Source: Nitrospirota bacterium (GTDB taxonomy: Bacteria > Nitrospirota > Thermodesulfovibrionia > Thermodesulfovibrionales > UBA1546). Taken from it: 44,421 nucleotides of DNA. Under the pieces are notes generated by a model, which had not been told where the DNA came from, searched no databases, and saw nothing but the letters and a program-made list of their open reading frames with translations. Every line of letters begins with the position of its first letter. The stretch's first letter is position 1. Positions 1-44,421 of the stretch are shown piece after piece. The stretch is from contig JACPZK010000002.1 of NCBI GenBank assembly GCA_016195565.1, positions 1-44,421 of the forward strand. Reading direction: 5' to 3'. The position numbers and the translations under genes were made by a program.

Positions 1-681
1 ACTGGTAGAATTTGTGACCCCTCTTCTAATTGTTCTGGTTCTTATCCTTATACTTGTTGCGGTTACCCAAAGTTAGGATGTGGAAATCCGGGGACAGCAA
101 CGCCTGCTATTGGCGAAGTGGGGGGCGGGGGTGGATGTTGTAATTATTCTGCACTTATTACTCATGTGTGTCATATCATCGGAAATAAAGTAGATGAATG
201 GCAATGCCCTCCCTGCACCAACGGCCAGACTCAATCCTGCTATTCAGGAGCCTCAGAAACAAAAGGCATCGGCGAATGCAGAGCAGGAACACAGACCTGC
301 ACAAACGGACAATGGGGAGCATGCGTAGGCGAAATCCTGCCCTCAACCGAAGTCTGCGGAAACAATACAGACGAAAACTGCGATGGGAATATTGATGAGG
401 GGTGCGCTGTATGCGAGGACAAGGATGGAGACGGCTACTATGCATATAACCCAGTAAGCTGTTCTCAAGGCAACGACTGCAATGACAATGACGCCAGCAT
501 TAATCCCGGCGCTAAAGAAAAATGCGATGGCATAGACAACAACTGTGACGGACAGAAAGACGAGACCTGTCTTGGAAATCAATGCGGGGAGATGAAAAGG
601 ACAGATGAAAAGGGACAGATGAAAAGGGGACAGGCTACTTTTAGAGTAGGAATGGATATAGAAAATGCCGAGAGATCATGA
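1..681 (+). pseudogene. MopE-like metal-binding repeat protein, 5' partial, 3' end disrupted
   Basis: The frame is open from base 1, so the start lies outside the window. The protein is Cys-rich and has the Asp-rich MopE-type repeat twice: first a CGNNTDENCDGNIDE segment, then DKDGDGYY followed by DCNDNDASINPGAKEKCDG and NNCDGQKDE. In known families these motifs bind calcium or copper in secreted or surface proteins. No signal peptide is visible because the N-terminus is missing. After the last repeat (about base 585) the reading frame runs into a tandem repeat and the left inverted repeat of a transposase element. The final 30 residues are therefore element-derived, and the native C-terminus is probably lost. 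The call to the repeat family is firm; the status as a broken gene is inferred. Confidence 0.7.
591..632. repeat. three short tandem copies of GATGAAAAGG(G)GACA
   Basis: Copies begin at 591, 604 and 618 with unit lengths of 13, 14 and 15 bases, growing by one G each time. The last copy runs into the left inverted repeat of the transposase element. The array sits at the edge of the insertion and may reflect repeated target or end duplication. Confidence 0.75.
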
Positions 682-1252
682 AAGAGGCAAAGAGAAAACA
701 TCAGATAAAGTTATTTTCATACTACTTGATGCCGAATCATTTTCATATGGTTCTAATGCCAGAGCATGGAGATGAGTTAAGCAGGTGTATGCAGTGGTTG
801 ATGACAAGCCATGTCAGAAGATATCACAGACACTACGGAAGCAGCGGGCATATATGGCAGGGAAGATACAAGAGTTTTATAATACAGAAAGATGCACATC
901 TTTTGATGGTTATGAGATATGTTGAAGGCAATCCAATAAGGGCCGGATTGGTGCGCTCTGCTAAAGAATGGGCATGGTCATCACATCGGGAAATGATTGG
1001 AGGGAAGAAAAATATTCTGGCAGGCGAAGTACCGATAGAATTATCTGAAAACTGGGAAAGATATATAGATGAACCATTGACGTATAAGGAACTGGAAAGT
1101 GTCAGGCAGAGTGTTATCAGGCAGTCACCGTATGGGAAGCCCGATTGGCAGATGAAAGTGTGCAAGGAGCTGGGTTTAGAATCTACTTTAAATCCAAAAG
1201 GTAGACCGAGAAAGGAGAAAAGGGCATGAAAAGTAGCCTGTCCCCCTTTTAC
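618..1252 (+). mobile_element. REP-associated (Y1/IS200-like) transposase element bounded by inverted repeats
   Basis: The left end carries GGGGACAGGCTACTTTT (about 627-643) and the right end carries AAAAGTAGCCTGTCCCCC (about 1229-1246), its near-exact reverse complement. The only gene between them is a Y1-type transposase fragment. This architecture matches REP-associated tyrosine transposase units. The flanks belong to two different genes (MopE-like and accB), so a simple insertion into one gene does not explain the locus. Confidence 0.7.
678..1229 (+). pseudogene. REP-associated tyrosine transposase, N-terminally truncated
   Basis: Recognisable core of the Y1_Tnp family: the HUH-type motif is seen as YYLMPNHFHMVL near the start, followed by GHIWQGRYKS, VMRYVEGNPIRAGLV and WAWSSH, all typical of REP-associated transposases. 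These nick and rejoin single-stranded palindromic ends using a catalytic Tyr. Homologues normally carry about 35 further N-terminal residues (RGN..IF..DxDY region). Here the frame upstream of the ATG keeps homologous-looking codons only back to about base 645, where a stop and then the left inverted repeat occur. The N-terminal strand is therefore missing and activity is doubtful. The C-terminus is basic ([10 protein letters not shown]). Confidence 0.75.
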
Positions 1253-1258
1253 TCTCCT

Positions 1259-1366
1259 ATGAACGAGATAGAATCAGAGGTGGAAGGCGTTATTGTCAGG
1301 ATACTTGTTGAAAACGGGCATTCGGTGGAATACGGGGAACCGCTCTTTTTAATAGAACCTGTGTAG
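1259..1366 (+). pseudogene. accB: accB 3' remnant (biotin carboxyl carrier protein, last 35 residues)
   Basis: The frame [20 protein letters not shown] continues to ..[11 protein letters not shown] and a TAG stop. This is the C-terminal half of the biotinyl domain just after the usual EAMK motif. In intact BCCP, MNEIE follows the biotinylated Lys directly. Here the codons before MNEI come from the transposase end (TTTTACTCTCCT), so the acceptor Lys and everything before it are absent. It lies about 100 bp upstream of accC, the normal accB-accC order. The fragment cannot carry biotin. Either accB was cut by rearrangement, or the contig is joined wrongly at the repeat. Confidence 0.8.
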
Positions 1367-1456
1367 GAGAAGTTGGAAGTGAAAAGTTGAAAGTTGCAAG
1401 TTGCAAGATTTAAATCTGTAACTCTTAATTTTTAACTTATAACTCTTAACTTTGAG
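1367..1456. repeat. AT-rich AAGTT/AACTT dispersed repeat
   Basis: The gap between the accB remnant and accC holds GAAGTTGGAAGTGAAAAGTT on one side and TAACTTATAACTCTTAACTT on the other, which are loosely complementary arms. Similar sequence recurs at about 10925-10996, 22918-22980, 27580-27663, 37708-37781, 41250-41335 and 42660-42900. No function is known to me. Confidence 0.6.
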
Positions 1457-1465
1457 GAACGAACT

Positions 1466-2848
1466 ATGGAATTATTTAAGAAAGTTTTAATAGCAAACCG
1501 CGGAGAGATTGCAGTAAGGGTTATAAGCGCCTGCAAGGAACTCGGCATAAAGACAGTAGCCGTATATTCAGACGTAGAAAAAGAAGCCCTGCATGTCAGG
1601 CTTGCAGATGAGGCTGTCTGCATCGGGCCTGCGAATTCTGCTCAGAGCTATCTTAACATCCCTGCAATACTGAGCGCAGCTGAGATCACAGATTCAGAGG
1701 CAGTGCATCCCGGTTATGGTTTCTTATCTGAAAATCCCCATTTTGCAGAGGCATGCGCCACATCAGGGATAACATTTATCGGCCCTACGCCTGAGAATAT
1801 AAGAGTCGGCGGCGATAAGGCAAAGGCAAGGCAGATGATGAAAAGGCGCGGCATTCCTGTTGTGCCGGGAAGCGACGGCCCTGTTATTTCAGAAGAGCTT
1901 GCCATGAAGGTGGCAAAGAAAATAGGGTTCCCTGTGATTATTAAGGCGTCTGCCGGAGGCGGCGGCAGGGGAATGAGAATTGTAAATGAAGAAAGCGGGC
2001 TTGAACAGGCATTTCATATGGCTCAAAGGGAAGCTCTTGCCGCATTCGGGAACGGCGAGCTTTATGTTGAGCAGTACATCCCTGAGATACGGCATATAGA
2101 AGTCCAGATAGCTGCTGACAGCAAAGGCAATACAGTGCATTTCGGAGAAAGAGACTGCTCAATACAGAGAAGGCATCAGAAACTTATAGAAGAAGCGCCA
2201 TCCCCTGTCTCAACAGAGAAGTTTAGGAAAAAAATTGGAGAGCTGGCAGTAAGGGCGGCAAAGGCTATTAAGTACAGGAATATCGGGACCATGGAGTTTA
2301 TCGTAGATATGGAGGGCAATATATATTTCATGGAGATGAATACAAGGATTCAGGTTGAGCATCCTGTCACAGAGATGGTAAGCGGTGTTGACCTGGTAAA
2401 GGAACAGATAAAACTTGCTGCAGGTTCCCTGATAGAATATAAACAGCACCAGATAAAATCTTACGGCCATGCGATAGAGTGCAGGATAAATGCCGAGGAC
2501 CCGGAGCGTTTTATTCCGAATCCCGGCAAAATTACATTCCTTTCTCTGCCCGGCGGCCCGGGTGTGCGCGTGGACACAGCTGTCTACTGCGGATGGACAG
2601 TGCCTTCATATTACGACTCGCTTATAGCAAAGGTTATTGTGCACGGCAGAAACAGGGAAGAGGCTATCTCAAGAATGAAGCGCGCCCTTGATGAATTTAT
2701 TATTGAGGGAATAAAGACAACAATACCTTTTCATAAGAAGGTCTTTTCACAATCTGACTTTGTGAACGGCGAATTCAATACAGGGTTTGTTGATAAGATT
2801 AACGGTTCAGGACAGTCGGTCTCGACTCGCAGCGAGGATAAGCAATGA
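1466..2848 (+). CDS. accC: biotin carboxylase subunit of acetyl-CoA (or related acyl-CoA) carboxylase
   Basis: Catalyses ATP-dependent carboxylation of biotin on the carrier protein, the first step of fatty acid synthesis. The 460 residues match the family length. An N-terminal preATP-grasp domain ([13 protein letters not shown]), the Gly-rich ATP loop GGGGRGM (164-170), [11 protein letters not shown] (229-239) and [14 protein letters not shown] (290-303) are intact. The start is supported by GAGGAACG upstream. The normal carrier gene is only a remnant just upstream, so this enzyme needs an accB from elsewhere if the contig is right. The next gene overlaps its stop by 4 bp (ATGA), indicating translational coupling. 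Confidence 0.95.
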
Positions 2849-3138
2849 GCGGCGCAGATGACAGGAAAACAAGAAGGGCGCTGGTTCACAAAGATGTAGT
2901 GATAAATGGAGTAACAAAAGCAGAGGCGCTTGATATAAGCATAGATGGCATGTATATCTACACGCAGTTCAGTTTTATAGCAGGAACAATTTTTGAGGTC
3001 AGCTTTAAGATTGGGGAAGATGCCATTAAGGCGATGGCGCATGTTCAGCACGCCCAGCCCAATGTCGGCATCGGAGTTAAATTTGTTGATCTTTCTGCTG
3101 AAAATAATGAGAAGATAAGAAAGTACATAGAAGGCTGA
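2845..3138 (+). CDS. PilZ-domain protein
   Basis: A 97-residue single-domain protein. RKTRR near residues 7-11 followed by DISIDGMYI (about 32-40) fits the PilZ c-di-GMP signature RxxxR...[D/N]xSxxG. The rest shows the alternating beta pattern of the fold, ending in [10 protein letters not shown]. It probably binds c-di-GMP and acts through a partner. It overlaps accC by 4 bp, an odd pairing with fatty acid synthesis that may only be operon packing. Diguanylate cyclase and HD-GYP genes lie elsewhere in the window. Confidence 0.8.
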
Positions 3139-3167
3139 AGGCCGCACTACCGTCCGGCATAAGCTTA

Positions 3168-3197
3168 TTGCTAAAAGTATTCAAGATTTTTTATAAT
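3168..3197 (+). promoter_or_regulatory. sigma-70-type promoter of rpmE
   Basis: TTGCTA (3168-3173) and TATAAT (3192-3197) are separated by 18 bp. The AAGGAGG ribosome binding site of rpmE follows about 13 bases later, at 3211. Assigned by pattern only. Confidence 0.5.
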
Positions 3198-3223
3198 ATA
3201 AAATAACTTTAAGGAGGATTGAG

Positions 3224-3433
3224 TTGAAGGAAGGAATACATCCTGAATATAAAGAAGTGAAGACGGTCTGCGCCTGTGGCGAGAGTTTTGTCACAAGGTC
3301 AACGAATCCTAAGATTCATGTTGATATCTGCTCAATGTGCCACCCGTTTTTTACCGGAAAGCAAAAGATGCTTGATGCTGAAGGAAGGGTGGAGAAGTTT
3401 AAGAAGAAATACGCAAAAAAAACCAAGAAGTAG
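3224..3433 (+). CDS. rpmE: 50S ribosomal protein L31
   Basis: A 69-residue L31. It begins [12 protein letters not shown], has the zinc-binding pairs CACG and CSMCH (four Cys, the zinc-containing form), and ends with a Lys-rich tail. The start is TTG, chosen because AAGGAGG sits 6 bases upstream and the family N-terminus begins exactly there. It has its own promoter and is followed by a hairpin terminator, so it is probably a single transcription unit. The order rpmE-DUF1385-prfA is common in several phyla. Confidence 0.95.
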
Positions 3434-3449
3434 ATAAGCTTAAGAGGAT

Positions 3450-3486
3450 AAAAGTCGTCCCGACGTTACGCCGGTACGACTTTTTT
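3450..3486 (+). terminator. intrinsic terminator after rpmE
   Basis: The stem AAAAGTCGT / ACGACTTTT (3450-3458 with 3476-3484) encloses a smaller CCG...CGG hairpin and ends in a run of six T. Confidence 0.75.
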
Positions 3487-3522
3487 ATTGGAATGGACTT
3501 GCTGCTGAGTTAACTCGTTCCT

Positions 3523-3590
3523 GTCATTCCGCACTTGATGCGGAATCCAGATTTTTGTTCTTTCTGGATTCCCGTTTGCACGGGAATGAC
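3523..3590. repeat. GTCATTCC-type palindromic dispersed repeat
   Basis: Two back-to-back hairpins: GTCATTCCGCACTTGATGCGGAATCCAG-like and CTGGATTCCCGTTTGCACGGGAATGAC-like, which are mutually inverted. The same layout recurs at 21523-21601, 26068-26132 and 36339-36416, with a half copy at 12950-12971. Hairpin loop sequences differ but the ends GTCATTCC / GGAATGAC and the inner (T)CCAG / CTGGA are constant. Confidence 0.85.
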
Positions 3591-3671
3591 GAAATAGAGT
3601 TCAGTTGCAAAAATTCCACAACTCTCGCAACTTGCTGCGGGATGGTTTATTGAAAGGACATTAAAAAGAAA

Positions 3672-4550
3672 ATGAAAAACATCGGTGGACAGGCGGTAAT
3701 AGAGGGAGTGATGATGAAGTCCCCAAAAGGCTGGACAGTGGCTGTGAGGGACATGAAGGGGGATATTCATGTGAAAAGAGAAGGGCTGTCTGAACTTCCG
3801 AATCTGCTGAAGGTCCCGATGCTCAGGGGAGTTGCTGCATTATTCCACGCTCTTTTCCTTGGAGTGAAGGCAATAGAGTTCTCTGCAAGCAAGGCATACA
3901 ATGAAGATGAAAAACCGATGAGCCCTTTAACCATCAGCCTGACAATGGGCTTCGCTTTTGTCATAGGGATTGCGCTTTTTGTGCTGCTTCCGCTGTATGC
4001 AACGAAACTTATCGGTATTGTGATTGCTTCTGTTTCTGAGAATTCGTTTTTATTTAACATTGTTGACGGAATAATAAGAGTTTTTATATTCCTGAGTTAT
4101 GTCATGGCAATCGGACTCTGGAAGGAGATGAGGAGGATATTTGAGTATCACGGCGCTGAGCACAAGGTAATACATGCATACGAGAATGGCAAAGAGCTTA
4201 ATGTGGAGAATGTAAAGCCTTTCAGCCCTCATCACCCAAGGTGCGGCACGAGTTTTCTGTTGATAGTCATGATAACAAGCATTTTCGTATTTTCTTTCAT
4301 CCCGCAATCGTGGTTTTTTGTTTATAAGTTCCTCTCAAGGCTTATTCTTATTCCGGTGGTGGCAGGGCTTTCATATGAGATTCTGAAGCTTTCTGCAAAG
4401 ATGAAAGATAATCCGATTATAAACCTCATGATTATGCCGGGGCTTCTTTTGCAGAGGCTCACAGCCCATGACCCTGATGACAGGCAGATAGAGGTTGCCA
4501 TCACAGCATTAAAAGAGGTTCTTGAATTAGAGGCGGAAAATGCTGCTTGA
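3672..4550 (+). CDS. DUF1385 family membrane protein (YqhQ-like)
   Basis: Begins with the hallmark [14 protein letters not shown] of DUF1385 proteins. Also has the conserved [13 protein letters not shown] and HPRCGTSFL segments (about 155-200). About four hydrophobic stretches (roughly 95-120, 130-155, 195-215, 220-245) predict an inner-membrane protein. The molecular function of this family is not established to my knowledge. It overlaps prfA by 11 bp, so the two are co-translated. In many bacteria the same family sits between rpmE and prfA, suggesting a link to translation or the ribosome, but that is context only. Confidence 0.85.
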
Positions 4551-5604
4551 AAAACTCCAGACAATAGAAGACAGATACGAGAAACTGACAGTCCAGATGG
4601 TAGACCCGAAGGTACTGTCTGCGCCGCAGGAGTATCAGAAATACTCAAAGGAGCAGTCTGAACTTCAGTCCCTTGTTGAGAAGATCCGTGAGTACAAAAA
4701 ACTTTTGACGGATATGGAAGGAGCGGAAGAAATTCTTAAGGGCGGAGATAACGAGTTCAGGGAGCTTGCGCAGGCAGAGCTTAATGAACTGAAAGAGAAA
4801 AAGCCCAAGATAGAAGAAGACCTAAAGACAATGCTTCTGCCGAAAGACCCGAGGGATGAAAAAAGCGTAATACTTGAGATACGGGCAGGCACAGGCGGAG
4901 AAGAGGCGTCTCTTTTCGCAGCAAACCTTTTCAGGATGTACTCAAGATATGCTGAGATGAGGAGATGGAAGGTGGAGGTAATTGATTCCAGCCCGACAGG
5001 CCTCGGCGGGTTAAAAGAGATAATTGCAAATATCACAGGGAAGGGCGCATACAGCAGGCTGAAATATGAAAGCGGTGTTCACAGAGTGCAGAGGGTGCCT
5101 GTAACAGAGGGATCGGGAAGGATTCACACATCAGCCGCGACAGTTGCGGTTTTGCCTGAGGCTGAAGATGTTGATATAAAGATAGAAGAAAAGGATCTCA
5201 GGATTGATACATTCTGTTCATCAGGCGCAGGCGGGCAGAGCGTAAACACGACTTATTCAGCAGTGAGGATTACCCATGTGCCTACAGGACTTGTTGTGCA
5301 GTGTCAGGATGAGAGGTCCCAGTTAAAGAACAGGGGAAAGGCAATGAAGGTTTTGCGTTCAAGGCTTCTTGACCTTGAGATAGAGAAAAAAGATAAAGAA
5401 CGCGCCGCTGACAGAAAGACTCAGGTCGGCACGGGCGACAGGAGCGAGAGGATACGGACATATAATTTCCCTCAGAACAGGGTGACTGACCACAGGATAG
5501 GGCTGACTCTTCACAGGCTGGAGAGCGTTCTTGAAGGCAACATTGATGAGCTAATAGATAATCTTATTGCTCATTATCAGGCGGAGAAGCTGAAGGAACT
5601 GTAA
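4540..5604 (+). CDS. prfA: peptide chain release factor 1
   Basis: Releases the finished peptide at UAA and UAG codons. The 354 residues match the family. The catalytic GGQ is at 231-233 ([16 protein letters not shown]), with Gln as the methylation target. The codon-recognition tripeptide is PVT (187-189 in [11 protein letters not shown]), the PxT class that distinguishes RF1 from the SPF of RF2. It overlaps the upstream DUF1385 gene. The usual downstream methyltransferase prmC is absent here. Instead the stop codon abuts an attC-like hairpin and minus-strand accessory genes. Confidence 0.97.
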
Positions 5605-5665
5605 CGCTTAAACTCACAGGTGCGGCGATTGATTCACCGCATCCGCCGGAGTGAGTTGTTAGCGC
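5602..5665 (-). other. attC-like hairpin (site C) between prfA and the antitoxin gene
   Basis: Read on the minus strand it runs GCGCTAACAACTCAC ... GTGAGTTTAAGCGTTA, with inner arms GGCGG / CCGCC-like and GCGGTG / CGCCGCACC. The outer arms are complementary with small bulges, and it ends in AAGCGTTA, as integron attC sites do. The last bases (TTACAG) are the complement of the end of prfA (CTG TAA), so a cassette boundary would fall at the prfA stop. The alternative is a bidirectional terminator between convergent genes, but there is no T run. Confidence 0.4.
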
Positions 5666-5934
5666 TAAACATATTTAAGTTCCTTCCCGATTCTCTCCGA
5701 GAGAAACATTTTAAGAAGAGATTGATATGGAACATCGCGCTTATTAGCCAAAAGCTTTAATTCTTCAAGCATCGCTTCAGGAAGACGCAAAGATATTGTC
5801 TTAAGTGAGGGCTTGAGTTTTGGCAGAACCATCCTTTTCGCTTTTTCCCATTCTATATATTCGGTAGAATCAGCTTTTGACCAGAATTCTTGCTCTTCAG
5901 TTTCAGTTTTAAATTTAGGAATTCTCTTTTTCAT
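5665..5934 (-). CDS. CopG/BrnA-type ribbon-helix-helix antitoxin
   Basis: An 89-residue protein with the pattern of CopG-family antitoxins: an N-terminal KRIPKFKTETEEQEFW segment, then DSTEYIEW, and a C-terminal ribbon-helix-helix TISLRLPEAMLEELKLLANK. The C-terminal half would bind the operator and the N-terminal half the toxin. It overlaps the toxin gene by 4 bp and lies downstream of it. That order (toxin first, antitoxin second) is usual for BrnT systems. Its stop codon touches the attC-like hairpin. Confidence 0.85.
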   Translation of the reverse strand: MKKRIPKFKTETEEQEFWSKADSTEYIEWEKAKRMVLPKLKPSLKTISLRLPEAMLEELKLLANKRDVPYQSLLKMFLSERIGKELKYV

Positions 5935-6233
5935 GATGTTTTGTATAACCTCCTTTCCTTTCTGTTCATATCTCTTGCAGAAATTACCCTAATAAGATTT
6001 TCTCTTATGGCAAACACTATAAATAAATGCCGTCCAGCATCTGTACGACCAAGCGCAAAATAACGCGGCTCCTTCTGTGAATGTTGAACATCCTGCGTTG
6101 CAATGAGCGGTATATTGAAGAAAATCTGTTCGCATTCTGACGCTGAAACTTTGTGTTTTTCCCAGCTTTTTAAAATATTCCCTTTATCCCACTCAAACCC
6201 TTCGCATTCAGCTAAACTCTGATAGATATCCAT
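5931..6233 (-). CDS. BrnT family toxin (predicted ribonuclease)
   Basis: 100 residues with the BrnT pattern: FEWDKGNILKSWEKHKVS near the N-terminus, a central EPRYFALGRTDAGRHLFIVF, and the C-terminal IRVISARDMNRKERRLY. Known BrnT toxins have a RelE-like fold and cut RNA. The start ATG (6231-6233) follows a good promoter. The antitoxin overlaps its stop. The pair sits as a self-contained cassette behind prfA. Confidence 0.88.
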   Translation of the reverse strand: MDIYQSLAECEGFEWDKGNILKSWEKHKVSASECEQIFFNIPLIATQDVQHSQKEPRYFALGRTDAGRHLFIVFAIRENLIRVISARDMNRKERRLYKTS

Positions 6234-6240
6234 GTAATTC

Positions 6241-6270
6241 AGTATATGACTATAATATACAATTCGTCAA
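6241..6270 (-). promoter_or_regulatory. promoter and palindromic operator of the toxin-antitoxin operon
   Basis: On the minus strand TTGACG (6265-6270) and TATACT (6241-6246) are 18 bp apart. Between and over them is the palindrome GTATAT-7-ATATAC (6242-6260). An operator covering the -10 box fits autoregulation by the ribbon-helix-helix antitoxin, as known for BrnTA. The leader is very short, with the start codon about 7 bases from the -10 box. Confidence 0.55.
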
Positions 6271-6290
6271 GGGCTTTTTCTATAATGAGT

Positions 6291-6354
6291 GCTTAACGGC
6301 TATTGAGCTAACAGGCGCGCCGTTTTATGGTGTGTTCTTCTTGAGCGATAAGTC
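6291..6354 (-). other. degenerate attC-like sequence (site B)
   Basis: On the minus strand the right arm reads GGCGCGCCTGTTAGCTCAA followed by TAGCCGTTAAGC. GTTAAGC fits the GTTRRRY core of integron sites exactly. The left arm ACTTATCGCTCAAG matches RYYYAAC at six of seven positions. The two arms pair poorly, so this is weaker than site C. It lies just upstream of the toxin promoter, where the end of a preceding cassette would be expected. Confidence 0.3.
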
Positions 6355-6384
6355 TTAATGTGATTATGCATTAATTTCTATTTT

Positions 6385-6443
6385 CTATTACGCCTGAAGT
6401 CAGTGGGGCGCTTTTGCGCATTCGCTGGATTTATTTGTTATAG
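6385..6443 (-). other. attC-like hairpin (site A) overlapping the 3' end of the small membrane gene
   Basis: On the minus strand it runs from CTATAACAAATAAATCCAG through GCGC-AAAA-GCGC to CTGACTTCAGGCGTAATAG. The outer ends CTATAAC and GTAATAG are complementary except for one base, and the CAG/CTG and GCGC arms pair inside. The gene's last residues are encoded inside the left arm, as is common for cassette genes. Assigned by eye only. Confidence 0.35.
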
Positions 6444-6663
6444 AGTCTTTCTTCATTAGTTCTTTCTTGTAATTCTGATATTCAATGTAGACGCTTCGAA
6501 AATAAATTAGCGACAAAGCGAGACCAACAGTAAGTGAAGCTTCCAGACTTTCCGAACGAATATAAAGAAAAATCACAATAGCAAGGACAAAGAGCAGCCA
6601 AATGACGTAATTCCTTAATATTTTCTTCCATATCTTCTTTCGTAATGAATCCATTTTATTCAA
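6400..6663 (-). CDS. small two-helix membrane protein of unknown function
   Basis: 87 residues: a basic start (MNKMDSLRKKIWKKI), a hydrophobic stretch at about 18-33 (NYVIWLLFVLAIVIFLYI), a second weaker one at about 40-58, then a polar tail. I do not recognise the family. It is on the same strand as the toxin-antitoxin pair and like it ends in an attC-like hairpin, which suggests a gene cassette. It is divergent from the kinase gene that follows. Whether it is expressed is unknown. Confidence 0.5.
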   Translation of the reverse strand: MNKMDSLRKKIWKKILRNYVIWLLFVLAIVIFLYIRSESLEASLTVGLALSLIYFRSVYIEYQNYKKELMKKDSITNKSSECAKAPH

Positions 6664-6834
6664 TCTCGCTCAATTGGCCTGATGTCTATTTCATAATTTT
6701 GTGACATAACATTATATTTTATGCCGCATGCGTCTTTTTGTGGTGATTTTAGAGATTATATGAGAAAGTGTCAAGGAAAAATGTCTTCCCATTCTGGTTT
6801 TAAAAATCTAAAATCTGATAAAATGTAGGCATAC

Positions 6835-8271
6835 ATGGAAACATTCGGTCAATATATATTGCTTGAAAAGGTTGCCGCCGGCGGCATGGCTGAGCTGTTC
6901 AGGGCTAAGAAAATCGGCATAGAGGGCTTTGAACAGGTATTGGCTGTAAAGAGAATTCTGCCCCACCTTTCATCCGACGAGGAATTTGTAAATATGTTCA
7001 TAGCCGAGGCAAAACTTGTTGCGCAGCTTACGCATAAAAATATCGCGCAGATATATGACTTCGGCAGGATAGATCAGAATTATTTTATTTCAATGGAATA
7101 TATAAGGGGCAAAGACCTTAAGGCAATACTCAAAAAAGTAAGTTTGGAAAGGAGAAAGCTGCCTGCCGGTATTGCAGTATTCATAGCAAAAGAAGTTGCC
7201 GCAGCCCTTGGTTATGCGCACATTCAGAAAGACAGCGCAGGCAAGGACCTCAATATAATACACAGGGATATCAGCCCGCAGAATATTCTTGTTTCTTACG
7301 AGGGCGAGGTTAAGATTGTAGATTTCGGCATTGCAAAGGCAAGCGCCCATTCAAAAACAACAACCGGGATGCTTAAAGGAAAACTCTCTTACATGTCTCC
7401 TGAACAGGCATGGGGAAAGCCCGTTGACTACAGGTCAGACATTTTTTCGCTTGGTGTTGTGCTGTATGAAATGCTTACAGGCAGAAAGCTCTTTCAGGGA
7501 GATTCGGAGGTAGGCACGCTTGAAATGATCAGAAAGGCAAGGATTGAACCGCTGCCTTCCGCTGTTAATATGGACATGCCTTCGGGCCTTGAAGCTAAAG
7601 TTTTAAAAGCGCTGGCAAGGGAGGCGTCAGAGCGTTATCAAAATGCCTCTGATATGGAATTAGACCTCTGGGGTGCGTCGGTTAATGTTCTTGATGGCAA
7701 CCCTGTATTGACTCTTAAACAATATATGAATGATTTGTTCAGAAGCGAAATTGAATCTGAGCGCATGACTGAAAGGATTATCTCTATAAAGCTTGAAAAG
7801 GAACTGGCAGAGCAACAAGGGGGCCATAAAGAAGAAGGATTGACGCCTTCAAAAGAAGAAAGTTATGAGTCTGAAAAGCCAAAGACAGGGAAGAAGGAAC
7901 GGCCTGTTAAACCTGTCAGGGCCTCGATGCCAAGAAGATGGGGCAGCTGCATAATTTTTCTGGCGCTTGTTATTTCTATAATAGCCGGCGTATTTTTGTT
8001 CCCGTCTTATAAAAACAAGATTACTCCTTATGCGCTTGATGTTATTGCCAAGATAAAAAATATATACCAGAAGCAATTTGGAACTCCTACGGATAAGCCG
8101 GTTATTCAGGACAAGTCTTCGCGCGATATCACCATCACACTGAAAAGCGGCAGAAAACTTTTCTGGAGCAATTATTTTGAGGAAGGCGACAATTACTGCA
8201 CAAACGAATCTTACGGCAAGCTCTGTGTTCCCAAGGATGATGTTGTCTCAATTAAAGACGCAAAGAAGTAA
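6835..8271 (+). CDS. membrane-anchored Ser/Thr protein kinase
   Basis: Hanks-type kinase domain at about 7-280: Gly-loop VAAGGMAELF, catalytic Lys39 (LAVKR), Glu in AEAKLVAQL, catalytic loop HRDISPQN (143-150), DFG (163-165) and the APE-equivalent SPEQ. The HRDxSPQN form is the one frequent in myxobacterial-type kinases. A charged linker (320-368) leads to one membrane helix (about 371-390). An outer segment follows with a pair of Cys (455 and 464) in CTNESYGKLC, which could form a disulfide. The kinase domain is therefore cytoplasmic and the tail periplasmic, possibly sensory. No phosphatase gene is adjacent. Confidence 0.88.
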   Translation: METFGQYILLEKVAAGGMAELFRAKKIGIEGFEQVLAVKRILPHLSSDEEFVNMFIAEAKLVAQLTHKNIAQIYDFGRIDQNYFISMEYIRGKDLKAILKKVSLERRKLPAGIAVFIAKEVAAALGYAHIQKDSAGKDLNIIHRDISPQNILVSYEGEVKIVDFGIAKASAHSKTTTGMLKGKLSYMSPEQAWGKPVDYRSDIFSLGVVLYEMLTGRKLFQGDSEVGTLEMIRKARIEPLPSAVNMDMPSGLEAKVLKALAREASERYQNASDMELDLWGASVNVLDGNPVLTLKQYMNDLFRSEIESERMTERIISIKLEKELAEQQGGHKEEGLTPSKEESYESEKPKTGKKERPVKPVRASMPRRWGSCIIFLALVISIIAGVFLFPSYKNKITPYALDVIAKIKNIYQKQFGTPTDKPVIQDKSSRDITITLKSGRKLFWSNYFEEGDNYCTNESYGKLCVPKDDVVSIKDAKK

Positions 8272-8340
8272 AGTCTTCAATATACAGGGCATTCGATGCG
8301 CTGGAAAAATAGACGCGAAGATGTTAGAATCCTCAATCTT

Positions 8341-9045
8341 ATGTCATACAAGAGCATAAAGGACTGGCCCGAAGAAGAAAGACCAAGAGAAAGACTTCTC
8401 AGTCTTGGAGCAGCTAACCTGTCCGGCGCCCAGCTTCTCGCTATTATACTCAGGACAGGCGGCGGCGGAAAGAGCGCAATAGATCTCGCAATGGAGATGA
8501 TTGATTCTTTTAAGAGCATGAAAAACATGGAAAGTGCGTCAATAAAAGAACTTGCTTCCTTTAAAGGAATCGGCAATGCAAAAGCAGCACAGATTAAGGC
8601 GGCATTTGAATTAGGCAGAAGACTCTTTATGGAACGTGATGTTAAGGGCCCTGTGTTTTCTTCAAGCAATGATGTGTATTCTTATTATTATCCGCTTGTC
8701 AGAGACTTCAAAAAAGAAATTCTTTTTTGCGCTATGCTTGATGCAAAAAACAGGATATTCAGGGATTGCAGGATTTCCGAGGGGACGCTTACAAATTCTC
8801 TCATCCATCCGAGGGAGGCGTTTAAGAACGCAATAAAAGAATCGGCAGCATCTGTTATCTTTATACATAACCATCCAAGCGGAGACCCTGCGCCAAGCCG
8901 TGAGGACATAGCCATAACCGAGAGGCTTATGCAGACAGGTGAAATCGTAGGCATAAAGGTTCTGGACCATGTGATAATAGGGGACAGCAGGCACACAAGT
9001 CTTATGGATGATGGATATATGAAAAATACCAAGGGGAGGGTTTAA
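8341..9045 (+). CDS. radC: RadC/JAB-domain DNA repair-associated protein
   Basis: Starts SYKSIKDWPEEERPRERLL, the usual RadC N-terminus. It then has a helix-hairpin-helix segment (ELASFKGIGNAKAAQI) and the JAB1/MPN-type metal motif HNHPSGDPAPSREDI. The ORF is open from an ATG at 8296, which would add 15 residues, but family N-termini favour 8341. Neither start has a clear ribosome binding site. RadC is widely annotated for repair, but its biochemical role is unsettled. It is followed immediately by the IMP cyclohydrolase gene (the stop and start are adjacent). Confidence 0.9.
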   Translation: MSYKSIKDWPEEERPRERLLSLGAANLSGAQLLAIILRTGGGGKSAIDLAMEMIDSFKSMKNMESASIKELASFKGIGNAKAAQIKAAFELGRRLFMERDVKGPVFSSSNDVYSYYYPLVRDFKKEILFCAMLDAKNRIFRDCRISEGTLTNSLIHPREAFKNAIKESAASVIFIHNHPSGDPAPSREDIAITERLMQTGEIVGIKVLDHVIIGDSRHTSLMDDGYMKNTKGRV

Positions 9046-9648
9046 ATGCCGAAGATAAAGAGGGCAGTTGTAAGTGTGTCAAACAAAAAGGGGTTGGCTG
9101 AATTTACAAAGTCGCTTCATTCATTGGGTGTTGAGATACTGTCAACAGGAGGCACTGCAAAGGCGCTGCGGGATGCAGGCGTTCCTGTGAAAGACGTCTC
9201 TGATTACACGGGATTTCCTGAGATGCTTGACGGCAGGCTCAAAACGCTCCATCCGAAAATTCATGGCGGCCTTCTTTCAAGGAGGGACAACCCGAAGGAT
9301 ATGGAGGATATAAAAGAATACGGCATAGAGTTGATAGACATGGTTGTTGTAAATCTTTACCCCTTTGAAGAGACTGTGGCAAAACCTGATGTTACATTTG
9401 CAGAGGCAATAGAAAATATAGATATAGGCGGGCCCACAATGCTCCGTTCTGCATCAAAAAATTTTAAGGACGTTGCGGTAGTGACAGACTTTAACGACTA
9501 TGGCAGTATTATTAAGGAGATGAAAGAGCTTAAGGGAGACCTCAGTTACAGGATGCGGCTTGAACTTGCGAAAAAGGTCTTCAGGCTTACATCCAGGTAT
9601 GACAATGCAATCGCTGATTACTTAACGAAGGCAGGAGAAGGTAAATAA
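9046..9648 (+). CDS. purH: stand-alone IMP cyclohydrolase (N-terminal PurH domain only)
   Basis: 200 residues equal to the MGS-like N-terminal domain of Pur[58 protein letters not shown] and [17 protein letters not shown] are all present. It closes the purine ring (FAICAR to IMP). Full PurH has about 320 more residues carrying AICAR transformylase. Here the frame ends and purD starts 3 bp later, with no trace of the second domain in any frame. The transformylase must be encoded elsewhere, or a PurP-type enzyme is used. A split PurH is known in some Desulfovibrio-like bacteria. Confidence 0.93.
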
Positions 9649-9650
9649 CC

Positions 9651-10937
9651 ATGAAGGTTCTTGTTATCGGCGGCGGCGGGAGAGAGCATGCCATTGTCTG
9701 GAAGCTTGCTCAGAGCAGGCATATAGAAAAAATATTCTGCTGTCAGGGGAACGCGGGCATTTCGGAGCTGGCGGAATGCATAAGTTTTGATGACAACAAC
9801 TTTGATTCACTTGTTAATTTTGCCAGATACGAGGGAATTGACCTGACGATTGTAGGGCCTGAGGCGCCGTTATCAAGAGGCGTAGTTGATGTATTTGAGA
9901 AAAACGGCAGGAAGATAGTCGGGCCTAACATTAAGGCAGCACAGCTTGAGGGCAGCAAGGTTTTTGCGAAAGACCTTATGAGGCGATACGGGATACCAAC
10001 CGCAGAGTATAAGGCATTTACTTCCTATCTTCATGCAGAAGATTATGTGCGTATGAAAGGCGCTCCCATTGTCATCAAAGCAGACGGACTTGCAGCAGGG
10101 AAAGGCGTGATTGTAGCGGAAACCGTTGATGAGGCAATAGCAGGACTTAAACTTATAATGAAAGACCGGGCCTTTGGGGATGCAGGCAACAAAGTGCTTG
10201 TTGAAGAATGTATCCGGGGCGAAGAGGCGTCTTTTATGGCATTCACTGATGGAAAATCAATACTTCCGATGGTAAGCGCTCAGGACCATAAACGGATTTT
10301 TGACGGGGATAAGGGGCCTAATACCGGCGGTATGGGAGCATACAGCCCTGCTCCCGTGATTACACCTGAGCTTGAAGCAACAGTGATGGAAAAGGTAATG
10401 CGCCCGGTAATAAAGGGATTGCAGTCAGAGGGGATAAAATACAAAGGGATACTCTACGCAGGCCTTATGATAAAAGAAAATAAACCATACGCACTGGAGT
10501 TTAACTGCAGGCTTGGAGACCCTGAGACCCAGCCTGTTCTTGCAAGGCTTAAAACAGACCTTGTGGATATTGCCCTTGCTATAGCCGATGAAAAGCTATC
10601 AAGCGTCAATCTTGAATGGAGGCCTGAGCATTCAGTCTGTATTGTAATAGCGTCAAAGGGCTATCCCGGCGCATACGAAAAAGGCAGGGTCATAGAAGGG
10701 CTCAATGACGTCAAGAAAATGGAGGATGTCTTTGTTTTTCATTCAGGCACATCATTTAATGACAATAAAATTGTAACATCAGGCGGAAGGGTGCTCGGAG
10801 TAACAGCGCTCGGCAGGGACATAAGGGATGCAAAAAATAAGGCGTATAATGCCATAGAGAAGATTCATTTCAAGGGGATGTATTACAGAAGGGATATTGC
10901 CGACAGGGCAATAAAGAATTCTTTAAGTAAAAGTTGA
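9651..10937 (+). CDS. purD: phosphoribosylamine-glycine ligase
   Basis: ATP-grasp enzyme that makes GAR from phosphoribosylamine, glycine and ATP. The 428 residues match the family. The VLVIGGGGREHAIVWKL N-terminus, VGPEAPLSRGVVD, the ATP-grasp core KADGLAAGKGVIVA, GPNTGGMGAYSPAP and EFNCRLGDPETQPVL are intact. It forms one operon with the cyclohydrolase gene (2-bp gap) and probably purE (77-bp gap filled by an AT-rich repeat). Confidence 0.97.
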   Translation: MKVLVIGGGGREHAIVWKLAQSRHIEKIFCCQGNAGISELAECISFDDNNFDSLVNFARYEGIDLTIVGPEAPLSRGVVDVFEKNGRKIVGPNIKAAQLEGSKVFAKDLMRRYGIPTAEYKAFTSYLHAEDYVRMKGAPIVIKADGLAAGKGVIVAETVDEAIAGLKLIMKDRAFGDAGNKVLVEECIRGEEASFMAFTDGKSILPMVSAQDHKRIFDGDKGPNTGGMGAYSPAPVITPELEATVMEKVMRPVIKGLQSEGIKYKGILYAGLMIKENKPYALEFNCRLGDPETQPVLARLKTDLVDIALAIADEKLSSVNLEWRPEHSVCIVIASKGYPGAYEKGRVIEGLNDVKKMEDVFVFHSGTSFNDNKIVTSGGRVLGVTALGRDIRDAKNKAYNAIEKIHFKGMYYRRDIADRAIKNSLSKS

Positions 10938-10996
10938 AAGTTAAGAGTTTCAGAAAAAAATAAACTTTTAACTTTTCACTTTTAATTTTTAACTCT
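10925..10996. repeat. AT-rich inverted repeat between purD and purE
   Basis: Arms AAAAGTTGAAAGTTAAGAGTT and AACTTTTAACTTTTCACTTTT-like flank an A-rich centre. It is the same family as at 1367-1456 and 37708-37781. It overlaps the end of purD. Confidence 0.65.
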
Positions 10997-11014
10997 GTAT
11001 TTAGGAGGTTATAT

Positions 11015-11509
11015 ATGAAACCAAAGGTTCTGATATTAATGGGAAGCGATTCTGATTTGCCGGTTATGGAGGAAACAGAAAAGATATTTAAAGCATTCGG
11101 AATCTCCTTTGAAACAACAATAGCGTCAGCGCATCGTTCACCTGAGAGGGCGGTAAAGCTTGCAAAGGGCGCAGAGAAAAAGGGGTTTGAAGTAATCATT
11201 GCAGGCGCAGGCGCGGCAGCGCACCTTGCCGGAGTTATTGCAGCGCACACAATACTTCCTGTGATAGGCGTCCCCATTAATTCGTCTCCTCTCCAGGGCT
11301 TTGATGCCCTCTTTTCTACAGTGCAGATGCCGCCGGGAATCCCTGTCGCAACGATGGCTGTTGGGACGGCCGGCGCAAAGAATGCGGCAATCTTTGCCGC
11401 AGAGATTATCGGAAGAAAGGATGCAAAGATTGCAAGGCAATTGAAAGAGCATAAAAAAAGGCTTGAAGAGGAAGTGGAGAGGAAGGCAAAAGCGCTTAGG
11501 AGAAAGTAA
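11015..11509 (+). CDS. purE: 5-(carboxyamino)imidazole ribonucleotide mutase, class I PurE
   Basis: 164 residues. It has the class I fingerprints VLILMGSDSDLPVM, IASAHRSPERAVKLA, AGAGAAAHLAGVIAAHT, GVPINSSPLQGFDALFSTVQMPPGIPVATM and the C-terminal NAAIFAAEII. It converts N5-CAIR to CAIR, and the conserved SAHRSP His is the general acid/base of the family. A strong TAGGAGG lies 6 bases before the ATG. The stop overlaps the next start by one base. No purK is next to it. Confidence 0.96.
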   Translation: MKPKVLILMGSDSDLPVMEETEKIFKAFGISFETTIASAHRSPERAVKLAKGAEKKGFEVIIAGAGAAAHLAGVIAAHTILPVIGVPINSSPLQGFDALFSTVQMPPGIPVATMAVGTAGAKNAAIFAAEIIGRKDAKIARQLKEHKKRLEEEVERKAKALRRK

Positions 11510-12354
11510 TGCGGGTTCATCTGGACTGTTACCCGTGTTTCCTCAGGCAGACTATTATTGCGGCAAGGCTCGGGACAAAAGACAATGAAAAAAGAGAATA
11601 TGTTGTCAAAAAAATAGCGGCTGCTATCGGAGAAGTTGACACTTCAAAGACCCCTGCCCATGCAACCACCTTTCTCCACAGAGAAATACGGGATCTTCTG
11701 GGAAGAGATCCGTTTAAAGGCATAAAAGCAGAATACAATCAGATTGCTTTAACCCTCTACCCTTTTTTAAAAAAACGTGTTGAGGAGAGCCCGGATCCCT
11801 TGTGGACTGCATCACGCCTTGCAATTGCCGGCAATATTATTGACTTTGGCATATTCACTTCCGTGGACATCGAAGGGACAGCAGAGAGGGCATTAAGAGG
11901 TCCAATAACAGTTGATGATTATCCGGCGTTTAAGGATGAAATCAAAAAACATGACAAAATCCTCTATCTGCTTGACAATGCAGGCGAGATAGTCTTTGAC
12001 AGGATTCTCATAGAGGCCCTTGTTTCTCACGGCAAAAAAGTAACCGCAGTTGTAAAAGGTTCGGATATTATAAACGATTCAACCATGCAGGATGCACGTG
12101 AAACGCATATGACAGAAACCTGCCATGTCATAGACAATGGTTCTGACGCCGTAGGAACAATACTGGAATGGACGTCAGAAAAATTCCAGAGCGATTTCGC
12201 AAACGCCTCCCTTATTATCAGCAAAGGACAGGGGAATTTTGAGACGTTAATGGGGTCTCAAAAAAGAATATTCTTCCTCTTTCAGTCCAAATGCGATGCA
12301 GTTTCAAAAGAACTGGGACTTTCTAAGGGGTCTATGCTTTTAAAAAAATTCTGA
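11509..12354 (+). CDS. DUF89 (ARMT1-like) metal-dependent protein
   Basis: 281 residues. It begins with CYPCFLRQTI (Cys at 8 and 11), followed by a helical region and the conserved acidic site LYLLDNAGEIVFDRILIE (about 154-171). Later segments are TAVVKGSDIINDSTMQDA and LIISKGQGNFETL. This is the DUF89 pattern; characterised members are metal-dependent phosphatases with house-cleaning roles. It is translationally coupled to purE (TAATG), so a role in clearing damaged sugar-phosphate or nucleotide intermediates is possible but inferred. Confidence 0.85.
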   Translation: MRVHLDCYPCFLRQTIIAARLGTKDNEKREYVVKKIAAAIGEVDTSKTPAHATTFLHREIRDLLGRDPFKGIKAEYNQIALTLYPFLKKRVEESPDPLWTASRLAIAGNIIDFGIFTSVDIEGTAERALRGPITVDDYPAFKDEIKKHDKILYLLDNAGEIVFDRILIEALVSHGKKVTAVVKGSDIINDSTMQDARETHMTETCHVIDNGSDAVGTILEWTSEKFQSDFANASLIISKGQGNFETLMGSQKRIFFLFQSKCDAVSKELGLSKGSMLLKKF

Positions 12355-12386
12355 CCTGCCTGTATAGCTGGAAAAGTTAGATAGGT

Positions 12387-12719
12387 CTATCTTCTTCCGC
12401 CGGGCCTTCTTTCCCTGCTGAATCCACCTCTTTCTCTTGAGGGGCCGCCGCGGCTGCCGCGATCCCTTTCGCCCTGTGGCTTTGCTTCGTTGACCACAAT
12501 GTTCCTATCCAGGAAACTGCTGTTGTTCAGCAGTTCTATTGCCTTCTGTGCCTCTTCGTCTGAGCTCATCTCAACGAAACCAAAACCTCTTGGCCTGCCT
12601 GTAGCGGCATCCGTTATCAGCTTTGTGGATGCAACTGTTCCTGCCTTTGAAAACAGTTCTCTCAGGTCATCTTCCGACGCCTGAAACGAGATATTCCCTA
12701 CATAAAGTCTATTACCCAT
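12387..12719 (-). CDS. RRM-domain RNA-binding protein with RGG-rich tail
   Basis: 110 residues: one RNA recognition motif with RNP2 LYVGNI (4-9) and RNP1 RGFGFVEM (about 44-51), then an Arg/Gly-rich tail from about residue 82. It is a typical bacterial (cyanobacterial/deltaproteobacterial-like) small RRM protein binding single-stranded RNA. A GGAGGA site precedes the ATG. Just upstream its leader contains a hairpin plus T run that could act as an attenuator. It is convergent with the DUF89 gene. Confidence 0.93.
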   Translation of the reverse strand: MGNRLYVGNISFQASEDDLRELFSKAGTVASTKLITDAATGRPRGFGFVEMSSDEEAQKAIELLNNSSFLDRNIVVNEAKPQGERDRGSRGGPSRERGGFSRERRPGGRR

Positions 12720-12728
12720 GCTTCCTCC

Positions 12729-12760
12729 AAAAAATAAAATCCCAGAGCTGATGCCCTGGG
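12729..12760 (-). promoter_or_regulatory. terminator-like hairpin in the leader of the RRM gene
   Basis: On the minus strand CCCAGGGC-ATCA-GCTCTGGG (12760-12741) is followed by ATTTTATTTTTT and then directly by the GGAGGA ribosome binding site. A terminator placed this close to a ribosome binding site suggests attenuation or antitermination, for example temperature-dependent. No promoter upstream was identified with confidence. Confidence 0.55.
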
Positions 12761-13058
12761 TGATGCTTGTATATTACCTGACTCAATATCATATAATAAC
12801 GGAATATGGCTAAACTAAATATGCCAGTAATTGCAATCTTTGTCAAGAGAAAATTATAATGCGGCCCTTTTAGTCTATAAGACAAGCATTGCCTCCATGA
12901 TTACTCCTGTGGATACCTATCCATCTGAGCTTTATAAGCCAGCCGATTGATTCCCGACAAGCGGGAATGACTAAAATTCAAAACCGGAATCACTCTTTTC
13001 AATACCCTGCGGTCTCTGCCGCGGGTTCTTCACTGTATCCAGCCCCTCAGAGATCCTA
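12761..13058. other. intergenic region with one half-copy of a palindromic repeat
   Basis: Nearly 300 bases without a credible gene. It holds TTCCCGACAAGCGGGAATGA at 12951-12970, a half copy of the GTCATTCC repeat. I see no RNA gene or other feature. Confidence 0.5.
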
Positions 13059-13259
13059 CTAATATTTATCTGCATATTCTTTGTAGAAGGCACACTCCTT
13101 TCTGCAGAACAATATCTTTTCTCCAAGGGTTGTCATCACGTATTTGCCCCTATCACACTTTGTCCCTGTGACCTTCCAGCATTTAAGCCCCCCATCCGGA
13201 TAGGCAGGACATTTTTTATAGGTATCCTCCAGACAATTCTTAAATTCCCAGCAGTTCAT
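13059..13259 (-). CDS. small two-CW-type Cys-rich protein
   Basis: 66 residues with paired Cys-Trp motifs: NCWEFKNC at the start and LKCWKVTGTKC in the middle, plus two further Cys in LFCRKECAFY. The pattern NCWEFKxC...CPAYP...CWxVxGTxC is often found as a small protein or tail near chemoreceptors and sensor proteins, and may bind metal or a redox cofactor. It begins 15 bp after the stop of the NIT-domain receptor on the same strand, so it is probably cotranscribed and may work with it. Its function is not established. Confidence 0.75.
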   Translation of the reverse strand: MNCWEFKNCLEDTYKKCPAYPDGGLKCWKVTGTKCDRGKYVMTTLGEKILFCRKECAFYKEYADKY

Positions 13260-13274
13260 AGTTTCACCTCCTTC

Positions 13275-15773
13275 TCAACTCCTGAATCTGTTAATCTCGC
13301 CATCTAAAGTTCCTACCGAGTCTCCAAGTAAAGAAGATTCCTTTGTCATTTCTTTGGCAAGCCCGAGGTTATCCTTTGCAATGTCTGTTATAGCCTCTAT
13401 GCGTTTGGTTATGGCTTTGCTTCCTGCCTTCATGTCCTCCATTGCTTTTTTTATCCGGCTTACCCGTGAGAGTATGTCCTCTCCTGACCTTGTAATAAGG
13501 TCTGCGCCCTTAGACTGCTCTGAGGTGGAATTCTTAAGCCCTTGCGCAATCTCTTTTGCTTTTTCTATGCCTGCGAGTATCATCTCACTGCCGGAGCGCT
13601 GCTGTTCCGATGCATTTAGTATCTCTTCCATTCTTGAGGATATACCTTCAATTGATGAATTTATTTCCTTTATTGCCTTTGCCTGTTCCGTGGTCGCTTT
13701 TTCTATAAAGGCAGTTTGAGAGGCTGATGCTGTGGAAGTTTCAAGGATGCCGTTAAATACAACACCGACATCTGTTATTAATTCCAGCCCCTGCTCTATC
13801 AGGGTCACAGTCTTTTTCTCTGCAGTTGCAACATTGTTTATAGACCCTTTAACCTCTTCTATTATAGCTGTGATTTCCTTCGTGTTCTTTGCAGTGCGCT
13901 CTGCAAGCCTTCCTATCTCGTCAGCAACAACGCCAAAGCCCTTGCCGTGCTCTCCTGCCTGAGCGGACAGGATTGCTGCATTAAGGGCCAGCAGCTTTGT
14001 CTCATCAGCAACCTCGGCTATAACCTGCGCAATTTCATCTATCTTTTCAGATGATTTTCTCATGCCTTTAACAATCTTGGCTGTGTCATCAGCGGAATCC
14101 TTTATCTCGTTTATGCTTTTTACAGACTCATGGATGGAGCTTATCCCCTTCTCGCGTATGGTTGAAGTAACTTCTTTCGCAAGAAGTGAAGACTGTTTCG
14201 CGGAGTCCCTGACCTCATTAACGCTTGCAGTAATCTGTGTGGCAGATACCAGCGTATTGCTGACTGATTTTCTTGAATGCTCTATGTTTTCATTTATCGC
14301 CTTGATTGAGGCGAAACTCTCCTCTATGGAAGATGAAGTCTCATCTATGAATGAGGCAAAGGATGAAGTGTTTTCAGCCACTTCTTTTACGGACGCCTTC
14401 ATCTCAAGGAGTGTTGTTAATGTTCCTTCTGCGGATTCATGCAGATGTTTAACAGCCTCGGTAATCTCTCCGGTGGTAGTGTTTATCTCAAGGACAGAGG
14501 TGGTTATCTCGGCTGAGTCAACAACCTGCTTTTCTGACCCCTCCGTTAATTTGTTCATTCCTGTAACAAAGCCGCTTACGGAGAGCTTCACTTTTTTCAT
14601 AGAATCCCTGACATGATGTATTAACTCTACAAGCCCTTTCCGCATGGCCTCTATGGAGCCTACAAGTTGGCCCATCTCGTCCTTTGACGGTGTTGTGACT
14701 ATACGGGTCAGGTCTCCCTTGGAAATCTCGGTCGTAACTGAAAGGACAGCCTCTATAGGCTTTGTAATATTGCGAATGACAACATACGCAAGGATAACTG
14801 CAGCCAATATGGCTATAATACTCAGCGCTATATAAAACACAAACGTTTTTTGAGCCTGTGCGTGTATCTCTTCAGCTTTTTTTTCCAAATCGATGTTAAG
14901 CTTATCCTCAACCTCCCTTAAGAGCTTTATCTGGCCTGTCTTCATCTTAAACCAGTATGCAGGATCTATCCCGAACTTGCCTGCGCTTGCCTTTTCAAAG
15001 GCAAGGCCCCTCATCCTTTCCACCTCATCCACAAACTGCCCCTGAAGTTTACTTTTATAAAAATCCCTCTGGTCAGACGCGGCAAGGGATAAAAAGACAT
15101 TAAGGTATATCTCCTGCGCTGTTACAACAGAGGTAAACCTTTTAAACATCCCCGGCCCGAAGTTGTCCATTGCAAATGTATTGCTGAGTGTGGCCCGCTC
15201 AATCCCGCTATTTTCCTTGTCCCAGAGAAAGTTTACATAGGCTGTAGCCATTGTCGACAGCTCGGCATTCCCGCTTATCTTCGTCATAAAAGAGACGGCT
15301 TCCAGAAACTGGCTAATCATGTTTGTATAATAGCCTATTATCTCACCCGCCCCTGCTGTCATGCTGCTTGCCGAACTTCTTTTGGTTTTTATCTCATCCA
15401 GACTGCTGATTGCGTTGTCAACCGCTTTTTTAAACTCTGGACCGAACCTCTCTGCCTTGAATCCATGCAGAAATGTCTGGAGTTCAGATATTTTTTTATC
15501 TGTCTCAAAACGTTGTTCAGAGAGTTCAGTAACAAATGCAGCCCCTTTACTGCCTATAAATAGAGCTGTGGATCCCCTCTCGCGCTGCAATTCATGCACA
15601 AGGTTGCTTATCTTGACTGAAAGGCGGGTAAGATTTTTCAGGTCATTCATTGCATCTGCCTGCACTGTCTTCTCCCACATCCCGTTGAGAGAGAAATAGA
15701 GTAAACATCCTATCGGAAGGATAAGCATCAGGATAAGCTTGTTTCTTATTTTCAGTCTATTTATGAAATTCAT
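13275..15773 (-). CDS. methyl-accepting receptor with NIT (nitrate/nitrite-sensing) domain
   Basis: 832 residues. The layout is TM1 (about 13-30), a periplasmic NIT domain beginning [15 protein letters not shown] (about 55-300), TM2 (about 313-335), HAMP (about 336-390) and a long signalling coiled coil. The hairpin tip is [20 protein letters not shown] then [19 protein letters not shown] domains in known receptors respond to nitrate or nitrite. No che genes are nearby, so it could feed chemotaxis or another output. It is divergent from the molybdoenzyme operon, whose substrate might be what it senses; that is inference from position. Confidence 0.9.
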
Positions 15774-16149
15774 AACACTCGCCTATAGGCTTTTGTCTCA
15801 AAAACTGATAACCACGCATCTCTTTACCTTTCAACCGATACCAAAGCAGAGCCTCTGAAAGAACACCCTGCTTCCTGAGTTTTCTTGCACGTTGTTTTAA
15901 TCCTGGATTGTAATAAACAGCCGTGCTTTAAATATTATAAAATCTTTATATATTATAAGACCTTTATATATACTTGTAAATATAGCAGAATATAAAAATA
16001 ATATGCAACGGCTAAGAAGGGCATCTCTGAGTTGGTTCGCTGTATTATATTAAGGTTCTTTATTGCAATTATTTATAGTTGCACATCGGGATAAAATACT
16101 ATAAGCTACAGCATTGGCAGCAATTTTATTTTTTGAAAGGAGGAGGTTT
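15774..16149. other. AT-rich divergent intergenic region upstream of the molybdoenzyme operon
   Basis: 376 bases between the divergent receptor gene and the cytochrome gene. The middle (about 15920-16010) is very AT-rich, with repeated TATATATTATAA-like tracts, so it probably carries promoters for both directions. I cannot pick out one clear -35/-10 pair. The GAAAGGAGGAGG ribosome binding site of the cytochrome ends the region. Confidence 0.5.
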
Positions 16150-16503
16150 ATGAAAAGGTTTTTGGTTGTATGTTTTGTGCTTATGTTTGTTTCGGTGGCA
16201 GCCGCAGCAGAGAAGAATCTTATTGAGATGCATAAAAATGCAGGCAAAATGAGCAACAAGGAGTGTCTTTCATGCCATGCAAACATCAATAAAGATGTGT
16301 CTCTCAATAAAAAATTCAAGACGCTTCACAGGACTCATCTTGAATCAAAACTCTCAACGCCAAAGAAATGCGCTAATTGCCATCAGTCGGTTGATTTAAG
16401 GGAAGGTTCTTCTGCTGCATTAAGGAAACAAGTTGACCCGCAGCTTTGCGCCGGATGCCACAGCGGTGGCGTAAAAGGCGCAAAAGTATTATTTGCACAG
16501 TAA
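16150..16503 (+). CDS. periplasmic trihaem c-type cytochrome
   Basis: 117 residues from the ATG at 16150, chosen because GGAGGAGG precedes it and a signal peptide starts there (MKRFLVVCFVLMFVSVAAAA, cleavage likely before EKN). Three haem-binding motifs are seen: CLSCH, CANCH and CAGCH. There are exactly three other His residues (in EMHK and LHRTH), enough for bis-His ligation of all haems. It is the first gene of the molybdoenzyme operon and stops 13 bp before it. It probably carries electrons between the enzyme and the membrane quinol pool or an external partner. No membrane subunit gene is present in the operon. Confidence 0.88.
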   Translation: MKRFLVVCFVLMFVSVAAAAEKNLIEMHKNAGKMSNKECLSCHANINKDVSLNKKFKTLHRTHLESKLSTPKKCANCHQSVDLREGSSAALRKQVDPQLCAGCHSGGVKGAKVLFAQ

Positions 16504-16516
16504 AGGAGGGATGTGA

Positions 16517-19018
16517 ATGAGTGATAACAGAGTTATAACAGAAGAAGAAAAAGGCATTTTTGAAAAGACTACAGGTAAGGAGTTTACAAGGCGGTCATTT
16601 CTCAAATGGGCATCGGCTTTGGCAGGAGCGGCTGTTGCCAGCGGCATTATGTGGGATGACAAGCTCGGAATCTTTCGGGAGGCCGGTGCACAGGAGAAGC
16701 ACCTGAAAGAGGGCGAATGGATATACAGTAACTGCAATATGTGCGGAGGCCAGTCCGGAATTAAGGTCAAGGTTGTCAATGGCAGGGCTGTAAAGATTGA
16801 AGGGATTGCAAACCCGAATAACATTGCGAATATATCATCCAACTATGAAAAGGCAGTAGGCGAACTCGGAGCTTTATACAAAGACAAGGATGCCGCAGGC
16901 AGGCTTTGTTCAAAGGGTAACTCAGGCTTGAGGTCGCTGTACGATCCCGACAGGCTGAAAACACCTATGGTAAGAGTCGGTGAAAGAGGAAGCGGCAAGT
17001 GGAAGGCAATTTCATGGGATGAAGCTGTCAATAAGGTTGCAGAGAACCTGCAAAAGATTAAGGAAAAACATGGGGCAGAGAGTCTTGCGTGGTTCAGCGA
17101 AGACCACTCTTTCACCCATATACAGCAGGATTTCTGCAAGATTTACGGGACTCCGAACTATCACAATCATGCGAATCTTTGTGACGTTTCGAGGAAAGCG
17201 TCTTTCAAGCTGTTGATGGGTAATGAGCGTCCGTTGGCAGACTTTGAAGATACATCTTACGCCCTCATATTCGGATGGAACCCGCTCGGCGCCACGAAAT
17301 GGATACTCCTGCCGGGTATATGGAACAGGGGAAGGGCAAAAGGCGCCAAAATGGTACTGGTTGACCCTGTATGCAGCCAGACGGCTGCAAAGGCTGACGA
17401 ATGGGTGCCTATAAGGCCCGGTACAGACGGAGCTATGGCGCTTGCCATCGGCCATGTCCTGATTAAGAAGAATCTCATTAATAAGGCATTTATTGATGAG
17501 TGGTGCGTTGGCTTTGACGAATATGCAAAGTATGTTGCCGATAAGACACCTGAATGGGCTGAAAAGATAACCAGTGTGCCGGCAAGCACTATTGAGAAGA
17601 TAGCAACAGAGATTGGTGAGACTGCAAAGGCCGGGAAATCTGTGTGTATTGATGTATGGAGCGGCCCCGGGCATCATACTAATGCTACCATTGGAGGCTA
17701 TGCCATCGCCATTCTTCCGGCGCTAATAGGAATGATCGATAAAAAGGGAACAATGATGGAGCCGGACAAGAAGGGAAGCAAGCACCACCACATAGATATG
17801 AACCTTCCCTCGCTGAAAAAGCCGAGAGTGGATGGTAAAGGGACCAAATACATCCTTGGTCACGGCTCAGGTATTTATGTTGAGACAAGGGATGTAGTTT
17901 TAAACGGTAAAGAATCAACGACAGGCTCCGGTGTGCCTAAGGCAGGCGTATTTGTGTTCCAGAATTTTATAATGTCTGTTCCGGGCACAAGCAAGAATGT
18001 AGACTTCTTCAATAAGCTTGAATATGTTGTAGTTGTTGACACGCATATGAGCGAAACTGCAGAGCTTGCCGATATTGTAATCCCCGGGTCGAACTACCTT
18101 GAGAGGTATGATTTTAATTCTCACTGGGTAACATGGCCGGTTATGGGTTTGAGGAAGCCTGTCGTGAAGTCTGTCATCAACGGCATGACCGAGGTTGAAT
18201 TTGTCATGGCTCTTATGAAAAAGATGGGCATGAAGGATGATCATGGGCACAGCCCTGCCAGCTTTACATATGAAGCCTTGTACAAAGACGAATACGATGC
18301 TTGCGACTTCCCGAAAAAGACCAATATGGATTGGGAAGCGTACAAGAAAGTTTCTTTGGGGATGTTCGGAAAGACCGAATACGAGAAGTTTAAGAAGGTA
18401 GTCGCAATACCTGAAGGCGGCAGCGTTGACGAGAAAACTGGTTTGGTAAAAGGTAAGGACGGCAAATCTGTTGGCGTAAAGATCGGCGATAAAATTATGA
18501 AGGGATTTAATACGCCCACAAGGAAACTCGAGCTGACTTCAACATTCATGAAGAACAATAAATACAGCGGACTTCCTGAATACAGCGACCCTGAGGATAA
18601 GCCGACAAAGGAGTTCCCTCTGCATCTTATCAATTTCAAGCAGAACGAGCATACACACTCCAGAACATTCAACAACGATTATCTGATGGAGATGAAACCG
18701 GATAACCCCATAATCATTAATTCAGCAACTGCTGCAAAGCTTGGACTCAAGGATGGGGATGCAGTCTGGATAGAGTCAGCCTTTGCTAAGGCCAAGGGAA
18801 CAGTTCAGGCAACAGAGAGGATACATCCGGAGGTTGTTGCTCTTCAGCACGGATACGGCCACTGGGCTATGGGGAAAATTGCTAAAGGGTCTTTAAATAA
18901 GACTAACAAGTGGTCTCCTGCCGGGACTGCCGACGGACAGTTCCTGCCGGGCAAGGCGGAAAAGTTCTCCGGCATGGCAGTTCACAAAGAAATCGGCGTG
19001 AAGATAATAAAGGCATAG
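16517..19018 (+). CDS. Tat-exported molybdopterin oxidoreductase catalytic subunit (PsrA/PhsA/ArrA/TtrA-like)
   Basis: 833 residues with Tat signal TRRSFLKWASALAGAA (24-39). The Fe-S region is CNMCGGQS (Cys73, Cys76, Ser80) with Cys131 in LCSKG. The usual third Cys is Ser here (TCC codon at 16754-16756). The Mo ligand is probably Cys222 in NHANLCDVSRKA, as in the Cys-ligated NapA/PsrA/ArrA branch. Later cofactor segments include RGAKGAKMVLVDP-like and the C-terminal HTHSRTFNNDYL and GLKDGDAVWIES. It would reduce or oxidise a periplasmic substrate such as a sulfur, selenium, arsenic or nitrogen oxyanion. The substrate cannot be decided. A strong AAAGGAGGG site lies before the start. Confidence 0.9.
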   Translation: MSDNRVITEEEKGIFEKTTGKEFTRRSFLKWASALAGAAVASGIMWDDKLGIFREAGAQEKHLKEGEWIYSNCNMCGGQSGIKVKVVNGRAVKIEGIANPNNIANISSNYEKAVGELGALYKDKDAAGRLCSKGNSGLRSLYDPDRLKTPMVRVGERGSGKWKAISWDEAVNKVAENLQKIKEKHGAESLAWFSEDHSFTHIQQDFCKIYGTPNYHNHANLCDVSRKASFKLLMGNERPLADFEDTSYALIFGWNPLGATKWILLPGIWNRGRAKGAKMVLVDPVCSQTAAKADEWVPIRPGTDGAMALAIGHVLIKKNLINKAFIDEWCVGFDEYAKYVADKTPEWAEKITSVPASTIEKIATEIGETAKAGKSVCIDVWSGPGHHTNATIGGYAIAILPALIGMIDKKGTMMEPDKKGSKHHHIDMNLPSLKKPRVDGKGTKYILGHGSGIYVETRDVVLNGKESTTGSGVPKAGVFVFQNFIMSVPGTSKNVDFFNKLEYVVVVDTHMSETAELADIVIPGSNYLERYDFNSHWVTWPVMGLRKPVVKSVINGMTEVEFVMALMKKMGMKDDHGHSPASFTYEALYKDEYDACDFPKKTNMDWEAYKKVSLGMFGKTEYEKFKKVVAIPEGGSVDEKTGLVKGKDGKSVGVKIGDKIMKGFNTPTRKLELTSTFMKNNKYSGLPEYSDPEDKPTKEFPLHLINFKQNEHTHSRTFNNDYLMEMKPDNPIIINSATAAKLGLKDGDAVWIESAFAKAKGTVQATERIHPEVVALQHGYGHWAMGKIAKGSLNKTNKWSPAGTADGQFLPGKAEKFSGMAVHKEIGVKIIKA

Positions 19019-19030
19019 GAGGTGATATAA

Positions 19031-19606
19031 ATGGCTAAGAATTCTAATCAGATAGGCTGGTATTACAATGAGAATAACTGTATTGCATGCAGGGCCTGTG
19101 AGGCCGGCTGCAAGCAGGAATTCGATCTGCCCATAGGGGTAAGGCGCAGAAGGGTCATAATCAAGGAGGAAGGGAAATATCCGAATGTAAAGGTCAGATA
19201 TATCTCTTCAGCATGTAACCATTGCGAGGAGCCTGCATGCTTGAAGGCATGTCCTGTTGGAGCGTACACAAAAGAGTCTGAGTTTGGCGCTGTACTGCAC
19301 AATCAGGGGAAATGTATCGGCTGCAAGAAATGCATGGCTGCATGTCCTTATGGAGCGCCTCAGTTTGATGAGAAAAAGAAAAAGGTTGATAAATGCAGTT
19401 TGTGCTATCACAGGCTTAAAGAAGGTCTTCCTCCTGCGTGCGTGAGGACGTGCCCCGGTTATGCCCTGTGGCACGGTAAGATGTCAGACATTGAATCAGG
19501 GAAGGCATGTCCGGATGTCTACAAGAGACCTCTTAAGGACAAATTGCCGGGGTTTGCTGACCCTAAATTGACAATACCGTCAGTTAAGTTCTCTGAAAAC
19601 AAGTAA
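19031..19606 (+). CDS. four-cluster ferredoxin-like electron-transfer subunit (DmsB/NrfC/PhsB type)
   Basis: 191 residues with 16 Cys in four clusters: CIACRACEAGC, CNHCEEPACLKAC, CIGCKKCMAAC and CSLC...ACVRTC. This is the standard beta subunit, with four [4Fe-4S] clusters, of complex iron-sulfur molybdoenzymes. It has no signal peptide, so it would be exported with the Tat-carrying catalytic subunit. AGGAGGTGAT, a full anti-16S match, precedes the ATG. It lies 12 bp after the catalytic gene. It would pass electrons between the Mo subunit and the trihaem cytochrome or another partner. Confidence 0.95.
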   Translation: MAKNSNQIGWYYNENNCIACRACEAGCKQEFDLPIGVRRRRVIIKEEGKYPNVKVRYISSACNHCEEPACLKACPVGAYTKESEFGAVLHNQGKCIGCKKCMAACPYGAPQFDEKKKKVDKCSLCYHRLKEGLPPACVRTCPGYALWHGKMSDIESGKACPDVYKRPLKDKLPGFADPKLTIPSVKFSENK

Positions 19607-19615
19607 AGGGAGTTT

Positions 19616-19645
19616 ATGGTGGAGCGGGAAACCCCGCTCCACCAT
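19616..19645. repeat. perfect 13-bp inverted repeat with AAAC loop
   Basis: ATGGTGGAGCGGG (19616-19628) and CCCGCTCCACCAT (19633-19645) are exact complements. The hairpin is strong and starts 10 bases after the ferredoxin stop. It is not followed by a T run. It may protect or terminate the structural-gene transcript so that the chaperone is made at a lower level. The in-frame ATG at 19616 is inside the stem and is probably not the chaperone start. Confidence 0.8.
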
Positions 19646-19651
19646 CTAAAA

Positions 19652-20272
19652 ATGATGAATATCATGACGCTGGATTTATCAAGAACATTGAGTTTATTGG
19701 GCAGCATGTATTTATGCAAGCCATCTAAAGAGGCACTGGAGAACTGGAAGAAATTGCTCTCTGAAGATACTCCCTGTTTTTTGGCGGAATTTAAAAATGC
19801 CGTTAATGAAATAGACCTTCGCTCAAAAAAAGAGCTTGAAGATTTGCTCTGGGAATACACGAGGCTTTTTATCGGTCCGTATAAGCTTCCCTGCCCGCCG
19901 TGGGAGTCAGTCTATACATCCCCTAAAAAGCTGATGATGCAGGACGCACATGATGATGTCCGCGCATTTTATGCTGAAATGGGACTTGCTGTTAATGACC
20001 AGAATGTAATGTGTGACCATATTGGCGCTGAACTAAATTTTTTAGCTGTTTTGTATGAAAATATGGATGATTATCCTGAAAAAATATCTTATTATGAAGA
20101 TTTAGCAAAACGCTTTCTTGTTGAGCATATTTTGAAGTGGGCGCCGCAATTTGCGGAGGACATGGAAAAGGCGGCTGATACGGCATTCTACAAGATGCTG
20201 GCATCGGCAACGAAACGTATGATCCAAGATTTAACAAAAGATTTAGAACTTACTGCAGAAAGCAAGAATTAA
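19652..20272 (+). CDS. TorD/DmsD-family molybdoenzyme chaperone
   Basis: About 206 residues from the ATG at 19652; the ORF is open from 19616, but that ATG lies in a hairpin. The protein is all-helical in character. It has the family segment EYTRLFIGPYKLPCPPWESVY and later HIGAELNFLAVLYENM and HILKWAPQFAEDME. These chaperones bind the Tat signal and assist cofactor loading of the catalytic subunit. It lies directly downstream of the ferredoxin subunit, so the partner is clear. No good ribosome binding site is visible. Confidence 0.88.
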   Translation: MMNIMTLDLSRTLSLLGSMYLCKPSKEALENWKKLLSEDTPCFLAEFKNAVNEIDLRSKKELEDLLWEYTRLFIGPYKLPCPPWESVYTSPKKLMMQDAHDDVRAFYAEMGLAVNDQNVMCDHIGAELNFLAVLYENMDDYPEKISYYEDLAKRFLVEHILKWAPQFAEDMEKAADTAFYKMLASATKRMIQDLTKDLELTAESKN

Positions 20273-20358
20273 CTAAACCACATGCCAATGTCATTTTTCA
20301 GTAAGACGGACATAGTATTGTGGGCTTTCTATAGAGCAGAGCGGATAAAATCCACAAA

Positions 20359-20994
20359 ATGAAGCCTGTGAAAAAAGCAAACATAGACAGCGGTTGTTCT
20401 GATTTCGACAAATTGCTTGATGAATCCGTCAAAATCCACGGACATCTCTGTCCGGGACAGGTGCTTGGAGTGAAGATGTCCATGCTCGGACTCAGAGAGG
20501 TAGGGATTGAAGACCCGAAGGGCAAAGACAGGAAAAGCCTTATCGTGTTTGTTGAGATGGACAGATGCGCTACTGATGCAGTTCAGTCAGTGACAGGGTG
20601 CAGCCTCGGGCACAGGTCAATGAAATTTATGGACTACGGGAAAATGGCTGCGACATTCCTGAATCTCAAGACAGGCAAGGCAGTGAGAGTTGTGGCAAAA
20701 GAGGAAGCAAGGGAAAAGGCAAAAGAGTATTTCCCTGACATACAGGATAAATACAAGGCTCAGCTTGAGGCCTACAAGATAATGTCTGATAAGGAACTTT
20801 TCGAAACGATGAGCGTCAAGGTTGAGATAAAGCCTGAGGACCTGCCGGGCAGGCCGCTGAAAAGGATTCCATGTGATATGTGCGGAGAATATGTTCAGGA
20901 TATGAGGGAGATGCATAAAAGCGGGAAGGTATTATGCAGGCCGTGCGCAGGAGGAGGGTATTACGCAATTGAAGACAAGCCTCATGGTAAATAA
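20359..20994 (+). CDS. FmdE-family protein with C-terminal zinc finger
   Basis: 211 residues. The FmdE core is shown by KIHGHLCPGQVLGVKM (about 26-41), DRCATDAVQSVTGCSLGHRSM and MDYGKMAATFLN. A C-terminal CDMCG...VLCRPC module (about 174-197) resembles a zinc ribbon. FmdE-type genes accompany molybdenum or tungsten enzymes such as formylmethanofuran dehydrogenase, with an unclear role. Position between the TorD-like and ModE genes supports a part in Mo-cofactor handling here. The preceding 86-bp gap has no obvious promoter. Confidence 0.85.
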   Translation: MKPVKKANIDSGCSDFDKLLDESVKIHGHLCPGQVLGVKMSMLGLREVGIEDPKGKDRKSLIVFVEMDRCATDAVQSVTGCSLGHRSMKFMDYGKMAATFLNLKTGKAVRVVAKEEAREKAKEYFPDIQDKYKAQLEAYKIMSDKELFETMSVKVEIKPEDLPGRPLKRIPCDMCGEYVQDMREMHKSGKVLCRPCAGGGYYAIEDKPHGK

Positions 20995-21025
20995 TAAGGT
21001 GTCTGCTGAGCCTTTGAAAGAGGGC

Positions 21026-21056
21026 TTGACAGACAGGCAGGGTTTTTTATTACAAT
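21026..21056 (+). promoter_or_regulatory. candidate promoter of the modE-like gene
   Basis: TTGACA at 21026-21031 with either TATTAC (21048-21053, 16-bp spacer) or TACAAT (21051-21056, 19-bp spacer). It lies immediately upstream of the ModE operator-like palindrome, a good place for repression. Confidence 0.45.
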
Positions 21057-21057
21057 G

Positions 21058-21080
21058 CGTTATGCATAAAAGTCATAACG
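21058..21080 (+). promoter_or_regulatory. ModE-operator-like palindrome CGTTAT-11-ATAACG
   Basis: CGTTAT (21058-21063) and ATAACG (21075-21080) are perfect inverted half sites separated by 11 bases. The E. coli modA operator has the same two half sites with a 12-base gap. It sits just after the -10 box and 99 bp before a modE-like gene, so molybdate-linked autoregulation is likely. Part of the gap to the gene is filled by a dispersed repeat. Confidence 0.6.
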
Positions 21081-21085
21081 GAGAT

Positions 21086-21159
21086 GTCATTGCGAGTCCC
21101 GATAAAATCGGGGCGAATCAATCTCTAAAGACGAGATTCCTCGCTGCGCTCGGAATGAC
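21086..21159. repeat. GTCATTGCGAG-type palindromic dispersed repeat
   Basis: Runs from GTCATTGCGAG to CGGAATGAC with an inner CGAATCAATC / GAGATTCCTCG. Further copies occur at 31853-31914 and 38258-38389. It occupies most of the modE leader, and the ribosome binding site TGGGAGG starts a few bases after it ends. Confidence 0.75.
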
Positions 21160-21178
21160 AATGTGGGAGGATTTTTAA

Positions 21179-21511
21179 GTGGAAATTAAATCAAAATTAT
21201 GGATAGAGGTTGATGGAGAGCCTGTTTTTGGAAGGGGCAGGAGGTTTCTGCTTCACGCGATAGATAAATACGGCTCTATAAATCAGGCGGCAAAAGAGAT
21301 AAATATCTCTTACAGGAAGGCGTGGAGCTATATAAAGGCAATGGAGGAGAGGCTCGGCATAAAATTGGTAGATAGGCAGGCTGGCGGTAAAAACGGCGGC
21401 GGCGCAACACTTACAAAAGACGCCAGAAAGTTCTTGAAAAAATATGAACAGATGGAAGAGGGAATAAGGGAAATGGTTGATAAAAAATTCGGTAGGATAT
21501 TTGGGAAATAA
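21179..21511 (+). CDS. modE: ModE-type molybdate regulator, DNA-binding domain only
   Basis: 110 residues from a GTG start with GGGAGG upstream. It has the ModE winged helix-turn-helix: LHAIDKYGSINQAAKEINISYRKAWSYIKAMEERLG, then GGKNGGGATLT. E. coli ModE has a further C-terminal molybdate-binding domain (MOP repeats) that is missing here, so either it senses Mo through a partner or acts constitutively. The operator-like palindrome upstream suggests it regulates itself. It sits between the molybdoenzyme operon and the MoeA-like gene. Confidence 0.9.
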   Translation: MEIKSKLWIEVDGEPVFGRGRRFLLHAIDKYGSINQAAKEINISYRKAWSYIKAMEERLGIKLVDRQAGGKNGGGATLTKDARKFLKKYEQMEEGIREMVDKKFGRIFGK

Positions 21512-21522
21512 TTGTCTATTTT

Positions 21523-21601
21523 GTCATTCCCGTGAAAACGGGAATCCAGCAGGAAATGGCATTTAACTAACATCTGGATTCCGCATCAAGTGCGGAATGA
21601 C
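21523..21601. repeat. GTCATTCC-type palindromic repeat between modE and the MoeA-like gene
   Basis: GTCATTCCCGTGAAAACGGGAATCCAG-like left hairpin and CTGGATTCCGCATCAAGTGCGGAATGAC-like right hairpin, in inverted order to one another. Its right end supplies an in-frame ATG (21597) that is unlikely to be the true start. Confidence 0.85.
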
Positions 21602-21620
21602 AACAAGAGGAGGCTGTGCT

Positions 21621-22892
21621 ATGTGTGATATTCAGGATACTGATGCAAAGAACAGGTTAGGGGTTAAAACAATCCCTGTGACAGAAGCTGTCGGAACAGT
21701 GCTGGCGCATGACATTACAGAGATAAAGAAGGATGAATTTAAGGGCAGGGCCTTTAAAAAAGGGCATGTCATCAAAAAGAAAGACATAACCCATCTGCAG
21801 AAACTCGGCAAGGATAACCTGTTTGTTTTAAATGTTTGTCCTGACGATATGCATGAAGATGAAGCGGCTTATGCTCTGGCGAAGGCTCTTATAGGTAATG
21901 GAGTGGCAATAGAGGGAGAACCCAAGGAGGGCAAGATTAATATAATTGCTGAAAGAGACGGGCTTTTAAAGGTGGATAAAAATACCCTCACACAGTTTAA
22001 TATGCTCGGGGACGTGATGTGTGCAACGCTCCATAGCAATACAGTGGTCAAAAAAGGACAGCTTGTCGGAGGAACGAGGGCAATCCCGCTTGTGGTTAAA
22101 AAGAGTGTAGTTGAGGAAGCGGTGAGGATTGCGAATAGCGCCAGGATGCAGGATACTCGCCTCAGGCGAGTCGCCGAAGAGACAGGATGCAGGATACAGG
22201 AGACCACCCCCCACAATCCCCCCTTGGTAAGGGGGGAATTAAAGGGGGGTCATCATGCATCTGGTGTCATTGAAGTAAAAGAGATTAGAAAGCTGAAAGT
22301 CGGCGTGGTCATTACAGGCAATGAGGTCTATTACGGAAGGATAAAGGATGCCTTTGCGCCTGTAATAACAAAGAAGATACAGGAACATGGCTGTGAGATT
22401 GTGGGGATATATTATGCGCCTGATGACGAAGCGTTGATAGAGGCAAGGCTCAGGGAATTAGTGGAAGCAGGCGCAGAACTGCTCATCACAACAGGAGGCA
22501 TGTCTGTGGACCCTGATGATGTAACGAGATTTGCAATAAGGAAACTCGGCGCCGGCGCTATGGTCTATGGCTCTGCAGTGCTTCCGGGCGCAATGTTTTT
22601 AGTAGCATACCTTGAAAGAGCAGCAGCGCAGCAGAGCAGCAGAACAGCAGAACAGGGAATAAAAAAAGAAGATACTACTGCTCTACTGCGCTACTGCTCT
22701 ACTGCGCTAATTCCTATCCTCGGCATTCCTGCCTGTGGTATGTATCATAAGACTACAATCTTTGATTTAATTCTCCCACGGGCGCTTGCCGGAGAAATAA
22801 TCGGCAGGAAAGAGCTGGCAGAGCTTGGACATGGAGGGTTATGCTTTAATTGCAAGAAATGCGCTTATCCTATGTGTCCTTTCGGGAAGTGA
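21621..22892 (+). CDS. MoeA-like molybdopterin-binding protein with repeat insertions and C-terminal Cys cluster
   Basis: About 423 residues from the ATG at 21621, chosen because AGAGGAGG precedes it. The N-terminal part follows the pattern of MoeA-like proteins (VTEAVGTVLAHDIT, FKGRAFKKGHVI). A molybdopterin-binding domain follows (VGVVITGNEVYYGRIKDAF, LLITTGGMSVDPDDVTRFA, VLPGAMFLVAYL, GIPACGMYHKTTIFDLILPR). It ends with CFNCKKCAYPMCPFG, a Cys cluster that could hold metal. Two dispersed repeats are inserted in frame: at about 22143-22250 and 22618-22708. Both fall between conserved blocks. It probably inserts Mo or transports the cofactor for the upstream enzyme. Confidence 0.85.
   Translation: MCDIQDTDAKNRLGVKTIPVTEAVGTVLAHDITEIKKDEFKGRAFKKGHVIKKKDITHLQKLGKDNLFVLNVCPDDMHEDEAAYALAKALIGNGVAIEGEPKEGKINIIAERDGLLKVDKNTLTQFNMLGDVMCATLHSNTVVKKGQLVGGTRAIPLVVKKSVVEEAVRIANSARMQDTRLRRVAEETGCRIQETTPHNPPLVRGELKGGHHASGVIEVKEIRKLKVGVVITGNEVYYGRIKDAFAPVITKKIQEHGCEIVGIYYAPDDEALIEARLRELVEAGAELLITTGGMSVDPDDVTRFAIRKLGAGAMVYGSAVLPGAMFLVAYLERAAAQQSSRTAEQGIKKEDTTALLRYCSTALIPILGIPACGMYHKTTIFDLILPRALAGEIIGRKELAELGHGGLCFNCKKCAYPMCPFGK
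22143..22250. repeat. repeat insertion inside the MoeA-like gene (1)
   Basis: Direct repeats AGGATGCAGGATAC at 22143-22156 and 22184-22197 flank a hairpin ACTCGCC-TCA-GGCGAGT. They are followed by CCCCCCTTGGTAAGGGGGG and AATTAAAGGGGGG (about 22209-22249). The frame stays open and encodes a low-complexity PHNPPLVRGELKGG segment absent from the pattern of the family. Confidence 0.7.
22618..22708. repeat. repeat insertion inside the MoeA-like gene (2)
   Basis: A left arm built of AGCAGCGCAGCAGAGCAGCA units and a right arm built of CTACTGCGCTACTGCTCTA units are imperfect complements around an A-rich loop. The frame stays open, inserting an AAAQQSSRTAEQ...TTALLRYCS segment between VAYLE and PILGIPACGMYH. 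Confidence 0.7.
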
Positions 22893-22917
22893 CGGCTCTT
22901 GAAAGAGTTAAGAGTTC

Positions 22918-22980
22918 TAAAATAAAATTCAAGATTCAAGATTCAAGATTCAAGAATTTTGAGTTTTGAATATTGAATTC
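22918..22980. repeat. AT-rich repeat with tandem AAGATTC units
   Basis: Four copies of CAAGATT are followed by AATTTTGAGTTTTGAATATTGAATTC. It belongs to the AAAATTCAAAAT family and forms the gap between two convergent genes. Confidence 0.7.
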
Positions 22981-23262
22981 TCACGAAGTGAGAGTTAAGA
23001 GTTCAGAAGGCAGCATGTGCTTTTTTTTACTGTTACACTCCTTGCAGGAGGCGGCCATATTCCCCTTTGTTGATTTTCCTCCGCGGATAATGGGGACGAT
23101 GTGATCCATTGTGAGTTCTTTAGGGCTGAATTTTTTGTTGCAGTAATAACATCTGCCTTCCGAACATTTTCTTTTCCACCACTGGGATTTTCTGAGTTCA
23201 CGGGCTTTTGCCCGTTCCCTCTTAATCTCCTCCTCTGTCACGCAAGAAATAAAAAACTCCAT
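22981..23262 (-). CDS. small HNH endonuclease-family protein
   Basis: About 93 residues from the ATG at 23262 (MEFFISCVTEEEIKR). The HNH/beta-beta-alpha-metal domain reads CYYCNKKFSPKELTMDHIVPIIRGG then NMAASCKECNSKK. The DH pair and the two CxxC pairs for structural zinc are present. The start overlaps the diguanylate cyclase stop by a few bases, so it is coupled to it. The C-terminal LLTLTS is encoded in the flanking repeat. It may be a solitary nuclease or part of a mobile remnant; the biological role is unclear. Confidence 0.8.
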   Translation of the reverse strand: MEFFISCVTEEEIKRERAKARELRKSQWWKRKCSEGRCYYCNKKFSPKELTMDHIVPIIRGGKSTKGNMAASCKECNSKKKHMLPSELLTLTS

Positions 23263-23263
23263 T

Positions 23264-25303
23264 TCAGTTTTTGATTTCACTCCAGAGCACGCTCCGGTTC
23301 CTTCCATTGTGCTTTGCATAGTAAAGCGCCTGATCAGCCTTCTCAATGAGTTCTTCTTTGGTTTTGGCGTCCGAAGGGGTGGTGGCTATGCCGATACTCA
23401 GCGTGACCCTGAGTGATGAGGTGTCTGAAGAAAAAGATGCATCCATAACAGCCTTCCTTAATCTCTCTGCTATGTCCATTGCCCCTTTGCTGTCTGTTCG
23501 CGGCAGTATTGCGGCAAATTCTTCTCCTCCGTACCGCGCGGGTATGTCTATGTCCCTTATTGCTTCTCTTATAATCTTTGAGACTTCTTTAAGCACGAGA
23601 TCTCCTGATGGATGTCCGTAGGTGTCGTTTATTTTTTTAAAGAAGTCAATGTCTGCCAGAAGCAGAGAACTGGGTTCCGAGTATCTGCTTAATTTTTTAA
23701 GTTCTTCAGAGAGTTTTTCCTGAAAAACCCTGTGATTGAAAAGCCCGGTCAGGCCGTCTGTGGTTGCCAGTTTTTCTATCTCTGCATGCAATTTGGCGTT
23801 TGCGATGGATGTTGCCGCCTGATTGCACATTACTTTCAGCAGTTCTGTCTGGAATGTATCAAGAAAATGTGCTTTCTCGGAGGACATTACAAATAGCCCG
23901 AGCAGTTTGCTTTCATAAATCAAGGGTATGACAAAAATGGAGCGTATGTTTTCTGCGCTGAACGGCAGCACTGAAGCGCGGTAATCTTTCATGTCAGCCA
24001 TGTAAATGGGAAGTCTGTTTTCAACCGCAATGTTAATGAATGTGCCTTTCAGATCAAAGCTGGTTTTGTTCCCGGATATGCTGCCTGTATGGTGTATTAA
24101 CTCAAACTGTTTGCCTGATGCAATAAAGAGAAACGCATGCAGAGACGCAAGCTTTTCTGCCCCTTCGCAGAGTTTTTCAGCAATCACGTTTAAGTTGAGC
24201 GATGAAACAAGTTTGGAGCTTTCCTCATTCAATATCTTTAAGCCGTTGTAGTCGCGTTTAAGTTTTGGATAAATTCTTTCTCTCTCCATAATTCTGGCGA
24301 GGTGAGCGGCAAACATCTGCACTGCATTCCTGACTGGTTCGTTAAATGCGTGGTAAATGGAACTGTCAGCAGTAAGGACTCCTGTTAGTAGTGCATAGCC
24401 GTCCCTTACAGGCGCAGCAAGGATGGATAAAACCTTTTTATTTTTTATATAGCCGATTTCAGAGATGCTTTTGTTTATTTCGCCGGAGTAGAAAGTTTTT
24501 TTGTTTTTAAGACATTCAGCGATGATGCCTTTGCCGGTAACAATTATGTCGCCCTTTTCTTCAGTTGAGCATCTCAGCGAAAATTCTCCGCCTGAGGCGG
24601 ACTGGTATGGCGTGAAAAGATTAACGGAATCAGCAAAGACCGCCTGTTTTATCGTGAGCAGAAGCTCTTTAATTTCTTCATCTGGTTTGAGCATCGATGT
24701 AAAATAGTCTGCTACAGCTTCATTGTTGCCTATTGCTTCCGTGTTTGTCTCAGGCATAGCCGCCGCAGCGTGCCTAATGGTTTTCAGTGCAGTATAATCT
24801 TTGCCTTTTCCCTTCCTGAACCTGTCAAATATTACAGAGGAAAGGACCGCTGTAAGCAGAAGTGAAGATGAAAAGGCAATTTCCGCAACAAATGTCTCAT
24901 TCATGAATAAAGCCTTAAGCCTTAGAAGTATGACAAGAAAAGACAGAGGCACGACAGTCTGCCAGCTATAAAAAACAGATGCAGAGATAAGAAGGGGGAA
25001 ATAAACCGGCTTTAGCCATATGAGGTTCAGGGCATTGATTATGCCCGCAAAAAGGAGCGCTATGGAAAAAAGAAACTCTACAGAGGCTTTTTTTCTTTTA
25101 GATGTGAAATGGAGTATCGAATATGCGATGGCTGTTGCTGTGCTGAACGAGAACCACAGGACCGGCCTTGCTGCAGGGAAATCTCTCAGGAGGCCAGCCC
25201 ATGTTAAGACAAGACAAAGCAAGGGGACAGTCTTTTTTATCCAGAAGCCCTGCCCCTTTTTATCTCCTCTTCTCTGAAAAATTTTTTGTATAACACTTCC
25301 CAC
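23264..25303 (-). CDS. membrane GAF-GAF-GGDEF diguanylate cyclase
   Basis: 679 residues. About five hydrophobic segments occur in 25-160, then two GAF-like domains (about 195-340 and 355-505). The catalytic GGDEF domain (about 512-679) has active site GGEEF (592-596). An RxxD inhibitory site (RDID, 583-586) lies exactly five residues before it. TDGLTGLFNHRVF and DIDFFKKINDTYGHPSGD are intact, so cyclase activity with product feedback is expected. The 5' end overlaps the upstream DUF507 gene by 67 bp, so the true start may be further in. It belongs to the rpsF-ssb-rpsR operon by position. Confidence 0.93.
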   Translation of the reverse strand: MGSVIQKIFQRRGDKKGQGFWIKKTVPLLCLVLTWAGLLRDFPAARPVLWFSFSTATAIAYSILHFTSKRKKASVEFLFSIALLFAGIINALNLIWLKPVYFPLLISASVFYSWQTVVPLSFLVILLRLKALFMNETFVAEIAFSSSLLLTAVLSSVIFDRFRKGKGKDYTALKTIRHAAAAMPETNTEAIGNNEAVADYFTSMLKPDEEIKELLLTIKQAVFADSVNLFTPYQSASGGEFSLRCSTEEKGDIIVTGKGIIAECLKNKKTFYSGEINKSISEIGYIKNKKVLSILAAPVRDGYALLTGVLTADSSIYHAFNEPVRNAVQMFAAHLARIMERERIYPKLKRDYNGLKILNEESSKLVSSLNLNVIAEKLCEGAEKLASLHAFLFIASGKQFELIHHTGSISGNKTSFDLKGTFINIAVENRLPIYMADMKDYRASVLPFSAENIRSIFVIPLIYESKLLGLFVMSSEKAHFLDTFQTELLKVMCNQAATSIANAKLHAEIEKLATTDGLTGLFNHRVFQEKLSEELKKLSRYSEPSSLLLADIDFFKKINDTYGHPSGDLVLKEVSKIIREAIRDIDIPARYGGEEFAAILPRTDSKGAMDIAERLRKAVMDASFSSDTSSLRVTLSIGIATTPSDAKTKEELIEKADQALYYAKHNGRNRSVLWSEIKN

Positions 25304-25521
25304 TCAGGACTCCCCTCGGATAATTTTCTTGAAAAGGATTGCAGTTTTTTTCTCACAGCTGAATCTATATCTTCGCCTATCTTTAATTCATTAACGATGA
25401 TGCGTTTAATCTCGCGCCTTATTTTCCCTTCCTCATCGTTAAGGCCGATTAAATTCCTGTTGATAAGCCCCTGAAGAAGCACATGTGTGAGGTGTGTTAT
25501 CTTTTCCTCAGAAAGCATCAT
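25237..25521 (-). CDS. DUF507 family protein (second copy)
   Basis: 94 residues, rich in charged helices: EEKITHLTHVLLQGLI, then IRREIKRIIVNELKIGEDIDSAVRKKLQSF and EWEVLYKKFFREEE. Same family as the adjacent upstream gene, so the two are an ancient tandem pair. The function is unknown to me. The two genes overlap by 4 bp. DUF507 pairs near rpsR are recurrent in Nitrospirota and Deltaproteobacteria-like genomes as far as I recall. Confidence 0.8.
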   Translation of the reverse strand: MMLSEEKITHLTHVLLQGLINRNLIGLNDEEGKIRREIKRIIVNELKIGEDIDSAVRKKLQSFSRKLSEGSPEWEVLYKKFFREEEIKRGRASG

Positions 25522-25799
25522 AGAATGAGATTTCTCTCTTTCACGATCTTTTGTTTGGTCAAATCAAAGAGTTTCCTATAGTCAACTTTGCCGCGCTCTA
25601 TCTCCGAGTTATGCTTTTTGAGCATTTCTCTTACCTCATCGTTAAGCCTGTCCTCTGCCATGAGTTCATCCATGATGAGTTCCTCTGTATTGGATAGTAA
25701 CTGCTCTATCGGGATGCGCGGAGTGATAAGCTGCTTTGAAATAATGCCGTCTACGACTTTTTTAGTTATCAGAGACACCCATGTTTTGGGGATTCTCAT
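25518..25799 (-). CDS. DUF507 family protein (first copy)
   Basis: 93 residues. It begins RIPKTWVSLITKKVVDGIISK and continues LIMDELMAEDRLNDEVREMLKKHNSEIERGKVDYRKLF, the usual DUF507 layout. It starts 3 bp after the S18 stop codon, so it is cotranscribed with the ribosomal genes. The role is unknown. The conserved linkage hints at translation or replication-related work, but that is inference. Confidence 0.85.
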   Translation of the reverse strand: MRIPKTWVSLITKKVVDGIISKQLITPRIPIEQLLSNTEELIMDELMAEDRLNDEVREMLKKHNSEIERGKVDYRKLFDLTKQKIVKERNLIL

Positions 25800-25802
25800 G
25801 CC

Positions 25803-26027
25803 CTATTTTTCCACGAACGAAAGAAGCGCTATATTCCGGGCTCTCTTTATAGCCTCGGTCAGGCTTCTCTGATGTCTTGCGCAGGCCCCTGTCATCCGCC
25901 GCGGAAGAATTTTACCCTTGTCTGTGAGGTAATACCTCATAATCCTGATATCTTTGTAGTCTATGAACTCTGCTTTTTCCGAACAGAACCTGCAGAATTT
26001 TTTCCTTTGCATTCTTCTCTGCTGCAA
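25803..26027 (-). CDS. rpsR: 30S ribosomal protein S18
   Basis: 74 residues with the S18 signature: [48 protein letters not shown]. The CRFC pair is of the Cys-containing type. It follows ssb after a 146-bp gap that contains a palindromic repeat. In E. coli and most bacteria S18 partners S6 on the ribosome and is encoded with it, as here. Confidence 0.97.
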
Positions 26028-26067
26028 TGTTTTCTCCTTTCAATACATAACGTCATAAATCAATAAC

Positions 26068-26132
26068 GTCATTCCCCGACTCGATCGGGGAATCCAGAAA
26101 ACACTGGATTGTCCGGTCAAGCCGGACAATGA
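26068..26132. repeat. GTCATTCC-type palindromic repeat within the rpsF operon
   Basis: GTCATTCCCCGACTCGATCGGGG then AATCCAG, with the inverse CTGGATTGTCCGGTCAAGCCGGACAATGA. It lies between ssb and rpsR and splits a normally tight operon. Confidence 0.8.
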
Positions 26133-26173
26133 TAAACTCATTACGACTTCTGTCGCTGTGTATATATGCTATT

Positions 26174-26578
26174 TTAGAACGGCTCTAAGTCCGTTGTTTC
26201 TTCAGGCGGAGCAACATCTTCGGGAGGTGCGGACTCTCCTCCTGCCTCCCCGCCGCCGGTTTTCTTTGATAGAAATCTGACTGAACTTGCAACGACTTCC
26301 ATCCTGCTATGCTTCTGCCCATCCTTTTCCCAGCTTCTCTCCTGCAGCCTGCCTTCAACAAGCACGGATCTGCCTTTGCTAAGGTACTGGCCCGCGCTTT
26401 CAGCCTGCTTGCCGAATACAACTACACCGATGAAAAGAGTCTCGTCTTTGAGTTCGCCGTGCTGTTTTATTTTTGAATTGACAGCGATTCTGAATGAAGC
26501 TACTGCCGTGCCCTGCGGCGTATATCTGAGTTCAGGGTCTTTTGTCAGATTTCCTATTAATATTATTTTATTAAACAC
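26174..26578 (-). CDS. ssb: single-stranded DNA-binding protein
   Basis: 134 residues. The OB-fold N-terminus is intact: NKIILIGNLTKDPELRYTPQGTAVASFRIAVN. GRSVLVEGRLQERSWEKDGQKHSRMEVVA follows. A Gly/Pro/Glu linker ends in DLEPF, which is the acidic interaction tip in a slightly altered form (DDDIPF in E. coli). It starts 3 bp after rpsF stops. Standard S6-SSB-S18 order. Confidence 0.97.
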   Translation of the reverse strand: MFNKIILIGNLTKDPELRYTPQGTAVASFRIAVNSKIKQHGELKDETLFIGVVVFGKQAESAGQYLSKGRSVLVEGRLQERSWEKDGQKHSRMEVVASSVRFLSKKTGGGEAGGESAPPEDVAPPEETTDLEPF

Positions 26579-26581
26579 GGG

Positions 26582-26986
26582 CTAGGCCTCTCTCCTCGGA
26601 GAGTCGCCTGAGGCGACGTTTTTTTGCTCTGTTTTTTCATCCGCCGCGGCGGACGCGGCGGCTTCCGCAGAAGATGACTTCAATGCCGCCTCTGCCTGTT
26701 TCTTTTCCAGTTTAATGACCATGTATTTCACTACAGGGTCAAAGACTTTATAATAGTCTTCAAGCTTTTTTATTGCTGCTGAAGGCGACTTAAAGACAAG
26801 GAGAAGATAAAAGCCTTTTTTCTGCTTCTTAATTTCATAGGCGAGTTTCCTTCTGCCCCACACGTCAGTCTTCAAGATCTCTCCGCCGGAATTTGTTATG
26901 AGGTCTTTTATCTTGCCTGAGGCTGTCTCAATCTCTTCGTCGCCGAGAGATGCATTTAGGATTACGATGTTTTCATAGATGTTCAT
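26582..26986 (-). CDS. rpsF: 30S ribosomal protein S6
   Basis: 134 residues. The S6 fold is seen as NIYENIVILNASLGDEEIE, WGRRKLAYEIKKQKKGFYLLL and VVKYMVIKLEKK. A C-terminal extension of about 30 residues is Ala/Glu-rich and ends in SPRREA. Its DNA includes GC-rich palindromes (CGCCGCGGCGG and GTCGCC-TGA-GGCGAC) that may derive from repeats. AAGGAGGTGTT precedes the start. It heads the operon with a good promoter. Confidence 0.96.
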   Translation of the reverse strand: MNIYENIVILNASLGDEEIETASGKIKDLITNSGGEILKTDVWGRRKLAYEIKKQKKGFYLLLVFKSPSAAIKKLEDYYKVFDPVVKYMVIKLEKKQAEAALKSSSAEAAASAAADEKTEQKNVASGDSPRREA

Positions 26987-27011
26987 AAGAACACCTCCTT
27001 ATGGATTTTCA

Positions 27012-27028
27012 CCCCGAGCAGCTCGGGG
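27012..27028 (-). promoter_or_regulatory. GC hairpin in the rpsF leader, possible S6:S18 autoregulatory site
   Basis: On the minus strand CCCCGAGCTGCTCGGGG forms a short strong stem about 25 bases before the rpsF start. S6:S18 in other bacteria binds a leader hairpin with a CCG element to repress its operon. The hairpin contains CCG, but I cannot confirm the consensus fold. Confidence 0.35.
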
Positions 27029-27068
27029 GTTGTAGCCCTGTCCTCTAAGGAAGAGCAAGGAGTTGTTA

Positions 27069-27098
27069 TTTATACCACAGAAGGCAAAATAAAATCAA
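27069..27098 (-). promoter_or_regulatory. sigma-70-type promoter of the rpsF operon
   Basis: On the minus strand TTGATT (27093-27098) and TATAAA (27069-27074) are 18 bp apart, about 80 bp upstream of the rpsF start. Pattern-based. Confidence 0.55.
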
Positions 27099-27112
27099 CC
27101 CGATCTACTCTT

Positions 27113-27289
27113 TAAGGAGGCTGTGCCTGGATTAAGGCAAGATTCACGGGTCTGTCAGAATAGGGGCTGAAGTCTCTCGGAGCGGATAGCCCCGCATGGG
27201 AATTTGCAAAAACTTTAATATATAGTGCTAACATCGGCAGTGTTACAGCGGTAGTTTAATATTGCCGAAAGACAGGCACAGCCTCCTTA
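27113..27289. ncRNA. candidate structured RNA closed by a perfect 17-bp inverted repeat
   Basis: TAAGGAGGCTGTGCCTG (27113-27129) and its exact complement (27273-27289) close a 177-base element. Inside, GGCAAGATT (27136-27144) pairs with AATATTGCC with one mismatch, leaving a symmetric 6/6 internal loop. A further hairpin has arms GGGGCT / AGCCCC. This long rod with internal bubbles resembles 6S-type RNA in outline, but no conserved 6S sequence was recognised. A MITE-like insertion is the main alternative. The right arm includes the HU gene's stop codon (TAA), so the strand of transcription is undecided. Confidence 0.4.
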
Positions 27290-27565
27290 TGAATTCAGGA
27301 GTTCCCTGAGTTCTTTCCCAACCTTGAAGTGGAGCACCTTCTTGGCAGGCACGTCAACGCTTTCGCCTGTCTTGGGGTTTCTTGCCTTTCTCGGGTTCCT
27401 TGTCTTCAGCCTAAAATTCCCGAAGCCCCTTATCTCTATCTTTTCTCCCCTCTGAAGCGCTTCTTTTATACTGTCAAAAACCGTTTCCATTACTATCTCT
27501 GTCTGTTTCCTTGTAAGTCCTTCAACTTTTTCAGATACTTTGTCTACAAGAAGTGATCTTGTCAT
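27287..27565 (-). CDS. HU/IHF-family DNA-binding protein
   Basis: About 92 residues from the ATG at 27565, chosen because AGAGGAGG is just upstream; an in-frame ATG 8 codons earlier is inside a repeat. The family pattern is complete: MTRSLLVDKVSEKVEGLTRKQ, GEKIEIRGFGNFRLKTRNPRKARNPKTGESV, VPAKKVLHFKVGKELRELL. It compacts and bends DNA as a dimer. The stop codon TAA is the end of the 17-bp inverted repeat that follows. Confidence 0.95.
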   Translation of the reverse strand: MTRSLLVDKVSEKVEGLTRKQTEIVMETVFDSIKEALQRGEKIEIRGFGNFRLKTRNPRKARNPKTGESVDVPAKKVLHFKVGKELRELLNS

Positions 27566-27579
27566 AATACCTCCTCTAA

Positions 27580-27663
27580 GAAAATTCAAAATTTAAAATG
27601 AAAAATTTAAAATCAACGAATTCTATATTTTTGATTTTGCCGTTTATTTTTACTTTTTAAAAT
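27580..27663. repeat. AT-rich AAAATTCAAAATTTAAAAT repeat
   Basis: Arms AAAATTCAAAATTTAAAATG and TTTTACTTTTTAAAATAC-like flank the centre. It lies upstream of the HU gene and is part of the same AT-rich family seen at six other sites in the window. Confidence 0.7.
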
Positions 27664-27684
27664 ACATTGGCCGGTGTTATAAAA

Positions 27685-27945
27685 TCAAGCCTTTTTCTTC
27701 CTGCTCTCCCCGGCGAGTCCACCCGAGTGCGGATTGTTTTCTGCCCATACCTCTATCGCGAGTTCAGGACACATCTGGGCGCATAACGCGCATCCGGTGC
27801 ATTTTCCCATGTGTTCGGGATGAGCAGTGAAATATCCCATTTTGTTGAATTGTCTTTCGATTGCTATAACTCCTTTAGGACAGGACATCACACAGTATTT
27901 GCAGCCTTTGCACAATTGTTTGTCTATTACGATTTTTCCTTTCAT
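27685..27945 (-). CDS. 2[4Fe-4S] ferredoxin, KorD-like
   Basis: 86 residues with two CxxCxxCxxxCP motifs: CKGCKYCVMSCPKG and CTGCALCAQMCPEL. It resembles the delta subunit of 2-oxoacid:ferredoxin oxidoreductases (VIDKQLCKGC...PKGVIAIE). Those subunits are normally followed by korA and korB, but here an HU gene comes next. It overlaps the recN stop by 4 bp, so it is coupled to recN. Whether it serves an oxidoreductase encoded elsewhere is not visible. Confidence 0.8.
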   Translation of the reverse strand: MKGKIVIDKQLCKGCKYCVMSCPKGVIAIERQFNKMGYFTAHPEHMGKCTGCALCAQMCPELAIEVWAENNPHSGGLAGESRKKKA

Positions 27946-29585
27946 GCGCTCCTTTCAAGCAGTTCGCTGGCGTGTTTTAAAGATACATCAGTTATCTTGC
28001 CGCTGAGCATGCGCGCTATCTCAGCCATGCGTTCATCAGGAGTGAGCTCCTTTATTTTTACGGAAGTGCTGTCTTTTGTCTGAGATTTTTCTGTCATTAT
28101 ATGAAAATCCGCTGCTGATGCAATCTGAGGAAGGTGAGTTATACATATAACCTGATGAGCCTTTGAAAGCCTTTTTAATTTTATGCCTACGCTTTCAGCT
28201 GTTTTCCCTCCTATGCCGGCGTCAACCTCATCAAATATAAGCACAGGGATGCTGTCAACATCAGCAAGTATATTCTTTAGCGCAAGCATTATCCTTGAAA
28301 GTTCTCCGCCTGATGCAACCCTTGCCAGAGGTTTAAGAGGCTCTCCGGGGTTTGCTGAAAAAAGGAATTCAATTATATCAATACCTGCAGAGGACAGCGG
28401 AGACGGCCTGACGTCAACTCTGAATCCGGCCTTTTCAAATGCAAGCTCTTTCAGTATCTTTTCTACTGCTTTGCTTATGTCTTTTGCTGTCTGTTTTCTT
28501 TTTTCTGACAGATGTGTTGCTTCACTCAGGAGTTTTTCTTCTTTTTCTCCGAGTTGGCTTTCAAGCATATCAATTTTCTCATCAGAATGTTTTAAGGTCG
28601 AGAGTTCTTTTTCCGCCTCATCCCTATATCTGATTATTGAGTCAGAGCCGTCTCCGTATTTTTTCTCAAGTTTTTTTATGGTTTCAAGCCTTTCCTCTAT
28701 GGTTTCAAGCCGCTTTGGGTCAAGGTCATATTTTTCCTTGAACCCCCTCAATGATAGAGCCCCATCTTCAAGCAGAGGCTTTGCCGACACAAGAAGGCCC
28801 AGAGTTTCATTAATGATCGGGTCTATCGAAGCCATCTCACGAAGTTTTGAGATTACAGAGTCCAGTTTTTCTGTGCATGCACCTTCCGATGCGTAGAGCA
28901 TTGTATATGCTGTTTCTACAAGTTCGTTCAGCTTATTAAGGTTGAAAAGTATAACCCTCTCTTCTTCCAGCGCTTCCTTTTCTCCTTTTTTTAGCGAAGC
29001 AGAGTCTATTTCATTTATCTGGAAGCTCAGAAGGTCAATCCTCTGCATTCGTTCCTTCACATTTTCCTTAAGTTTGCCGAGTTCTCTTTTTAGTGACTGA
29101 ACTTCATGGAACATCGCCTCAACCTCTGCCCTTTTGTCATGGAGTTTGCCGTAAAAATCCAGAAGGGTTCTCTGATTGTCCGTTGAAAGCAGGCTTTGGT
29201 GTTCATGCTGGCCGTGCATGTCAACGAGGGTTTTGCCTATAGCGGACAGGCTCTGGATGTTAACAAGAGAATCGTTTATATAGGCCCTGCTCTTCCCTGC
29301 AGATGAGATATTCCGCCTTATTACAATCCCGTCTTCGGAGATAATGCCCATTTCCCTAAGCATCGGATGTCCTGACACGTCAAAGAACGCCTCAACAGAC
29401 GCTTCATCTTTTCCGCTTTTAATCATCCCGGTCTGAGCCCTTTCTCCAAGCGCAAGGCCGAGGGCGTCAACAATTATCGATTTTCCCGCGCCTGTTTCTC
29501 CTGTTAAGACATTCAGTCCGGTTTCAAATCTTATTTTGAGGTCATCAATTATAGCGAGATTTTTTATCCTGAGTTCTTTAAGCAT
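27942..29585 (-). CDS. recN: DNA repair protein RecN
   Basis: 547 residues of the SMC-like RecN family. The Walker A motif GETGAGKS is near residues 30-37. A long coiled coil occupies the centre. The signature/Walker B end reads RVASGGELSRIMLALK and VLIFDEVDAGIGGKTAESVG, followed by QVICITHLPQIASAAD. It acts in recombinational repair of double-strand breaks. The start is ATG with no strong ribosome binding site. It is followed by the ferredoxin gene (4-bp overlap). Confidence 0.97.
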   Translation of the reverse strand: MLKELRIKNLAIIDDLKIRFETGLNVLTGETGAGKSIIVDALGLALGERAQTGMIKSGKDEASVEAFFDVSGHPMLREMGIISEDGIVIRRNISSAGKSRAYINDSLVNIQSLSAIGKTLVDMHGQHEHQSLLSTDNQRTLLDFYGKLHDKRAEVEAMFHEVQSLKRELGKLKENVKERMQRIDLLSFQINEIDSASLKKGEKEALEEERVILFNLNKLNELVETAYTMLYASEGACTEKLDSVISKLREMASIDPIINETLGLLVSAKPLLEDGALSLRGFKEKYDLDPKRLETIEERLETIKKLEKKYGDGSDSIIRYRDEAEKELSTLKHSDEKIDMLESQLGEKEEKLLSEATHLSEKRKQTAKDISKAVEKILKELAFEKAGFRVDVRPSPLSSAGIDIIEFLFSANPGEPLKPLARVASGGELSRIMLALKNILADVDSIPVLIFDEVDAGIGGKTAESVGIKLKRLSKAHQVICITHLPQIASAADFHIMTEKSQTKDSTSVKIKELTPDERMAEIARMLSGKITDVSLKHASELLERSA

Positions 29586-29604
29586 TTCTGCAAATACCCA
29601 TGTT

Positions 29605-29690
29605 TGTCACCCTGAACTCGTTTCAGGGTCTCATAATTCTAATTCAATGCGGATTGATTTTATTAGATGCTGAAATGAATTCAGCATGAC
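29605..29690. repeat. TGTCACCCTGAACTCGTTTCAGGG / TTCAGCATGAC repeat
   Basis: The left hairpin CCCTGAACTCGTTTCAGGG and the right hairpin GCTGAAATGAATTCAGC end in TGTCA and TGACG respectively. It is a further palindromic repeat family that lies between two genes on the same strand. Confidence 0.65.
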
Positions 29691-29708
29691 GCATTTTACT
29701 GGTTTCGT

Positions 29709-30452
29709 TCACTTTTTAAGAATATTTCTGAGCTCCCTTGCATTTTTCGGAGCATAACCACCGGCTTCATTATTGAAATACAGGAAAACGTCTTTGCCGT
29801 CTTTCAGGAATTTGTTTATTGCCTTTGCATCTGCCCTAAGCTGTTCAGTCGTATAGCCGGAGGCGTATTCTCCGTCAGCGCCGTGCCTCCTGATATATAC
29901 GAAATCAGCGGTAGCAGGCGCGCTGCATAAAAAATCAGGCCAGTCAGCGATGCACAGAGCAGTATTGTTTTTTACGAGAAGCGATATAACCTGTTTATTT
30001 ATCCAGCTCTTATCCCTGAATTCAAAGGTGTTTCTTACTTTATATTGGCTTAGCACCTCAAGAAAATCTTTCAGTTTGCCGGTATCCGCCTTAAATTCAG
30101 GGGGGAACTGCCACAGGACAACCCCGAGTTTCTCTCTAAGGGCGGTTATTCTTGAAAAGAATACATCCAGAGGCTCGGCAGGAGATTTTAATTTTTTGAC
30201 ATGGGTTATAAACCTGCTTCCCTTAAGCGAGATTATAAAGTCTTTGGGTGTTTCGCTGTACCACTTTGAAAATGTCTCTTTATCGGGGACACTGTGAAAA
30301 GTGACGTCAAGCTCAACAGTTGCGAATTTTTTACAATAGTATTCAAGCCACTGTCTTCTGGAGAGTTCATTAGGATAAAATGTCCCCTGCCAGTTATCGT
30401 ACAGGAAACCACTGCATCCTATCTTCACACAAGGCATAAAACATTGTATCAT
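29709..30452 (-). CDS. DUF72 (YecE-like) protein
   Basis: About 248 residues from the ATG at 30452; a later ATG at 30437 gives MPCVKIGCSGFLYDNWQG, and the ORF is open further upstream to 30515. The pattern KIGCSGFLYDNWQGTFYP, YYCKKFATVELDVTFHSVP, ITHVKKL, VLWQFPPEF and FLYFNNEAGGYAPKNA is typical of DUF72, a TIM-barrel family. The function is unproven; some annotations suggest endonuclease-like or sugar-related roles. It is followed on the same strand by recN. Confidence 0.85.
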   Translation of the reverse strand: MIQCFMPCVKIGCSGFLYDNWQGTFYPNELSRRQWLEYYCKKFATVELDVTFHSVPDKETFSKWYSETPKDFIISLKGSRFITHVKKLKSPAEPLDVFFSRITALREKLGVVLWQFPPEFKADTGKLKDFLEVLSQYKVRNTFEFRDKSWINKQVISLLVKNNTALCIADWPDFLCSAPATADFVYIRRHGADGEYASGYTTEQLRADAKAINKFLKDGKDVFLYFNNEAGGYAPKNARELRNILKK

Positions 30453-30608
30453 ATAACTGCCCTGTATTGAAAGGTTTTTTACTCGCTTGAGAGTGCAAAA
30501 CAGAGGGAACAGCACGGGGTTTAGGGTTATGTAGGGAAGACTTTGATGGAAAATTAGATGGAAGTGGTTTTATAATAGATGACTGATTAATACATTCAGG
30601 AGGGTTTT

Positions 30609-31823
30609 ATGGCTGACATAAAGAGAATCGGAATTATCACAAGCGGCGGAGACTGCGGAGGCTTAAATGCAGTTATCAAGAGCGCTGCGCGGGAGGCATA
30701 CGCGCATGGAATTGAAACAGTAGTAATCCCGAACGGTTATGCAGGACTTTATAATCTCGTGGACCTTGAAAATGTTGTAGTTCTGAATGCGGAGAGGGTA
30801 AGCCGCATTGAGGCATCCCTTGCAGGTTCCGAGGCAGGACATTCAAGAGTAAAGATAAGCAAGATAAAAGATCCAAATACTTATGACAGGATTAAGGCAG
30901 GGCTTAAAAAATTTAAAATAGACGCCCTGATTATAAGCGGCGGCGACGATACCGGAAGCGTTGTTATTGACCTTACCTCTCACGGTATCCAGTGCGTTCA
31001 TGTGCCTAAGACCATGGACCTGGACCTTCAGCCCTACAGTGTCGGAGGAGATTCTGCGGTAAACAGGATTGCTCTTTTCACAAGGGACATAAAAACAACA
31101 GGGATGAGCCACAACCGGATTATTGTGATGGAAGTTTTTGGCAGATATGTGGGACACCCTGCCCTGCGCGGGGGCGTGGGCGCTGAGGCTGACTGCATTC
31201 TTCTCCCTGAGATACCGGTTGATTTTGATGTCGTGTACAGCCACATGAAGACCACATATTTTGCGCGTGTGGAAAGAAGCGATGTTAAAGCAGGCACATA
31301 TATTATTGTAGCAGCTGAGGGCATCAAAACTGCGGGCGGCGAACTTTTGTATGACGAATCAGCTGGGGTTGACGCATTCGGCCATAAGAAACTTGCAGGA
31401 GCAGGGAAATACGTGAAACAGCAGCTTGAAAAAAGGCTGAAGGCAGACCCTGACGTAAAAGAGTTTATGAAGAGAGCGGGGATGTATGCGCCGGGTGTGT
31501 ATGAGATACCTGAAGTCAGAGAGGTAACACCGGGACACCTGGTGCGCTCCGGGCCGTCGTCTGCTTATGACGTTAATTTCGGACAAAGGGCGGGGGCGGC
31601 GTCAGTCCTGCTTTTGCTTGAAGGCAAGACAGGCAATACAGTGGTTGATGTGGAAGGCAGCAAGATATTTTATATCCCTACATCAGAGGCTATAAAGAGA
31701 AGGGAAGTGGATATCAGCGAAGTAGCGCTGTTTGAAAGCCTTGGCACCTGCTTTGGAAGAAAGCCCCGGAAATTTGAGTACGAACTTATGGAAGTGAAAG
31801 GAATACCAAAAAGACATCTGTAG
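30609..31823 (+). CDS. 6-phosphofructokinase, predicted PPi-dependent
   Basis: 404 residues, PfkA superfamily. N-terminal IGIITSGGDCGGLNAVI, GGDD (111-114) and PKTMDLD (133-139) are the phosphoryl-donor and catalytic segments. The second Asp in GGDD and the Lys in PKT are the two residues linked to PPi rather than ATP use. The catalytic Asp pair is kept, but the usual N of TIDND is Leu here. MEVFGRYVGHPALRGGVGAEAD is the substrate segment. A PPi enzyme would be reversible and fits an anaerobe. TCAGGAGGG precedes the ATG. A palindromic repeat follows the stop. Confidence 0.88.
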   Translation: MADIKRIGIITSGGDCGGLNAVIKSAAREAYAHGIETVVIPNGYAGLYNLVDLENVVVLNAERVSRIEASLAGSEAGHSRVKISKIKDPNTYDRIKAGLKKFKIDALIISGGDDTGSVVIDLTSHGIQCVHVPKTMDLDLQPYSVGGDSAVNRIALFTRDIKTTGMSHNRIIVMEVFGRYVGHPALRGGVGAEADCILLPEIPVDFDVVYSHMKTTYFARVERSDVKAGTYIIVAAEGIKTAGGELLYDESAGVDAFGHKKLAGAGKYVKQQLEKRLKADPDVKEFMKRAGMYAPGVYEIPEVREVTPGHLVRSGPSSAYDVNFGQRAGAASVLLLLEGKTGNTVVDVEGSKIFYIPTSEAIKRREVDISEVALFESLGTCFGRKPRKFEYELMEVKGIPKRHL

Positions 31824-31852
31824 TTGATTAATTTGAGACCCACTGAAAAAGT

Positions 31853-31914
31853 GTCATTGCGAGCGAAGCAATCCCTTTCTTGAGATTGCTTCGGGCTATC
31901 GCCCTCGCAATGAC
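31853..31914. repeat. GTCATTGCGAG-type palindromic repeat after the phosphofructokinase gene
   Basis: GTCATTGCGAGCGAAGCAATC and GATTGCTTCGGGCTATCGCCCTCGCAATGAC-like form a long near-perfect palindrome. It could act as a transcript end. Confidence 0.85.
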
Positions 31915-31972
31915 AACTTACTTTTGCCGTTTACTATAGATTCTTGACAAATGATTCAATCAGGTGGTTTAA

Positions 31973-32977
31973 TTGTTTGTGGCAACCTATCCTGAATGTT
32001 CGATAGAAATAGAAGAGGAAAAGGCTTCTATCCTCATAGCGGATGACCTCGAAATTCACTTAGAACTGATGGAGGCTATCTTTGAGAGAGAAGGCTGCCA
32101 GGTCCTGACTGCGCATAATGCCGATGAAGCGCTCCGTCTTCTTGAAAAATCCTCTCCTGATCTGGCTATCCTGGATGTGATGATGCCGGGCATGAATGGC
32201 TATGAACTTTGCAAGAGGCTGAAAGAGAAAAGCGGGGCCAGATTCTTTCCTGTAATCCTTGTAACCTCACTGTCAGAATTAGAAGACAAGATAGCCGGCA
32301 TTGAAGCCGGCGCTGATGACTTTATAACTAAACCTTTTAAATCTATTGAACTTACTACAAAAGTCCGTTCACTTCTAAAATTAAAAAAGCTTCAGGAAGA
32401 GCTGGACCATTCAGAGAGTGTAATCCTTACGCTGGCGGTAGCGTTGGAGTCAAAAGACCCTTATACAAAAGGGCATTCAGAAAGGGTAGCAAATCTTTCA
32501 GCAGAATTTGCCGCCTTTATCGGGTTTCCGGAAAAAGAACAGGCCCTTATCAGGAAAGCAGGGATTATTCATGATATCGGCAAGATAGGGATAGGAGACT
32601 ATATACTCCGTAAAAGCGGTATTCTCACAAAAGAAGAGGTAATATCCATCGAGCAGCACACTGTTATAGGAGAAAAGATATGCAGGCCGCTTCATTCGCT
32701 CAGCGTAATACTGCCGGCAATAAGACATCATCATGAGAGATGGGACGGCGAGGGATTCCCCGACGGGCTTAAAGGCGAGCAGATACCGGTTATGGCAAGG
32801 ATTCTTTCAATCGCGGATACTTTTGACGCAATGGTATCAGAAAGGCCGTATAGAAGGCCTATTTCTATAGAAAAGGCAACTAAGAAAATGGAAGAAGAAA
32901 AAAACTTCGGCCAGTGGGATTCCGTACTCCTTGAGAAGTTTGTAGAGATGATGAGAGGGAAAGAAGGCAAGGGATGA
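31973..32977 (+). CDS. response regulator with HD-GYP c-di-GMP phosphodiesterase domain
   Basis: 334 residues from a TTG start with AGGTGG upstream. The receiver domain (about 18-135) has phosphoacceptor Asp68 (LAILDVMMPGMNG) and Lys120 (TKPF). The HD-GYP domain (about 150-330) has the HD pair (200-201, IIHDIGKIG) and HHERWDGEGFPDGLKG (253-268). The GYP tyrosine is replaced by Phe (GFP), a conservative change. It is RpfG-like and expected to degrade c-di-GMP when phosphorylated. It overlaps the hybrid kinase gene by 4 bp, so that kinase is its likely partner. Confidence 0.9.
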   Translation: MFVATYPECSIEIEEEKASILIADDLEIHLELMEAIFEREGCQVLTAHNADEALRLLEKSSPDLAILDVMMPGMNGYELCKRLKEKSGARFFPVILVTSLSELEDKIAGIEAGADDFITKPFKSIELTTKVRSLLKLKKLQEELDHSESVILTLAVALESKDPYTKGHSERVANLSAEFAAFIGFPEKEQALIRKAGIIHDIGKIGIGDYILRKSGILTKEEVISIEQHTVIGEKICRPLHSLSVILPAIRHHHERWDGEGFPDGLKGEQIPVMARILSIADTFDAMVSERPYRRPISIEKATKKMEEEKNFGQWDSVLLEKFVEMMRGKEGKG

Positions 32978-35900
32978 TTAAAGTAGCCATAGTAGGAGCA
33001 GGAAAAGGCGGAAGCTATCTTCTTGAAGTATTTCATATAAACGGAGAGGTAAAGGTAGTCGGCATAACTGATAAAGACAATAAAGCCCCCGGGCTTAACC
33101 TTGCAAAAGAATGGGGTGTTTTTATTGCCAGTGATGTGAAGGATCTCTTCAGTCAGAGCCCTGAGATTGTAATAAATTCAACCGGCGAGCCAAAGGTCAG
33201 CGAGTTCATTAAACAGGCCGCTCCGTATCCTGTAGAGATTATTGAAGGCACAAGCGCAAAATTCCTCTGGGACCTTGTAAGGAGGCAGCAGCTTGCAAAG
33301 AACGATATGGGTGTTCTCTACCAGAATGGAATCAGCATTACGAAAGCCAGAAATCTGAAAGAGGTTTTGAATAAAGTATTAGAGTCTGCCATGAAACTCA
33401 CAGAAGCGCCTGCCGGCAGCATAGCCCTCATTGACGGTGATGAGATGGTTATGGCTGCGCATAGGGGATTGAGCCGTGAGTTCTTTAAAGAGCAGAGATG
33501 GAAGCCGAGAAAGGATGGCCTGACATGCCGCATACTCAGGGATAAGGAACCGGTTGAGTTTCAGGACACTGAGAAAGAACCGCTATTTAAGGGCACAAAG
33601 ATATTACAGGGAGGAATAAAGTCACTGCTTGCATCCCCGCTTCTTCTTGACGAAGGCATTGTCGGGATTCTCTATCTGGATGATTTCAAACCAAGGGAGT
33701 TTACAGAAAGGCATAAAAATCTCATAAAGATTTTCTCTTCTTTTGCTGCGCAGGCAATAGAGAAATTCAAACTTCTCCATGAGCTTGAGGAATCACTTGG
33801 TTATCTTCAGGGAGTGCTCGATGATTCACAGGATATGATTGCCACGACTGACAACCGGGGCAGGATTGTTAAATTCTCAAAAGGCGGGGGAAGGATTCTG
33901 GGCTACAGGGTGGATGAGGTTATAGGAAAGAACGCAGCCGGGTTTTATGCGGATAAGGAAGAAAGGGCAAAAATTCTTGTGGCGCTTAAAGAAGAAGGGG
34001 CGGTATATAATTACGAAACAAAACTTCTAAAAAAAGACGGCTCTCAGGTGGATATAAGCCTTACTATCTCCCGTCTCAGGGATAAAGCCGGCAATATCAT
34101 AGGCACAGTCGGCGTCAGCAAGGACATTACCGAAGAAAAGCAGCTAAGAGAAAAACTTAAAGATAAAAATAAAGAGCTTGAAGAACTCACGCACGGCCTT
34201 GAGGAAAAGGTGCTTGAAAGGACGAGGGAGCTTGAGAAAATAAACAGGGAGCTCAGAAGGGCCAACGAAATAAAAGGGCGGTTTATAGCAAATATGAGCC
34301 ATGAGCTGAGGACCCCGCTTCACTCTATAGTCGGATTCTCGGAAGTCCTCCTTGACAGGACCTTCGGCGATATAAATGAAAAGCAGCAAAGGCACATAAC
34401 TAATATACTCACATCAGGCAAACACCTCCTGCATCTCGTAAACAACATATTAGACCTCGCAAAGATAGAGGCAGGCAGAATAGAGCTGTCACAGGAGACG
34501 TGCTCTTTAAAAGCCGTAACAGATGAGGTGCTCATGGTCATCAGACATCTCGCAGATAAAAAACTTATAGAATTAAAAACAGATATAAGCCCTGAGTTTC
34601 CCAATTTTACTGCGGATAAGGTCAAGTTCAAGCAGATTCTCTACAATCTTTTATCCAATGCAATTAAATTTACGCCGGAATCCGGCAAGGTAGGAATAAA
34701 GGCAGAAAAATTAATAGGCAGAGACTTAGTCCCCTGGGCTATTAAGGGGCAGGAGTTTATGAAACTCTCGGTCTGGGATACCGGCGTCGGCATCAGAGCC
34801 GAAGACAAAGAAAGGGTGTTTGATGAATTTGAACAGCTTGACCCGTCAAGGTCAACCGAGGGTACAGGGCTTGGCTTATCTCTGACAAAAAGACTTGTAG
34901 ACCTCCACGGCGGCATCATAGATGTAGAGAGCGCCTATGGCGTAGGGAGTGTATTTAATGTATACCTGCCGGTAGTTGTGCCTGAAATAGTTGTAGAGGA
35001 GAAGCCGGTGATACCAGAAGCCGTCCCTGCATTTTCCTGGGCAGCAGAAGATGCCCCGTTGATCCTTGTAGTGGAGGATGACCTGCCCACATCAGAGCTA
35101 TTAACTATCCATCTTACTCAGGCAGGATACAGGGTGGCCCATGCTTATGATGGATTAGAGGCGATAAACAAGGCATGGGAGCTTCAGCCTTTTGCCATAA
35201 TCCTTGATATAATGCTGCCCAAGAAAAACGGATGGGAGGTTCTCCAGCACCTTAAATCAGACTCTGAGACAAGCGATATTCCGGTGATTATCCATTCAAT
35301 AATAGACAATAAAGAACTCGGGTTTGCCCTTGGAGCCGTAGATTACATTGTAAAGCCCTTGGACAAGACGAATATTCTGAGCAGGCTTGAACAAATCTCT
35401 TTAGCAACAAAAAAGAGGCGCGATCCTGTCACCATCCTTGCTGTTACGAATGATGTGGATATTCAAAAGCATTTCCATGACATCCTTGGAGGCGAAGGAT
35501 TTCTTGTGCACTCGGCAGCTAATTCTCAGGAGGGGATTAATCTCGCGCTGGCAACCAATCCCAATTTAGCAATTATAGACCTGAATATTCCCGAAGGCGG
35601 GTTTAATCTTATCAAGAGTTTTAAGGAAAATCCTGCCACAAAAATGATACCTGTATTTGCCCTTACTTCCGGCGCGCTTTCAGAAAATGAAAGCCTTTCT
35701 ATGACAGGACAGATAGAAAAAATATTGAGAAAAGATGCGCTTAGTTCAAAGGAGCTTATAACACATCTGAGAGATCTCGAAGTCTTGCATCCCCAAAGGG
35801 CCGGGCTTATTGATGAGATAACGGGAATATTCAATCACAGATATTTCCAGATAAGGCTGGCGCAGGAAACCAGCAGGGCAAGAAGGTATAATCTTCCTTT

Positions 35901-36294
35901 TGTAATGGCTATATTCGGGGTTGACTACTTTACCCATTATACGAACAGACACGGAGAATACTACGGGAATCTTGCATTGCGGAAGATTGCGGAACTTTTG
36001 AGAAAGGATATCAGGGGCTCCGATGTTGCTGTAAGGTATGGCAGCGATACCTTTGCCCTGATACTTACTAACACATATCTTTCCTCCGGAGTTGCTTTGT
36101 GCAAGAGGTTCCTCTCAACAATTCATGATTATCCATTCCTTAAAGAGGAAAACCAGCCGAATGGCAGGCTTTCCGCAAGCATAGGCATTTTGGAATTCAG
36201 CGGGCAGTCCGCTGAGGAATTACTCCGGTCTGCGGAGAAGGCGCTTTTGCTTGCTGTTGAGAAAGGCAGAAACAGGGTAGAGGCAATCTCCTGA
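32974..36294 (+). CDS. hybrid histidine kinase with N-terminal Rossmann domain and degenerate GGDEF
   Basis: 1106 residues and no membrane segment. An N-terminal NAD(P)-type Rossmann fold (IKVAIVGAGKGGSYL, about 1-105) is followed by GAF (about 120-270), PAS (about 275-390) and a coiled coil. HisKA has His443 (MSHELRTP), and the ATPase domain has NAIKFTP, DTGVGI and GTGLGLSL. A receiver (phosphoacceptor Asp745) follows. A second, weaker receiver keeps Asp869 but lost the acidic pair. The final GGDEF-like domain has GSDTF (1023-1027) instead of GGEEF, so it is not expected to be a cyclase. Overlaps the HD-GYP gene. Confidence 0.92.
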   Translation: MIKVAIVGAGKGGSYLLEVFHINGEVKVVGITDKDNKAPGLNLAKEWGVFIASDVKDLFSQSPEIVINSTGEPKVSEFIKQAAPYPVEIIEGTSAKFLWDLVRRQQLAKNDMGVLYQNGISITKARNLKEVLNKVLESAMKLTEAPAGSIALIDGDEMVMAAHRGLSREFFKEQRWKPRKDGLTCRILRDKEPVEFQDTEKEPLFKGTKILQGGIKSLLASPLLLDEGIVGILYLDDFKPREFTERHKNLIKIFSSFAAQAIEKFKLLHELEESLGYLQGVLDDSQDMIATTDNRGRIVKFSKGGGRILGYRVDEVIGKNAAGFYADKEERAKILVALKEEGAVYNYETKLLKKDGSQVDISLTISRLRDKAGNIIGTVGVSKDITEEKQLREKLKDKNKELEELTHGLEEKVLERTRELEKINRELRRANEIKGRFIANMSHELRTPLHSIVGFSEVLLDRTFGDINEKQQRHITNILTSGKHLLHLVNNILDLAKIEAGRIELSQETCSLKAVTDEVLMVIRHLADKKLIELKTDISPEFPNFTADKVKFKQILYNLLSNAIKFTPESGKVGIKAEKLIGRDLVPWAIKGQEFMKLSVWDTGVGIRAEDKERVFDEFEQLDPSRSTEGTGLGLSLTKRLVDLHGGIIDVESAYGVGSVFNVYLPVVVPEIVVEEKPVIPEAVPAFSWAAEDAPLILVVEDDLPTSELLTIHLTQAGYRVAHAYDGLEAINKAWELQPFAIILDIMLPKKNGWEVLQHLKSDSETSDIPVIIHSIIDNKELGFALGAVDYIVKPLDKTNILSRLEQISLATKKRRDPVTILAVTNDVDIQKHFHDILGGEGFLVHSAANSQEGINLALATNPNLAIIDLNIPEGGFNLIKSFKENPATKMIPVFALTSGALSENESLSMTGQIEKILRKDALSSKELITHLRDLEVLHPQRAGLIDEITGIFNHRYFQIRLAQETSRARRYNLPFVMAIFGVDYFTHYTNRHGEYYGNLALRKIAELLRKDIRGSDVAVRYGSDTFALILTNTYLSSGVALCKRFLSTIHDYPFLKEENQPNGRLSASIGILEFSGQSAEELLRSAEKALLLAVEKGRNRVEAIS

Positions 36295-36338
36295 AAAAAT
36301 CCTAAATCCGAAATTCTAAACTCTAAACAAGACCAAAT

Positions 36339-36416
36339 GTCATTCCCGCGAAAGCGGGAATCCAGTAAAAGAGAGCATTCTTCAAGGTTCTGGATTCCTG
36401 CCTCCGCAGGAATGAC
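36339..36416. repeat. GTCATTCC-type palindromic repeat
   Basis: GTCATTCCCGCGAAAGCGGGAATCCAG-like left hairpin and CTGGATTCCTGCCTCCGCAGGAATGAC-like right hairpin. It lies between two convergent genes and could end transcription from either side. Confidence 0.85.
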
Positions 36417-36437
36417 AAAAATGTGATGTAAAGTTGG

Positions 36438-37136
36438 TTACAAAAATAGTTTAAATAGCAGAAGCGTCACGACTGCTCCCATAAGGCTTCCGAGAGATAC
36501 CTCCCACCAGTTATGAACCTTGGCTGTAACCCTGCTCTGAGCGATTATTACAGCGAGGATAAAAGACAGCAGGGACGCGGTAAAGCTCGATGTTATGAAG
36601 GTTATTGCTATCCAGGCCGAAAATGCAAGCGCGGCATGGCCGCTCGGCATTCCGCCTCTCAATGGCCGCCCTTTTCCGGAATACGCCTTTGTTATTACAA
36701 CCAGGATAAGGACTATTATCAATGAGATAATAGCAATCTCTTCTTTTGAGTGTTTTGCGATGTAGAGCCCTTGATGGAAAATATCACGGATGTAAGGGGA
36801 TAAGACTATGTATCCGACAACTGCGGCTCCGAATGCAGTTACGAACACCGCGCCTGCAGCGATATCTTTTACTATGCGTGCCTTTTCGGTGTGGTTAGGG
36901 GATATGATGTCAACTATCGCCTCTATCGCTGTATTAAACATCTCTGATAGAAGTACTGCTATCACAGAGAGCGAGATTAACATAAATTCTATTCGTGAAA
37001 CGCCAAGGATATAACTTACAAGAAGAACTGTGGCAGCGCTGTAGAAGTGATACCTCAGATGCCGCTGCGTTCTGGCAGCATGAAGAATCCCTTCTATTGC
37101 AAAGTCCGCGCTCTTTATCAATTTCCTGAGAGGCAT
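36438..37136 (-). CDS. fused DgkA-like kinase and PAP2-like phosphatase
   Basis: 232 residues. The N-terminal half is a DgkA/undecaprenol kinase domain with three membrane helices; ARTQRHLRYHF, EMFNTAIEAIVD (65-76) and KDIAAGAVFV are the conserved parts. The C-terminal half is a PAP2 domain: KAYSGKGRP (150-158), PSGH (164-167) and SRVTAKVHNWWE (201-212) are the three phosphatase motifs, with Glu instead of Asp at the last position. It would act on lipid carriers in the inner membrane. The two activities oppose each other chemically, so one may be regulatory. It is convergent with the hybrid kinase gene. Confidence 0.88.
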   Translation of the reverse strand: MPLRKLIKSADFAIEGILHAARTQRHLRYHFYSAATVLLVSYILGVSRIEFMLISLSVIAVLLSEMFNTAIEAIVDIISPNHTEKARIVKDIAAGAVFVTAFGAAVVGYIVLSPYIRDIFHQGLYIAKHSKEEIAIISLIIVLILVVITKAYSGKGRPLRGGMPSGHAALAFSAWIAITFITSSFTASLLSFILAVIIAQSRVTAKVHNWWEVSLGSLMGAVVTLLLFKLFL

Positions 37137-37250
37137 ATCATATCTCCGGTTTTTTATATTCTATAAGATTGTCCAAAATTTTGTTTCTTCACAATATTGT
37201 CCTCTAAAGTATATAATAGTTGCATCTAATTTGAGATTATGGGAGGTTCT

Positions 37251-37712
37251 ATGAAGATATTGGAAGGCGAACTTCAGGCAAAGGGATTAAAGTTTGCGAT
37301 AGTTGTAAGCAGGTTCAATGACTTTATCACGAGCAAACTCCTTGACGGAGCGAAGGATGCGCTGTTGAGACATGGAGCAAAGGAGGAAGACATAGATATC
37401 GCAAGGGTGCCGGGTTCATTCGAGATTCCTCTGATTGCAAAAAAACTTGCATCAAAAGGAACATATAATGCGGTCATATGCCTCGGCACAGTCATCAGGG
37501 GCGCAACCCCTCACTTTGAGTATGTTGCGGCTGAGGTGTCAAAGGGCGTTGCTGCGGCGTCGATGGAGACAGGAGTTCCGATTGCATTCGGAGTAATCAC
37601 ATCCGATACAATCGAACAGGCAGTTGAGAGGGCCGGAACAAAGAGCGGCAACAAGGGATGGGATGCAGCAATAACAGCCATAGAAATGGCGCAGCTATTA
37701 AAAAAGTTATGA
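37251..37712 (+). CDS. ribH: 6,7-dimethyl-8-ribityllumazine synthase
   Basis: 153 residues from the ATG at 37251, chosen because GGGAGG lies just upstream; the upstream ATG at 37239 is part of that site. The family pattern [54 protein letters not shown] and [20 protein letters not shown] is complete. It makes the riboflavin precursor lumazine as an icosahedral or pentameric assembly. It is followed by nusB after an AT-rich repeat, the usual ribH-nusB order. Confidence 0.97.
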
Positions 37713-37781
37713 GTTTAAAGTTAAAAATGAAAAGTTTTAAAATCCAAAACTCTAAACTCTCAACTTTCAATTTTTCACTTG
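37708..37781. repeat. AT-rich inverted repeat between ribH and nusB
   Basis: Arms AGTTTAAAGTTAAAAATGAAA and TTTCAATTTTTCACTTG-like flank the centre TTTTAAAATCCAAAACTCTAA. Same family as at 1367-1456. Confidence 0.65.
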
Positions 37782-37791
37782 TCGTTATGTT

Positions 37792-38214
37792 ATGAAACGG
37801 CGCAAGGCAAGGGAGTATGTCCTTCAGTTTCTCTTCCAGTCTGATTTCGGGAACAAAAGCGACACAGGCAGGAGCCTTAAGCAGTTCTGGGCTGACAAAG
37901 AAAAAGACGATGAAGTCAAAAAATTTGCAACAGAGATTATCAAGGGCACTCTTTCCAGCCTCGACGAAATAGACTCGGTAATTAACAAGTCGGCAGAACA
38001 CTGGGTAATCCAGAGGATGGCTGCTGTTGACAGGAACATATTAAGGTTTGCCGTTTATGAACTCCTGCACCGAAAAGATATTCCAACAGCGGTGACAATA
38101 AACGAAGCCATAGAAATTGCGAAGAGATATTCAACATCCGAATCGGCGGCATTTATAAACGGCATTCTGGACAAAATTGCCAAGGGAATAAAATCTCAGC
38201 AGAAAAAGGCGTAA
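37792..38214 (+). CDS. nusB: transcription antitermination factor NusB
   Basis: 140 residues, all-helical NusB fold. RRKAREYVLQFLFQSDF, FATEIIKGTLSSLDEID and WVIQRMAAVDRNILRFAVYELLHRKDIPTAVTINEAIEIAKRYS are the family blocks. It assists antitermination of rRNA operons with NusE. The start is an ATG with no strong ribosome binding site. It follows ribH. Confidence 0.96.
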   Translation: MKRRKAREYVLQFLFQSDFGNKSDTGRSLKQFWADKEKDDEVKKFATEIIKGTLSSLDEIDSVINKSAEHWVIQRMAAVDRNILRFAVYELLHRKDIPTAVTINEAIEIAKRYSTSESAAFINGILDKIAKGIKSQQKKA

Positions 38215-38257
38215 TGGGCCGAGATTATGTTGTTCCGAAAAATAGACATAGAAAGTT

Positions 38258-38389
38258 GTCATTGCGAGGATTCCTCGTCTGTCATTGCGAGCGAAGCGAA
38301 GCAATCTCTTATGACAGACTCGGAACAGGCTCCGCAATCTCGCCTTTTGAGATAAGATTGCCACGAACCCTTCGGGTTCTCGCAATGAC
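38258..38389. repeat. compound GTCATTGCGAG-type repeat
   Basis: Two left ends (GTCATTGCGAGGATTCCTCG and GTCATTGCGAGCGAAGCGAA) and one right end (GGGTTCTCGCAATGAC). It includes internal hairpins (CTTATGACAGACTC, CCTTCGGG). A nested copy seems to have been inserted. An ORF at 38214-38438 is made mostly of this repeat. Confidence 0.75.
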
Positions 38390-38512
38390 AGGCAATTCAA
38401 GCGTTTATAGTTCTATGTCTTTTTTCGGCTGTTATTAATGATGGAAAAATTGAGATTATACAGGGTAGAATATGACATTCTTTTATGTAATTTTTAATAG
38501 AAGGAGATAATT

Positions 38513-39805
38513 ATGATACCGCGTTATACAAGGCCGGTTATGGGAAAACTTTGGGAGCCTGAGAGCAGGTTCCAGAAATGGCTTGATGTCGAGATTGCTG
38601 TTTGCGAGGCATGGGCAGAGCTTGCGGAGATCCCTGTTGATGCAGTCGTAAAAATAAAGAAAAAGGCAAAGTTCGATGTAAAAAGAATTGACGAAATAGA
38701 AGGTGTTGTTAAACACGATGTTATTGCATTCCTCACATCAGTCGCAGAAAATGTAGGCCCTGAGTCAAGGTTCATCCACAAAGGGCTTACATCATCCGAT
38801 GTTGTTGATACAGCTCTCTCGCTTCTCATGAAAGAGGCGGCAGACATTATTCTTAAAGACCTAAAGGAACTGATGTCTGTTCTTAAGAAGCAGGCATACA
38901 AATATAAAAATACGCCTGCTATAGGAAGGAGCCACGGAGTCCATGCAGAGCCAATGACCTTCGGACTTAAATTTGCTCTCTGGCATGAGGAAATGAAGAG
39001 GAACATCGTTCGGATGAAGAGGGCTAAGGATGTGATAGGCATAGGCAAATTTTCCGGCGCTGTCGGCACATTTTCGAATATACCTCCAAAGATTGAAGAG
39101 AAGGCATGTAAAAAACTCGGACTGAAGCCTGAACCTGTTGCAACGCAGGTTGTGCAAAGAGACAGACACGCAGAATACCTCACAACTCTCTCGCTTATTG
39201 CAGGGTCAATAGAAAAAATCTCTGTTGAGATAAGGCATCTCCAAAGGACAGAAGTTCTTGAGGCAGAGGAGCCGTTCACAAAAGGGCAGAAGGGTTCATC
39301 AGCAATGCCCCATAAGAGAAACCCTGTCGGATGCGAGAACCTCTCCGGCCTTGCGAGGCTTGTCCGTTCAAATGCAATGGCAGGGCTTGAAAACATTGCC
39401 TTATGGCATGAGCGCGATATCTCACATTCATCTGTTGAGCGGGTGATTATTCCCGACAGCACGATACTTGTTGATTATATGCTTAACAGATTAAAGGGAA
39501 TCCTTGACGGCCTTCACGTATATCCTGACAGGATGCTTAAAAATATGAACTGCAGTTATGGCCTCTATAATTCACAGAGAGTTCTCCTTGCATTAACGGG
39601 CAAGGGAATGAGCCGTGAGGATGCATATGAACTTGTCCAGAGGAATGCTATGCAGAGCTGGAAGAAGGGGATAGAGTTCAAAAAATTATTATTGAAAGAT
39701 AAAGATGTCAAAAAATACCTCTCATCAAAAGAAATAAAAAAAATCTTCGACCTCAAATATTACCTCAAGAATGTGGATTATATTTTTAAGAGGGTGTTTG
39801 GATAG
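38513..39805 (+). CDS. purB: adenylosuccinate lyase
   Basis: 430 residues. It begins IPRYTRPVMGKLWEPESRFQKWLDVE, has KHDVIAFL, TSSDVVDTALSLL, IGRSHGVHAEPMTFGLKF and the mobile loop GSSAMPHKRNPVGCENL. These are the conserved substrate-binding and catalytic segments (His in the SHG motif, Ser in GSSAM). It makes AICAR and AMP in purine synthesis. The ribosome binding site AGAAGGAGA lies before the start. It sits away from purD and purE in this window. Confidence 0.97.
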   Translation: MIPRYTRPVMGKLWEPESRFQKWLDVEIAVCEAWAELAEIPVDAVVKIKKKAKFDVKRIDEIEGVVKHDVIAFLTSVAENVGPESRFIHKGLTSSDVVDTALSLLMKEAADIILKDLKELMSVLKKQAYKYKNTPAIGRSHGVHAEPMTFGLKFALWHEEMKRNIVRMKRAKDVIGIGKFSGAVGTFSNIPPKIEEKACKKLGLKPEPVATQVVQRDRHAEYLTTLSLIAGSIEKISVEIRHLQRTEVLEAEEPFTKGQKGSSAMPHKRNPVGCENLSGLARLVRSNAMAGLENIALWHERDISHSSVERVIIPDSTILVDYMLNRLKGILDGLHVYPDRMLKNMNCSYGLYNSQRVLLALTGKGMSREDAYELVQRNAMQSWKKGIEFKKLLLKDKDVKKYLSSKEIKKIFDLKYYLKNVDYIFKRVFG

Positions 39806-39954
39806 CTGAGTTCAACGCCTGATATTGTATAGAGAAGATAAAATCAATGAGGGGCAGGCTTGAGTTCGACATGAGCCGACGAGATAAGGCGCCGTTAAAT
39901 CATATCGCTTAGTGCTGTACAACCCTTTCTCTATGTTATGCTATCATTAAAATT
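39806..39954. other. intergenic gap upstream of the M16 peptidase genes
   Basis: 149 bases. One hairpin GGCTTGAGTTCGACATGAGCC is visible at about 39856-39876. No RNA gene or clear promoter was recognised. Confidence 0.4.
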
Positions 39955-41262
39955 ATGAAAAAACTGGCAGTTTTAATATTCATCATTATCCTTCTCCCCT
40001 TATCCCTCAGTGCGGGAGTAAAGGAATATAAACTTGACAACGGGCTAAAAGTTCTGGTCATTGAAGACCATAAGGTTTCGCTGGCGACTTTTCAGATATG
40101 GTATCGGGTCGGCTCAAGGGATGAGCCTGCGGGAAAAAGCGGCGTAAGCCATCTGCTTGAGCATATGATGTTCAAAGGCACTCCAAAATACGGCTCTAAG
40201 GCATTTTCAAAGATGGTGAAGAAAAAAGGCGGGGTTGACAATGCATTTACAACCAAGGATTACACGATGTATTATCAGACGCTTGCATCAGACAGGATAG
40301 ACATATCAATAGAGCTTGAGGCTGACAGGATGCAAAACCTTATCCTTGATCCAAAAGAGGTTATTGCAGAAAGAGATGTCGTGATGGAAGAGCGGAGGAT
40401 GCGGTATGAGGATGACCCTCAGAACTCATTATACGAAGAGGTGTTGGCTGCTGCATTTAAGTCTCATCCGTATCACTGGCCTGTGATAGGCTGGATGTCC
40501 GACATTTCTTCAATAGAAAGAGATGGCCTTCTCAGTCATTACAAGGCATATTATTCGCCTGACAACGCAGTGATTGTTGTTTCAGGAGATGTTCAGGCAG
40601 ATGAAATTATCAAAAAGATAAAGGCATCTTTCGGAAACATTTCTCCAGCATCCGGCAGAACGGTTGTCACCTCAAAAGAAACCGAACAGAAAGGCGAGCG
40701 GAGAATAAGCCTTAAAAGAGAGGCAGAACTGCCTTATATAATTGCCGTATATCACACACCAAGTTTTCCCCATCCCGACAGTTACGCTCTTGAGGTGCTT
40801 GGAATGATTTTATCAGGCGGCAAAAGCTCAAGGCTTTACAGGTCCATAGTCTATGAAAAAAAATTAGCCATCAGCGCTTCTGCTGACTACAGCGGTTTTA
40901 ATAAAGACCAGTATCTTTTTTTATTTGATGCAACAGCAGCGCCCGGCAAAGACATAAAGGATGTTGAAAACGCGCTGTATGCCGAGATAGAAAAGATAAA
41001 GAAGGAACTGCCGTCAGAACGTGAAGTGCAGAAGGCAAAGAACCAGATTGAGGCGTCGTTTGTTATGGGACAGGACTCAATATATTATCAGGCACAGATA
41101 GCAGGGATGTTTGAGATGCTTGGAAATTGGAAGCTTAAGGAGCAGTACCTTGAAAACATAAAGAAAGTAATGCCTGAGGATGTAAGCAGGGTTGCAAAAA
41201 AATACTTCCATGAAGATAACAGGACAGTGGGAATATTAATTCCGACGAAAAATTCAAAATGA
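39955..41262 (+). CDS. M16 family zinc peptidase, catalytic subunit, exported
   Basis: 435 residues with an N-terminal signal (MKKLAVLIFIIILLPLSLSA). The inverted zinc motif HxxEH is present as HLLEHMMFKG, with the downstream Glu in EADRMQNLIL. The substrate-binding C-terminal domain has the usual SGGKSSRLYRSI. It resembles the catalytic half of two-gene bacterial M16 peptidases (PqqL/mitochondrial processing peptidase relatives). It would act in the periplasm. It overlaps the second M16 gene by 4 bp. Confidence 0.92.
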   Translation: MKKLAVLIFIIILLPLSLSAGVKEYKLDNGLKVLVIEDHKVSLATFQIWYRVGSRDEPAGKSGVSHLLEHMMFKGTPKYGSKAFSKMVKKKGGVDNAFTTKDYTMYYQTLASDRIDISIELEADRMQNLILDPKEVIAERDVVMEERRMRYEDDPQNSLYEEVLAAAFKSHPYHWPVIGWMSDISSIERDGLLSHYKAYYSPDNAVIVVSGDVQADEIIKKIKASFGNISPASGRTVVTSKETEQKGERRISLKREAELPYIIAVYHTPSFPHPDSYALEVLGMILSGGKSSRLYRSIVYEKKLAISASADYSGFNKDQYLFLFDATAAPGKDIKDVENALYAEIEKIKKELPSEREVQKAKNQIEASFVMGQDSIYYQAQIAGMFEMLGNWKLKEQYLENIKKVMPEDVSRVAKKYFHEDNRTVGILIPTKNSK

Positions 41263-41335
41263 AAAATCCAAAATTCAAAAAAATAATAATTTCTTCAATA
41301 ATTTTTAACTTTGCACTTTTAACTTTTAACTTTCC
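41250..41335. repeat. AT-rich repeat forming the signal peptide of the second M16 gene
   Basis: AAAATTCAAAATGAAAAATCC followed by AAAATTCAAAAAAATAATAA on one side and CACTTTTAACTTTTAACTTT on the other match the AT-rich family elsewhere. The sequence spans the stop of the first M16 gene and the start of the second. Confidence 0.65.
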
Positions 41336-42602
41336 GTTACATGCTCTTGATGTAAACAAAAAGATTCTTCCTAACGGGCTTACGGTTCTGCATTCTGAAA
41401 AGCACAATCTGCCTATTGTCATGATTACCATGATCGTAAAAGCCGGGCTGCTTGACGAGCAGAAAGAAAAGGCAGGGCTTGCTCATCTTACGGCAGAACT
41501 TCTTGATGAAGGAACTAAAAACAGAAAATCAGCAGAGATAAGCGAAGAGATTGAATTTATAGGCGCAGGGCTTGACGCCTCGGCAGGAGGCGATTACACA
41601 ACGATAACGCTATCCGTGCTTAAAAAAGACATAGAAAAGGGTTTTGAGCTTTTTTCCGATATAATCCTGAACCCTGTATTCCCTCAGGAAGAAGTTGAAA
41701 GGAAAAGAGAACTGATAAAAGGCTCTCTGAAACAGAAGGAAGAAGACCCTTCTTTCCTTGCAGAGCGTTCATTTAAAAAAGAGGCCTTCGGAGAACATCC
41801 TTACGGCAGGCTTGTGGAAGGCTCGACAGAAACCCTTTCAGAAATAACAAGGGAAGACCTTTTGAGGTTTCATTCAAAATATTTCATCCCCAATAATGCA
41901 ATGCTTTCAGTTGTCGGAGACCTTACACCGGGCGAATTAAACTCTCTCATTAAAAAATATCTTGATCCGTGGAAAATAGCTGAACTGCCCGAGAAAAAAA
42001 TCCATCCCATGAACGAGGAGAAAACAAAAAAGGCCGTGAAGATAGACAAAGACGTTACACAGGCGACTATAATCATCGGGCATCTCGGAATAAGCAGGGA
42101 CAATCCTGATTACTATGCTGTTTCTGTTATGAACTACATACTCGGCAGCGGCGGTTTTTCATCAAGGCTTATGCAGAAGATACGAGACGAACTGGGACTT
42201 GCTTATGATGTCAGAAGTTTTTTTACCGCAAGCAAGGAAAAGGGTTTATTCCAGGCGGAAGTACAGACAAAAAATGAATCGGCAAATACAGCTACGGAAG
42301 AGATATTGAAACAGATAGGAAAAATCAGAGAGGAGAAAGTCTCTGACGAGGAACTTTCAGGAGCAAAAGATTACCTTACAGGGAGCTTTCCAAGAAGGCT
42401 TGACACCAGCAGGAAGATTGCGGATTTCCTTGCAACGGTCGAGTTTTATAATCTTGGCTTAGATTATGCGGAGAAATACGTTTCTTTCATAAATGCGGTA
42501 ACCAAAGAAGATGTGCAGCGGGTTGCCGGAAAATATCTTGATGCGGAAAATTTTGTGCTGATTGTTGTGGCTAATCAGAAGAAGGCTGAACTGAAATATT
42601 AA
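41259..42602 (+). CDS. M16 family peptidase-like, non-catalytic partner
   Basis: 447 residues. The signal-like N-terminus (about 1-30) is IISSIIFNFALLTFNF followed by HALDV. The position of HxxEH carries HLTAELLDEGT, so the zinc site is lost. The remaining fold blocks (RLVEGSTETLSEITREDL, ILGSGGFSSRLMQKIRDELGLAYDV) are kept. Such inactive partners form heterodimers with the catalytic gene upstream, with which it overlaps by 4 bp. Unusually, the signal region is encoded by an AT-rich dispersed repeat. Confidence 0.9.
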   Translation: MKNPKFKKIIISSIIFNFALLTFNFPLHALDVNKKILPNGLTVLHSEKHNLPIVMITMIVKAGLLDEQKEKAGLAHLTAELLDEGTKNRKSAEISEEIEFIGAGLDASAGGDYTTITLSVLKKDIEKGFELFSDIILNPVFPQEEVERKRELIKGSLKQKEEDPSFLAERSFKKEAFGEHPYGRLVEGSTETLSEITREDLLRFHSKYFIPNNAMLSVVGDLTPGELNSLIKKYLDPWKIAELPEKKIHPMNEEKTKKAVKIDKDVTQATIIIGHLGISRDNPDYYAVSVMNYILGSGGFSSRLMQKIRDELGLAYDVRSFFTASKEKGLFQAEVQTKNESANTATEEILKQIGKIREEKVSDEELSGAKDYLTGSFPRRLDTSRKIADFLATVEFYNLGLDYAEKYVSFINAVTKEDVQRVAGKYLDAENFVLIVVANQKKAELKY

Positions 42603-42659
42603 GTAATTCCCTGCATTTCTCTTGTCAATTCATTCCCTATAACGTTATAATGCCCAATA

Positions 42660-42900
42660 AAGTAAAAACAAAACTTAAAATTCAAAATTCAAAATAATGG
42701 AGCTCTTGCAAAAGTCTCAAAAATTCCCTCTCCCCTTGTGGGAGAGGGTTAGGGTGAGGGGGGAAAAATAAGAATTATCAATGAGTTTTATCTCACCCTC
42801 CCCTTAATCCCCTCCCATCAAGGGAGGGGAAACATACTTTTGCAAGAGGCTCAATGGATTCGATATTTTTAATTTTGCTTTTTAAGTTTTGAACTTGTAA
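42660..42900. repeat. nested palindromic repeat block upstream of holB
   Basis: Three nested layers. Outermost is AAACTTAAAATTCAAAATTC against TTTTAAGTTTTGAAC. Then GAGCTCTTGCAAAAGT (42701-42716) is set against ACTTTTGCAAGAGGCTC (42837-42853). Inside lie the CCCTCTCCCCTTGTGGGAGAGGG and GGGTGAGG units, set against TCACCCTCCCC and CCCCTCCCATCAAGGGAGGGG. The 300-base gap 42603-42902 holds nothing else I recognise. Confidence 0.8.
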
Positions 42901-42902
42901 TT

Positions 42903-43889
42903 ATGGCGTTTAAAGATATTATAGGACAGAAGAAAGCGATTAATATCCTGCTTGGCACAATGGCCAGGAACAGGATTCCTTCAGCATATCTTTTTGCCGG
43001 CGAATCAGGAATAGGCAAAAAGCTCACTGCGATTAACCTTGCAAAGACTTTGAACTGCCTGAAGCCAAAAACCCCGATTGACTGTTGTGATGAGTGCCCT
43101 TCTTGCAAGAAAATAGACTCGCAGACACACCCTGATTTTCTCATGGCAGCGCCTGAAAAGGGAGAGATACGGGTCGATGAAATAAGAATGATTGAAGAGG
43201 TTATTTCACTTGCGCCTTACGAGGGAAAGAGAAAAGTCGTGATTGTTGATGACGCAGAGACAATGAACCCGTCTGCCGCAAATGCATTTCTTAAAACACT
43301 CGAGGAACCTCCTCCTCAGAGCATCATAATTCTTATCTCAGCAAGCCCTGACAGGCTGCCTGAAACAATAAGGTCAAGATGCTCAAGGATAAATTTTTCA
43401 CCTCTGGCTCCTGAGCAATGTAAAGAGGTCATAAGGGCCATTGACAATCAGGATACGGAGATTACCGATTCCCAACTGTCAACTCTTTCAAGGCTTTCCA
43501 TGGGAAGGCCCGGACTCGCAGTCTCAAGCGACCTCATGGAAGAGAGGGACTGGTTTTTCAATCTTTTCGGGGAAATGTCAGGAGGCAGAAATAAAGAGAC
43601 ATGGGCAGACAAGGAAGAGATGGAATTATGGTTTAATAAGGCATTCATTCTTTTAAGGGATATTGCTGTATTAAAGATAACAGGGAAAAGCGGCATGCTG
43701 ATAAATACAGACCTTAAAGACAGATTTACTGAGATGAGCAAAACGATAGAGATGAAAGATATAATAGATATTTACGGCAGGCTGTCATTTTTGAAGGGTT
43801 ATCTTGGCTTTAACCTGAACAAATCAATTACATGGAATTACGTAACAATTATAATGCAGAATTTAAAATTAAAAACCGGAGCTAAGTAA
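42903..43889 (+). CDS. holB: DNA polymerase III delta' subunit
   Basis: 328 residues. The AAA+ clamp-loader layout is seen: FKDIIGQKKAINIL, Walker A GESGIGKK, the zinc module CCDECPSCKKID, Walker B-like VVIVDDAETMN, NAFLKTLEEPPPQSIIILI and the SRC motif ETIRSRCSRI. The delta' subunit is an ATPase-silent or weak member that helps load the sliding clamp. It is followed by a PSP1-type gene, the common holB-ricT order. No tmk gene precedes it here. Confidence 0.93.
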   Translation: MAFKDIIGQKKAINILLGTMARNRIPSAYLFAGESGIGKKLTAINLAKTLNCLKPKTPIDCCDECPSCKKIDSQTHPDFLMAAPEKGEIRVDEIRMIEEVISLAPYEGKRKVVIVDDAETMNPSAANAFLKTLEEPPPQSIIILISASPDRLPETIRSRCSRINFSPLAPEQCKEVIRAIDNQDTEITDSQLSTLSRLSMGRPGLAVSSDLMEERDWFFNLFGEMSGGRNKETWADKEEMELWFNKAFILLRDIAVLKITGKSGMLINTDLKDRFTEMSKTIEMKDIIDIYGRLSFLKGYLGFNLNKSITWNYVTIIMQNLKLKTGAK

Positions 43890-43939
43890 TGGATAAGTTT
43901 AATTCTTGCTGCTTAATCTCTGTATTTATGAGGGAATAA

Positions 43940-44421
43940 ATGCCTGACGTTATTGGAATAAGATTTAAGGACTGCGGAAAGATTTACGACTTTGAGGCCA
44001 ATGGTTCAGGCGCGGAATTTAAAAAAGGAGACTGCGTAGTAGTTGAGTCTGACCTTGGCTTGAGCATAGGGAGCGTAATTATAGGGAGGCGCACAGTTGA
44101 AACATCTTCCAGAGAACTAAAGAAAGTGCTGAGAAAAGCAACAGAGGAAGACTTTAAGCAAAAACAGGACAACGAGGCTTTTGAGAAAGAGGCGAAGGAT
44201 TATTGCATTGAGAGGATTATGGCGAGGGGACTTCCGATGAAGCTTGTGTTTACGGAATCTACTCTGGACAAAAAACGAATAGTTTTTTATTTCACAGCGG
44301 ACGGGAGAATAGATTTCAGGGAGCTTGTAAAAGACCTCGCTGCAAAGTTCAAGACGCGCATAGAGATGAGACAGATAGGTGTAAGGGATGAGGCAAAGAT
44401 AGTCGGAGGGTTTGGAATGTG
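43940..44421 (+). CDS. PSP1-domain protein (RicT/YaaT-like), 3' partial
   Basis: The ATG at 43940 follows ATGAGGGA. Translation gives PDVIGIRFKDCGKIYDFEAN, then KKGDCVVVESDLGLSIGSV and ..RGLPMKLVFTESTLDKKRIVFYF, the PSP1 pattern. The frame is open to the window end, so about 160 residues are seen of a family that is usually 250-300 long. RicT acts in RNA processing and regulatory complexes in Bacillus. The position after holB matches the normal neighbourhood. Confidence 0.85.
   Translation, partial: MPDVIGIRFKDCGKIYDFEANGSGAEFKKGDCVVVESDLGLSIGSVIIGRRTVETSSRELKKVLRKATEEDFKQKQDNEAFEKEAKDYCIERIMARGLPMKLVFTESTLDKKRIVFYFTADGRIDFRELVKDLAAKFKTRIEMRQIGVRDEAKIVGGFGM

Follow-up and report, generated by a model that had tools for sequence, protein, structure and literature searches.

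A 177-base stretch between two genes of a Nitrospirota genome can be drawn as a long rod, and the question raised by this locus is whether the rod is a structured RNA, as the original prediction proposed with 6S-type RNA in mind, or a mobile repeat, which it named as the alternative. The element occupies positions 27113-27289 of the window (the whole stretch of DNA analysed, 44,421 nucleotides), and the plus strand, in window terms, is the structured one according to the covariance model and the fold described below. It sits between two minus-strand genes: an open reading frame at 27287-27565, which from its sequence we take to be of the HU family, and, downstream of it on the same strand, one at 26582-26986, which from its sequence is presumably rpsF-like. 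As had been noted, one end of the element coincides with the HU stop codon; the minus-strand TAA comes from the element's own end. The original prediction also put the element beside an rpsF promoter, a wording to be corrected to a position between the two genes, any such promoter being putative. Our preferred answer, with a probability of roughly 0.55, is that the element belongs to a non-autonomous family of mobile hairpins of the Thermodesulfovibrionales that has moved as a folded strand. Past mobility and selection on a single strand are supported directly, and the moving form is probably folded single-stranded DNA (ssDNA) handled by a putative enzyme in trans.

The structural parts originally proposed are all present. 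The closing stem is formed by a 5' arm, TAAGGAGGCTGTGCCTG (27113-27129, plus strand), and a 3' arm (27273-27289) that is its exact reverse complement, and pairing does not extend outward beyond these 17 bp. It leads into a symmetric, purine-rich 6x6 internal loop, GATTAA (GA-TT-AA, 27130-27135) facing GAAAGA (GA-AA-GA, 27267-27272), with a central UU/AA step. Both sides of this loop are kept across copies as GA-TT-RA facing GA-AA-GA; read on the plus strand (GA-UU-RA/GA-AA-GA), this corresponds to two tandem G.A steps flanking two U-A pairs, the second of which is often A.A or A.G. The second stem, GGCAAGATT (27136-27144) with AATATTGCC (27258-27266), is defined by fold and covariation and pairs at 8 of its 9 positions, the exception being a single G.A. 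The base of the apical part carries the conserved motif CACGGGTC (27145-27152), which is present in most distant relatives, and a second motif conserved in relatives, GGTAGTTT (27250-27257), lies ahead of the 3' arm. The inner hairpin (27163-27193), seen in the sequence and in relatives, has arms GGGGCT (27163-27168) and AGCCCC (27188-27193), which enclose GAAGT facing CGGAT and a terminal CTC-TCG-GAG. Its internal loop, GAAGU/CGGA(U), is kept in L223-L225 and other copies though the inner helix has been replaced. Both internal loops resemble tandem G.A motifs, probably of the sheared type. Between the inner hairpin and GGTAGTTT lies a variable middle region (27194-27249) that is poorly conserved in an alignment of 48 copies.

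The element is not alone. Blast finds 25 matching stretches in its own genome (G000), where, besides the window copy, 14 are near full length at 78-84% and one is at 76%; a covariance model, which matches the window copy at 27116-27287 (plus strand) with 153.9 bits, counts 18 copies there. Numerous identical copies had been expected to speak against a structured RNA. Many copies were indeed found, but they have diverged (76-84% to the window copy) with the fold preserved, so that this argument does not apply cleanly. Blast also detects copies in all eight genomes of the genus that were examined (2 to 24 each) and matches in 11 of 16 genomes of the family. Under strict filters, a first covariance model has hits in 30 of the 176 Thermodesulfovibrionales genomes searched (16 of 85 genera of this order); a second finds it in 26 of 395 genomes across the phylum, every one in this order, with no relatives in the other orders among the 395. 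A laxer model search gives 33 copies in G107, 23 in G113, 19 in G005, 18 in G000, 16 in G001, 11 in G027, 9 in G034 and three each in G013 and G029. Several of the 33 matches in G107 (L253-L266) lie at contig ends, and they share flanking repeats of up to ~290 bases. An exact 26-base pattern matched 34 stretches across a named genome collection, all from metagenome-assembled genomes labelled Nitrospirae, Nitrospiraceae, Thermodesulfovibrionales or, once, Nitrospinota. Carriage by a phage or plasmid was rejected, since the phage and plasmid collections hold no match to the element and no viral contig contains the 26-base pattern.

For alignment, fragments and edge copies (e.g., L017-L019, L023, L024, L069, L101, L107 and L110) were excluded, leaving 73 copies. 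Seventy-two of these had enough flank to be grouped into 50 loci by shared flank words, which may have merged a few non-orthologs whose flanks have repeats in common. Conservation was followed in alignments of 48 and 22 chosen copies.

Sister species reveal how the window copy arrived. The HU-rpsF junction is an empty site of 0 to a few bases in G001, G002, G004 and G007, is filled with about 190 bases in G000 and G005 and retains only a short relic in G006. Since sister species lack the element at this junction, it was inserted there, in the lineage of G000 and one sister. A second copy, L012, is present in G000 only; its site is empty in G001, G005, G006 and G007 and holds a different insertion in G003. 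No target duplication is visible in these events: direct repeats beside the 73 copies are no more frequent than after swapping of flanks, and none is seen at the two aligned empty sites (HU-rpsF and L012). Because the 13 bases adjoining the element (27100-27112, strand unassigned) are missing from most empty sites, and because weak conservation extends into the flanks, by ~6 bases on one side and by ~10 on the opposite one, the element may in truth end slightly beyond the stem, and these 13 bases are possibly part of the inserted unit. Two further repeats occur in the same neighbourhood. A small palindrome, CCCCGAGC-A-GCTCGGGG (27012-27028), lies between the element and rpsF and is variable or absent in relatives; copy L074 also contains CCCGAGCAGCTCGGG, and L016 has a close variant of it. 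Upstream of HU, an AT-rich stretch (~27578-27661) matches many places in the genomes of the genus and is thus another dispersed repeat.

The fold is retained while the sequence changes. When 22 copies are aligned by sequence, two-sided changes occur in 16 of 36 pairs, and pairing is retained in 93.1% of cells, compared with 88.0% after shuffling and 36.9-51.0% after sliding (0 of 500 shuffles reach the observed values). A second model, built from 26 relatives, yielded a wide alignment of 85 copies from many genera, in which 94.9% of 2543 stem cells pair (61.8% shuffled, 38.9-50.1% slid), 30 of 31 pairs show two-sided changes (841 two-sided cells against 236 shuffled) and the covariation score is 0.812 versus 0.210; such a model-fitted alignment leans to the structure of the model, but the 22-copy set nevertheless agrees. 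The top ranks of a mutual-information scan are 11 annotated pairs, and the extra covarying pairs outside the structure mostly extend the stems or seem to reflect subfamilies. Turnover is most complete in G034, where the outer ~10 stem bases are unique in each of six copies and still paired.

Orthologous loci give a more varied picture. At the window locus, 5 of 34 pairs differ between L001 (G000) and its ortholog L076 in G005; all five still pair on the plus strand, and in two cases both partners have changed. Other orthologs within the genus speak against this: they have few two-sided changes, and some of their pairs are lost (L064/L074, for example, has 6 of 36 pairs gained or lost). The pair L287/L296, with seven two-sided changes, was rejected as orthologous proof of compensation: the L287 interior is 0.850 identical to L296 and slightly nearer to other copies (0.871 and 0.854), so that independent insertion or conversion may have intervened. 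L286/L306 turned out not to be the same locus.

Selection acts mainly on one strand. The plus strand of the window copy folds with -75.1 kcal/mol, whereas 200 dinucleotide shuffles average -47.76 and none is as good (z -7.1), and the minus strand with -60.7 kcal/mol (z -5.7). Of the two strands, the plus strand gives the stabler fold in 68 of the 73 copies when folded as RNA and in 70 when folded as DNA. After removal of one reverse-strand duplicate of L231 from the wide alignment (84 rows remaining), G.T occurs in 115 cells of the plus strand and the mirror-image A.C in 27; counted by pair, 21 versus 4 favour G.T (p 0.0009). The 50 loci of the genus give 83 versus 20 cells and 17 versus 5 pairs (p 0.017), and both p values are optimistic, as the strand and orientation counts cover related copies. 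Since stem partners change together and wobble is tolerated mainly on this strand, the plus-strand fold is under selection. A cruciform or a double-stranded palindrome would give symmetric wobble, and the selected form is therefore taken to be the window plus strand as a single strand.

Because the shape is kept even where the letters change completely, the element has the appearance of a small mobile unit acting as a folded single strand. As we picture its movement, by analogy with REPINs, it would travel as this folded strand, most likely as ssDNA, and a putative enzyme supplied in trans would recognise the shape rather than the stem sequence. Candidate recognition features are the tandem G.A internal loop, the GAAGU/CGGA loop and the motifs CACGGGU and GGUAGUUU. 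Copies would then survive where they do least harm, just behind gene 3' ends, and gene conversion between copies could exchange their interiors. The observed positions are as follows: at 48 of the 50 genus loci, gene 3' ends lie at medians of 17 and 15 nt from the element and gene 5' ends at medians of 93 and 48 nt, and outside the genus the median distance to gene 3' ends is 14 nt. It counts against this mechanism that the Y1 transposase (PF01797) has no gene in G001, G004 or G007, of which G001 is rated 100% complete and carries 16 copies. G000 has seven Y1_Tnp genes, none at the coordinates of copies. Dependence on RAYT was thus rejected as a general rule. IS200/IS605-type elements use the lagging-strand template. 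Judged by GC skew, 13 of 17 copies have their structured strand opposite the leading strand and 4 do not, a count that leaves out L328, L329 and also L321, which has two copies in opposite orientation, and that is confounded with gene strand; taken at face value, it does not place the structured strand on the template that these elements use.

The main rival, which we regard as possible but rather doubtful, is that the element is a dispersed structured non-coding RNA: the plus strand would be transcribed, and its fold would work in place, as a trans-acting small RNA or as an antisense RNA at gene ends, mobility being a matter of the past. Equally tentatively, the copies would then make up a new, order-wide, multi-copy class of structured RNA that is expressed from the plus strand, selected in place and also able to spread through genomes. 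A fold specific to one strand would suit RNA no less than ssDNA. Strand-specific wobble tolerance counts in favour of RNA, as do the purine-rich internal loops and invariant loop sequences, which are typical of it; the two-sided changes between orthologs at the window locus point the same way. Some orthologous copies are also more conserved than their flanks, which speaks for a role in place: the elements of L295/L299 are 0.969 identical (flanks 0.776 and 0.845), those of L289/L308 0.936 (flanks 0.845 and 0.891) and those of L233/L293 0.970 (flanks 0.528 and 0.921). At L287/L296 (0.758) and L227/L228 (0.864), element identity is not above that of both flanks. Such conservation counts against the mobile hairpin, as selfish mobility alone would not predict it.

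Transcription signals, on the other hand, do not favour an RNA gene. Using approximate matrices for sigma-70 alone, we found no enrichment of sigma-70-like promoters upstream of either strand in 112 copies, nor an enriched terminator signal at the ends of the structured strand, and T-runs downstream are few. Where the neighbouring genes are codirectional, 20 of 27 cases in the genus have the plus strand as the antisense strand; outside the genus the split is 16 antisense to 13 sense (n=29), and the orientation bias is therefore not general. Rfam gives no match at gathering score anywhere in the window. At E<=1, five copy loci are still without any match, and in 19 loci of relatives no match covers a copy; the two obtained there correspond to a tRNA and to a plastid family that scores below threshold and overlaps the tRNA. 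A known Rfam family was rejected on these grounds. A description of the family was not found in the open-access full-text literature either, and as far as Rfam and this literature extend, the family is previously unlisted. The broader prediction of a structured nucleic acid finds strong support in covariation, and the 6S identity does not; of the two readings originally offered, RNA and mobile repeat, each is half right. A small ORF or peptide was also considered and rejected: AGGAGG is present at the arm ends, often together with GTG, yet in many copies this codon has been replaced (GTA, GCG).

We consider it improbable that the element is an ordinary MITE of a DDE transposon, with the fold a by-product of long terminal inverted repeats. 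Perfect 17-bp terminal inverted repeats, a length of 177 bp (~180 bp, below a few hundred), the lack of an ORF, dispersal and empty sites are all as expected for such an element, and the mobile-repeat alternative of the original prediction is itself right, as ~18 copies in the own genome and empty sites in sister species indicate mobility. Its MITE component fares less well, as target duplications are not found in the 73 copies. Moreover, stem sequences turn over with pairing kept (the six G034 copies with their unique outer stems are an example), wobble is asymmetric, and the loci read include no longer relative whose arms enclose an ORF; the end pattern, with <=2 mismatches, occurs at 21 sites in the own genome, part of which were read for ORFs. 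The MITE reading is already hard to hold. We give just as little credence to the idea that pairing is kept by mutation, through template switching that perfects quasi-palindromes, instead of by selection. Many stems are perfect and some arms have reverse-strand matches, but template switching should correct both strands symmetrically, contrary to the excess of G.T over A.C (115 versus 27), and the conserved internal mismatches stay uncorrected.

It is very unlikely that the element is a folded recombination site resembling attC, belonging to an integron-type system, placed after stop codons and active on its bottom strand. Conservation of structure rather than sequence, a structured strand that is often antisense to the preceding gene, and stop codons at a median of 15 nt would suit such a site, but the element inserts alone, without a gene, a gene 3' end is missing on that side at 15 of 48 loci, and neither cassette arrays nor integron boxes were seen in the loci read. 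A 6S RNA or 6S paralogue, which the rod-like outline and length had suggested, has a negligible chance, as the element is present in many copies and is not matched by the 6S family model (RF00013), and the genome has a separate 6S gene elsewhere (G000:C6:292593-292779, 83.7 bits, above the cut-off).

Among known repeats, the ERIC/IRU elements of enterobacteria (127 bp) resemble our mobile hairpin in being dispersed, intergenic, imperfectly palindromic and of similar size, and no mover is known for them. The host phylum is different, and for the element studied here compensatory stem turnover and strand asymmetry have been measured. REPINs, as described in PMC3116915, are predicted to form hairpins in ssDNA or mRNA, show compensatory changes and are linked to RAYT transposases. 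Our element is like them in being extragenic, with inverted arms, a predicted ssDNA or mRNA hairpin, compensatory changes and non-autonomous spread, and an inverted doublet likewise forms a hairpin with compensatory changes. It differs in having no consistent tie to RAYT (Y1_Tnp) genes, which G001 lacks despite its 16 copies, and in its greater length (155-185 bp), its single long rod, inner hairpin and purine loops, and its strand-asymmetric wobble. The pneumococcal BOX, RUP and SPRITE repeats, as PMC3049150 presents them, are typically <200 bp, tightly folded, of old proliferation and modular in their interiors, the last of which parallels the interior swaps among copies of our element. They differ in their unrelated host and in being described there as having features in common with MITEs.

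Bacteria commonly carry small palindromic repeats, yet a single-stranded fold of one strand has rarely been shown to be the target of selection. For this family, hundreds of natural two-sided changes would define the recognised shape, and filled and empty sites are available in sister species. Movement without an obvious transposase, and whether copies have become host RNAs, are thereby open to test.

Some copies appear to be modular. L020 (G000) has arms identical to those at the corresponding locus in other species (L091, L095 and L111) and a different interior, and L075 (G002) and L013 likewise share arms and differ in interior between species. Since two loci have common arms and different interiors, exchange between copies is indicated, which points to interior swapping. 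L019, L020, L075, L023 and L024 have the same arms, or one of them, with another palindromic interior (AGAGCAGCAG.. repeats). A different dispersed repeat, CATTCCCCGA..TCGGGGAATCCAG, is found in L017 and L205; it is joined to a truncated copy in L017 and, in G003, occupies the L012 site. Family f5 (L285-L290, L299-L302) represents a subfamily with a near-invariant hairpin, GGGGCAAAGTAACGACTGCCCC, in which CTAATTA replaces GTAGTTTA.

Follow-up and report, generated by a model that had tools for sequence, protein, structure and literature searches.

The stretch of DNA that we analysed, 44,421 nucleotides from a Nitrospirota bacterium (the window), carries two open reading frames joined by a 4-bp ATGA overlap, with a predicted c-di-GMP phosphodiesterase gene upstream and a hybrid histidine kinase gene downstream (Table 1). 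Read directly from the sequence with Pfam, the domain order of the kinase is Rossmann-GAF-PAS-HisKA-HATPase-REC-REC-GGDEF; the protein is soluble, and no membrane or periplasmic sensor domain was detected in the Pfam scan. The HisKA histidine, the HATPase domain and the receiver aspartates of a hybrid histidine kinase are all present. The overlap with the response regulator gene had been described in the initial annotation of this DNA, together with the GAF and PAS domains, the two receivers and a dead GGDEF domain (whose motif reads GSDTF), and each of these features was recovered here. No third gene of the operon is conserved among the orthologue neighbourhoods, and neighbours such as the phosphofructokinase gene upstream do not extend beyond the genus and family.

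Table 1. Features of the gene pair, with positions in the window.
Feature	Position	Strand	Basis
Receiver-HD-GYP response regulator gene (predicted c-di-GMP phosphodiesterase)	31973..32977	+	ORF, 334 aa, TTG start; Pfam
REC domain of response regulator, residues 20-132	32030..32368	+	Pfam PF00072
HD-GYP domain	32441..32920	+	Pfam HD_5/HD, PF13487 residues 157-316
Hybrid histidine kinase gene	32974..36294	+	ORF, 1106 aa, ATG start; Pfam
Rossmann domain (putative sensor), residues 1-115	32974..33318	+	Pfam, profile search, predicted structure, alignment
GAF domain, residues 125-263	33346..33762	+	Pfam
PAS domain, residues 287-387	33832..34134	+	Pfam
HisKA dimerisation/phosphoacceptor domain, residues 434-501, MSHELRTP	34273..34476	+	Pfam; His in 48/48
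HATPase_c catalytic domain, residues 548-667	34615..34974	+	Pfam
Receiver 1	35062..35388	+	Pfam Response_reg; Asp in 48/48 homologues
Receiver 2	35440..35778	+	Pfam Response_reg; Asp in 42/48 homologues
Degenerate GGDEF domain, residues 946-1101	35809..36276	+	Pfam, alignment
I-site RxxD motif, reading RGSD; lies five residues before the A-site motif	36013..36024	+	R and D in 48/48
Degenerate A-site GSDTF (consensus GG[DE]EF)	36040..36054	+	Alignment

The receiver Asp and Lys of the response regulator and its HD-GYP motifs are intact; the HD-GYP domain carries HDIGK and HHERWDGEGFPDGL, with GYP reading GFP here and in most orthologues. The phosphoacceptor Asp, HD and HHExxDGxGxP are conserved among the HD-GYP orthologues, and on these motifs the protein is predicted to be a c-di-GMP phosphodiesterase. 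A search of 61 genomes, made with the HD-GYP protein alone as query, found a Rossmann kinase gene directly after 23 of 26 strong orthologues, with gaps between the two genes mostly of -8 to +1 bp, and the kinase/HD-GYP operon is widely present across the window's order. The Rossmann domain aligned over its full length with the N-termini of ~1000-aa ORFs in many relatives, with a match in 32 of the 61 sampled genomes. Chance or mis-translation was ruled out, since the reading frame and the domain are kept in many genomes at 23-95% identity, and the full-length alignments, the matches to dehydrogenase profiles and a confident dehydrogenase-like model likewise argue that the Rossmann head is not fortuitous. 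The gene pair is thus confirmed as real and recurrent. The initial annotation had proposed, as the simplest reading, that a dinucleotide or other small molecule bound by the Rossmann domain controls c-di-GMP breakdown, and this is partly supported by an intact HD-GYP regulator so regularly adjoining a kinase with a dinucleotide-type input.

It is highly probable that the kinase transfers phosphate to this neighbour. A kinase that acts on its own receivers or on another regulator, with the HD-GYP gene linked for other reasons, appears very improbable: two internal receivers are available, and elsewhere some kinases of the same type have no HD-GYP neighbour (L028, L030, L031) or are followed instead by a receiver that stands alone (L033, L055, L056, L080), but the close adjacency in most orthologues speaks against it, as does the Pfam scan, in which no HPt domain that could relay phosphate from the internal receivers was found.

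The Pfam model of the GFO_IDH_MocA NAD-binding Rossmann family (PF01408) matched kinase residues 2-70 with 24.0 bits, which is exactly the family cut-off. GAGKGG, at residues 8-13, forms the G-x-G-x-x-G loop, and D33 is the acidic residue closing strand 2 that is typical of NAD(H) binding. An AlphaFold2 model of the domain (pLDDT 92.5, pTM 0.85) has the beta-alpha-beta Rossmann fold, and the top Foldseek matches to it were NAD(P)-dependent dehydrogenases (E 3e-5). The best structural matches are acetaldehyde and Gfo/Idh/MocA dehydrogenases, acylating acetaldehyde dehydrogenase scoring Z 12.1 and NAD-bound GenD2 Z 11.3. A profile of the domain compared with solved structures returned mostly NAD(P)-dependent dehydrogenases, Gfo/Idh/MocA proteins and DapB among them. 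The kinase's N-terminal domain is, as modelled, a true Rossmann domain of the dehydrogenase type. It shares the fold, the glycine-rich loop and the acidic residue after strand 2 with the cofactor domains of the Gfo/Idh/MocA and acylating acetaldehyde dehydrogenases; unlike these enzymes, it is fused to signalling modules and lacks a substrate/catalytic domain. The model covers only the N-terminal part and the C-terminal end of the dehydrogenases, as if the substrate domain had been left out, and the GAF domain already begins at residue 125. Pfam and the model alignment therefore rule out that the kinase carries a catalytically active dehydrogenase, and the missing substrate domain makes the Rossmann domain look like a cofactor-binding sensor rather than an enzyme.

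Conservation was assessed in 47 hybrid kinases bearing the Rossmann domain. G8 and A44 are invariant (47/47), position 33 is Asp or Glu in 46 and N68 is present in 46, and the pocket residues are kept across many phyla. By a strict rule the G-x-G-x-x-G loop is intact in 31 of the 47 and degenerate in the other 16 (for example, GGNIGAS), which mostly retain the operon, so that dinucleotide binding cannot be essential in every member; the loop is degenerate in a sister clade, and binding is perhaps not universal in the family. In a further alignment (A5), conservation of GKGG and xTG is partly built in, since the scan used those patterns, and our argument rests on D33, A38, G40 and A44 and on relatives found without the patterns. 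Judged by its motifs, the window's domain is likely to bind a dinucleotide, and NAD(H) is the favoured candidate. We consider it unlikely that the domain has been turned to sensing some other metabolite, be it another nucleotide, a compound related to acyl-CoA or aldehydes, or an amino-acid intermediate, in which case the operon would couple c-di-GMP to that metabolite instead of to redox state. Such a ligand would agree with weak similarities to a range of cofactor families, CoA_binding and DapB_N among them, with the persistence of N68, G8 and A44 where the glycine loop has degenerated, and with the lack of any ligand-naming metabolic neighbour gene conserved beyond the family; against it stand the nearest folds, which are NAD(P)-dependent dehydrogenases, and the GAGKGG loop and acidic residue retained in the window's copy.

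The same Rossmann domain heads signalling proteins in at least 10 phyla, Nitrospira included. The outputs joined to it are HisKA and NarL-type kinases, sigma-54 activators, chemoreceptors (MCPs) and diguanylate cyclases with an intact GGEEF. In Clostridia it is joined directly to an MCP signalling domain in proteins of ~285 aa, as the sole input domain (one 285-aa example is from Syntrophomonadaceae, L144), and it is also found alone as ~130-aa proteins. Parsimony on a tree of the domain counted 13 changes of output; the tree was built from 114 columns, has many unresolved forks and was used only to show that output changed repeatedly. These distributions bear on whether the domain is a ligand-free structural or dimerisation module, with GAF and PAS as the real inputs. 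The degenerate loop in 16 of the 47 hybrid kinases would fit such a role, as would one relative (G056/L087) that has lost the Rossmann domain and keeps the rest of the operon, but the Clostridia fusions hold nothing else able to sense, the domain can stand alone and its pocket is conserved, which makes a purely structural role quite improbable.

While a Rossmann head on the kinase, as first annotated, is borne out by its motif and fold model, its supposed rarity is not, given its spread over the order and beyond. Common occurrence with a known function had been named as grounds for rejecting the idea; the arrangement proved common, and no known function was found for it. Among Pfam, NCBIfam and PDB families no dedicated one matched the domain, only generic NAD-binding models. 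No description of it was found in a full-text search confined to open-access papers, nor is a Rossmann domain mentioned in the main text of a census of sensory receptors in the c-di-GMP field from 2022 (PMC8846402). The domain is apparently a widespread, unnamed input module.

At the other end of the kinase, the RxxD I-site of the GGDEF domain is kept in 48 of 48 kinases and GG[DE]EF is intact in only one of the 48; the I-site R and D are invariant, whereas the A-site columns vary, with a majority residue at 33%. RxxD also occurs in 15 of 15 other, active GGDEF proteins of the fetched loci, and as a common motif it was toned down as special evidence in itself, only its retention after loss of the A-site being informative. 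The catalytically inactive GGDEF is probably not a relic, and c-di-GMP is a likely second input. The domain probably binds c-di-GMP, since the combination of a lost A-site and a kept I-site (RGSD, then GSDTF), which characterises degenerate GGDEF receptors of the SgmT/PopA type, suggests a receptor and hence feedback. SgmT of Myxococcus xanthus is likewise a cytoplasmic hybrid kinase with a GAF input, a receiver and, at the C-terminus, a GGDEF domain whose A-site is degenerate and whose RxxD is intact, and it binds c-di-GMP via this I-site, although neither the GGDEF domain nor its I-site is required for its activity in vivo (PMC3509222). Unlike the window's kinase, it has no Rossmann or PAS domain, a single receiver and the DNA-binding partner DigR in place of an HD-GYP phosphodiesterase (PMC3509222).

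Two further systems invite comparison. The redox-sensing repressor Rex also uses a Rossmann domain for sensing and not for catalysis, and it is a structural match at Z 9.4-9.6; a specific sequence relationship was not found by profile search (E 0.06). Rex bears a winged helix for DNA binding and regulates promoters directly, whereas the outputs of the domain described here are kinases, cyclases, MCPs and sigma-54 activators; the kinase begins with the Rossmann domain, with no N-terminal winged helix of the Rex type and no HTH in the Pfam scan. RpfG-like regulators share the REC and HD-GYP phosphodiesterase architecture and the hybrid kinase gene alongside. RpfC-type kinases are membrane sensors; the window's kinase differs in having no membrane or periplasmic sensor domain by Pfam, and in its Rossmann input and degenerate GGDEF.

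The best explanation of these data, to which we assign a probability of roughly 0.6, is a two-gene cytoplasmic two-component system that lowers c-di-GMP and is governed by a Rossmann sensor kinase. The Rossmann domain would most likely bind NAD(H) and report redox or energy state to the kinase, with GAF and PAS supplying further intracellular inputs. The signal would pass along the helix leaving the Rossmann domain into GAF/PAS and set autophosphorylation of the HisKA histidine, from which phosphate would move to the receiver-HD-GYP protein of the overlapping gene and alter its phosphodiesterase activity, in either direction. The two internal receivers may act as a phosphate sink or as modulators, and c-di-GMP bound at the retained I-site of the GGDEF domain may serve feedback or localisation.

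In wider terms, we tentatively suggest that the domain is a so far unrecognised sensor of the intracellular NAD(H) redox state, shared by many bacteria. It would have arisen from a dehydrogenase by loss of the substrate domain and become fused to histidine kinases, diguanylate cyclases, sigma-54 activators and chemoreceptors; together with the HD-GYP enzyme and the c-di-GMP-binding dead GGDEF it would form, in the window's order, a loop in which redox state sets the level of c-di-GMP. Heme or flavin PAS domains, protoglobin and hemerythrin belong to the few soluble sensors known to couple two-component, c-di-GMP and chemotaxis networks to the redox or energy state of the cell. If our reading is correct, a small soluble input of dehydrogenase origin that serves kinases, cyclases, MCPs and sigma-54 activators alike would offer a general solution to this task for many uncultured and anaerobic groups and for nitrite-oxidising Nitrospira, and the 285-aa MCP fusions would separate its sensory role from every other input. 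The domain may thereby let bacteria link behaviour to their internal redox state.

The initial annotation had described a hybrid kinase with an N-terminal Rossmann domain whose gene overlaps by 4 bp with that of an HD-GYP response regulator. This agrees with the ORF positions and the Pfam domain order, which in the kinase is Rossmann, GAF, PAS, HisKA, HATPase, REC, REC and GGDEF, the Rossmann match being to PF01408 with 24.0 bits, right at the cut-off. The fold was borne out by a confident structure model built from a 60-sequence alignment (pLDDT 92.5, pTM 0.85), whose top Foldseek matches were acylating acetaldehyde dehydrogenases and Gfo/Idh/MocA enzymes (E 3e-5), with structural Z-scores of 12.1 (4lrs), 11.9 (1nvm) and 11.3 (NAD-bound GenD2). 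A sequence profile independently recovered the same dehydrogenase families and DapB (E about 1e-4). In structural alignments, the model matches the N-terminal part and the extreme end of enzymes about 300 residues long (in 1nvm, 104 aligned residues spread over chain range 4-305), from which we infer that the substrate domain between these two parts is missing from the kinase; the exit helix (residues 92-114) is predicted to run into GAF. The kinase has a genuine Rossmann domain that probably does not act as an enzyme; from the model, we read it as a cofactor-binding domain retained for sensing.

To follow the gene pair, the HD-GYP protein alone was used as query against 61 genomes. Among 26 strong orthologues (E 3e-112 or better), 23 have a Rossmann kinase directly downstream, typically at -8 to +1 bp; the other three are G004, where the contig ends, G056, whose kinase has no Rossmann domain, and G051, a locus without an adjoining kinase. 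HD-GYP motifs are intact, and so are the receiver residues. The pair was also seen in Planctomycetota (L121) and Deltaproteobacteria (L153), and at four loci (L033, L055, L056, L080) kinases of the same type are followed by a stand-alone receiver instead. Comparison of neighbours among relatives revealed no third operon gene conserved beyond the family. The surrounding features are listed in the table; linkage of the phosphofructokinase gene to the operon is confined to genus and family, and its product has GGDD, which at that site is often found in PPi-dependent enzymes.

Features in and around the operon
Feature	Position	Strand	Remark
MCP with NIT nitrate/nitrite-sensing domain	13275-15773	-	adjoins 16517-20994 cluster
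Cluster including molybdopterin oxidoreductase and FmdE-type protein	16517-20994	+	
Phosphofructokinase gene	30609-31823	+	PF00365; directly upstream of operon
Intergenic element GTCATTGCGAGCGAAGCAATC	31853-31873		between phosphofructokinase gene and operon; inside longer, seemingly self-complementary stretch
Receiver-HD-GYP protein	31973-32977		TTG start
Hybrid kinase, 1106 aa	32974-36294		4-base overlap with receiver-HD-GYP gene
Prokaryotic diacylglycerol kinase-PAP2 phosphatase fusion, 232 aa	36438-37136	-	conserved in close relatives
GTCATTGCGAGCGAAGCAATC, further copy	38281-38301		3 mismatches; 0.01 expected by chance

The source genome (2.3 Mb, 99% complete) holds one strong copy of the Rossmann domain. 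Matches were found in 32 of 61 sampled genomes of the order, a few with stand-alone or weak forms only, and in 121 of 198 of the phylum, with two copies in many Nitrospiraceae-type genomes. In samples drawn around other matches, the centre genome being counted in each, the domain occurred in 47/149 genomes of the phylum of Pelotomaculum, 51/148 of that of Deltaproteobacteria bacterium GWF2_42_12 and 3/99 of that of the Planctomycetota hit. A contig scan, in which single MAG contigs may be misbinned, placed it in Nitrospirota (including Candidatus Nitrospira defluvii and Manganitrophus), Deltaproteobacteria, Planctomycetota, Acidobacteriota, Bacillota, Kiritimatiellota, Verrucomicrobiota, Elusimicrobiota, Spirochaetota, Fidelibacterota (Neomarinimicrobiota) and Bacteroidota.

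Attached outputs comprise NarL-type kinases that precede a response regulator, HisKA kinases, sigma-54 AAA+ activators, GAF-GGDEF cyclases whose GGEEF is intact, GGDEF-EAL proteins, hybrid kinases of the present type and MCP signalling domains, the MCP fusions (264-287 aa) having no other part able to sense. Output switches 13 times on the domain tree by parsimony, at low tree resolution. By its sequence distribution, the Rossmann domain is a mobile input domain.

Two Rossmann-headed proteins are common in Nitrospira-type genomes (L067, L068 and others in the phylum sample); in the one examined (G139), these are a NarL-type kinase with adjoining response regulator and a HisKA-type kinase. Stand-alone Rossmann proteins of about 130-160 aa (L050-L054; 129-162 aa ORFs elsewhere) were also seen, as were tandem matches in a 771-aa kinase (L170) and several Deltaproteobacterial ORFs (e.g. 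G488:C20, G384:C1, G422:C4).

The fold and the GAGKGG loop favour NAD(H) as the putative ligand, as does the acidic residue ending strand 2, which is present in 46 of 47 kinases. In a sister clade of hybrid kinases (L034-L046, L082), the glycine-rich loop is degenerate (GGNIGAS, GGNIAGS; a strict rule counts 16/47 kinases) and most members have the same operon, which suggests that part of the family may bind a different ligand or none, a ligand change being possible in this clade.

At the C-terminus, the GGDEF A-site is intact in one of 48 aligned kinases (L027), the majority residue at its second Gly and Glu positions reaching only 33% of rows, and the I-site RxxD is kept in all 48, with R1014 and D1017 among 15 invariant columns of 166. 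Since RxxD is common in GGDEF proteins (15/15 others at the fetched loci), the informative point is its retention after A-site loss, a pattern shared with PopA and the Myxococcus xanthus hybrid kinase SgmT. SgmT has been demonstrated to bind c-di-GMP via its I-site (PMC3509222); because that binding serves localisation and is dispensable for kinase function (PMC3509222), a feedback role here can only be guessed at.

The individual modules are all known already. The Pfam and NCBIfam copies scanned hold no dedicated model for this input, the open-access full texts searched gave no description of it as a shared signalling domain, and it is absent from the main text of a broad census of c-di-GMP receptors (PMC8846402). 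Within the open-access literature, what would be new is thus the use of the Rossmann domain as an input shared by several signalling outputs. Most likely, the Rossmann domain would sense redox state (NADH/NAD+), with GAF and PAS taking in other cues; kinase activity would set how far the receiver-HD-GYP protein is phosphorylated and, through this, c-di-GMP breakdown, and c-di-GMP may feed back onto the C-terminus of the kinase.
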